In this document: positions 1 through 31,353 of the stretch, one piece after another | Position numbering within the stretch: position 1 is the stretch's first letter | Layout of the letters: the number at the start of each line of letters is the position of its first letter | Virus record (IMG/VR): IMGVR_UViG_3300023242_000418 | Location: 1 to 31,353 of that record | Strand: one strand, 5' to 3' | From: a virus | Length of the DNA: 31,353 bases | The notes under the pieces: generated by a model | The model's input: only the letters and a program-made list of their open reading frames with translations | The model's database searches: none | What the model was told of the DNA's origin: nothing | Made by a program: the position numbers and the translations under genes

Positions 1-111
1 TATGTGAATGATGAGCCAAAACTTAAAACAGAAATGAGTAAGGATGAAATAATGGCAAGTGAAAAAGCCAAATGGTCAGCCATAAAATCTCAATTAGATG
101 CAGAAAAGTAG
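1..111 (+). CDS. C-terminal fragment of a non-phage (flanking cassette) protein
   Basis: An open frame enters from the window edge in frame 1 and ends at TAG 109-111, giving about 36 residues rich in Lys, Glu and Ala and ending QLDAEK. It reads on the plus strand, opposite to the phage genes. An attC-like sequence follows it directly. I do not recognise the protein. It resembles in style the small charged cassette proteins at the other end of the window (30677-30856, 30980-31219), so I infer that it is the last gene of the left flank and not phage. Its start lies outside the window. Confidence 0.55.
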   Translation, partial: YVNDEPKLKTEMSKDEIMASEKAKWSAIKSQLDAEK

Positions 112-115
112 CATT

Positions 116-173
116 GCTTATAACGGATTGAGTATAGCAAGGTTTGGTCGTAAATATAGTATAAATATGCGAC
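116..173 (+). repeat. attC-like recombination site, apparently truncated (left flank)
   Basis: GCTTATAACGGATTG (116-130) follows the partial gene by a few bases. It matches in form GCATATAACGGATTG (31229-31243) at the right flank. The arm 125-150 ends in GTCG, which pairs with CGAC 170-173 across a short AT-rich loop. Outward from CGAC the pairing becomes poor, and no clear GTT-type core follows, unlike the sites on the right. I infer an attC-like 3' cassette end whose distal arm is replaced by prophage DNA somewhere around 174-200. Confidence 0.4.
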
Positions 174-177
174 AAGA

Positions 178-206
178 TTTTAATAAAAAACTTTGTATTA
201 TTAAAA
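178..206. terminator. AT-only hairpin at the left prophage end
   Basis: TTTTAATAA (178-186) and TTATTAAAA (198-206) form a 9-bp inverted repeat with an 11-nt loop. It overlaps the stop codon of the last phage gene (201-203). It could be a weak terminator for the long minus-strand operon, or part of the prophage/host junction. It contains only A-T pairs, so the call is tentative. Confidence 0.25.
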
Positions 207-1367
207 TATATGTAATAAAGATGCAACTTTCCCCTGTGTTTTATGATGGATAAATCCCTCTATTGCCTTGGGTGAGTGTTGAAAACCTTTTCGATGATGC
301 CATCCATCCGTACCGCTTGGACTTCTTAAAGTTTCTATGCACACGCTAAAGACGTCCTTTGATGTCTTATGATGTATATGGTGTCCGTAAATGTATCTAT
401 GTTTACATTGATGCCAAAACTCGCTTGCTTCTTCAGCCATAAGTCCATGTAGCTTGTCAACTTTTGCGCCGTCCATGTGCGTACTTCCAATTAGATTGTC
501 TCCGTAAACCGTGTATTTTCTGTGGCTCATGTTATTGTTAAAAGTAATTTGTTTACAATTATGAAACCAACTAGATATGCTATCTAATAACATAAATCCA
601 TGCGTAAAATCGTGGTTACTCGGATTAAAAACAACCTCCACGTCCGAAATAGTCAAAAGAGTTTCTATACAATCAACTAGCAATTTTTTTGCCATCATAA
701 AGTTATCGTACCACATACCGTCCGTATCTTGGCTGGTCAAACTTGTCGTACTACTCTTTGCGTTGTCCACGTGCAAAATATCGTTACCAGTTATAAAAAT
801 AACTTTGTCAATTTGATAGCCGCTAGCCTTTTGAATTATACCCCTTAAACCATCCTTAACACGCTGTACGGCTATTTGACTATTATAGTCTTCTCCTGTT
901 TCAAAACTACTGCAAATCTTACCTATATGAATGTCGGACGGGTCAAATACTAAGCAATGCGCATCTTTAATATTTTCTCGCTTAAATTTTGGGTATTTAA
1001 AAGAGTATTTTTTTACATCAAGTATAAATTTTTCGTGCATGATTTTTACCTCATCCATGACCTTTTTCACTTCTGGTTTTACATAAAGTGGGTTATCAAC
1101 CCTAACACTTTCGCTTTTATTTTTTAGCCATATCATTGGAGCGTTAACAGGCTCAACCCCTACATTTTGACAAGCGTCTATAATGCCTTTGTTTTTAGCT
1201 TCTATGAAAATTTGATGCTTTGGGGTAAACCTTATGTCTTTAATAATTTTAAAGTCCGAATCTTCAATATAATATTTTGCCTGTGACCTATTTTTTAAAT
1301 TTGCTTTTACTATTAAACCTAAACTTTCAGCTTCATGAGCGTAAAGTCTTTGATAATTTTTCGGCAT
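201..1367 (-). CDS. Calcineurin-like metallophosphoesterase, phage-encoded
   Basis: The metallophosphoesterase motifs appear in order: SDIHIG (D145, H147), GND (194-196), SNHD (250-253), H297 in GSTHMDG and GHHIHH (328-333). These are the metal ligands of the fold shared by SbcD/Mre11-type nucleases and protein phosphatases. Residues 1-135 precede the domain and are unassigned; they may hold a DNA-binding or adaptor region. The ATG at 1367 follows the stop of the spanin-like gene with no gap, so the genes are probably co-transcribed. It is the last gene of the late operon. The family is clear. The substrate (DNA ends, phosphodiester or phosphoprotein) cannot be told from sequence. Confidence 0.8.
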   Translation of the reverse strand: MPKNYQRLYAHEAESLGLIVKANLKNRSQAKYYIEDSDFKIIKDIRFTPKHQIFIEAKNKGIIDACQNVGVEPVNAPMIWLKNKSESVRVDNPLYVKPEVKKVMDEVKIMHEKFILDVKKYSFKYPKFKRENIKDAHCLVFDPSDIHIGKICSSFETGEDYNSQIAVQRVKDGLRGIIQKASGYQIDKVIFITGNDILHVDNAKSSTTSLTSQDTDGMWYDNFMMAKKLLVDCIETLLTISDVEVVFNPSNHDFTHGFMLLDSISSWFHNCKQITFNNNMSHRKYTVYGDNLIGSTHMDGAKVDKLHGLMAEEASEFWHQCKHRYIYGHHIHHKTSKDVFSVCIETLRSPSGTDGWHHRKGFQHSPKAIEGFIHHKTQGKVASLLHIF

Positions 1368-1829
1368 TTAAAATAGTTTAGTTAAAATTCTATTTATAAA
1401 GGTAGGCATTTTTGGAATAAGAATAAACAAAGGAATTAAAAGCATTAAAAATATCGCCCATTTAGGTACCCGATATTTTATAATCGTTTCTTTTTTTAAC
1501 TCTTTTTGAATGCTAATAGAATTTTTATAAACGCTATCTTTTTGTTTTAGTATTCTTTTTAGCTGATTAATTTCTACGTTAAGATTGTTATTTTTTAAAG
1601 AAATTGCCATCGTGTCTTGGCCAATTACAAATATTTGCCTAAACTCTTTAGCCTTATCAGTTAAAGTGTCGCAAATCTCATTAATAACAAGCGAAGATAG
1701 AATGTTAGGCTGTACGGTTGATATGCTGCGAATGACTAAAGAATCGTTTTTAATAGTTTCAACTTTTTCAACGGACTTTGTACTCTTGCAGCTTGTTAAA
1801 AAAAGTAAAATTAAGATTATTTTTTCCAT
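1368..1829 (-). CDS. Candidate unimolecular spanin (lipoprotein with C-terminal membrane anchor)
   Basis: This 153-aa protein begins with a hydrophobic stretch and a lipobox LTSC (11-14), so Cys14 would be lipidated. Its middle is polar and probably helical, with many K, E and Q (residues 60-118). Near the C-terminus is one hydrophobic segment (about 124-138) followed by a basic tail. A lipoprotein N-terminus plus a C-terminal inner-membrane segment is the known plan of unimolecular spanins such as T1 gp11, which bridge the outer and inner membranes and fuse them at lysis. The start overlaps the endolysin end by 13 bp, and the holin lies just before that, so this is a full Gram-negative lysis cassette. 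The function is inferred from topology and position, not from sequence similarity. Confidence 0.6.
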   Translation of the reverse strand: MEKIILILLFLTSCKSTKSVEKVETIKNDSLVIRSISTVQPNILSSLVINEICDTLTDKAKEFRQIFVIGQDTMAISLKNNNLNVEINQLKRILKQKDSVYKNSISIQKELKKETIIKYRVPKWAIFLMLLIPLFILIPKMPTFINRILTKLF

Positions 1830-2194
1830 CTTGTTTTTTTTGCTCTAAAATCATAGTGCGTAAAATTAGAATAAGTGCCAATACCACCCTCTAACATTTT
1901 GCCGCTTAAAATTAAACTCTCAATTGCAGATGTTACTTGAATAGGGGTTAATCCCTCTGCGGTAATATCACAAGCTTTGCCTAATATGTGTTGGCTGTTT
2001 TTAACGCCCCCAATAGCCTTATTATGGCTCGGACTTCTATAAGCACTTGTTACCTTAATTGGTTTCTTAATTTCGTTTCTTAAAGCTTGTAATTGTATTG
2101 CAAGTATATTTATATTTTGCAAAACTATTGGCGGCATTAAAGCACCGTCCTTACTTTCAAATTCTGCTTTACTAAAATTTAAAGTTATTTTCAT
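1817..2194 (-). CDS. Endolysin, M15-type D-Ala peptidase
   Basis: This 125-aa protein carries the zinc peptidase M15 signature: SAYRSPSHN (50-58), SQHILGKACD with H69 and D76, and HYD with H113. These give the Zn ligands and the conserved Arg of peptidoglycan L,D-/D,D-peptidases such as the T5 endolysin. It probably cuts peptide cross-links in the cell wall at lysis. There is no signal peptide, so it needs the holin for release. Its ATG overlaps the holin stop (ATGA, 2191-2194), which suggests coupled translation, and its 3' end overlaps the spanin-like gene. It is short for the family but contains the whole catalytic core. Confidence 0.88.
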   Translation of the reverse strand: MKITLNFSKAEFESKDGALMPPIVLQNINILAIQLQALRNEIKKPIKVTSAYRSPSHNKAIGGVKNSQHILGKACDITAEGLTPIQVTSAIESLILSGKMLEGGIGTYSNFTHYDFRAKKTRWKK

Positions 2195-2619
2195 TTTTTA
2201 ATACCGTCCTTTATTTCTTTAATTCTACCTAAAGCCTTACGCAATAACGCCCATACATCTAATCCTGTACCTTTTTCAAAGTTCTCTTTTATGGAAACTC
2301 CTTCGATAAAAATTAAAAGAATTGCACATACTTTTGTTGCAAAATATTCGATGCTAAACCACTTTAAAAAGAACTCCGATAACAAATGTTTGTCGATTAT
2401 AAATAAAAAAATTATACATATTTGGTAAAGTACCATTTTAGAAACTATCTCGCTAAGTCTTCGGCTACTTATAAAAGTCCACCCCTTAACCCTAACGGCT
2501 CTAAATATACCAAATACAGTATCTAAAGCTATTGCCATACCAACTGCAATAAGCAAGCCTGTGATTGGCGTTAGAAATAAACAGGTTGCCGTAAAAACGT
2601 AAATTAAAAAAGTCTTCAT
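2191..2619 (-). CDS. Holin (phage holin 4-type)
   Basis: This 142-aa protein has about three hydrophobic segments (residues 4-32, 58-76, 92-108). After the first comes D33-x-x-x-GIFRA, and near 108-115 comes EGVSIKEN. These fit the toxin-secretion/phage-lysis holin family seen in Firmicutes and Bacteroidota phages. The C-terminus (120-142) is basic and cytoplasmic. It would form the membrane lesion that frees the endolysin. The ATG at 2619 abuts the stop of the upstream chaperone-like gene, and its own stop overlaps the endolysin start. The exact timing mechanism is not visible. Confidence 0.78.
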   Translation of the reverse strand: MKTFLIYVFTATCLFLTPITGLLIAVGMAIALDTVFGIFRAVRVKGWTFISSRRLSEIVSKMVLYQICIIFLFIIDKHLLSEFFLKWFSIEYFATKVCAILLIFIEGVSIKENFEKGTGLDVWALLRKALGRIKEIKDGIKK

Positions 2620-2984
2620 TAAAAAATAGGTTTAGTATCTGGGAAAGTTTCCGAAAGCGTCCAATCCCTTAACGCTTGTCTGTATGTCAAATATTGTGCG
2701 TGTTGTGGATGGTCAATTACAGGGAGCACCCAATCTGTATCGCTTAACTCGGTGTTTCGCCATTGCTTAGCCATTAATATTTTACCTTCTAAAAACTCTC
2801 CGTTTTCATCGAGTTCGCCTTGATAAAGCTTTTCCCCATCCCAAAATAAAGCCGTTATATTATCTTCTATCTTATAGTCAATAGGAGCGTTTATAACCTC
2901 GTGATTTTCTTCTAAGGCTACATAGCTATCGTCTGTCGTTTTAGCTATTACCTGCTGCGTTAATTTGTTGAGTATTAATTTCAT
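2619..2984 (-). CDS. Tail fibre assembly chaperone-like protein
   Basis: This 121-aa protein ends with a pattern common in tail-fibre-associated proteins: WRN..L..TDW (about 76-86), followed by a proline/histidine stretch, then YRQALRDW (about 101-108) and a final FPDTKPIF. In phages this C-terminal segment occurs in small tail assembly chaperones, or at the ends of tail fibre genes, and helps fibre trimerisation or attachment. Placement right after two tail fibre genes and before the holin fits that role. The N-terminal half (MKLILNK...) is unassigned. I am fairly sure of the motif and less sure of the precise function. Confidence 0.6.
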   Translation of the reverse strand: MKLILNKLTQQVIAKTTDDSYVALEENHEVINAPIDYKIEDNITALFWDGEKLYQGELDENGEFLEGKILMAKQWRNTELSDTDWVLPVIDHPQHAQYLTYRQALRDWTLSETFPDTKPIF

Positions 2985-2988
2985 AATT

Positions 2989-4143
2989 TTAAACTAAAAT
3001 GTATATTACTGTTTTATTAAAACCACTAATCATTGCCCTTAAACCATTTGCGGCTGAAACCATGTTTGAATTATTGTTGTTTACTGTTGCAAATGTACCG
3101 CTATTTTCGTACGTTGTTGTTCTTCCTATTGGGCTTGAAGATGCCCCTAATCCTATTGAATCGCCATTAGGCAACCTAATACCATCTAATGAATTTATAG
3201 TAGGAACTGATGTTGAAGATGTTCTATTCCATGCAAAAGAAAAATGCCCACTCGTTGAACTACTTTGGAATGCTCTCAATAAAATAACTTTAGTGTTTAA
3301 CGGTACAAAGGTTAAAACTGAATTTGTTAAGGCTGTAACTCCCCTTTCTGTTATTTGACGTTGTACTTGCGTTGGATTAGCTTGGTAAGCTGATAATGCT
3401 GTATCACTATTCCAAACTGCTAGTTTTGCTGTTGAAGATGTAAATACGGCATCTGATGCGGTGTCTGATGCTGCAACTGCATTCATAGCTGTACTTGAAG
3501 CTGCTACTGCATCCATAGCCGTACTTGATGCTGCTACTGTCGTCATAGCTGTACTTGAAGCTGCTACCGCATCCATAGCTGTACTTGATGCTGCTACTGC
3601 AGTCATAGCTACACTTGATGCTGCTACTGCATTCATAGCTGTGCTTGATGCTATTACTGCATTCATTGCTGTGCTTGATGCTGCTACTGCATTCATAGCT
3701 GTGCTTGATGCTGCTACTGCATTCATAGCTGTGCTTGATGCTGCTACTGCATTCATAGCCGTACTTGATGCTATTACTGCAGTCATAGCTGTACTTGATG
3801 CTGCAACTGCATTCATAGCTGTACTTGATGCTGCTACTGCATTCATAACAACACTAGACAAAGAAAATGCTTCCATAGCAACACTAGAATCAACTACTGC
3901 ATCCATAGCAGTTCTTGAAAAAACAATTGCTGCTGCCCCGTTTGGAGCTGAAATTAACTGCGTAAACTTAGCAGCTTTTCCCTCGCCAGAAATCCACGTT
4001 GCGAAAGATGCAGGAGTTACGTCATTAGCCAAAAGCACTTGTAACGCTTCTGCATCTCCGTTGAGCAGTACAAAGTGGTCAAGTAGTGTTTGTGCTACTT
4101 CCTCACTACCGCCACTTGGGTATAATTCTGATAAATTAATCAT
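2989..4143 (-). CDS. Tail fibre with decapeptide repeats
   Basis: This 384-aa protein has three parts. Residues 1-75 form a head that is probably an attachment domain. Residues 76-255 hold 18 tandem decapeptides of the form SSTAMNAVAA. Residues 256-384 form a Ser/Thr/Gly/Asn-rich, probably beta, tip that may bind the host. The very regular 10-residue period predicts an elongated trimeric shaft or solenoid. It lies between the larger fibre (4159-5994) and the chaperone-like gene. In the fibre repeats the DNA is also repeated (30-bp period), which produces a long antisense open frame that is not a gene. Receptor and fold are unknown. Confidence 0.7.
   Translation of the reverse strand: MINLSELYPSGGSEEVAQTLLDHFVLLNGDAEALQVLLANDVTPASFATWISGEGKAAKFTQLISAPNGAAAIVFSRTAMDAVVDSSVAMEAFSLSSVVMNAVAASSTAMNAVAASSTAMTAVIASSTAMNAVAASSTAMNAVAASSTAMNAVAASSTAMNAVIASSTAMNAVAASSVAMTAVAASSTAMDAVAASSTAMTTVAASSTAMDAVAASSTAMNAVAASDTASDAVFTSSTAKLAVWNSDTALSAYQANPTQVQRQITERGVTALTNSVLTFVPLNTKVILLRAFQSSSTSGHFSFAWNRTSSTSVPTINSLDGIRLPNGDSIGLGASSSPIGRTTTYENSGTFATVNNNNSNMVSAANGLRAMISGFNKTVIYILV
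3379..3918 (-). repeat. 18 tandem 30-bp repeats inside a tail fibre gene
   Basis: These encode decapeptides SSTAMNAVAA with variation at positions 3, 6 and 9. The central units are nearly identical in DNA, so copy number could change by recombination or slippage in whole 10-residue steps without breaking the frame. Confidence 0.9.
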
Positions 4144-4158
4144 ATTGTTATTATTATA

Positions 4159-5994
4159 TTATTGTCCAATTATTGTCCAGCCTAAAATATCGCCTGTAAA
4201 TACCAATCTAAAACCTGCGTATGCTGTGTCTATTGTCAAGTTTTCTTCTAAGCCTACTATCTTTTTGCCGTTTCTTGCTATTATAGGGCTTGGCGTTGCA
4301 CTTAAATTACTAACTTCTACCCAATCGCCTGCCGTTGGTGCAATAGGCAGCGTTAATGTTACGTTGCTAGTAAATACATAAGCTTCTTTTACCGTTGCAT
4401 TGGTAGCGGTGGAAATTACGTTTACAGGATAGTTATAAGTTAAATTTTGCTTTAAATCTAAAGCGGTTTGAGTTGCTGTTGAAACAGGCTTATTTGCATC
4501 ACTTGTATTATCAACATTCTCTAATCCTAAACTTGATTTTGTTTGATTGGTAACGCTTTCAAGTCTGCTAATTTCAGTATCTAGTATTAAACTTTTATCT
4601 GTAACTTTATCAACTTTCCCGCTTATATCTTGATTGGTAACACTTGCAAGCCTTGAAATTTCGCTGTCTAATATTAAGGACTTGTCGGCAACTTTGTCAA
4701 CCTTAACGCTTATGTCTTGGTCGCCTGTATTTAAACCGCTTGTGTTGGCTAATTTAACTATCTCGGCTGCGTTTACAAGTCTTTCTCCAGCAACTATGTC
4801 AACTTTTAAATTTAAAGCGTCTTGGGTTGCCGTTGAAACTATTTTATCTGCATCGCTTGTGTTTTCAACATTGCCTAAACCTACCATTGTTTTAGTAAGT
4901 CCGCTTACTGTTCCTGTAAATGTAGGGCTTGCTATCGGTGCTTTTAAATCTAAATTAATGTTTGTGGCAAATGGAGTTAAATCTTGGTCGCCTGTGTTAA
5001 CTCCGCTTGTATTAGCTAGCCTTGTTATGGCTGAATCTTCAATTAAAGAACTTCCTGTTACCTTATCTACTTTAACGCTTAAATCTTGGTCGCCTGTGTT
5101 AACTCCGCTGGTATTAGCTATAACATCGGCTTGCGCTGTGGTTAGGCTTATCTTATCGTTGTTAGCTAAAATGTCATTAGCTTGTTGGGTTGTAATTCCT
5201 ACCTTTAAAGTGTTAACGCCAATAGCATCCGATTGCTCGATGCTAATTCCTACTTTGTCGCTATTAAATAAAATAGCATCCGCTTGCTCGTTTGATATTC
5301 CAATCTTATCAGTATTAGCTAAAATTGCATCGGCTTGGATTGTTGTTATTCCTACCTTAGAATTATTGGATAAAATATCACTTGTTTGTTGTGCGCTTAT
5401 TCCAACTTTTGCGGTGTTGGCAATAATTGCATCAGATTGTATTGTTGTTATTCCTGTCTTTAAAGTATTGGCAATTATCGCATCGGATTGCGTATTTGTT
5501 ATTCCTACCTTTGCATTATTCGTTACAATATTTGCAGCTTGTCCAGTTGTAATACCAGTCTTTAAATTATTGTTTTGAATATCACTAGCTTGCTCTGTAC
5601 TAATTCCTACCTTTAAAGTATTAGCTGCAATTTCATTAACTTGGTTTGTGGTAATTCCTACTTTGGAAGTATTGGCAATAATAGCGTTTGACTGATTAGA
5701 AGTTATGCCAATTTTTAGCGTATTTAAAGCTATCGCATTATTTTGATTAGTTTGTTCTAAGTCTAGTAAATCAATAGCATCTGCATTTAATAAAATACCA
5801 GACACGTCTTGATTAGTAACGCTTGCAAGCCTTGCAATTTCACTATCTAAAATTAGACTTTTGGCAGTAACCTTATCAACTTTATCGGTGTAAACTTCTA
5901 AAAAATTACTGTTTACCTTAATGAAAGCATTTCTTAGCTTATCGCCTGTTCCATCATTCGGGGTTGTTCCAGTATTTATAATTTCGTTTGCCAT
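4159..5994 (-). CDS. Long tail fibre protein with 17-residue repeats
   Basis: This 611-aa protein starts with a widely shared fibre-attachment motif, GTTPNDGTGDKLRNAF (9-24), seen in tail/baseplate-linked fibres. Residues about 94-282 are eleven or so 17-residue units of the type KVGITTxQADAIxANT. After that come mixed modules: repeated NTSGVNTGDQDLS, KSLILDSEIxRLxSVTNQ, and GLxNVxNTSDAxKxVSTATQ, a classic phage fibre shaft repeat. The C-terminal ~100 residues look beta-rich (LTLPIAPTAGDWVEVSNLS). It is probably the main receptor-binding fibre. It has its own start 60 bp after the connector gene. Confidence 0.82.
   Translation of the reverse strand: MANEIINTGTTPNDGTGDKLRNAFIKVNSNFLEVYTDKVDKVTAKSLILDSEIARLASVTNQDVSGILLNADAIDLLDLEQTNQNNAIALNTLKIGITSNQSNAIIANTSKVGITTNQVNEIAANTLKVGISTEQASDIQNNNLKTGITTGQAANIVTNNAKVGITNTQSDAIIANTLKTGITTIQSDAIIANTAKVGISAQQTSDILSNNSKVGITTIQADAILANTDKIGISNEQADAILFNSDKVGISIEQSDAIGVNTLKVGITTQQANDILANNDKISLTTAQADVIANTSGVNTGDQDLSVKVDKVTGSSLIEDSAITRLANTSGVNTGDQDLTPFATNINLDLKAPIASPTFTGTVSGLTKTMVGLGNVENTSDADKIVSTATQDALNLKVDIVAGERLVNAAEIVKLANTSGLNTGDQDISVKVDKVADKSLILDSEISRLASVTNQDISGKVDKVTDKSLILDTEISRLESVTNQTKSSLGLENVDNTSDANKPVSTATQTALDLKQNLTYNYPVNVISTATNATVKEAYVFTSNVTLTLPIAPTAGDWVEVSNLSATPSPIIARNGKKIVGLEENLTIDTAYAGFRLVFTGDILGWTIIGQ
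5149..5715 (-). repeat. Eleven degenerate 51-bp repeats (17-aa units) in a tail fibre
   Basis: The units share K(V/I/T)GI(T/S)xxQxxxIxxNx. They are conserved in protein more than in DNA, so the periodicity is under structural selection and is not a recent duplication. Confidence 0.85.
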
Positions 5995-6054
5995 TTTCTT
6001 TTTTTAAGAATATTTGTAGTTTCTCTAAATTTATTTGCGCTTTCTTGTTGAGTT

Positions 6055-6588
6055 TTACCTCATTTTTTTTTCTATCCATTCGTCAACTGTTAGGGTTCTA
6101 GTTTCTAAATACCAACTGCCAAAACTTGGCTTTTGCGGGTTTATGATATTATCAGTTCTGCTTACATACTCTGGTAACCTTGACTTACATAGCCATTTAT
6201 ACATCCGTTCTGCGAACATATCCGCTTTCATTCTCATTTCATTTATTAAACCATTTAACATTTTAGCATCAATTGGCGTTGTATTTTGCGGACTTGGTAC
6301 AGATATACCATTATTTGCAACTGTGAAAGCTCCTACCTTTAAAAACTCTAAAGCACCTTGTCTAATTAAAAAAGGCTTAATATAATCACGATGCAAAATT
6401 AGGTAATCATCTTCTAACGTGCCAGCCTCGAAATCGGTTTCTATTTTTAGATATAGCTCCTCGCCTAGTAACTCCTCGAGCCTTGACATTTGCGCATCTA
6501 AGATACAAATTCTAAGTCTATCAACGTCAATATTACCCCCTAATACGGTGTTATCTGTTATTTCATTATCTGTCAATAATACTATCAT
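6055..6588 (-). CDS. Head-tail connector-like protein (DUF6712-type)
   Basis: From the chosen ATG this is 177 aa: MIVLLTDNEI, then a region on interaction with the head (DAQMSRLEELLGEELY), a conserved IKPFLIRQGALEF, a loop with IDAKMLNGLINEMR, and a C-terminal KPSFGSWYLE. The organisation matches connector/head-completion proteins commonly found after the portal in Bacteroidota phages. A longer frame could begin at GTG 6621, but that would overlap the portal end by 29 bp. The ATG at 6588 falls 4 bases after the portal stop, so I prefer it. The role is inferred from position and family resemblance. Confidence 0.6.
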   Translation of the reverse strand: MIVLLTDNEITDNTVLGGNIDVDRLRICILDAQMSRLEELLGEELYLKIETDFEAGTLEDDYLILHRDYIKPFLIRQGALEFLKVGAFTVANNGISVPSPQNTTPIDAKMLNGLINEMRMKADMFAERMYKWLCKSRLPEYVSRTDNIINPQKPSFGSWYLETRTLTVDEWIEKKMR

Positions 6589-6592
6589 AGTC

Positions 6593-8224
6593 TTACATAT
6601 CGTGTGGCGCAATATAGCCACGTTTGTCCTCTGGTGTTGGTAATATTTCGCCAGCTTTTCTAGCTTGTGCTGCTGTAAATCTTTCAGCTAGTGGGTTGTT
6701 TACATCTGCTTTTAATAAATAAGTTTCACGAACCCAAAAATGCTTACAAGTTCCAAACCTAAAACTAGCAGAAAGTTTGCCCCCACCTTTCCACGCCCAA
6801 ATATCATAAGGAGCGTTCGGACTTGGACTCATTCCAAAACCAGGATTTACATTTTTCATAGACATCATATCTATATCTTCTTTTCTGTAAAGCTTATTTT
6901 TAGACATCATTAATTTGCAAAAACTTCTTTCTGGATTTTGGTTTCCAGAATACCTATAACGGCTCTTAAATAGTTCCCCGTCTATTTCAGATTTTGAATT
7001 AGGTCTTGCAGTTCCTGCACTTGCTAAAGATACCTTACCAATTATTTGTAAGCGATATTCCTCGTTCAATGAGGTTATAAGGTTTTGCGTTTCATCTTCA
7101 TTCTCATAGTCCACTGGTGCGCTTTCTAATAGCTCCCATTGCGCTAAATCTATATCTTCGCCATAAGCATCTAAATCAATTTTAAATTCTTTTGAAAGTG
7201 CAAAATTTTCTTCTGTGGCTTTTTGCCTTAACGGAATAAAATCTAAATTACTAATCCCTTTTATTTCTTCTATTGCGTCAATTAAAAGCTCCTGCAAGGG
7301 CTGTATTACGTTAATGTAGGTTTCATTAAAAGCTACTTCTATCTCGTCCGCTGTTGAGCTGAATCCACTCGCTTTGTTTATTCCTAAAATTGCACCGCTT
7401 ACCACTTTATGGGCTACGCAAATTTTGTCTTGCGCTTCTTGGGTTAAAAATGTATATTGTTCGTGTGCGCTTGAAACCTCTAAGGCTTCAACCGTTGTCG
7501 CTTCTTCTTTGTTGTTATTAAAGGAAAGTAAAAATTTACCAGCGTTTGTGCTACCTGTTAATTCGTTTCTTATTTTTTGCGAATGCTTTTTAATATCTTC
7601 TTCGCTTTCTGGTTTTCCACCGTTTACATTTATAACGTGTCCGAATGATAAGCCATTTTTTACGTGGTTTACATAGTAGTTAGCAAGTTCACTTTCCAAT
7701 TCGCAATAAGGTAAAGCAGAAATATAACTAGGATTGTTAAAATAGAATTGCCCGATCTGGTAACTACTAACAATATAAATTTGACTTTCTGAACCTTGAC
7801 CATATCCAAAAGCTTTAATTTCTTTTGCTGGATATTTACGTAAATCCATCCAGTCAAAACTATAAAAGTAACTTTCTATTTTTCCGTCCTTTGCCTTTGC
7901 TGGTAATATTTTAGATTTATCAGCGTGCTTTAAATTACCGTCTTTTAATATTTCAATTGATGCTTCGCCAAACATAACTAAGTCCGCACAAATTTTACTC
8001 AAATCTTTTTTGCTTATAAAATCCTGTTGTATATTTAAACCTTTGCCAAAAGTAAAACGGCTGTAAGAATTTATAATTGCGCTATTTGTAGCCGAACCGT
8101 AATAAGAATTTATAATGTCCTTATACATCTGATTATCTTCGCCATTCATAACCCAATCTTTACTCATGGATTCCTTTATGACTGGACGTACATAGTCGGC
8201 TGCAAGTTTTATTAATTCTATCAT
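6593..8224 (-). CDS. Portal protein with extra C-terminal domain
   Basis: This 543-aa protein is mostly a portal-type fold. It has an N-terminal region with SYSRFTFGKGL (53-63), a membrane-free alpha/beta core, a long segment AHEQYTFLTQEAQDKI (about 253-268), the clip/stem-like AFNETYINVIQPLQELL (299-315), and a helical crown. Residues about 430-543 form an added domain with RYRYSGNQNPERSFC, a K-rich SKNKLYRKEDI and CKHFWVRETYL. I recall similar segments in head proteins of Bacteroidota phages. The start overlaps the preceding gene (ATGA 8221-8224). It would form the dodecameric ring through which TerL packs DNA. Confidence 0.75.
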   Translation of the reverse strand: MIELIKLAADYVRPVIKESMSKDWVMNGEDNQMYKDIINSYYGSATNSAIINSYSRFTFGKGLNIQQDFISKKDLSKICADLVMFGEASIEILKDGNLKHADKSKILPAKAKDGKIESYFYSFDWMDLRKYPAKEIKAFGYGQGSESQIYIVSSYQIGQFYFNNPSYISALPYCELESELANYYVNHVKNGLSFGHVINVNGGKPESEEDIKKHSQKIRNELTGSTNAGKFLLSFNNNKEEATTVEALEVSSAHEQYTFLTQEAQDKICVAHKVVSGAILGINKASGFSSTADEIEVAFNETYINVIQPLQELLIDAIEEIKGISNLDFIPLRQKATEENFALSKEFKIDLDAYGEDIDLAQWELLESAPVDYENEDETQNLITSLNEEYRLQIIGKVSLASAGTARPNSKSEIDGELFKSRYRYSGNQNPERSFCKLMMSKNKLYRKEDIDMMSMKNVNPGFGMSPSPNAPYDIWAWKGGGKLSASFRFGTCKHFWVRETYLLKADVNNPLAERFTAAQARKAGEILPTPEDKRGYIAPHDM

Positions 8225-8550
8225 ATTGCTTTTGCTTTGCTTCTGTAAATTAGATTTTCATTGCTAAAAACCTCTATTTGATAACTTGCTTTTATTCTAA
8301 ATTCAAAATCAAAAAATACCTCCATAAAATCTGATATAAAAAAAGAGTTTAAGGGTATTGAAAATTGAGTATTTTTTAACTCGTCATGGATTTTAATAAG
8401 TGTCGGTTGTGTATATTCTCGAGGTATAAATTTTAAAGAATGACCTTGTAAAAATTCAGCGGATACAAATATTAGATTGTTATCTACGCTTATAAATTCG
8501 CTATCAATGGTAATTTCTAAACCTACCTCGTCAACATTAAAATAGTCCAT
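8221..8550 (-). CDS. Unknown structural-region protein
   Basis: This 109-aa acidic protein contains alternating hydrophobic/polar strands (LEITIDSEFISV, FFDFEFRIKASYQIEVF) that suggest a small beta fold. I do not recognise it. It lies between the tail-tube-like gene and the portal, is preceded by a terminator, and overlaps the portal start by 4 bp, so it is likely translated together with the portal. A minor virion or assembly protein is possible but unproven. Confidence 0.6.
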   Translation of the reverse strand: MDYFNVDEVGLEITIDSEFISVDNNLIFVSAEFLQGHSLKFIPREYTQPTLIKIHDELKNTQFSIPLNSFFISDFMEVFFDFEFRIKASYQIEVFSNENLIYRSKAKAI

Positions 8551-8582
8551 ATCTTATAAACGTAAAATTTTAATTATTTTAC

Positions 8583-8615
8583 AAAAAAAAAGCTTTGATT
8601 AAAACCAAAGCTTTT
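8583..8615 (-). terminator. Intrinsic terminator after the tail-tube-like gene
   Basis: On the minus strand AAAAGCTTTG and CAAAGCTTTT (8606-8615 / 8588-8597) form a 10-bp stem with an 8-nt loop, followed by a run of at least eight Ts (8590-8583). It is a clear rho-independent form between 8637 and 8550, inside the structural operon. Confidence 0.85.
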
Positions 8616-8636
8616 CTAACTAACCAAAAAACTAAC

Positions 8637-9182
8637 TTATACTACTGGTGGGTTTGTAATTACAACCTCTGATACCGTTGCTAATAACGCTGTCTTAGCA
8701 GCTGCGCTAAGAAATGGAGCGTATCTTGGTTCTTCTGCGGTCAACTCTATTGTGTAACCGCTTAAATCGCCTTTAGCCAATCCCGTAACCGCTGAACCAT
8801 TGCTAGCTTTTACTGAATTTTCAATACCCATTGCCTTAATATTGTCGTTGTAGTCCTCAACAAAAACAACCATTCTGTTAATCATCATCAATTCAAGTTG
8901 ATTTTGGGTATCTGCCCCTTGGAAAGGTATAGTTCCTGTCAAAACTTGAGTAACAAACTTATTTCCGTTATCCCAGCTAATTGTAGGGGTTTCGGTTAAG
9001 CCTTGTAAATTTCCAGTAAACTCCCATTTAAAGGTTTCTGCAATACTTCCAACCGTTGCTATTGAGCCGCTTGCCTCTGTGATGCCGTAATCAGCGTACA
9101 GGGCTATGTAAATATTCTTTACACCCCCCATACCTTTTAGGCAATCAACTAAGCGACCTTTTGTTATAAAATCACATGCCAT
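8637..9182 (-). CDS. Major tail tube-like protein
   Basis: This 181-aa protein starts MACDFITKGRLVDCLKGMGG, a form typical of a tail-tube-like family in Bacteroidota siphophages. It continues with GVKNIYIALYADYGI and ends in a conserved GDLSGYTIELTAEEP (138-152) before a hydrophobic tail. The strand-rich character suits a tube subunit. The gene follows the capsid gene and is bracketed by intrinsic terminators on both sides, which suggests separately tuned high expression. The tail-tube assignment comes from remembered family resemblance; a decoration or head protein cannot be excluded. Confidence 0.6.
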   Translation of the reverse strand: MACDFITKGRLVDCLKGMGGVKNIYIALYADYGITEASGSIATVGSIAETFKWEFTGNLQGLTETPTISWDNGNKFVTQVLTGTIPFQGADTQNQLELMMINRMVVFVEDYNDNIKAMGIENSVKASNGSAVTGLAKGDLSGYTIELTAEEPRYAPFLSAAAKTALLATVSEVVITNPPVV

Positions 9183-9198
9183 AATTTATATATTTTTT

Positions 9199-9227
9199 AA
9201 AAAAAGGCACTACTTAAAGTGCCCTTT
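9199..9227 (-). terminator. Intrinsic terminator after the major capsid gene
   Basis: On the minus strand GGCACT and AGTGCC (9218-9223 / 9206-9211) with flanking AAA/TTT pairs form a hairpin, followed by about seven Ts. It lies in the 51-bp gap between the capsid gene and the tail-tube-like gene. No room remains for a typical promoter before the next start, so read-through must feed the next gene. Confidence 0.8.
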
Positions 9228-9233
9228 ATTTGA

Positions 9234-10145
9234 TTAGACAATAGGAGTTCCGTAAAAAACTACTTCAGCTCCGTAAATTAAGGCAGTACCTAAATTGTAA
9301 ACTAAAGTACCCCTTACTTTTCCTGTATATAAAGGAATAGAATCCTCATCAACCGCTTTGATTTCGTTGTGGTCTGCTAAAGCTCCTGTAACTACTTTCA
9401 AGTTTTTAGGGTCTGCTAAAATCATTGTATTAGCTGGTAAACCTCTATCAACTACCATTGTGTAATCCCCAAAAACTAAAGCAGTATTGGCGTTTCCACC
9501 CAATCCGTTAACCGTACCTTGTCCGATTAAATAGAAGTTGTAAGCCTGTGCTATGTTTCGAGAAACTGATAAAACTAAATCAGAACCATTTAAGCTATCT
9601 GGACTAGCAGCGACTACTTTTTCAAGTTCAGCTAATACGTTTGTCTTAGTAACAGTTGTGGATGCTACGTCAATAACAGTTGCATCGTCTGAAAATTTCT
9701 TTAAAAATCCATCATAACCGTTAGTAGCATCCACAGCTTGCCAAACATTTCTACCTATTTTTTCCGCGTGTTGCGCTAATTTATCTGCAATAATACCGTC
9801 TAAAATTTCTTTAGAAAAATTATCGTTGTGAGCTGAACTTCCTAAATCTTCTGCACTCCATGTAGCTCTAAAATCTTCTTTACATAAATCAAAATCTGAT
9901 TTAAACTTTACAGGGGTTGTTGCAACCTCTGCTAAAGTGATAGAACCCTCTGGAATAAATCCACAAGAATATTCACGTTCTCCATCTGTGGTTTGTAGTT
10001 TACGAAAAGATATTTTTTCGTTTACGTTTTCTAATAGCTCTACTGAACCGTTAGCAAAAGCATCAGTCGCTTTGTAGGCTTTTAAAAATAAACCTCCAGC
10101 AACTTTGCCGTTGTAGTTTGATTGTACTGTTGTTGTTGTTGCCAT
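9234..10145 (-). CDS. Major capsid protein
   Basis: This 303-aa protein has the expected size and place, just after the prohead protease. The N-terminal arm MATTTTVQSNYNGKVAGGLF leads into a helix/strand region with KISFRKLQTTDG (44-55). The middle includes LDGIIADKLAQHAEKIGRNV (a spine-like helix), LVLSVSRNIAQAYNF, and a C-terminal KVRGTLVYNLGTALIYGAEVVF typical of HK97-fold P-domain strands. The ATG lies 3 bp after the protease stop. It would make the icosahedral shell. The family name is unassigned but the role is well supported by order and composition. Confidence 0.78.
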   Translation of the reverse strand: MATTTTVQSNYNGKVAGGLFLKAYKATDAFANGSVELLENVNEKISFRKLQTTDGEREYSCGFIPEGSITLAEVATTPVKFKSDFDLCKEDFRATWSAEDLGSSAHNDNFSKEILDGIIADKLAQHAEKIGRNVWQAVDATNGYDGFLKKFSDDATVIDVASTTVTKTNVLAELEKVVAASPDSLNGSDLVLSVSRNIAQAYNFYLIGQGTVNGLGGNANTALVFGDYTMVVDRGLPANTMILADPKNLKVVTGALADHNEIKAVDEDSIPLYTGKVRGTLVYNLGTALIYGAEVVFYGTPIV

Positions 10146-10148
10146 TTC

Positions 10149-11177
10149 TTAATTTGCGTTTTGCATATGCATTAATAATTTCTCTTTTAGATTTTTAGGC
10201 TCTTTAACCTCGTGGTTTGGCTTTGGTGCTGTTAATTGAACAACGGCTGGTTTAACCACATCTTTTTTCATTTCAGCTTTAAAAGTTGCTAATTGCTTAG
10301 ATACTTCCTTTGCCATTTCTACTGAATAGCTAGATAGTAATTCCATAACTTTTGCTAATACTTCGTCTGCATTAGACAAAGCTACTTCTGCTTCGGCTTC
10401 TGCTACTTCTTTAACCTCGGCAACTTTACCGTCTGCGATTGTAACTTCGATTTTTTCAAAGCTATAAGTTTCATTTGGTAACGCTTGGGTCATTTCTGCA
10501 TCCGTAAACATTGCAGTTCCCTCTTCAATTTGACCCTCGAAATATACTTCCGTTCCATCGGTTGTTATTTCGCTTGCCATTTTTACGTTAAGGGACTTAA
10601 AGCCATCCTTAATCGCTCCTAAAATAGTTTCAATATTCATATTTGTATTTAATTTAAAATTCTCGTCTATTTCAAACGCTCCATCTATTGAAACGCCTTT
10701 TATTTCTCCGCTTTTTATCTTCGCTAATACCTCGTCATCATCTACTCTAAAGATTGTAAACCAAGTTCCAATAGGTTGCTTAAATCCTTTTATTAAGCTC
10801 TTATCGTGTAGCTCATCTTCTTTAATCCAACTTTCAACAAACGTTACTCCGTTTAGTTTTACGTTTATGTCGTGCTCTAAATTTGAGTTATTTTGAAACC
10901 CATTCTTTTGAAAATTTTGTTGGGCAGATTGTATTACCTCTTTGCCGAAAACGATGTTAAAAGCAACTCCGTCCTTTGACATTCTTAAAACCTTTTGGTC
11001 TGGAATAAGTACAGGGGTCATAAACAGACGCTTTTTCTCGTCAACTACTTTTAACTGGACATCATAATCTTTATTCATTTGCACAAAAAACGCTTCAATG
11101 GCTGGGTCGGCAACTAAAGATATGCCGTAAACTCCCCTCGTTTGGTCTGGATTAAATTGGATTAGGTATGTTTCCAT
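10149..11177 (-). CDS. Prohead serine protease (XkdF-type) with scaffold-like tail
   Basis: From the ATG at 11177 this is 342 aa. It begins METYLIQF and has GISLVADPAIEAFFV (18-32), a form seen in XkdF-type putative proteases. The candidate catalytic residues are H102 in LEHD and S163 in IKGVSIDGAF. The aligned stretch ESWIKEDELHDKSLIKG and GTWFTIFRVDDDEV lies between. Residues 170-342 are acidic and helical with a Lys-rich end (PNHEVKEPKNLKEKLL), as for an internal scaffold released by cleavage. An ATG at 11222 would add 15 residues but abuts the terminator T-tract, so I prefer the internal start. Confidence 0.72.
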   Translation of the reverse strand: METYLIQFNPDQTRGVYGISLVADPAIEAFFVQMNKDYDVQLKVVDEKKRLFMTPVLIPDQKVLRMSKDGVAFNIVFGKEVIQSAQQNFQKNGFQNNSNLEHDINVKLNGVTFVESWIKEDELHDKSLIKGFKQPIGTWFTIFRVDDDEVLAKIKSGEIKGVSIDGAFEIDENFKLNTNMNIETILGAIKDGFKSLNVKMASEITTDGTEVYFEGQIEEGTAMFTDAEMTQALPNETYSFEKIEVTIADGKVAEVKEVAEAEAEVALSNADEVLAKVMELLSSYSVEMAKEVSKQLATFKAEMKKDVVKPAVVQLTAPKPNHEVKEPKNLKEKLLMHMQNAN

Positions 11178-11222
11178 ACTTACTAAACGAAATAAAGAAA
11201 CCGATTTTACATTTTTAAGCAT

Positions 11223-11252
11223 AAAAAAACCCGCACTTGTTAGGTGCGGGTT
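11223..11252 (-). terminator. Strong intrinsic terminator before the head genes
   Basis: AACCCGCAC and GTGCGGGTT (11228-11236 / 11244-11252) form a perfect 9-bp GC-rich stem with a 7-nt loop. On the minus strand it is followed by seven Ts (11229-11223). It is the strongest terminator in the window and separates the 63-aa gene from the protease gene. Confidence 0.93.
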
Positions 11253-11273
11253 GTGATAATGGATGTTTGTTTT

Positions 11274-11465
11274 CTACTTTTCTAAGAAATAAATTTTAGC
11301 TTTATTACCTAGCATATCATTGTATTTTAATTCAATGTTAATTGAGCTTAAAATCTTTCCTGCGGTGTTCGCTAGTTCTTTACCGTCTTTTAATTCCATT
11401 TGTTTAGCTTTCATTTTTTCGTAGTTGTCAACTAAACTGTTTCGCAAATCTGTAATGTTTCTCAT
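11274..11465 (-). CDS. Small conserved phage protein of unknown function
   Basis: This 63-aa helical protein has the pattern LRNSLVDNYEKM, GKELANTAGKILSSINIELKYN (split by short gaps) and a final KIYFLEK. I recall closely similar short proteins in Bacteroidota phages paired with zinc-ribbon proteins such as its upstream neighbour; the function is unknown. Its start overlaps that neighbour by 4 bp (11462-11465), and a strong terminator follows. The amphipathic helices suggest a DNA- or protein-binding regulator, which is inference only. Confidence 0.65.
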   Translation of the reverse strand: MRNITDLRNSLVDNYEKMKAKQMELKDGKELANTAGKILSSINIELKYNDMLGNKAKIYFLEK

Positions 11466-12178
11466 AATCTTTTTGTTTTGATTAATATTAATTTTAATTC
11501 AATTATTTCAGGGGTCATTTGTTCTTTGCTAAATCCCTGTTTCTCTAGCAATATTTTTAAATACTGACCGTTTAAGTTTTCTTTTATTTCTTGAAAATAT
11601 TTTTTGTAATATTTAGCTATTTTAATTTTATTTTTTTCCTTATATTTTTTATTATGTTTAGCTATTTTAATTTTATTTTCTTGGTAATATTTTTTTCTGT
11701 TTTCATCTAATTTAATTTTATTTTCTTGAACATATTTTCTTTGATATTTAAGTAATTTAATTTTATTTTCTTGAACATATTTTTTTCTGTTTTCATCTAA
11801 TTTAATTTTATTTTCTTGGCGATATTTTCTTTGATATTTAAGTAATTTAATTTTATTTTCTTGAACATATTTTTTTCTGTTTTCATCTAATTTAATTTTA
11901 TTTTCTTGAACATATTTTCTTTGATATTTAAGTAATTTAATTTTATTTTCTTGAACATATTTTCTTTGATATTTAAGTAATTTAATTTTATTTTCTTGGT
12001 AATATTTTTTATCTCTTTCAGCTAGTCTAATTTTATTTTCTTGTTGATATTTTTTTGCGTATTCAGCATTACACTTTTTGCATTTTGCAGCAAATCCAAA
12101 TTTGCCAAGTGGTCTAATACAAAAATTATCCGTTGTAGCGGCTAATTCTTTATGACATCCAGTACAAGTTTTTACCAT
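11462..12178 (-). CDS. Zinc-ribbon protein with 15-residue lysine-rich repeats
   Basis: This 238-aa protein starts with a zinc ribbon (C5xxC8 ... C33xxC36). Residues about 41-205 are ten or so 15-residue units KYVQENKIKLLKYQR / KYVQENKIKLDENRK. The C-terminus (GFSKEQMTPEIIELKLILI) is distinct. Such ribbons plus charged repeats precede the nuclease part in many phage HNH-type proteins, but no HNH catalytic motif is visible here, so I do not call a nuclease. The repeats should form a long basic helix suited to nucleic acid binding. A structured RNA leader lies directly upstream. It sits between tape measure and head genes. Confidence 0.7.
   Translation of the reverse strand: MVKTCTGCHKELAATTDNFCIRPLGKFGFAAKCKKCNAEYAKKYQQENKIRLAERDKKYYQENKIKLLKYQRKYVQENKIKLLKYQRKYVQENKIKLDENRKKYVQENKIKLLKYQRKYRQENKIKLDENRKKYVQENKIKLLKYQRKYVQENKIKLDENRKKYYQENKIKIAKHNKKYKEKNKIKIAKYYKKYFQEIKENLNGQYLKILLEKQGFSKEQMTPEIIELKLILIKTKRL
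11564..12058 (-). repeat. About ten 45-bp tandem repeats in the zinc-ribbon gene
   Basis: The 45-bp units encode KYxQENKIKxxxxxx. Two sub-types (LLKYQR and DENRK endings) alternate in the centre and are almost identical in DNA, which points to recent unit duplication. Copy number is likely to vary between related phages. Confidence 0.9.
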
Positions 12179-12197
12179 AACATATAAAATAAAAAAT

Positions 12198-12282
12198 GCC
12201 TTTCAAAATCTACAAAGGGTCTGATGCTTTGTGTCATTTAAAAGGCTATTATTTTTAGTTACCAATGGTTTCAGACCGTAAC
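12198..12282 (-). promoter_or_regulatory. Structured RNA leader A: two hairpins with complementary loops
   Basis: Read on the minus strand, hairpin 1 is GTTAC (12282-12278), loop starting GGTCTGA (12277-12271), GTAAC (12262-12258). Hairpin 2 has an outer stem GCCTTT/AAAGGC (12246-12241 / 12203-12198) and an inner stem ACAAAG/CTTTGT (12232-12227 / 12217-12212). Its 9-nt loop contains TCAGACC (12224-12218), the exact complement of GGTCTGA. Hairpin 2 ends 19 nt before the ATG of the 238-aa gene and is followed by six Ts, so it may also act as an attenuator. Leader B (25900-25988) has the same plan with different sequence. Confidence 0.65.
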
Positions 12283-12288
12283 GTTTTA

Positions 12289-12296
12289 CAAATATA
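12289..12296 (-). promoter_or_regulatory. Promoter -7 element (TATATTTG) for the head block
   Basis: The minus strand reads TATATTTG, matching the Bacteroidota housekeeping -7 consensus TAnnTTTG. It lies just after the tape measure stop and upstream of RNA leader A, so a transcript would begin near 12283 and contain the whole leader. No exact TTTG -33 element is seen. Confidence 0.55.
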
Positions 12297-12305
12297 ATAC
12301 TTTAT

Positions 12306-14342
12306 TTAACCTAAACTAGCATTTTGAATAATATTTCTGTCTAAGCTTTGCTGGGTTGTAACTTCATTAGCCACTACATAAGCTCGCAAAGGTTGTGTCG
12401 GCTGCGTTCCTAAGCCTGTGGCAATTTGATTATCTAAACCTTGCGCTCCTACAATATTAAAACTAGGTGCTGTCTGGGATGGCATTGGAGCAGAACCACC
12501 CCTAGTACCACCACCTCCACCTCCACCGCCTAAACCTCCACTCGATGAAGTTATAGCGGTTGCTGAATTAATACCAGCGGCAAGAATAGATGCAATACCA
12601 GCACCAGCACTAATTTTTGTTGATGCAATTCCCTTCAATAAGGAAGCTGTATTTGCTGCAATAACTGGTATTGCTGAAATACCAAAAGAACCGATAGCGG
12701 CTGGGGTTGCTAAAGCAGCTTGATTAGCTAAGGCGATAGCAGCCGTTTGACCAGCAATAGACTTAGATGCACCTACAATAATATCTGCAACTGCTAAACC
12801 TTTTTGAACTACTAAAATACCCAAAGCAATAGCTTTATTTCTACCAGCAAATTGCATCAATAAATTTAAGCCTGATTGCAAAGCATTTCTTTTAGCATCT
12901 TGAAAAACTTGCTCAATTTCTATTAACCTTTGCGCTTCGTCTTGGGCTTCTTTTATTACTTTATCTGACCTTGTTTTATCTTCTGAATCAAATATAGCTT
13001 GTAGCTCTAACTCCTTTGTTCTTTGCGCTTCTTTTAACTCATCAGTACTTTGATTGTATAAAATAGCTTGTTCAATTAATGCTGCATATTGTAATTCTAT
13101 TTGCAATAATTCCTCGGCTCGTCTTTCCGATTCGGTATCTATTTCAGCTTTCCTAATAGCTTCTAAAGAGTCGGCTCGCTCCTTTGCTAATCTAATATCG
13201 TCTTCGCCTTTTTTAATTGCATCTTGCTTTGCAACTTCGGACGCTTCATCACTTAACTTTTTGCGCTCATCACTTGCCGTTTTGGCGATTGTATTTATAG
13301 AAACTTCATAACCAGCTTGTGTATTTTTCAGTTCATTAAGTTTGTCCTTAGTTTCTTGAATTGCTTTATCACCCTCGATTGCAACTTCTTCTGGATCAAA
13401 AATTAATGTACTTACTTTGTCAAAAACTCCTGATAACCCAAAATCTTTACCAAACGCTTTTCCAATTTCGTCTATGGTATTTAATAAAATAGTAATTGGA
13501 GCGGATATAAATTGAAGTACACCGCTTAAAATATCTCTATTTCTTTTTGACGCTTCTACTTGTGCATCCCTTTGCGATTGTTGTGCAATAAGTTGAATTT
13601 CTAAAGATTTTATAACGTCCGCTGTTTGTTGCTTTTTAATATTTAGAATCTCGGTTTCTGTTTTACCTTGTAATTTTAAAATATTATCCTGACTGTTTAG
13701 GGTTTTAAGTTTCTGCTCCTCTGCTAATACATTTTTATTTGCAATTTCGCCTTGTTCTTTCATGTCCCCATTAATGCCACCAACTAAACCTGTGATGTCA
13801 TCCCAATAAGAAGCTAGAACACCAACGGCAACAACTAGAGCACCAATTCCCGTCGATATTAATGCAGCCTTTGCACCCGTGGAAAATTTATTAAAAGAAG
13901 TTAAGGCTCTACCCATGCCACCTTTTAGCAAGTCGCTGGCTTCGTACGCATCTTTAAATCTTTGAGCTAAACCTCCTGTTATAGTATTTAGAACGCCCAT
14001 TGCCCCTCCATTCTTTACGACTGAATCAGTTAGGCTATTTGTTGAAGTAGTAAATTTTTTATCTGTATCGCTTGCTGTTTGTTTTTTTAAGTTCAATTCT
14101 TGAACCGCTAAACCTTGGTCTTTTATAGAAGTTTTTAAACCATCAATTCTATCTTTTAGATTTTTTTGTTCGCCTAAAGCATTTGCTGGTGTTTTTTTTA
14201 GCTGTTCTTCTAAAAGTAAAAGCTCCTTTTTAAACTCAATAGTAATTTGTTTTTGTTGTAAAATTACATCATTTAAATTCTCAAAACCCTCTACTGCTCC
14301 GCTGGTTTCTACGTCTAAAATAATTACTTTCTTTTCAGCCAT
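12306..14342 (-). CDS. Tape measure protein
   Basis: This 678-aa protein fits the tape measure plan. It has a long helical N-terminus rich in K, E and Q (30-110), a GGAMGVLNTITGGLAQRF segment and a strongly hydrophobic region GIGALVVAVGVLASYW (about 166-181). Further coiled coil runs through 350-480, then a hydrophobic Ala/Gly-rich region (500-590) and a glycine run near 597-607. It would set tail length and pass into the host membrane on infection. At about 0.15 nm per residue the tail would be roughly 100 nm (rule of thumb). It is preceded by a 43-codon small gene that overlaps its start. Confidence 0.85.
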   Translation of the reverse strand: MAEKKVIILDVETSGAVEGFENLNDVILQQKQITIEFKKELLLLEEQLKKTPANALGEQKNLKDRIDGLKTSIKDQGLAVQELNLKKQTASDTDKKFTTSTNSLTDSVVKNGGAMGVLNTITGGLAQRFKDAYEASDLLKGGMGRALTSFNKFSTGAKAALISTGIGALVVAVGVLASYWDDITGLVGGINGDMKEQGEIANKNVLAEEQKLKTLNSQDNILKLQGKTETEILNIKKQQTADVIKSLEIQLIAQQSQRDAQVEASKRNRDILSGVLQFISAPITILLNTIDEIGKAFGKDFGLSGVFDKVSTLIFDPEEVAIEGDKAIQETKDKLNELKNTQAGYEVSINTIAKTASDERKKLSDEASEVAKQDAIKKGEDDIRLAKERADSLEAIRKAEIDTESERRAEELLQIELQYAALIEQAILYNQSTDELKEAQRTKELELQAIFDSEDKTRSDKVIKEAQDEAQRLIEIEQVFQDAKRNALQSGLNLLMQFAGRNKAIALGILVVQKGLAVADIIVGASKSIAGQTAAIALANQAALATPAAIGSFGISAIPVIAANTASLLKGIASTKISAGAGIASILAAGINSATAITSSSGGLGGGGGGGGTRGGSAPMPSQTAPSFNIVGAQGLDNQIATGLGTQPTQPLRAYVVANEVTTQQSLDRNIIQNASLG

Positions 14343-14455
14343 TGTATAAATTCTTTAATTGTTGAGGGCATCTGTTTTTTACCTTTGGCAAAGTCTATAT
14401 TTTGACCTTGCCCCATTTCCATAAACGGTAAAATTTTTATTATTTCTCGTATCAT
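14324..14455 (-). CDS. Small 43-aa ORF before the tape measure
   Basis: An ATG at 14455, four bases after the stop of the 912-aa gene, opens a 43-codon frame (MIREIIKILPFMEMGQGQNI...) that ends at TAA 14324-14326, overlapping the tape measure start by 19 bp. The frame fills an otherwise empty 117-bp gap in a tightly packed operon. The sequence has ordinary protein character, with an amphipathic start and EFIQWLKRK at the end. I do not recognise it. A small tail-assembly or coupling peptide is possible. Confidence 0.45.
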   Translation of the reverse strand: MIREIIKILPFMEMGQGQNIDFAKGKKQMPSTIKEFIQWLKRK

Positions 14456-14459
14456 AATT

Positions 14460-17198
14460 TTATGTGCAACTTCCTTCATAACTTAATGTTCCATCTCCAT
14501 CGGTAATACTTATTGATCCATCTTGTGCGCAAACTAAAAGGCCAAGTTGACTACCACCAGTTGTTATTTCTCTTGAAATTCCATCACAGTCTATATAAGT
14601 AAATGTAATGCCCCGATTTTGTGTTGTGCTAGTTACTCTGATATTAAAACATTGTACAACTACTGGGCAATCTCTAGTTTCGCTTAATTCGCCACAAGCT
14701 GCACCGTTTCCGCTTTGAGGGGTTATAACAGTTCTTGTACGTGTTTGGGTACTCTGACCATCGCAGCTTGAATAAGCTGACCACTCCGATAAAACGCAAT
14801 CTTGATTAGGTATGCAATCTCTATATTTTATTAACGCTTGGCAAGTTCCACCATTACTCGCTGGAGTTATAACTGTTCTTGTAGCATTTTGTTCGTTATT
14901 TGAACAAGTAGACCACTCACTCCATTCCGAAAGCACGCAATCAACAGGAGGGCAGTTTCTTGTTTCACTTAGTGCGCCACAAGCTGCACCTCCATCACTA
15001 GGCTGGGTTATTACTGTTCTAGTTCTGGTTTGTGTACTCTGACCATCACAAGTCGAATATTCGCTCCATTCGGATAGTACACAATCAACAGGGTTTAAAC
15101 AAGCTTCGGTTTCGCTTAATACGCCACAAGCTAAACCGCCACCGCTTGCTGGCGTGATAACAGTACGAGTTCTTGTTGTTTCGTTATTTACGCATTCTGA
15201 ATATGCGCTCCATTCCGATAGTACACAATTTACCACTTCGGGTGGTGCTTCATTTACTGGCAGTTTACGTAAATCTTGTATAATTTCAAAATTAGTTTCA
15301 AAGGTTTGTAAATCGGTTGTGTATTGGTTTATAATATACCTTTTTTCTCTTATAATTATACGGTCGTTTAGTTCTAAATTTACAATTTCTAAAAAAGGCA
15401 GTCGCATTTTTATCTTAATCATACGGCTTTTAATGTCGTATAAATTTTTCAAATAGTCTAAGTAGTAATTTCTAAATAAAGTATTATTAATGGGCTGTAA
15501 AAGGTATGAGCTAAGTTGAACGCCAAAGTTAAGGGTGTGGTTTTCACTCAAATAACTTACATCTTGACCGAAAACATTGTAAGCAGTAATTTCAGAAGTA
15601 GTAACTCCATTGTTAAAATAAAAACTTGTTGCTTTATTTTCGTACTTGTATAAAATTACAGGCTTAGGAATGTAGGGTTTTAAATCCTTGTTAACAGCAA
15701 AAGCTACTTGTAAATCCGTATTGGTAAATTTTGTAAATACTAGGCTTTCAAATGGCAACTTTATATTATAATCGCCACCGTCATTGCCTAACTCAAAAGT
15801 TAAATTACCATGCTCAAGCTGGTTGGCCTCAAAGTATTGAAAGTTTAAAATACTGTTACTTTCTTGATATTCAAAATTTATATTATTGTAATTTTTTACC
15901 TTATCAACTTCAAATGTAGGCTCGGCATATTCCGTAAAGTCTTTTATTTCCCCATCTAAATACCACTCCTCTATTTGTTGCAATTCAAAGTTAATGCCAT
16001 CCTTACTTATTGCAGTAAGATTAAAAGCCTTTAATATGCCACTAAAATAATCACTTACTTTAATGTCTGGTGCTAGAGATGCTATACCTAAATCAATAGC
16101 TATTGTAGCACTTCCTAAAATTGTCATCTCAAAAGTAGTAGTCGGTAGTGATGGATCAACTTCTGTATATGATGTATAAACTTCTATGTCGTATGTTACC
16201 GCCGCATCGGTTTGTATTTCTACATAATACTCGCCTAGTTCTTGCGCAGGTAAAGCTATCTCTGTGGATGTACCCTCGCCAACAAATGACAAAAATTCAA
16301 CATCATTTTGATATACTTTTATAACGTAATTTGTAGACGAATTAAAACTAATCATTACACTATGCAAATGGTCTATAAAATTATCGCTTTCAAAATAATT
16401 ATAAACCCACTTATTTTGGGCAGCATCTAAAATTAACAATCCACCACTTCCTGTAATAGTTTCTAAGTTTCCTTTTTGTAATATAGAAAAGGCTTTTATA
16501 ACATCGGTATTTTTTAGCCATAAATAAGCCTGTGTAAATCTTGACTGACTTAAAAAACTACCTGTAAAATTAACGCCATACTTAGCTTCTATGGCATCAA
16601 ATATTCTAGGAGCTTTTATGGCAGGAAATAACTCTTTGTAATCAATAGCTCCACCCGATACGCTTATATCTTCAATACCACCGCCATAATTCCACAAACG
16701 CAAAGAACTGATTAATGGAAACAAAACATCTAAGTCGTTTGTGGTTTGTATTCTAGTCTTTACATCTTCGCCACTATAAGCAAAAGTATAAGCGTTTAGC
16801 TCATCAATATCAATTAACTTATCTTCGCCAAATAAATCAGTCAAACTTTTTAGAACTCCAAAGAATGTAATTTTATAACTTTCTGGCTTTCCATTTTTTA
16901 CGCTTGCACCTTCCAATCTCCACCTACCAGTTTTAAAAATAGCGGTGTCGATTTCTATGTAGCCGTTTAAGTTTAACCTTTGGTCAAATCCATTGTTTAG
17001 TGTATTTTCATACCAATGTCTAAAAATCTTATTATTGTTATCGCTTGCTGGTACGGTAAAGCTTTGAGAATAATCGGTAAAGACTTTTGAAATATCATTT
17101 ACATTTTGAATGGAAGATGTAACGCTTATTTTCTCATCTTCAAAAGTTTCAATTCTAAAGGTGTTATTTCCGTTCGTTATGTAAAGCGATGCTATCAT
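14460..17198 (-). CDS. Large tail-tip protein with thrombospondin-1-like repeats
   Basis: This 912-aa protein has an N-terminal part (1-250) of a kind I recall from Bacteroidota phage tail tips: DYSQSFTVPASDNNNKIF (42-59), YKITFFGVLKSLTDLFG. Residues 250-650 are beta-rich, with IREKRYIINQYTTDLQTFE near 620-640. Residues about 657-848 carry four TSP1-like repeats of about 48 residues, each C-V-L-S-E-W-S-x-(Y/W)-S-x-C ... TRTVIT ... C ... C. A C-terminal domain (849-912) has CFNIRVTS..., a YIDCDG motif and CAQDGSISI. It follows a likely distal-tail protein directly and precedes the tape measure. It is probably a central tail tip or hub that touches the host surface. Confidence 0.72.
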   Translation of the reverse strand: MIASLYITNGNNTFRIETFEDEKISVTSSIQNVNDISKVFTDYSQSFTVPASDNNNKIFRHWYENTLNNGFDQRLNLNGYIEIDTAIFKTGRWRLEGASVKNGKPESYKITFFGVLKSLTDLFGEDKLIDIDELNAYTFAYSGEDVKTRIQTTNDLDVLFPLISSLRLWNYGGGIEDISVSGGAIDYKELFPAIKAPRIFDAIEAKYGVNFTGSFLSQSRFTQAYLWLKNTDVIKAFSILQKGNLETITGSGGLLILDAAQNKWVYNYFESDNFIDHLHSVMISFNSSTNYVIKVYQNDVEFLSFVGEGTSTEIALPAQELGEYYVEIQTDAAVTYDIEVYTSYTEVDPSLPTTTFEMTILGSATIAIDLGIASLAPDIKVSDYFSGILKAFNLTAISKDGINFELQQIEEWYLDGEIKDFTEYAEPTFEVDKVKNYNNINFEYQESNSILNFQYFEANQLEHGNLTFELGNDGGDYNIKLPFESLVFTKFTNTDLQVAFAVNKDLKPYIPKPVILYKYENKATSFYFNNGVTTSEITAYNVFGQDVSYLSENHTLNFGVQLSSYLLQPINNTLFRNYYLDYLKNLYDIKSRMIKIKMRLPFLEIVNLELNDRIIIREKRYIINQYTTDLQTFETNFEIIQDLRKLPVNEAPPEVVNCVLSEWSAYSECVNNETTRTRTVITPASGGGLACGVLSETEACLNPVDCVLSEWSEYSTCDGQSTQTRTRTVITQPSDGGAACGALSETRNCPPVDCVLSEWSEWSTCSNNEQNATRTVITPASNGGTCQALIKYRDCIPNQDCVLSEWSAYSSCDGQSTQTRTRTVITPQSGNGAACGELSETRDCPVVVQCFNIRVTSTTQNRGITFTYIDCDGISREITTGGSQLGLLVCAQDGSISITDGDGTLSYEGSCT
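14655..15230 (-). repeat. Four TSP1-like repeat units (Cys/Trp-rich)
   Basis: Each unit of about 144 bp encodes (D/N)CVLSEWSxxSxC ... TRTRTVITPxSxGG ... C ... L(S)ETRxC. Units two and four are the most alike; unit three lacks one RT pair and has a different end. Spacing and the WSxWS core fit thrombospondin type 1 modules, though with four cysteines per unit and not six. Confidence 0.8.
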
Positions 17199-18182
17199 TT
17201 ATATTTTATCGTTTATAAGTCCAAAATTATAACTGAAATCAATTTCGTAATTAATATTGTTATCTTTTAGTCTAGTCTTATAATCTAAAGTTTTTGTTCT
17301 TAAAAGAACTGGTATTCTGTCTAAAAAAATAACGTTTGATGTTAGCATATTTTGTAATAACTCCGAGTAATTTTCAGCTACAAAGCCTGTATTCATTTTG
17401 ATACTTTTAGTAGCTTGAAAATTATAAGTTTGTGCCTGACCTATTAACGGGTTATAATTAACGTCCGCTTGCATACTATTAAACTCTTTACTTTCCACGC
17501 TTAGACTTTCGCTTTTAGCCTTGTAGAAGATAATTGTTTCCCATCCCCCGAAACGGTTTATGTATTGGCATTTTACAGGGGTGTAGATATTAAAACATTC
17601 CAGTAATGCACTTGTTGTTATAATTATAACTCCGTCTGCTTTTAAAGTGTTTAAACCATTTTGCAAGGGCAGTTTGTATAAATTGCCAGTTGAGTAAAAA
17701 GTAGGTAAGGCATTCCATTGCATTTCTCTTTCGCTCGCATCTACCCAAACATTTACATACTGGTTATGATTGTATTTCACAATAGGATTAAACAAGGGTA
17801 TATCCGTTGCTGTATTGCTTTGATTATAGCCATTCATGTAGTTTGTATACCCATTTAAACATACAAAAGTTTCGGTACTTATAACGGTAATATCATCGTA
17901 TAAAACTTCTATTTTGCAAAACGACCACATCTCGGCATCGTCAACAATTACGGTCTCAACATTAGGTGCTATTGGATTAATATATTCCTTTGCATAGTTA
18001 GAAATGTTAAAGCTAAGGTTTCTATTATTTACACTAGGCACGAATTTTTCAAGTATGTAAGTCGGTAAGGTGGGCTCGGTATCTAGTTTATTCCAAATGT
18101 ATAATTTAACAACCGCCTTTGCCTTATCGCTCGGTACGTTTGTTTCAATAAAATATGGACTTCTTATAAATATTTTTTTCAT
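17199..18182 (-). CDS. Probable distal tail / tail-tip adaptor protein
   Basis: This 327-aa protein begins MKKIFIRSPYFIETNVPS, a start I recall from Bacteroidota siphophage tail proteins, and continues with VVKLYIWNKLDTEPTLPTY and LSFNISNYAKEYINP (55-69). It is rich in beta strands and aromatic residues throughout (VWVDASEREMQWNALP). It overlaps its upstream neighbour by 4 bp, and the 912-aa tip protein starts at the base after its stop. The location between the gp10-like gene and the tip suggests a distal tail protein. No catalytic motif is seen. Confidence 0.55.
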   Translation of the reverse strand: MKKIFIRSPYFIETNVPSDKAKAVVKLYIWNKLDTEPTLPTYILEKFVPSVNNRNLSFNISNYAKEYINPIAPNVETVIVDDAEMWSFCKIEVLYDDITVISTETFVCLNGYTNYMNGYNQSNTATDIPLFNPIVKYNHNQYVNVWVDASEREMQWNALPTFYSTGNLYKLPLQNGLNTLKADGVIIITTSALLECFNIYTPVKCQYINRFGGWETIIFYKAKSESLSVESKEFNSMQADVNYNPLIGQAQTYNFQATKSIKMNTGFVAENYSELLQNMLTSNVIFLDRIPVLLRTKTLDYKTRLKDNNINYEIDFSYNFGLINDKI

Positions 18183-18697
18183 TGCTTTAAACTTGATTTT
18201 AATAACTTGTCGACTTCTAAACCATAAGCCTTTATTAATTGATCTGGTAAAGTCTTAAACGCTTCTTCAAAAGGCTTGCTAAAAAATTCACTCGGTGCAA
18301 TTCCTTTGTTCCAGATGCTTCTACTTATTAAAAATGCGGTGCTTTCAAATGATAAAAATCTGCCATTTACCCTATCCCTAAATTGAAACCTCCTGTCTTT
18401 TACCCATTGCCTAATAGCTGCACCCAATCCAATACCACCACTACCAGAACCTGTGCCAAATCTATAAGGACTGTTTGGGGCTTTTGTTGAGCTTGTTTTA
18501 CCTCTTACTCCTTTGTCTTGAAACATTCCGTAATCTTCCATCGAAAAGTAAATCCCGATACTATTTGGCATAACAAAAGTTTCGCCTTTTATACTATCGC
18601 TTAATTTACCTTTTACATTTTTATCTTTACGGCTAAGGTTTTGTTTAGCTTCGGTTACCACATATTTGCTAAACTTTTCTAGGCTTTCTTTTAGCAT
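18179..18697 (-). CDS. HK97 gp10-like head-tail joining / tail completion protein
   Basis: This 172-aa basic protein has an N-terminal helix (LKESLEKFSKYVVTEAKQNL), then a hallmark of the gp10 family, YGMFQDKGVRGK (52-63), and a glycine-rich loop (82-92). The C-terminal FFSKPFEEAFKTLPDQL gives the second helix. Members link the connector to the tail. It overlaps the next gene by 4 bp and the preceding terminator-like gene by 7 bp. Unlike the common order, it is separated from portal and connector by more than 10 kb. Confidence 0.7.
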   Translation of the reverse strand: MLKESLEKFSKYVVTEAKQNLSRKDKNVKGKLSDSIKGETFVMPNSIGIYFSMEDYGMFQDKGVRGKTSSTKAPNSPYRFGTGSGSGGIGLGAAIRQWVKDRRFQFRDRVNGRFLSFESTAFLISRSIWNKGIAPSEFFSKPFEEAFKTLPDQLIKAYGLEVDKLLKSSLKQ

Positions 18698-19134
18698 GAC
18701 TTGTTATTAAAAGCCAAAGTTATTAAAACCGAAAACCCATCTAAGCCATTAGCAAAAGCCTTATCAATTTGAAACGCTCCTGATGCGTTTAGATACTCTA
18801 TGTTATTTTCGTTTTGTAAACGCTCTATTTTTGCTATTAATTCCCTTAAAACATCATAAGTAAGCGTCCAGTTATCCCAACGATTATCATTGCCTTTAAA
18901 CTTACTGGTTATTTGCTTTTTGTTTACGTCTCGAATATCTAAAACGGTAACCTCGTATGTTATTTGATTGGTGTTAAAATCGTTTGCGCTTACCCTTATG
19001 TTTGCCATTGGGTAAAGGTCTTTTTTATTAAAGTCTATTTCATCTTCATTGGCTGAAAATAAAGTTTTGATACGCTCGTCATCGTTTAGATGTCCAGCTA
19101 TTAAATTAAGTCCTTCAAATATTGCGTTTCGCAT
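18691..19134 (-). CDS. Tail terminator-like protein
   Basis: This 147-aa protein has size and features usual for a tail terminator: an N-terminal helix (FEGLNLIAGHL), a YPMANIRVSANDF segment (42-54), a strand TYEVTVLDIRDVN, then a helix VLRELIAKIERLQ and a C-terminal strand GFSVLITLAFN. Position between the chaperone and the gp10-like gene supports this. Its first codons overlap the end of the frameshifted chaperone frame (19115-19134), which is typical of linked tail genes. The assignment rests on context and predicted secondary structure and is not motif-based. Confidence 0.55.
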   Translation of the reverse strand: MRNAIFEGLNLIAGHLNDDERIKTLFSANEDEIDFNKKDLYPMANIRVSANDFNTNQITYEVTVLDIRDVNKKQITSKFKGNDNRWDNWTLTYDVLRELIAKIERLQNENNIEYLNASGAFQIDKAFANGLDGFSVLITLAFNNKSC

Positions 19135-19369
19135 TGTTTATTTGTAATTTTTCTTCTTCGTTTTTGTCGTGTAAAAAAAGCAAATGCGTAAATACTTCAT
19201 TGATATTTAACTTCAATACTTTTTTAAATTTTAGCCTATCATTACCAGCGATTGCGTTAATTGATACATACCACCCCCACTCTTGTCCAAAGCTTGACGC
19301 TCCAAATCCGTTAGATTTTTGTTGATATAGTCTGGCATAGCGTTCAGTAACTCGTTCAATAAATTGTAA
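19115..19369 (-). CDS. -1 frame extension of the tail assembly chaperone (G/T-like)
   Basis: If ribosomes slip back one base on the T7 run at 19375-19369, translation continues in the -1 frame for 84 codons to TGA 19117-19115, giving a 242-aa fusion. The frame starts LQFIERVTERYARLY, includes FGQEWGWYVSINAIAGNDRL and continues KFKKVLKLNINEVFTHLLFL. This has strong protein character (WGWY, hydrophobic periodicity) and no start codon of its own that would make it independent. It overlaps the 3' part of the 203-aa frame and fills the 96-bp gap up to the next gene. In siphophages, G/GT chaperones before the tape measure are made in this way. Confidence 0.72.
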   Translation of the reverse strand, partial: LQFIERVTERYARLYQQKSNGFGASSFGQEWGWYVSINAIAGNDRLKFKKVLKLNINEVFTHLLFLHDKNEEEKLQINNAKRNI

Positions 19370-19842
19370 AAAAAAACAGTTGCACCAATATAAGCAGATG
19401 TCGGGGCGTTTTTCATTACCTCTGCATACTTATCTGTCCCGCTGTATTTTTCTATTGAATAAAGGTCTTTGTGTTGCTTTTTAATTGGACGGTACATAAC
19501 TGCCATAGCCTTAAAAATATCTTCTTTAAGGTAGTTTTCTATGTCTATAAACTCGCCACTTGTAACCGTTTCTAAATTAGGAATAAATCCAAATTTAATA
19601 CCGTCAATAGTAAAGTGTTCTATGGTATTGACTTCCTTAAACATCAAATCAATCGACTCATAAATCCTGTCAATGTCATTAACTGCGATTGTAGATACTA
19701 TCTCGAATGATAGGTTGCAAATTATAGAAATTACTTTTAGTTTAGTCAAGGTTTCACTTTCTGAAATCTCGTAAACCTCTTGTACTTCTGCCCATTTATG
19801 TAGTGGAATATCTTGTAATGATGTTGGTATAGTAACTCTCAT
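19231..19842 (-). CDS. Tail assembly chaperone, unshifted form (G-like)
   Basis: This 203-aa protein starts MRVTIPTSLQDIPLHKWAEV, a form typical of a tail chaperone-like family in Bacteroidota phages. A short core follows (YESIDLMFKEV; FIPNLETVTSGEFIDIENYL at 86-105). V156-F158 are encoded by the slippery run. From that point the zero frame (YNLLNELLNAMPDYINKNLT...) stops at 19231, while the -1 frame continues to 19115. The unshifted protein would be the major product. It follows TerL by 28 bp and precedes the tail genes. The role is to guide tape measure and tube assembly. Confidence 0.65.
   Translation of the reverse strand: MRVTIPTSLQDIPLHKWAEVQEVYEISESETLTKLKVISIICNLSFEIVSTIAVNDIDRIYESIDLMFKEVNTIEHFTIDGIKFGFIPNLETVTSGEFIDIENYLKEDIFKAMAVMYRPIKKQHKDLYSIEKYSGTDKYAEVMKNAPTSAYIGATVFFYNLLNELLNAMPDYINKNLTDLERQALDKSGGGMYQLTQSLVMIG
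19369..19375 (-). promoter_or_regulatory. -1 ribosomal frameshift slippery site (T TTT TTT)
   Basis: The minus strand has nine consecutive Ts (19376-19368). In the zero frame they read gtT TTT TTT Tac, an exact X XXY YYZ heptamer. Both tRNA-Phe can re-pair in the -1 frame. The next -1 codon is TTA (19369-19367). Confidence 0.7.
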
Positions 19843-19870
19843 AACTATACAACGAAAAAAGTATTAAATT

Positions 19871-21025
19871 TTACCCGAATGTAAGATTTATGTTTTTACC
19901 AACGGTTTCCATTTCGTGGTAACGGAGAGCATCTATGGCGTGGTTAAAATCGTCAATAGGCTTGTTTATTTTCGCTCCTGTTTTTTTATCAATATCCCAA
20001 CTGTATTTTCTTAGCTCGGATATTAAGTTAGTTGAACTTTTGGTAATTAAATATTCATTATTCTGCATCAATTGAATGCCATAGTTAACAGAACCAGCGC
20101 CTTTTTTTACGCCATAAGCTCTGATACCTAATCTAGTTAGTTCCACTATGCTTTTAGGCTCGGCACTATCACAATATACAGGAAGCTTTGTAAGAATCCT
20201 TTTTGCAATCTGGCTATTTGTCAATTCCTTTTCGTAACATATTTCGTTTACAATTCTTTGGTTATTAAATTTATAAACTTCAACTATTGATGTCGGGTCA
20301 TTTGTATAGCCAAAATCTAAGCCATAACCTATTAACCTTGCATCTTTTGGAATAGCATCTATGGTTTTATAGTTGTTAAAAATAACTCCCTCTAAGCTAC
20401 CAATTAACCCTAAGCCGTAAACATTCCACCAGTTAGCCCAATATGCCGAAGTTTCCGCTTTTACTTTTGCCTTTTCAATTTCTTTGACTATTGCTGGGTC
20501 TAAGGCTTCATTGTCTTTGTATGTTAAAATTATAAAGTCGCTGTCTTTTTCGTCTTTTAATTCCGTATGTACCCAAAATTCGTTTGTCGGGTTGTAGTCT
20601 AGGTAGATAAATTTCTTTGTCCTTATGGATAGTTGCTGGTAACTTTCAAAATTGACGTTGTTACATTCGTTAATAAATAGAACATCACGCCTTGCACCTC
20701 TAAGCTTGTCGGGTTGGTCTGCAGAAAAGAACTCAATATAAGAACCGTTGCTAAATTTGTAGGTTAAATTTGAGCGGTTAAAACTAGCTTCTTTAAAATT
20801 GTCCGTCCATTTCATTATTTTAAGAAAGTCTTTCATTGCCCCACGTTTAAGATGTGGGATGCTTTCTGATACTACCGATATTTCGCTACTTGGTATTTGA
20901 ATTGCATATTGAATTAAAAGCGGAAGGATTGTAAAAGTTTTCGAACTTGAAGTTCCACCTTGTACAATCCTTACACGTTTTTTTAGTTTAGCTATTTTAG
21001 TCTGCGCTGTCGTTGCTTTTAACAT
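19871..21025 (-). CDS. terL: Terminase large subunit
   Basis: This 384-aa protein has both enzyme halves. The ATPase has Walker A GGTSSSKT (23-30), Walker B DVLFINE with E120, and a coupling motif YLDYNPTNE (141-149). The RuvC/RNase H-like nuclease has D237 in YGLDFGYTNDP, D286 in VYCDSAEP and D365 in FNHAIDALRYH. It matches the phage terminase large subunit (PBSX/T4-like terminase_3) class and would drive DNA packaging and cut concatemers. Its start overlaps the end of TerS by 29 bp. All catalytic residues are present, so it appears functional. Confidence 0.93.
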   Translation of the reverse strand: MLKATTAQTKIAKLKKRVRIVQGGTSSSKTFTILPLLIQYAIQIPSSEISVVSESIPHLKRGAMKDFLKIMKWTDNFKEASFNRSNLTYKFSNGSYIEFFSADQPDKLRGARRDVLFINECNNVNFESYQQLSIRTKKFIYLDYNPTNEFWVHTELKDEKDSDFIILTYKDNEALDPAIVKEIEKAKVKAETSAYWANWWNVYGLGLIGSLEGVIFNNYKTIDAIPKDARLIGYGLDFGYTNDPTSIVEVYKFNNQRIVNEICYEKELTNSQIAKRILTKLPVYCDSAEPKSIVELTRLGIRAYGVKKGAGSVNYGIQLMQNNEYLITKSSTNLISELRKYSWDIDKKTGAKINKPIDDFNHAIDALRYHEMETVGKNINLTFG

Positions 21026-21395
21026 CTAAATCAATTTGTTTAAATATTGGCTTTTCGCTTATTTCTATTTTTGTAGCTTCATTTAATCCTAGTAGTTTAT
21101 TTCTACTTTCGATAATAGTTCTGCACTCTCTAAAGTCCTCAATACTATAATTTTTAATATACAAATCTTCTAATTGCGCTAAGTGATTAGATAGTATGGT
21201 TTTTTTATAATCTTCACCATAAGTATTTCTAATTTGTTCTTTAGCTTTTAAAATATATGTATCTAATTGCCTACTGCTAATTTTCCATTCTTTCGAAGCG
21301 TGTCGAACCATATAGGTATAGTTAAAACCCTCGCAAATAAACTGATAAATTTTTGCAACTCTAATTTCTATTTCGGCATCAGTAGATTTTTTCAT
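20997..21395 (-). CDS. terS: Terminase small subunit
   Basis: This 132-aa protein precedes and overlaps TerL. The N-terminal ~60 residues look like a helix-turn-helix with a tripartite repeat: AKIYQFICEGFNYTYMVRHA, then KISSRQLDTYILKAKEQI. A helical oligomerisation region (LAQLEDLYIKNYSIEDFREC) and a C-terminal tail (ISEKPIFKQIDL) that can bind TerL follow. It would recognise the packaging site. The assignment relies on gene order and the plan of the protein. The sequence is too diverged to name a family. Confidence 0.72.
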   Translation of the reverse strand: MKKSTDAEIEIRVAKIYQFICEGFNYTYMVRHASKEWKISSRQLDTYILKAKEQIRNTYGEDYKKTILSNHLAQLEDLYIKNYSIEDFRECRTIIESRNKLLGLNEATKIEISEKPIFKQIDLDVKSNDSAD

Positions 21396-21421
21396 TGGTA
21401 ATTAAGAACAATTAAACAATT

Positions 21422-21556
21422 TTAAAATAACATTTTAGCAATCATTAAACAGATTAACAACAATTGAAACATTATAACATAGGTGTATTTATTAACTCGA
21501 CCTTTATGGTCTAGTGCATAACTTGGAGAAATAAAACGTAAAAATTTTTCTATCAT
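21422..21556 (-). CDS. 44-aa small membrane protein
   Basis: The ATG at 21556 overlaps the stop of the upstream gene as ATGA (21556-21553), and the frame runs 44 codons to TAA 21422. The N-terminal part is polar and basic (FLRFISPSYALDHKGRVNKY). Residues 25-43 (YVIMFQLLLICLMIAKMLF) form one clear membrane segment at the C-terminus. The 4-bp overlap, typical of translationally coupled phage genes, and the good transmembrane segment favour a real gene. The function is unknown. A membrane-acting inhibitor or superinfection protein is possible but speculative. Confidence 0.6.
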   Translation of the reverse strand: MIEKFLRFISPSYALDHKGRVNKYTYVIMFQLLLICLMIAKMLF

Positions 21557-21870
21557 AATAAGGATTTTAATTTGTTCATGTAATTATTTTGGTAGGTGCT
21601 ATTGCAAGTCTTACAAGCTCCAGTCTTAATATTGTAAACCCTTAGCCATATCTGCTCGCATCTTTGCATTTCTGCTACTCTTTCGCTTTTTATAGGCAAA
21701 CCTTTGTACCAAATAAAAACGTTCGTTAGATAGGCTCTTTCTTCATCTGTTAACTTTTGAGTAAAAGGAAACATATTATTTAATTTTTCCTGTCTTTGTT
21801 TGCATGGCTCGCATTTAGGAATCCCTAAAGCATCTGTTACCTTTGCCACCACGTCCCCTAATCCTTCCAT
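21553..21870 (-). CDS. Conserved small cysteine-pair protein, unknown role
   Basis: This 105-aa protein begins MEGLGDVVAKVTDALGIPKC, a type of start I recall in small Bacteroidota phage proteins. It carries two Cys pairs, CEPC (20-23) and CKTC (86-89), that could bind a metal. The middle has LTDEERAYLTNVFIWYKGLP. It overlaps the sigma-like gene by 13 bp and the small membrane gene by 4 bp, so it belongs to the pre-packaging operon. No known function can be given from sequence. Confidence 0.6.
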   Translation of the reverse strand: MEGLGDVVAKVTDALGIPKCEPCKQRQEKLNNMFPFTQKLTDEERAYLTNVFIWYKGLPIKSERVAEMQRCEQIWLRVYNIKTGACKTCNSTYQNNYMNKLKSLL

Positions 21871-22319
21871 AGTTTTTTTTTAATTTTATTTAAAGTTGTG
21901 TATAAGGTTCTATAAGAAATTGTTGTCATTTTAGAAAGCTTTAGTAAAGAATGAGCATCAGTTTTATTAACTATTTTCTTTTCCTTATTTTCTACTATCC
22001 TACCAAAATGAGCGTTTATCAATTCCTTTTCAAATGCGTTTAGTATTGAAGTATCAACTTCTAAAAATGTACATTCAGAATCCACGTCCTCAAAAATAGA
22101 AAAGTCATCTATTGGTATTTCTTTATTTTTTCTTACACCATCAATAAAGATAGATCGCATTGTTAAGTAGATGTAGCCTTTGTCAATGTCTTTAAACTCT
22201 TTTTTTGACTCGTAAAGTTTTAGGTATGTTTCTTGCAAAATATCCTCATGGTTTTTAAAGTCCAAAGACTTAGCCATTTTTATAAGTTCTGGTTGTATTT
22301 TAGCAAGCTCTTCCAGCAT
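21858..22319 (-). CDS. Sigma-70 family-like RNA polymerase sigma factor
   Basis: This 153-aa protein has a region-2-like part with EDILQETYLKLYE (25-37) and KGYIYLTMRSIFIDGVRKN (about 47-65), which fits core binding and -10 melting in ECF-like sigma factors. A C-terminal helix-turn-helix like region 4 (KMTTISYRTLYTTLNKIKKKL, read in pieces, about 129-150) follows. It is smaller than host ECF factors and has a long poorly conserved linker. It directly precedes the small proteins and terminase, so it may redirect host polymerase to late genes. The fold is likely; the target promoters are unknown. Confidence 0.7.
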   Translation of the reverse strand: MLEELAKIQPELIKMAKSLDFKNHEDILQETYLKLYESKKEFKDIDKGYIYLTMRSIFIDGVRKNKEIPIDDFSIFEDVDSECTFLEVDTSILNAFEKELINAHFGRIVENKEKKIVNKTDAHSLLKLSKMTTISYRTLYTTLNKIKKKLWKD

Positions 22320-22523
22320 TTACTTTTTTCTACGACCTCTTTTTTTTAGTTGAATTGGCTCTTGGGGTTGCGAAACTTCATTCGCTTGTACAATTTCTAA
22401 ACCATGCACCAGGATATTGTTAATCCTTTCAATTTCGTCTTTTGTATTCTCAAAAATTTGCCCTACTTGATAATGTATTTTTGTTTGAGAATGCACGAAA
22501 GACTTTTTTACAATCGCTTCCAT
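22320..22523 (-). CDS. Small basic-tailed protein, unknown
   Basis: This 67-aa protein contains a short beta-like N-terminal half (VKKSFVHSQTKIHYQVGQIF) and an acidic middle. It ends with a strongly basic tail (LKKRGRRKK) that may contact nucleic acid. Its stop abuts the sigma-like gene start (22320/22319), so the two are co-translated. The name and function are unknown to me. A regulator working with the sigma factor is a possibility suggested by position only. Confidence 0.5.
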   Translation of the reverse strand: MEAIVKKSFVHSQTKIHYQVGQIFENTKDEIERINNILVHGLEIVQANEVSQPQEPIQLKKRGRRKK

Positions 22524-22556
22524 TTTATAAAATTTCTATAAAAGTAAATTAAATAT

Positions 22557-22688
22557 TTATAAATTCCTATTTAATTGATTTACAAATTCTTTTATAGTTA
22601 ATTTATGCTCTGGAAAACAAGAGATAAGCACCTTTATTTTAGGTGCTTTTTTTTCTCTTGGTCTGCCTATTGGATTGCGTTTATTCAT
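22557..22688 (-). CDS. 43-aa small protein with GRP motif
   Basis: ATG 22688 opens a 43-codon frame to TAA 22557: MNKRNPIGRPREKKAPKIKV, then LISCFPEHKLTIKEFVNQLN. The GRP core flanked by basic residues resembles an AT-hook, as seen in short DNA-binding proteins, and the C-terminal half is helical. It fits the spacing between neighbouring genes (34 bp to the next start). A hairpin with a plus-strand T run (22626-22654) overlaps it but codes for residues of this frame. The function is unknown. Confidence 0.5.
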   Translation of the reverse strand: MNKRNPIGRPREKKAPKIKVLISCFPEHKLTIKEFVNQLNRNL

Positions 22689-22752
22689 TAATGCTTATTT
22701 ATAATTTTAAATTAGCGGTTTTTAAGGTTGACCGTAAACCTATTTAATTATT

Positions 22753-22965
22753 TTAACCTATAATAACATTTATCAATTTGCATGGGGTATTAGGAAAGCT
22801 ATGCTTTAATATTTGTTTTGCCCATATTTCTGCTATTTTTTGGTCTCCATATTTTTTAAATGTTTCTTCTTTTTGACCTAATATCTCAACAGTTTTTTTG
22901 CTGTTTGCGGCAATCATTCCGTTACCTATTCTGTTTTCTGGCTTGTAAATAATTTCTAGTCTCAT
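22753..22965 (-). CDS. Unknown 70-aa protein
   Basis: The 70-aa frame has a beta-like start (MRLEIIYKPENRIGNGMI), a helix around KKTVEILGQKEETFKKYG, and an IWAKQILKHSF helix. I do not recognise it. It is headed by a good TAnnTTTG promoter about 42 bp upstream of the ATG, so it begins a separate transcription unit that can lead into the sigma-like operon. The clear promoter and normal residue use make it a likely real gene. Confidence 0.55.
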   Translation of the reverse strand: MRLEIIYKPENRIGNGMIAANSKKTVEILGQKEETFKKYGDQKIAEIWAKQILKHSFPNTPCKLINVIIG

Positions 22966-23006
22966 AATTTTTAGTTTAGTGTAGCGGTTTATTCCTTTCT
23001 ACCCTA

Positions 23007-23014
23007 CAAAGATA
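23007..23014 (-). promoter_or_regulatory. Promoter -7 element (TATCTTTG)
   Basis: The minus strand reads TATCTTTG, a match to TAnnTTTG, 42 bases before the ATG of the 70-aa gene. The preceding DNA is very AT-rich. A transcript starting near 23000 would cover the 70-aa gene and probably the sigma-like operon. Confidence 0.6.
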
Positions 23015-23055
23015 TAAATACTTTATTAATATATATCTTAAAAATATGTTAAAGT

Positions 23056-23280
23056 TTAGTTCAGTTTATTATAAACATGATTTAAAGCTAATTCAATTGC
23101 AGAATTTATAGTTTTTGTAGTATGAATAAACTCCCCAACGTTTTCTTTTCTACGGTAAATTAAGTTGTTCTCGTCAATTATACATACTGCTAATCGGTTT
23201 ATGTTGCCAATAACTTTAATCTTAGGGTATATTTTAAATCCTTTTTTAGTTATAAAATAAAGTTTTTCGTGCGTGTTCAT
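23056..23280 (-). CDS. Unknown 74-aa protein
   Basis: This 74-aa frame alternates strands (LYFITKKGFKIYPKIKVIG; RLAVCIIDENNLIYRRKENV) and ends in a helix (INSAIELALNHVYNKL), compatible with a small alpha/beta fold. It overlaps the upstream 139-aa gene by 4 bp (ATGA at 23280-23277). I do not recognise it; tight linkage suggests co-function with the upstream gene. Confidence 0.5.
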   Translation of the reverse strand: MNTHEKLYFITKKGFKIYPKIKVIGNINRLAVCIIDENNLIYRRKENVGEFIHTTKTINSAIELALNHVYNKLN

Positions 23281-23696
23281 TTTTTAAATTGATTTAGTGA
23301 AGCGTTTACCATAACTCGTAAATTATCTGCGATGTCATTATAAGAAACCTCAATAAAGCCGTCTAATGAATTATTATTGCTTATGTAGTGTTCTATGTCG
23401 ATTAGCTTATTATTATCCACTAGCTCGCTTACAATAGCTTTTAATGGCTTATCTAGTATCTTATTTAATTCCTTTTGAGGAATGTCATCAACTAACGAAC
23501 ATTTATAATAATTCGTAAATTGAGAATAAAGATAAATGTATAGCTTTCCGAAAAGTTGATTGTCGACTAATTGCTGCTTTTGTTTCTGGTTTACAAATTC
23601 TACTAGGGCGTTGTAAGCTTCTAAATCAAATGCGGTTGGCTTCCAACTTTTAGTTAGTTTATATTTAAAATGTGCTAATGCTTTTTCAGGTGTCAT
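23277..23696 (-). CDS. Unknown 139-aa early protein
   Basis: The 139-aa helical protein starts MTPEKALAHFKYKLTKSW, has a repeat-free helix-rich middle (NKQKQQL type) and a C-terminal helix of ordinary composition. The type is common in Flavobacteriia phages but I cannot attach a function. It is translated together with the next 74-aa gene. It follows a 314-bp region with inverted repeats. Possible roles include replication or transcription control; there is no motif to choose. Confidence 0.5.
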   Translation of the reverse strand: MTPEKALAHFKYKLTKSWKPTAFDLEAYNALVEFVNQKQKQQLVDNQLFGKLYIYLYSQFTNYYKCSLVDDIPQKELNKILDKPLKAIVSELVDNNKLIDIEHYISNNNSLDGFIEVSYNDIADNLRVMVNASLNQFKK

Positions 23697-24010
23697 ATTA
23701 AAAAATATTTACATTTACAATATTTATTTTTAATAAGTTAAGTGAATTGACGTGGCTTATAGCCAAATGTTATGCGTAATGCCTTACTGACCGACCGTTT
23801 CCAATTTTAGACCACGCCAATATCTTATAATAACCGCTTTGTTATTATAACAAAATTCTACACTTGAGTACTTGTTTTTTAAATCAAAATTTATTTTCAT
23901 ATCATTTTAAAATTACGGTGCACACACATTGTATATAGTTAATTGGCCAATGAGGGTCAGTGCGAAATTTAATCGTTTGTAGTAGGCGAACTAATCATAT
24001 ACTTTACCGG
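23697..24010. other. Intergenic region with several inverted repeats and one possible small ORF
   Basis: This is the longest gene-poor stretch within the prophage. It holds TTATAATAAC/GTTATTATAA (23825-23834 / 23841-23850), the palindrome ATTGGCCAAT (23942-23951), and ACTGACC/GGTCAGT (23786-23792 / 23955-23961). There is also an ACGTGG/CCACGC pair near 23751 and 23812. It lies next to the replication ATPase block, so an origin or operator cluster is possible. A 38-codon ORF (23784-23900) covers part of it. No RNA gene is recognised. Confidence 0.45.
23784..23900 (-). CDS. Possible 38-aa ORF
   Basis: ATG 23900 opens 38 codons to TAA 23784: MKINFDLKNKYSSVEFCYNN, followed by KAVIIRYWRGLKLETVGQ. 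Residue use and alternating strands look protein-like, and it lies between genes in the operon direction. The perfect inverted repeat at 23825-23850 falls inside it, so the DNA may serve a second purpose. I cannot exclude a chance frame in a 314-bp gap. Confidence 0.35.
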   Translation of the reverse strand: MKINFDLKNKYSSVEFCYNNKAVIIRYWRGLKLETVGQ

Positions 24011-24301
24011 TTATCTGCTATTTTTTAGAACCAAACGAACTAAATGAAATTGTTTTTCCAAGCTATAACCATTATCAACTCCTATTTTCAAATCTGCAGA
24101 TAAAGTTGATTTTGAAACTCCTGTTTGTTTTTCTAATTCGTTTAAAATCTTAATCCAATCTTCATCGTCCATCCATTTTTCAAAAAACAATTCTTTTAGA
24201 AAAACATCTATTTCAGAATCGAATAATAAAACAGCAGATAACAATGGTTTTGAGATATTGCTACTTTGGTCTTTACCTGAATCTTGGTTTTGTACTTTCA
24301 T
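24011..24301 (-). CDS. Unknown 96-aa protein, possible HTH
   Basis: This 96-aa protein is acidic in the middle (FFEKWMDDEDWIKILNEL) and has a segment TGVSKSTLSADLKIG (about 61-75) that could be a helix-turn-helix, with a preceding helix (NELEKQ). It is downstream of the ATPase by 63 bp and precedes the inverted-repeat region, which would be a natural binding target for a regulator. This is inference from position and a weak motif. No family recognised. Confidence 0.45.
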   Translation of the reverse strand: MKVQNQDSGKDQSSNISKPLLSAVLLFDSEIDVFLKELFFEKWMDDEDWIKILNELEKQTGVSKSTLSADLKIGVDNGYSLEKQFHLVRLVLKNSR

Positions 24302-24364
24302 AATTTGTGATTAATTTAAAGTTTATCGTGTGTTTTATTGGCAACATCACAAAGCCATCGAGCG

Positions 24365-25228
24365 TTAAATATTAAATTTTTGATTACTATGATTAGCTAA
24401 ATAAGGCAATCCCTCTTTATTTATGTTAAATTTAAAATCACTAAAAGAACGACCACGGGAATATTTATGTTTAACAATAATATCACAATCCTTTTCTTCC
24501 TCTACTTCCTTTTCTAAAAAAGTAACTGTTTCTGCTTTCTTTAAAATATAACTTCCTAAATGCCCAGTCGGCTTATCTACTCCGATTAATTTGTGAATAA
24601 TTGTATGTAAATGTACACCATAATCGTCAGTCCATTTTAAAACTTTGTTCGCAATATTTGCGCTCATCAAAATATCATTTGTATTTTCCACTAAATCCGC
24701 AATTCCATCAATGGATATAAACTTTATTTTCCCCTTGTACTTTGGGTCATCGAGCAAAGCATCTACAAACATAACTCTTTCGTCTGGTGTCTTAGAACGC
24801 ATTGCAAAAGGTAAGTAGTTCACATACTTGCTTCCGGTCATAAGCTGTACTCGTCTAAATGCGTGTTGAGCGTAATACTTTCCCTGTTCGGTATCTATGT
24901 CAACTATGAAATAATCGTTATCCCTAGCACTTTTCATATTAGGAAAATAGTTAATAGCCTTACCGCCAATATACGAGGCTATCAAAGCAGATTTATAAAA
25001 TGTTTTTTTAGTCTTTGATGGTGCAACCGTTGCACTAAATTCTCCGTAAGTGTGTGCTGGTAAATCGTATTCTTTGCCGTTAAAATCATATGTGCCAATA
25101 AATAAAGCGGCTGGAGGTCGGTGTAGTATCACATCTAAATCTACAAAGCAATCTTCAAACATTTTTTTGTAGTCGAAAGGCTTATCTTCATTTTTGGTAA
25201 TCTTGTCTAAGTTTAGTTTTTCTATCAT
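24365..25228 (-). CDS. RecA-fold replication ATPase (RepA/DnaB-like)
   Basis: The 287-aa protein has a RecA-type ATPase plan. The P-loop region is APSKTKKTF (69-77), where the two glycines of GxxxxGKT are replaced but K75-T76 remain. Next come DYFIVDIDTEQG (about 104-115) and a Walker-B-like KIKFISIDGIADL (167-179). A later H-rich loop (VHLHTIIHK) may be a sensor. Similar phage proteins act in replication as helicases or loaders. The start overlaps the 219-aa replication protein gene by 4 bp (ATGA). It is shorter than DnaB and lacks its N-terminal domain. I am confident in the fold and less so in the reaction. Confidence 0.68.
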   Translation of the reverse strand: MIEKLNLDKITKNEDKPFDYKKMFEDCFVDLDVILHRPPAALFIGTYDFNGKEYDLPAHTYGEFSATVAPSKTKKTFYKSALIASYIGGKAINYFPNMKSARDNDYFIVDIDTEQGKYYAQHAFRRVQLMTGSKYVNYLPFAMRSKTPDERVMFVDALLDDPKYKGKIKFISIDGIADLVENTNDILMSANIANKVLKWTDDYGVHLHTIIHKLIGVDKPTGHLGSYILKKAETVTFLEKEVEEEKDCDIIVKHKYSRGRSFSDFKFNINKEGLPYLANHSNQKFNI

Positions 25229-25884
25229 AACCCCCTTGAATTTATTTTTTTAATACTTCCATAAAGCTTGTAATCCTTTGCAGTTGATGCGCTAACATAC
25301 TTGTCTATACTTTCTAAAAAGTGCTTTGGTCTTAGAAACATAGCAGATATATTTTTTACTTCTTGCTTAAATAAACAAACCATAGCATCTTTTAACTCCC
25401 TGTCGGTGTAGTTTTTTAAAGCATCTGAAAAAGAAATACGTTCTTGAAAATCTAGTTTTTTAATATTGGTAGGTTGCTTCATAAATTCAGTTCTGCATTT
25501 TCCCCAATCTTCTAAAAAATTATTTTCATTATAAATAACACTTGTATTATTTACACTATCACTAACACTAACACTATCAGCTTTTTTGGGTTCTTGAATT
25601 AAGGCTTGGGTTTTTTGGGTTTCTTTTTTTAACGGTCTGCCCCCTTTTTTACCGTTGGCTTTTTGTTTATCAACATAGCTTTCGTACTTTTTTAAATCCC
25701 TCTTTAAAGTCTGCTTAATTGAAATAAAACAAAGTTTAGTGTACTTATCTTCACTTACAGGATTTAAATCATTAACATATCTAAAAAGGTGCTTTACAAG
25801 CCTGCCAGCTTCTTCATCTTCTAATTCTTCAAAGACATCTATCCAATCACAATAAGCAAGAAATGATTTTTTATTTTCTGCCAT
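25225..25884 (-). CDS. Replication initiation-like protein (DUF6291 type)
   Basis: The 219-aa protein begins MAENKKSFLAYCDWIDVFEE and includes LEDEEAGRLVKHLFRYVND (21-39), then KQTLKRDLKKYESYVDKQKA and KGGRPLKK. This N-terminal block matches DUF6291 proteins found in phage replication modules. The middle is low-complexity Ser/Val-rich (SVSVSDSV near 103-110). The C-terminal LRPKHFLESIDKY looks DnaD-like. It is paired with the RecA-fold ATPase, as initiator and helicase/loader genes often are. The ATG lies 15 nt after the structured RNA leader B, so its translation is a likely target of that element. Confidence 0.68.
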   Translation of the reverse strand: MAENKKSFLAYCDWIDVFEELEDEEAGRLVKHLFRYVNDLNPVSEDKYTKLCFISIKQTLKRDLKKYESYVDKQKANGKKGGRPLKKETQKTQALIQEPKKADSVSVSDSVNNTSVIYNENNFLEDWGKCRTEFMKQPTNIKKLDFQERISFSDALKNYTDRELKDAMVCLFKQEVKNISAMFLRPKHFLESIDKYVSASTAKDYKLYGSIKKINSRGL

Positions 25885-25899
25885 AATATTTTAAAACGT

Positions 25900-25988
25900 A
25901 AACCCCTATAAATCCTTTAGCGTTCGACTTCTAAATTCATTATAGGGGTTTTATTAATTCCTTTGTTACTATAATGTCGAACGGTAAC
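25900..25988 (-). promoter_or_regulatory. Structured RNA leader B: second copy of the loop-loop element
   Basis: Read on the minus strand, hairpin 1 is GTTAC (25988-25984), CGTTCGAC (25983-25976), six bases, GTAAC (25969-25965). Hairpin 2 has a perfect 12-bp outer stem (25951-25940 / 25911-25900), an inner stem TTTAG/CTAAA (25935-25931 / 25920-25916) and a 10-nt loop with GTCGAACG (25928-25921). That loop sequence is complementary to CGTTCGAC. Hairpin 2 ends 15 nt before the ATG of the DUF6291-like gene. Stem GTTAC/GTAAC and the layout match leader A. Confidence 0.7.
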
Positions 25989-25993
25989 TTTCA

Positions 25994-26001
25994 CAAAAAT
26001 A
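25994..26001 (-). promoter_or_regulatory. Promoter (-7 TATTTTTG, -33 TTTG)
   Basis: The minus strand carries TATTTTTG at 26001-25994 and TTTG at 26021-26018, 16 bases apart, matching the Bacteroidota TTTG/TAnnTTTG promoter. Transcription would start near 25988, exactly at the 5' end of RNA leader B. Confidence 0.65.
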
Positions 26002-26043
26002 CAATTTAATTCAATACCAAACAATAATCTTCTAATATTTTAG

Positions 26044-26871
26044 TTAAGACCATAAAGTTTGTCCTGTTTTTTCTATTTCAGATTTAGCATATCCAAACTC
26101 TTTTATATCTTTTTTTATTTGCTTCTCCTGAATTAACCATTCTTTTGCTTTTGTGTAAAATTCTTTTTTAATTTCAAAACCGAAGCCCTTTCTATCTAAT
26201 CTTTCTGCTGCTATTAAAGTAGATCCACTTCCAGCCACAGGGTCAATAACTACATCCCCTTTATCCGTAAATATTTCAATAAGTCTTTTTAATAATTCAA
26301 CTGGTTTTTGTGTAGGATGTATTTTTTCGCTTTGATTATCTCTCGGCCAATCCATGCAATTAAAAATCATTTTCCCATTATTTCTAAACTTTGGGAGCTT
26401 ATCCCTGTAGAGAATTAAGCCATATTCACAGTTCCCTACTACCTTCATATTTGCTTTTAAAACCTGTGCGGAAAAGTTTTTTCTAAACACTAAATTTATG
26501 TAATTATTAAGACCATATTTTTTAGCTAATTCTATTAAATACATTTGCTGGTCAAATGCACAAAATATAATCATGCATGGAGCTGCTGCTTTTTGTCTTG
26601 CAACGCCTTCTATTTTTACTGTTTTTGGTTCTGACTTTAACATAGTACTGCAAAAGTGCATAAACTCTGCTGGCCTAAAATCTTCATCAGTATCAAAAAA
26701 GCTTTTTCCAGCAAGTTTACTTTCTCCCTGTTTATTATCACCTCCTTCATACCACGCTGGATTGGATGCGTAAGCATTGTTGCCTAGATTGTAAGGAATA
26801 TCAGCGATAATTAATTGTGCTTTAGGAACTGCATAGCTTTTGTAATTTTGGAAATGGTCTCTATAAATCAT
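26044..26871 (-). CDS. DNA N6-adenine/N4-cytosine methyltransferase
   Basis: The 275-aa protein carries the amino-methyltransferase motifs. The catalytic motif IV is DIPYNLG (24-30), a variant of DPPY. Motif X-like HPTQKPVELLKRLI (185-198) precedes motif I DPVAGSGSTLIAAE (210-223), which binds SAM. The order IV then I fits the beta class. NPAWYEGGDNK is also typical of phage members. It may protect phage DNA from host restriction or affect packaging and regulation. No restriction partner is seen next to it. Its end precedes promoter and RNA leader B; its start overlaps the DnaA-like gene by 11 bp. Confidence 0.88.
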   Translation of the reverse strand: MIYRDHFQNYKSYAVPKAQLIIADIPYNLGNNAYASNPAWYEGGDNKQGESKLAGKSFFDTDEDFRPAEFMHFCSTMLKSEPKTVKIEGVARQKAAAPCMIIFCAFDQQMYLIELAKKYGLNNYINLVFRKNFSAQVLKANMKVVGNCEYGLILYRDKLPKFRNNGKMIFNCMDWPRDNQSEKIHPTQKPVELLKRLIEIFTDKGDVVIDPVAGSGSTLIAAERLDRKGFGFEIKKEFYTKAKEWLIQEKQIKKDIKEFGYAKSEIEKTGQTLWS

Positions 26872-27223
26872 AATCTTTAAGTATTTTATTTTCTAATTCG
26901 TGTAATTCTTTAGTGAGGTAAATTAACCTACCAATATCTAGTATATTTTCAAAAACAAAACTATCATAGATATTTTTTAGTTTCGGCTCGTATTTTAAAA
27001 CTACAGGAAAAACTTTATTAATACCGTGCATAACAGTAGCGTGGTTTAAATTTACTTTACGCCCTATTTTATTAAAGCTAATTGCCGTGTGCTCTCTGGC
27101 TATTTTAAAATACAACGAACGAGCATAGGTATAATCAGTTTTTCGTGTCTTAACTTTTATGTCTATGTTTAAATTCTCGTTGATATATTTTATAATTTGA
27201 TTTAAATAATAATCTTCATTCAT
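26861..27223 (-). CDS. Orphan DnaA domain-IV-like DNA-binding protein
   Basis: The 120-aa protein has KTRKTDYTYARSLYFKIARE (25-44), then HTAISFNKIGRKVNLNHATVM and HGINK (45-70). This fits the DnaA C-terminal signature: an Arg-rich basic loop, a helix, and a helix-turn-helix with a NHATVMHG-type recognition segment (compare DHTTVLHA in DnaA). No AAA+ ATPase is attached. It lies between NinG and the methyltransferase, overlapping both. It could bind DnaA boxes of the phage or the host origin, to start or to block replication. The homology reading is good by eye; the function is inferred. Confidence 0.65.
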   Translation of the reverse strand: MNEDYYLNQIIKYINENLNIDIKVKTRKTDYTYARSLYFKIAREHTAISFNKIGRKVNLNHATVMHGINKVFPVVLKYEPKLKNIYDSFVFENILDIGRLIYLTKELHELENKILKDYDL

Positions 27224-27831
27224 ATTTTTAAATACTTTATTTTTTGTTTGTATTCATTTCTAATTTTTATTAGTTCTGTTCTATCCCATTTAAAATCTAT
27301 TTGCTTATCTAAATCCGCTAATAAATTTATAGACTCAAAGTTTACCTCCCCTATTCTCTTTGGTAGGTTAACAGCATATTGCGATAAATTACCCTCATTT
27401 CTAATATTGCACCCCTGACATTGACCATGAATATTTAAATCGTTAAATTTAAGCGTGCTAAATAATTCCGCTTTATAATAATGACCAGCTTGAAAGTCTG
27501 AATGCCATTCTTGGCCACAACTAATACAAGCCTTTCCTTTATCTCTTAGCCTTATAAATTGATGACAAACATTTCTTACATTCATTTTAAGCGTTTCTAA
27601 GCTGTTTTTGTTCTTTTTATCTAGTTTAGCTTGTTCAAAGTCTAAACGTGGCTTCATGGCTTTTAAAGTAGCTTTATTTAACATCAAACGACCCACGTCT
27701 GTATTTAAAATAAAAGAAGCATAACAGCTAGAACACAAACCATATTTTCTGAAACTTACATTTATATTTTTTCCGCAACCTTTAAAAGAGTTTGCTTTGC
27801 CTTGACCATTACACTTCTTTTCTTTTATCAT
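27220..27831 (-). CDS. ninG: NinG-like recombination nuclease
   Basis: The 203-aa protein has an N-terminal zinc cluster (C7, C19, C33, C36), a helical region with KMNVRNVCHQFIRLRD, then CISCG and WHSDFQAGHYY. GQCQGCN and RNEGNLSQYAV follow. This matches the NinG/Rap family, HNH-like structure-specific endonucleases known from lambda that resolve recombination intermediates. It is encoded with an SSB-like protein, consistent with phage recombination. Its stop overlaps the DnaA-like start by 4 bp. All motifs are intact. Confidence 0.85.
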   Translation of the reverse strand: MIKEKKCNGQGKANSFKGCGKNINVSFRKYGLCSSCYASFILNTDVGRLMLNKATLKAMKPRLDFEQAKLDKKNKNSLETLKMNVRNVCHQFIRLRDKGKACISCGQEWHSDFQAGHYYKAELFSTLKFNDLNIHGQCQGCNIRNEGNLSQYAVNLPKRIGEVNFESINLLADLDKQIDFKWDRTELIKIRNEYKQKIKYLKI

Positions 27832-27834
27832 AAA

Positions 27835-28200
27835 TTAAAAAGGTAAATCATTTTCATTATCATTTTTTACATCGTTGGTAGTTGGAAAAGGTGCTTCTAA
27901 TAAATCAGGTGCGTTTGTTGATGCTTCTGCTTTGTTTATTTTCCAACCTTGTATCTGGTTAAAATATTTACTTTCGCCTTGTGGATTAACCCATTCCCGA
28001 CCTCGTAAATTAATACCAACCTTTACCGCTTGACCTACTTTGTAGGCATTTAATATTTCGCATTTCTCCTGTACAAATTCAATAAGAATATGCTGCGGAT
28101 ATTGCTCATCGGTTGTAACCACCAATTCTCTTTTTTTGAAACCCTTATCTCCTATTGTTTGAGTTTCGCTAATCATTTTAATTTTACCTTGTACTTCCAT
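27835..28200 (-). CDS. SSB-like protein (DUF3127 type)
   Basis: The 121-aa protein starts MEVQGKIKMISETQTIGDKG and carries FKKRELVVTTDEQYPQHILIEF (read in parts), an OB-fold pattern common in Bacteroidota DUF3127. It ends in an acidic tail with the final DLPF, like the SSB tip that recruits partner proteins. It probably coats single-stranded DNA in replication or recombination. It lies between NinG (3 bp) and a 104-aa unknown gene (1 bp). Confidence 0.82.
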   Translation of the reverse strand: MEVQGKIKMISETQTIGDKGFKKRELVVTTDEQYPQHILIEFVQEKCEILNAYKVGQAVKVGINLRGREWVNPQGESKYFNQIQGWKINKAEASTNAPDLLEAPFPTTNDVKNDNENDLPF

Positions 28201-28201
28201 T

Positions 28202-28516
28202 TTACTTTTCGTTTTTAATTATTGATAATTCCATTGTCATTGACCTTGATACATTGTTTGCAGCTTCCGTTATTTTTCTTAGCATTCTTAATTCTGGTAT
28301 TTGTTCATTTGCCAAAACTAATCCTGAAGATACGCTACCTTTATGCCTATACTGGATCGCGTTATGCTTTTCATGATACTCTATGTTAAACTTTGTAAGG
28401 TAGTAAATATTTGAAGTCAATTCTCTTAAAATAATTCTAAGTTGTTCCTGACTTGACCAAACACCACTTTCGTATGTTTCTATAATATCACTAATTTTTT
28501 TTAGGATAGCTTCCAT
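28202..28516 (-). CDS. Unknown 104-aa protein
   Basis: The 104-aa protein is helical with EAILKKISDIIETYESGVWS, LRIILRELTSNIYYLTKF and a C-terminal MLRKITEAANNVSRSM. It lies directly upstream of the SSB-like gene and overlaps the following gene by 1 bp. It may act with the replication or recombination proteins. I cannot name a family; the location is the only guide. Confidence 0.5.
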   Translation of the reverse strand: MEAILKKISDIIETYESGVWSSQEQLRIILRELTSNIYYLTKFNIEYHEKHNAIQYRHKGSVSSGLVLANEQIPELRMLRKITEAANNVSRSMTMELSIIKNEK

Positions 28517-28947
28517 TAAAAACTAATTGCTAAAGATGATTTTCTGGGGGTTGTGCTTACTTTTGGAACATCGTTAAGGTAGCCATCAATTACAGGCTGT
28601 TTAAGAGCTAATTTTAATAATTCTACCCTATTGTCTATGTCAACTTTTAAAGCTGCGTAAATCTCATCTTCTGAATAATTAATACTATCCCCACCGCTTC
28701 TAAAAGTTCCCTTTAATCCAAAGGCTTCAAAGTTTTCGTTTGGTAGTGATTTTTTAAGAACTTCTGTAATTATGTTTAAACTTTCCGAAAGCCTTAACGC
28801 TTGTGCAAATAACTCCTCTAGGTTGCCGTTTGCAATAAGCTTTTCCGCAAACTTTTTAGAAGATAATTGAATTTCTTTTTTTGTAGGCAAAAAATTTGAT
28901 GTAGAAATTTCTTCTTCTCGCATCATAATAAATAAATCTTTAGACAT
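28516..28947 (-). CDS. Unknown 143-aa early protein
   Basis: The 143-aa protein begins MSKDLFIMMREEEISTSNFL, with helices KKFAEKLIANGNLEELFAQAL and LNIITEVLKKSL, a hinge FGLKGTFRSGGDSINYSEDE and a Lys/Ser-rich end (KVSTTPRKSSLAISF). No family is recognised. It is flanked by the annealing-like gene and the 104-aa gene with only 18 and 0 bp gaps, so it belongs to the same replication/recombination unit. Confidence 0.5.
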   Translation of the reverse strand: MSKDLFIMMREEEISTSNFLPTKKEIQLSSKKFAEKLIANGNLEELFAQALRLSESLNIITEVLKKSLPNENFEAFGLKGTFRSGGDSINYSEDEIYAALKVDIDNRVELLKLALKQPVIDGYLNDVPKVSTTPRKSSLAISF

Positions 28948-28965
28948 AATTTTTTTATTTAATTG

Positions 28966-29340
28966 TTATTTTTTCTTAAAATCTTCGCTCTCATCTTCGC
29001 CAAAAACTCCGAGCTCGTAAAAGCCACAAGTTTTTAAAACCATTCTGGACATAGCTCTTTTTTCTGCCATTTCCATAACATACCAGGAGTTAGTATTTCC
29101 ATCCTTAAAATCGTTTCCTTTAATTGCGCTGCCAAAGGTTTCTAAATCCTTAGTTTTAGCTTTTACCACCGCAAAATTAGTTTCACACCTGATAACCTCA
29201 TAATTTATTTTGATGCCCTCTATGGCTTGTATTTTATCAATACCACTTCTTGTGATAATTAAATAATGCTGGTGCTTAAAAACATCTTCTTTAGTAAGTT
29301 CATATTTTTTGTAAAGCTCTGTTAATTTTGTCCTATCCAT
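28966..29340 (-). CDS. Possible single-strand annealing protein relative (Rad52/ERF-like)
   Basis: The 124-aa protein has a segment WYVMEMAEKRAMSRMVLKTC (about 86-105), then GFYELGVFGEDESEDF (106-121). A close motif (xEKRAxxRxxLK...EDEaDF) occurs at the end of phage ERF/Rad52-like annealing proteins. The preceding 85 residues (HYLIITRSGIDKIQAIEGI, VIRCETNFAVVKAKTKD) form a beta-rich core that suits that fold. It precedes the SSB-like and NinG genes, as annealing proteins often do. It is shorter than typical family members, so the function is a hypothesis. Confidence 0.5.
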   Translation of the reverse strand: MDRTKLTELYKKYELTKEDVFKHQHYLIITRSGIDKIQAIEGIKINYEVIRCETNFAVVKAKTKDLETFGSAIKGNDFKDGNTNSWYVMEMAEKRAMSRMVLKTCGFYELGVFGEDESEDFKKK

Positions 29341-29352
29341 TTTTAAAGTTTT

Positions 29353-29589
29353 TTAGTTTAATTTATTGCTTATTGTTTCGAACTGTTCGTTGGTAATAAA
29401 ATTTACATTCTGTATTTTTTCGTACCAGATTAAAAATTTACTCATTTTACAAACTTCTTGCAGTTCGTTTTTTTTTAGAACTTTTTGCCACCATGCAACT
29501 TGTTCTTTTTGCAAAGCTTCTTTTTCTGTGTAAACTTCTACACGTCCGTTTATAATTTGTGTCGATATTCCTGTTTTTAGTTTTTTCAT
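29353..29589 (-). CDS. Unknown 78-aa early protein
   Basis: I choose ATG 29589 (MKKLKTGISTQIINGRVEVY) instead of the longer frame from 29637. The former overlaps the stop of a preceding 34-aa ORF as ATGA, and the longer version would overlap that ORF extensively. The protein has a helix with EALQKEQVAWWQKVLKKNEL and a C-terminal ISNKLN. No family recognised. Confidence 0.5.
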   Translation of the reverse strand: MKKLKTGISTQIINGRVEVYTEKEALQKEQVAWWQKVLKKNELQEVCKMSKFLIWYEKIQNVNFITNEQFETISNKLN

Positions 29590-29690
29590 TTTTGATTTAA
29601 TTTTATAACGTATATTAAATATTGGATTGTCTTGCAAAAACTCGCATAAATTATAAAAAGTACTGCGGATATTATTATGATACCTCCCAT
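29586..29690 (-). CDS. 34-aa small membrane peptide
   Basis: ATG 29690 opens 34 codons ending TGA 29588-29586: MGGIIIISAVLFIIYASFCK, then a basic tail ending KLNQK. The first 20 residues form one membrane segment. The start lies within the 3' end of the 69-aa gene, and the stop overlaps the next ATG (ATGA). This overlap chain is typical of coupled phage genes and argues for expression. Early membrane peptides of this type can alter the host or block superinfection, but that is speculation. Confidence 0.5.
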   Translation of the reverse strand: MGGIIIISAVLFIIYASFCKTIQYLIYVIKLNQK

Positions 29691-29884
29691 TTCGCTTTTA
29701 TTTTTTGAAGTAACTTTATGCTGATTATAGCTTCTGCATAAAAATCTACTTCTTTAGTTGCTTCTTTTAGATTTATTTCCTCCCACGCTGGTAGAAAAGT
29801 CCTAGACAAATATTCCCATTTTAAAACATTTTGCTCGGTTAATTTTTTCTCTAAAAATTTGATTGTTTCTTCTTGAATATCCAT
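29675..29884 (-). CDS. Unknown 69-aa early protein
   Basis: The 69-aa protein is helical: MDIQEETIKFLEKKLTEQNV, then LPAWEEINLKEATKEVDFYA, and a basic end IKLLQKIKAKWEVS. The second gene of the early operon, 6 bp after the first. No family recognised; short charged proteins in this location often target host functions. Confidence 0.5.
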   Translation of the reverse strand: MDIQEETIKFLEKKLTEQNVLKWEYLSRTFLPAWEEINLKEATKEVDFYAEAIISIKLLQKIKAKWEVS

Positions 29885-29890
29885 TTTATT

Positions 29891-30208
29891 TTAATTAAAT
29901 TGTTCGTAATCTAAGGCAATATCTTGCGCTTCATCTTTTATTTTTTTTTCTTGATATTTAACTTCCTCAAAGATTAAGTTTTGAAGTACTACTTTCATAC
30001 TTTCTTTTAATCCCATTTCTTTTTTTTGGGTTGTGCAATATAGCTCGTCAATTACTAACTTGTAGTTGTCCACTTCGTAGCCTGTAATACTCAAAAAAGT
30101 ATTGCGATGTTTACTATCAAATGCAATCTGGCTTAAATCTTCTCCGCTAAATAGTTTGATATTAGCTACCAGATTTAAAAATGTCGTTTCACTTATTTTT
30201 TCAGTCAT
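29891..30208 (-). CDS. First early-operon protein, unknown
   Basis: The 105-aa protein (MTEKISETTFLNLVANIKLF...) is helical and acidic at the C-terminus (KIKDEAQDIALDYEQFN). It is the first gene read from the divergent early promoter (TAACTTTG at 30235-30228), facing the repressor gene. This is a usual position for an anti-repressor, Cro-like or recombination-function gene, but no HTH or enzyme motif is visible. I cannot assign a function. Confidence 0.5.
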   Translation of the reverse strand: MTEKISETTFLNLVANIKLFSGEDLSQIAFDSKHRNTFLSITGYEVDNYKLVIDELYCTTQKKEMGLKESMKVVLQNLIFEEVKYQEKKIKDEAQDIALDYEQFN

Positions 30209-30227
30209 ATTGTTTTTATTAACACGT

Positions 30228-30235
30228 CAAAGTTA
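30228..30235 (-). promoter_or_regulatory. Early promoter -7 element (TAACTTTG), minus strand
   Basis: The minus strand reads TAACTTTG 20 bases before the ATG of the first early gene, matching TAnnTTTG. Together with the plus-strand promoter at 30288-30295 it frames a divergent control region. Confidence 0.6.
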
Positions 30236-30287
30236 ATAAAATATTTGATATAAAAAAACTTTTTTTTAATTATTACTTAAAATTTAT

Positions 30288-30295
30288 TATCTTTG
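30288..30295 (+). promoter_or_regulatory. Repressor promoter -7 element (TATCTTTG), plus strand
   Basis: TATCTTTG lies 17 bases before the ATG of the HTH gene and fits TAnnTTTG. Between it and the early promoter is a palindromic A7-C-T run near 30252-30267 that could serve as an operator, though simple A/T runs arise easily in this DNA. Confidence 0.6.
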
Positions 30296-30312
30296 TGTAA
30301 ATAAAACATATT

Positions 30313-30504
30313 ATGTTGGGAAAAAATATAAAGATACAACGTATAACTAAAGGTTATAGTCAGGGGGAGTTTAGCAAGTTGATAAAAATAACTCAGCCTT
30401 ATTTAAGCCAGATTGAAAGAGGTCATAAAACTCCAACAATAAAACTTATTGAAGTTATTTCAAATGCTTTGGAAGTGCCTATTTCGGATTTATTTAAAAT
30501 ATAA
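30313..30504 (+). CDS. Xre-family HTH transcriptional regulator (putative repressor)
   Basis: The 63-aa protein is one complete Xre/Cro-CI HTH domain: MLGKNIKIQRITKGYSQGEF, then SKLIKITQPYLSQIERGHKT and PTIKLIEVISNALEVPISDL. It is the only plus-strand gene within the phage interval and diverges from the early operon, the usual place for a lysogeny repressor. It lacks a C-terminal dimerisation or cleavage domain, so it may bind as a simple dimer. The TAA stop lies in ATATAAC, just before the first right-flank attC-like arm. The role is inferred from family and divergent position. Confidence 0.72.
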   Translation: MLGKNIKIQRITKGYSQGEFSKLIKITQPYLSQIERGHKTPTIKLIEVISNALEVPISDLFKI

Positions 30505-30510
30505 CTTTTT

Positions 30511-30651
30511 GCAGATAGGCGATGTGGCGGATTTTGGAACACTAAACTTTATGCAAACACTAAACTTGATTTGAAAAACTAAACTTGATTTGAAAAACTA
30601 AACTTAATATTAACCGAGAACCCGCCATATTGCCTATGTGCTGTTAGTGGC
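30511..30651 (+). repeat. attC-like site 1 of the right flank (imperfect long hairpin)
   Basis: The arm 30511-30530 pairs with 30622-30641: 17 of 20 bases match in reverse complement. The loop holds four 19-bp tandem repeats. GTTAGTGGC (30643-30651) follows at once and is the reverse complement of GCCACTAAC (30861-30869) at the far end of the next small gene. This is the layout of an integron attC whose R' core begins the next cassette. Confidence 0.6.
30541..30615 (+). repeat. Four tandem 18-19 bp repeats in the loop of attC-like site 1
   Basis: The units start ACTAAACTT. The middle two (30559-30577 and 30578-30596) are identical, ACTAAACTTGATTTGAAAA; the outer two share the first nine bases and diverge. 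They fill the loop between the arms. Confidence 0.8.
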
Positions 30652-30676
30652 TGGGCTTCTCACAAAACTAAATAAA

Positions 30677-30856
30677 ATGTCAAAAGAAAAAGAACTTAAA
30701 CAAGCCCTTGAATTAGCGAAGTCTAAATTAAAAGTAGCTGGCCAAGCATTGAATGACATTGTCAAATGGGATGATGATTTGGAATATGAATGGGGAGACC
30801 CTGGAGAAAGAGCTAATTTCGCTTTAGAAAAGATTATGATTTTGGACGGTTTTTAG
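30677..30856 (+). CDS. 59-aa cassette protein, unknown
   Basis: From ATG 30677 the 59-aa protein begins MSKEKELKQALELAKSKLKV and ends with YEWGDPGERANFALEKIMIL DGF. It is a charged helical protein with an acidic WDDD segment. A longer frame from GTG 30638 would include the attC core, so I prefer the ATG. The gene starts 26 bp after GTTAGTGGC, is followed four bases after its stop by GCCACTAAC, and has no visible promoter of its own, as in integron cassettes. The function is unknown. Confidence 0.6.
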   Translation: MSKEKELKQALELAKSKLKVAGQALNDIVKWDDDLEYEWGDPGERANFALEKIMILDGF

Positions 30857-30860
30857 CCTT

Positions 30861-30960
30861 GCCACTAACGGCAAAGTATAAGGTTAGTACGCTTACCACG
30901 AAATTTAATATTAAGTACAGACCATAATTAAGCGTATTAACTTCATACATTGTTATATGC
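30861..30960 (+). repeat. attC-like site 2 of the right flank
   Basis: GCCACTAAC (30861-30869), then an arm GTATAAGGTTAGTACGCTTA (30876-30895) that pairs imperfectly with 30928-30948 (about 17 of 21 positions). The site ends in TTG plus TTATATGC (30952-30960). The R' core is complementary to GCATATAAC (31229-31237), which ends the next cassette. Confidence 0.65.
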
Positions 30961-30979
30961 TTTTAAAATTTATTTAGCG

Positions 30980-31219
30980 ATGGCTTTAACAGACGAAAAA
31001 TGCAAACAAAATGACAATATACCAACTTCTGATATAGAATTTGATATTGCCGAAACACAAAGAGAAATTGAACAATTCCAAAAAGAACTTGATGCTTTAA
31101 TAGGCGATAGGCAAGGTAATAAGTTGGCAATATATATGCGAGAAGGTAAAATATCTCAACGAACAGAATTTGTAAGCAACTTAAATTTTATTTTGGAATA
31201 CCGAAAAGCGTTGGCATAA
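30980..31219 (+). CDS. 79-aa cassette protein, unknown
   Basis: From ATG 30980 the protein starts MALTDEKCKQNDNIPTSDIE and has a helical coiled-coil-like region (TQREIEQFQKELDALI), then GKISQRTEFVSNLNF. An upstream ATG at 30950 would place the start within the attC core, so I prefer 30980, 20 bp after GTTATATGC. The stop is followed by GCATATAAC after nine bases. It forms one cassette with one gene. The function is unknown. Confidence 0.6.
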   Translation: MALTDEKCKQNDNIPTSDIEFDIAETQREIEQFQKELDALIGDRQGNKLAIYMREGKISQRTEFVSNLNFILEYRKALA

Positions 31220-31228
31220 ATTTTTATT

Positions 31229-31353
31229 GCATATAACGGATTGTATATGGTTTGTTGCGTATAAACAAGCCGAAACTTCGACTAATAAATGACTTTAATA
31301 AATATAAAATAAACTTTGAATATGGAACAAATTAGCAATAAATTATATACGGT
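31229..31353 (+). repeat. attC-like site 3 of the right flank (cut by window end)
   Basis: GCATATAAC (31229-31237) is followed by ATTGTATATGGTTTGTTGC (31240-31258). The last 19 bases of the window (31335-31353) pair with this arm: 13 of 19 Watson-Crick, with the rest G/A or T/C changes that give G-T wobble on one strand. The expected GTT core would lie just past the window. Confidence 0.6.

Follow-up and report, generated by a model that had tools for sequence, protein, structure and literature searches.

Two short stretches of the 31,353-nt viral sequence analysed here (the window) were predicted to share one RNA plan, in which two hairpins carry loops complementary to each other, one stretch standing before a replication gene and the other before the head genes. 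Is this a real RNA structure, how widely does it occur, and what might it do for the genes behind it? The control of middle and late genes in Bacteroidota phages is poorly understood, and we found no study of it.

Architecture of the two leaders

Leader B (25988-25900, minus strand, as are all features of both leaders) is a unit of about 90 nt made of two hairpins with complementary loops. Hairpin 1 (25965-25988) reads GTTAC-CGTTCGACATTATA-GTAAC with a 14-nt loop, and is supported by its sequence, by folding and by covariation in 45 sequences; the kissing strand in its loop, CGTTCGAC (25976-25983), is the exact complement of GTCGAACG (25921-25928) in the second loop. After a 13-nt A-rich spacer, visible in the sequence (25952-25964), hairpin 2 (25900-25951) combines a 12-bp outer stem (AAACCCCTATAA/TTATAGGGGTTT), a 4x4 internal loop (UGAA/GGAU at 25939-25936 and 25915-25912) and a 5-bp inner stem (TTTAG/CTAAA) that encloses the apical loop AAGTCGAACG, the whole running AAACCCCTATAA-UGAA-TTTAG-AA-GTCGAACG-CTAAA-GGAU-TTATAGGGGTTT. 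The minimum free energy fold, computed without pseudoknots, consists of both hairpins (-22.7 kcal/mol, z = -2.4). Hairpin 2 ends 15 nt before the ATG (25884) of a gene encoding a 219-aa DUF6291-type replication protein (25225-25884), which also shows a weak likeness to phage primosomal proteins. The original prediction had described the GTTAC/GTAAC stem, the complementary loops, the 12-bp and 5-bp stems and the distance to the ATG in just this way, but it had overlooked a promoter that places the start at hairpin 1 and the U-tract that follows hairpin 2. The promoter is marked by the -7 element TATTTTTG (25994-26001), a match to TAnnTTTG five bases before hairpin 1, so that transcription is predicted to start around 25988, the first base of that hairpin. 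The T-rich tract (25888-25899) is interrupted here and long in most relatives. Upstream, a DNA methyltransferase gene (26044-26871, minus) lies between a DnaA-C-terminal-like gene and leader B; record L002 is without the methyltransferase gene, and its leader directly follows the DnaA-like gene.

Leader A (12282-12198) follows the same plan in different letters. Its -7 element TATATTTG (12289-12296) matches the promoter, its hairpin 1 (12258-12282) has the GTTAC/GTAAC stem and the kissing strand GGTCTGA (12277-12271), and its hairpin 2 (12198-12246) is built from a 10-bp outer stem, a UGAC/AGAU internal loop and a 6-bp inner stem, with the kissing strand TCAGACC at 12224-12218 and the U-tract ATTTTTTATTTT on its 3' side (12186-12197). 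One RNA plan is thus present twice, as predicted. The loop pairing of 8 nt claimed for both copies is found in leader B, whereas leader A pairs over 7 contiguous nucleotides (GGTCTGA/TCAGACC), and the loop-1 sequences, said to differ at most positions, differ at about half of 8. Compensatory changes between the copies do exist; the hairpin 1 stem, however, is identical in A and B, and consequently shows no covariation within the window.

The gene headed by leader A (11462-12178, minus) encodes an HNH-endonuclease-like N-terminus followed by coiled repeats, with the protease and major capsid genes downstream. The coiled part derives from at least 11 tandem repeats of 45 nt (11483-12157) encoding the charged repeat KKYxQENKIKL; tandem repeats with units of 30 nt (3366-3965) and of 51 nt (5143-5675) occur in other genes of the window.

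Distribution of the leader

We identified 53 distinct relatives of the leader in viral contigs and sequenced phages by pattern scans of IMG/VR, run with hairpin 1 first and then with the core of hairpin 2 alone, together with a structural descriptor. The expectation that related genomes hold further copies is therefore borne out. Among sequenced phages the members are Tenacibaculum JQ, the Flavobacterium phages 11b and tooticki6-1, and Olleya Harreka_1. Reading of sequences together with a promoter-anchored scan extended the set to Polaribacter P12002L, Cellulophaga phi10:1 and a second copy in tooticki6-1. By eye, elemoA is clear, while hairpin 1 of phi13:2 is unclear. In the promoter-anchored scan of eight phage genomes, where the highest shuffled or reversed control scored 27.1, JQ, the second tooticki6-1 copy, leader B, 11b, phi10:1 and Harreka_1 exceeded the controls, as did one AT-rich phi10:1 site without clear meaning. 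The scores of leader A, of P12002L and of the first copy in tooticki6-1 fell inside the control range, and these copies rest on the covariance model, their location and inspection by eye.

Records with the proteins most similar to the 219-aa gene product have the leader as well; one of these, L003 (53% protein identity), shows compensatory changes in the loops and the inner stem. In record L006, leader A is retained after the tape-measure gene with a different gene now downstream, which shows that the gene following the leader is exchangeable. The newcomer (L006:3355-4308), which encodes 141 aa of unknown function, lies between the unchanged leader and the HNH-like gene. DNA similarity of the leader among phage records gave chance matches only. 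A covariance-model search of the whole window returned only leaders A and B as strong matches, in concordance with the earlier impression that there is no third copy.

The assumption of a prophage setting, on the other hand, is unproven. No copy was found by model and pattern search in 395 sampled Bacteroidota genomes, which is weak evidence of absence since the model scored only 10 candidates per genome and sensitivity was low; a strict pattern search of 84,980 species genomes gave four matches, none of them with the kissing fold. The opposite strand of the window (30313-30504, plus) holds a small gene of the XRE-like helix-turn-helix kind, a hint of a temperate past, yet we found no bacterial genome bearing the leader.

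Covariation and tests against chance

We aligned 45 sequences with a covariance model, because MAFFT misaligned the 15-nt loops, and left the loop-loop helix out of that model. Paired cells amount to 99.1% in hairpin 1, 96.6% in the loop-loop helix, 94.6% in the outer stem and 99.4% in the inner stem, and seven of the eight loop-loop pairs show two-sided changes. The structural descriptor yielded 33 different kissing sequences, whose duplex energy averages -11.3 kcal/mol. G.U pairs are far commoner among members than A.C (52 against 6), which indicates selection on the sense-strand RNA.

Palindromes are common in AT-rich phage DNA, and inverted repeats arising by chance or acting at the DNA level, with no role as RNA, would be one account of the two copies. 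The relatives refute it, and we give it a negligible probability: 280 two-sided changes were observed in the alignment against 68 in shuffles, and sliding the partner of the loop-loop helix lowers pairing from 96.6% to 35-44%. In an independent selection, based on the hairpin 2 core and an upstream TAnnTTTG and leaving hairpin 1 and the loops unconstrained, 82% of sequences complement their own loop over at least 7 nt, compared to 5% with swapped partners; the excess of G.U over A.C speaks against this account as well. The leader fold is confirmed as real, with covariation that spans all four helices including the loop-loop helix.

Genes behind the leader

Genes in the first two positions behind the leader encode, among others, replication starters of unrelated kinds (DUF6291 proteins, DnaD-like helicase loaders, O-like initiators, primosomal proteins, primase/helicases) or else HNH, NUMOD4 or GIY-YIG endonucleases. 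As these first genes are unrelated, the leader is a general operon leader and not a device for autoregulating one particular gene. In the complete phages that we read, a copy heads the replication operon, and the replication context proposed for leader B is general among relatives.

Because the leader almost always adjoins replication genes, one could regard it as a primer or origin transcript whose kissing loops act as in the copy control of ColE1 or R1. We judge this very improbable: second copies head the head genes in the window and homing endonucleases in L188, L200 and tooticki6-1, the pairing occurs in cis within one RNA, and in a permissive-threshold Rfam scan of leaders A and B, which returned nothing, the CopA model reached 13.8 bits against a cut-off of 60.

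Two or three copies per record are found in the window, L123, L188, L200 and tooticki6-1. It had been suggested that one signal coordinates both copies. In the multi-copy records examined, however, loops pair over 7-10 nt with their own partner and over 2-4 nt across copies, so that coordination through the loops is not supported. A signal common to the copies would have to recognise the fold they share, the internal-loop motif or the promoter, and not the loop sequence. Second copies stand directly before HNH/NUMOD4 homing-endonuclease-like genes at L188:3457, L200:5126 and 2676, and L208:11595, and belong to the AGUA/GAA or UGAN/UGAN subtype of the internal loop; the leader may travel with such genes, or they may insert behind it.

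A candidate control element of transcription

Across members the leader comprises two hairpins in about 80-95 nt. A promoter of the Bacteroidota type, TAnnTTTG, precedes hairpin 1 by 4-6 nt in most copies, with similar placement in nearly all relatives, and transcription in F. johnsoniae starts 4-5 nt after the -7 element (PMC6847099); the RNA should therefore begin with hairpin 1 at +1. In loop 1 of most members the pairing strand is preceded by 0-1 nt and followed by 5-7 nt, and in loop 2 no more than 1-2 nt in total stay unpaired, so that hairpin 1, the loop-loop helix and the inner stem of hairpin 2 could stack end to end. The spacer between the hairpins is 52% A. At least 6 of the 8 bases after hairpin 2 are T in 47 of the 53 members, with T making up 70% of the following 10 nt, so hairpin 2 with its U-tract looks like an intrinsic terminator, leader B being among the weaker copies. 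An ATG within the conserved TATAATGAA was considered as the start of a leader peptide and rejected, as several members (L020, L021, L079, 11b, Harreka_1) lack it or have it in another register.

Our data show the fold with its sense-strand covariation, the position of the promoter, the terminator-like end and the genes that are headed. The leader stands before the DNA-replication operon in numerous phages of Flavobacterium-like hosts, and so is probably an on/off element timing the expression of phage genes. The reading we prefer, to which we give an even chance, is that of a cis-acting, promoter-proximal RNA that would control transcription elongation of the operon it heads, as an attenuator or antiterminator that is put-like in function. 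Together, four features favour an element acting on the elongating polymerase: the leader sits at the start site, it is independent of particular genes, it ends like a terminator and its tertiary contact is tightly maintained. RNA polymerase would start at the first base of hairpin 1, which would fold at once and whose loop would capture that of hairpin 2 as the latter emerges. The resulting stack would run from the hairpin 1 stem through a loop-loop helix of 7-8 bp, the inner stem of hairpin 2 and an internal loop of sheared G.A pairs to the outer stem. Hairpin 2 and the U-tract would form a built-in intrinsic terminator or pause, and the locked fold, by itself or together with a factor from phage or host, would decide whether the polymerase passes, the folded state presumably leading to read-through. 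The leader would in this manner gate the replication operon and, in this phage, the head operon too.

The same decision could perhaps extend to later terminators, for which the operon of leader A offers a candidate. An intrinsic terminator inside it (11228-11252, minus; 9-bp stem with 6 GC, U7) abuts the ATG of the protease gene (11222) and leaves no room for a promoter between them; with so strong a terminator, the downstream late genes need read-through or an internal promoter. A second strong hairpin with a U-run lies directly after the major capsid gene (9202-9227, minus); such terminators also occur in phage 11b, behind the capsid gene (11143-11168), and in phage JQ, just before terL (6607-6626). 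Three findings temper the elongation reading. Few strong internal terminators occur in other complete phages, which counts against it, and the U-tract is short or interrupted in leader B, L003, L020 and L033, so strong termination cannot be universal. The four conserved helices of the 45-sequence alignment are all compatible with each other, and among them no mutually exclusive helix, the classic mark of an attenuator, was seen.

The main rival to elongation control is protection of the mRNA at its 5' end, in which a blunt 5'-terminal helix would block processing and nucleases and hairpin 2 would keep the start region open. Hairpin 1 at the predicted +1 leaves no unpaired 5' end, in most copies an A/T-rich stretch of 10-47 nt separates the leader from the start codon, and the leader is not gene-specific, all of which would suit a stabiliser and translation spacer. 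A plain hairpin would suffice for this purpose, however, and there would be no explanation for the strict maintenance of the loop-loop helix, for the conservation of the G.A internal loop or for the U-tract, which leads us to consider this role rather unlikely.

The internal loop bears on a further alternative. It reads UGAA/GGAU in most members, partly since one scan required this form, UGAN/UGAN in JQ, L172, L200 and tooticki6-1, and AGUA/GAA, a second form, in Harreka_1, 11b, L123, L188 and L200. In L020 it is retained with its strands swapped (GGAU/UGAA), suggesting a three-dimensional motif with tandem G.A pairs. UGAA/GGAU and AGUA/GAA are typical non-canonical RNA motifs and the fold is conserved though the sequence varies, as would be expected if the fold were only a recognition shape, bound by a phage or host protein that acts on translation or timing. 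No partner gene was identified, though, and 10 nt or more usually separate the end of hairpin 2 from the start codon, which stays uncovered; we regard this explanation as improbable.

We rate the kissing-hairpin leader as a new RNA family among phage leader RNAs, to be added to annotation. That phages infecting Flavobacterium, Tenacibaculum, Olleya, Polaribacter and Cellulophaga share a strongly covarying RNA at the start site of the replication operon points to one step of control common to them, and RNA-based elongation control outside lambdoid phages becomes directly testable in a laboratory host, F. johnsoniae.

Comparison with known systems

None of the 4227 families of Rfam 15 scored above its gathering cut-off in 16 sources, and a literature search, with most subscription journals outside its reach, returned no published description of a kissing-hairpin leader. 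EAR (epsC) RNA and LoaP-type leaders are structured leader RNAs that act on long operons. The kissing-hairpin leader is unlike them in size, architecture and host, and has no Rfam match; a pseudoknot has been mentioned for the epsC RNA (PMC2864571). With the kissing antisense systems CopA/CopT and RNAI/RNAII the leader shares a loop-loop complement of about 7-10 nt, but both of its loops lie in one RNA, and no antisense transcript is needed.

Leader attenuators likewise place a terminator-like hairpin and a U-tract between the promoter and the first gene, an arrangement present in those same 47 of 53 members and weaker in leader B. They differ in that no conserved antiterminator alternative is seen in our leader; instead, the apical loop of the terminator is locked to the upstream hairpin.

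The putL RNA of phage HK022 consists of two hairpins, sits at the transcription start and prevents termination, and putR lies about 270 nt downstream of the start (PMC9378689). The position at the start site is thus a likeness to putL that is not required of putR. Further likenesses are two stem-loops with non-canonical pairs, a comparable size (about 70-75 nt in put, about 80-95 nt in the leader), two copies per phage heading operons, which holds for some leader records, and the lack of a single downstream gene. On the other hand, the loop-loop helix of the leader is absent from the put descriptions (PMC9378689), put has a stem I triplex and specific bulges and is described without a terminator-like U-tract, and the leader is distinct in host phylum, promoter and sequence. 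Antitermination or anti-pausing by put works through the zinc-binding domain of the beta' subunit; the put-like activity of the leader is putative. The leader may well work like a put RNA or an attenuator, and we claim membership in neither. In the strictest put-like version, which is possible though on the doubtful side, the nascent kissing RNA would itself bind the host polymerase, which would then ignore both hairpin 2 and later terminators. There is a real chance of a new class of antitermination RNA: if this version is true, the leader would be a processive antiterminator RNA built independently of put, outside the lambdoid phages.
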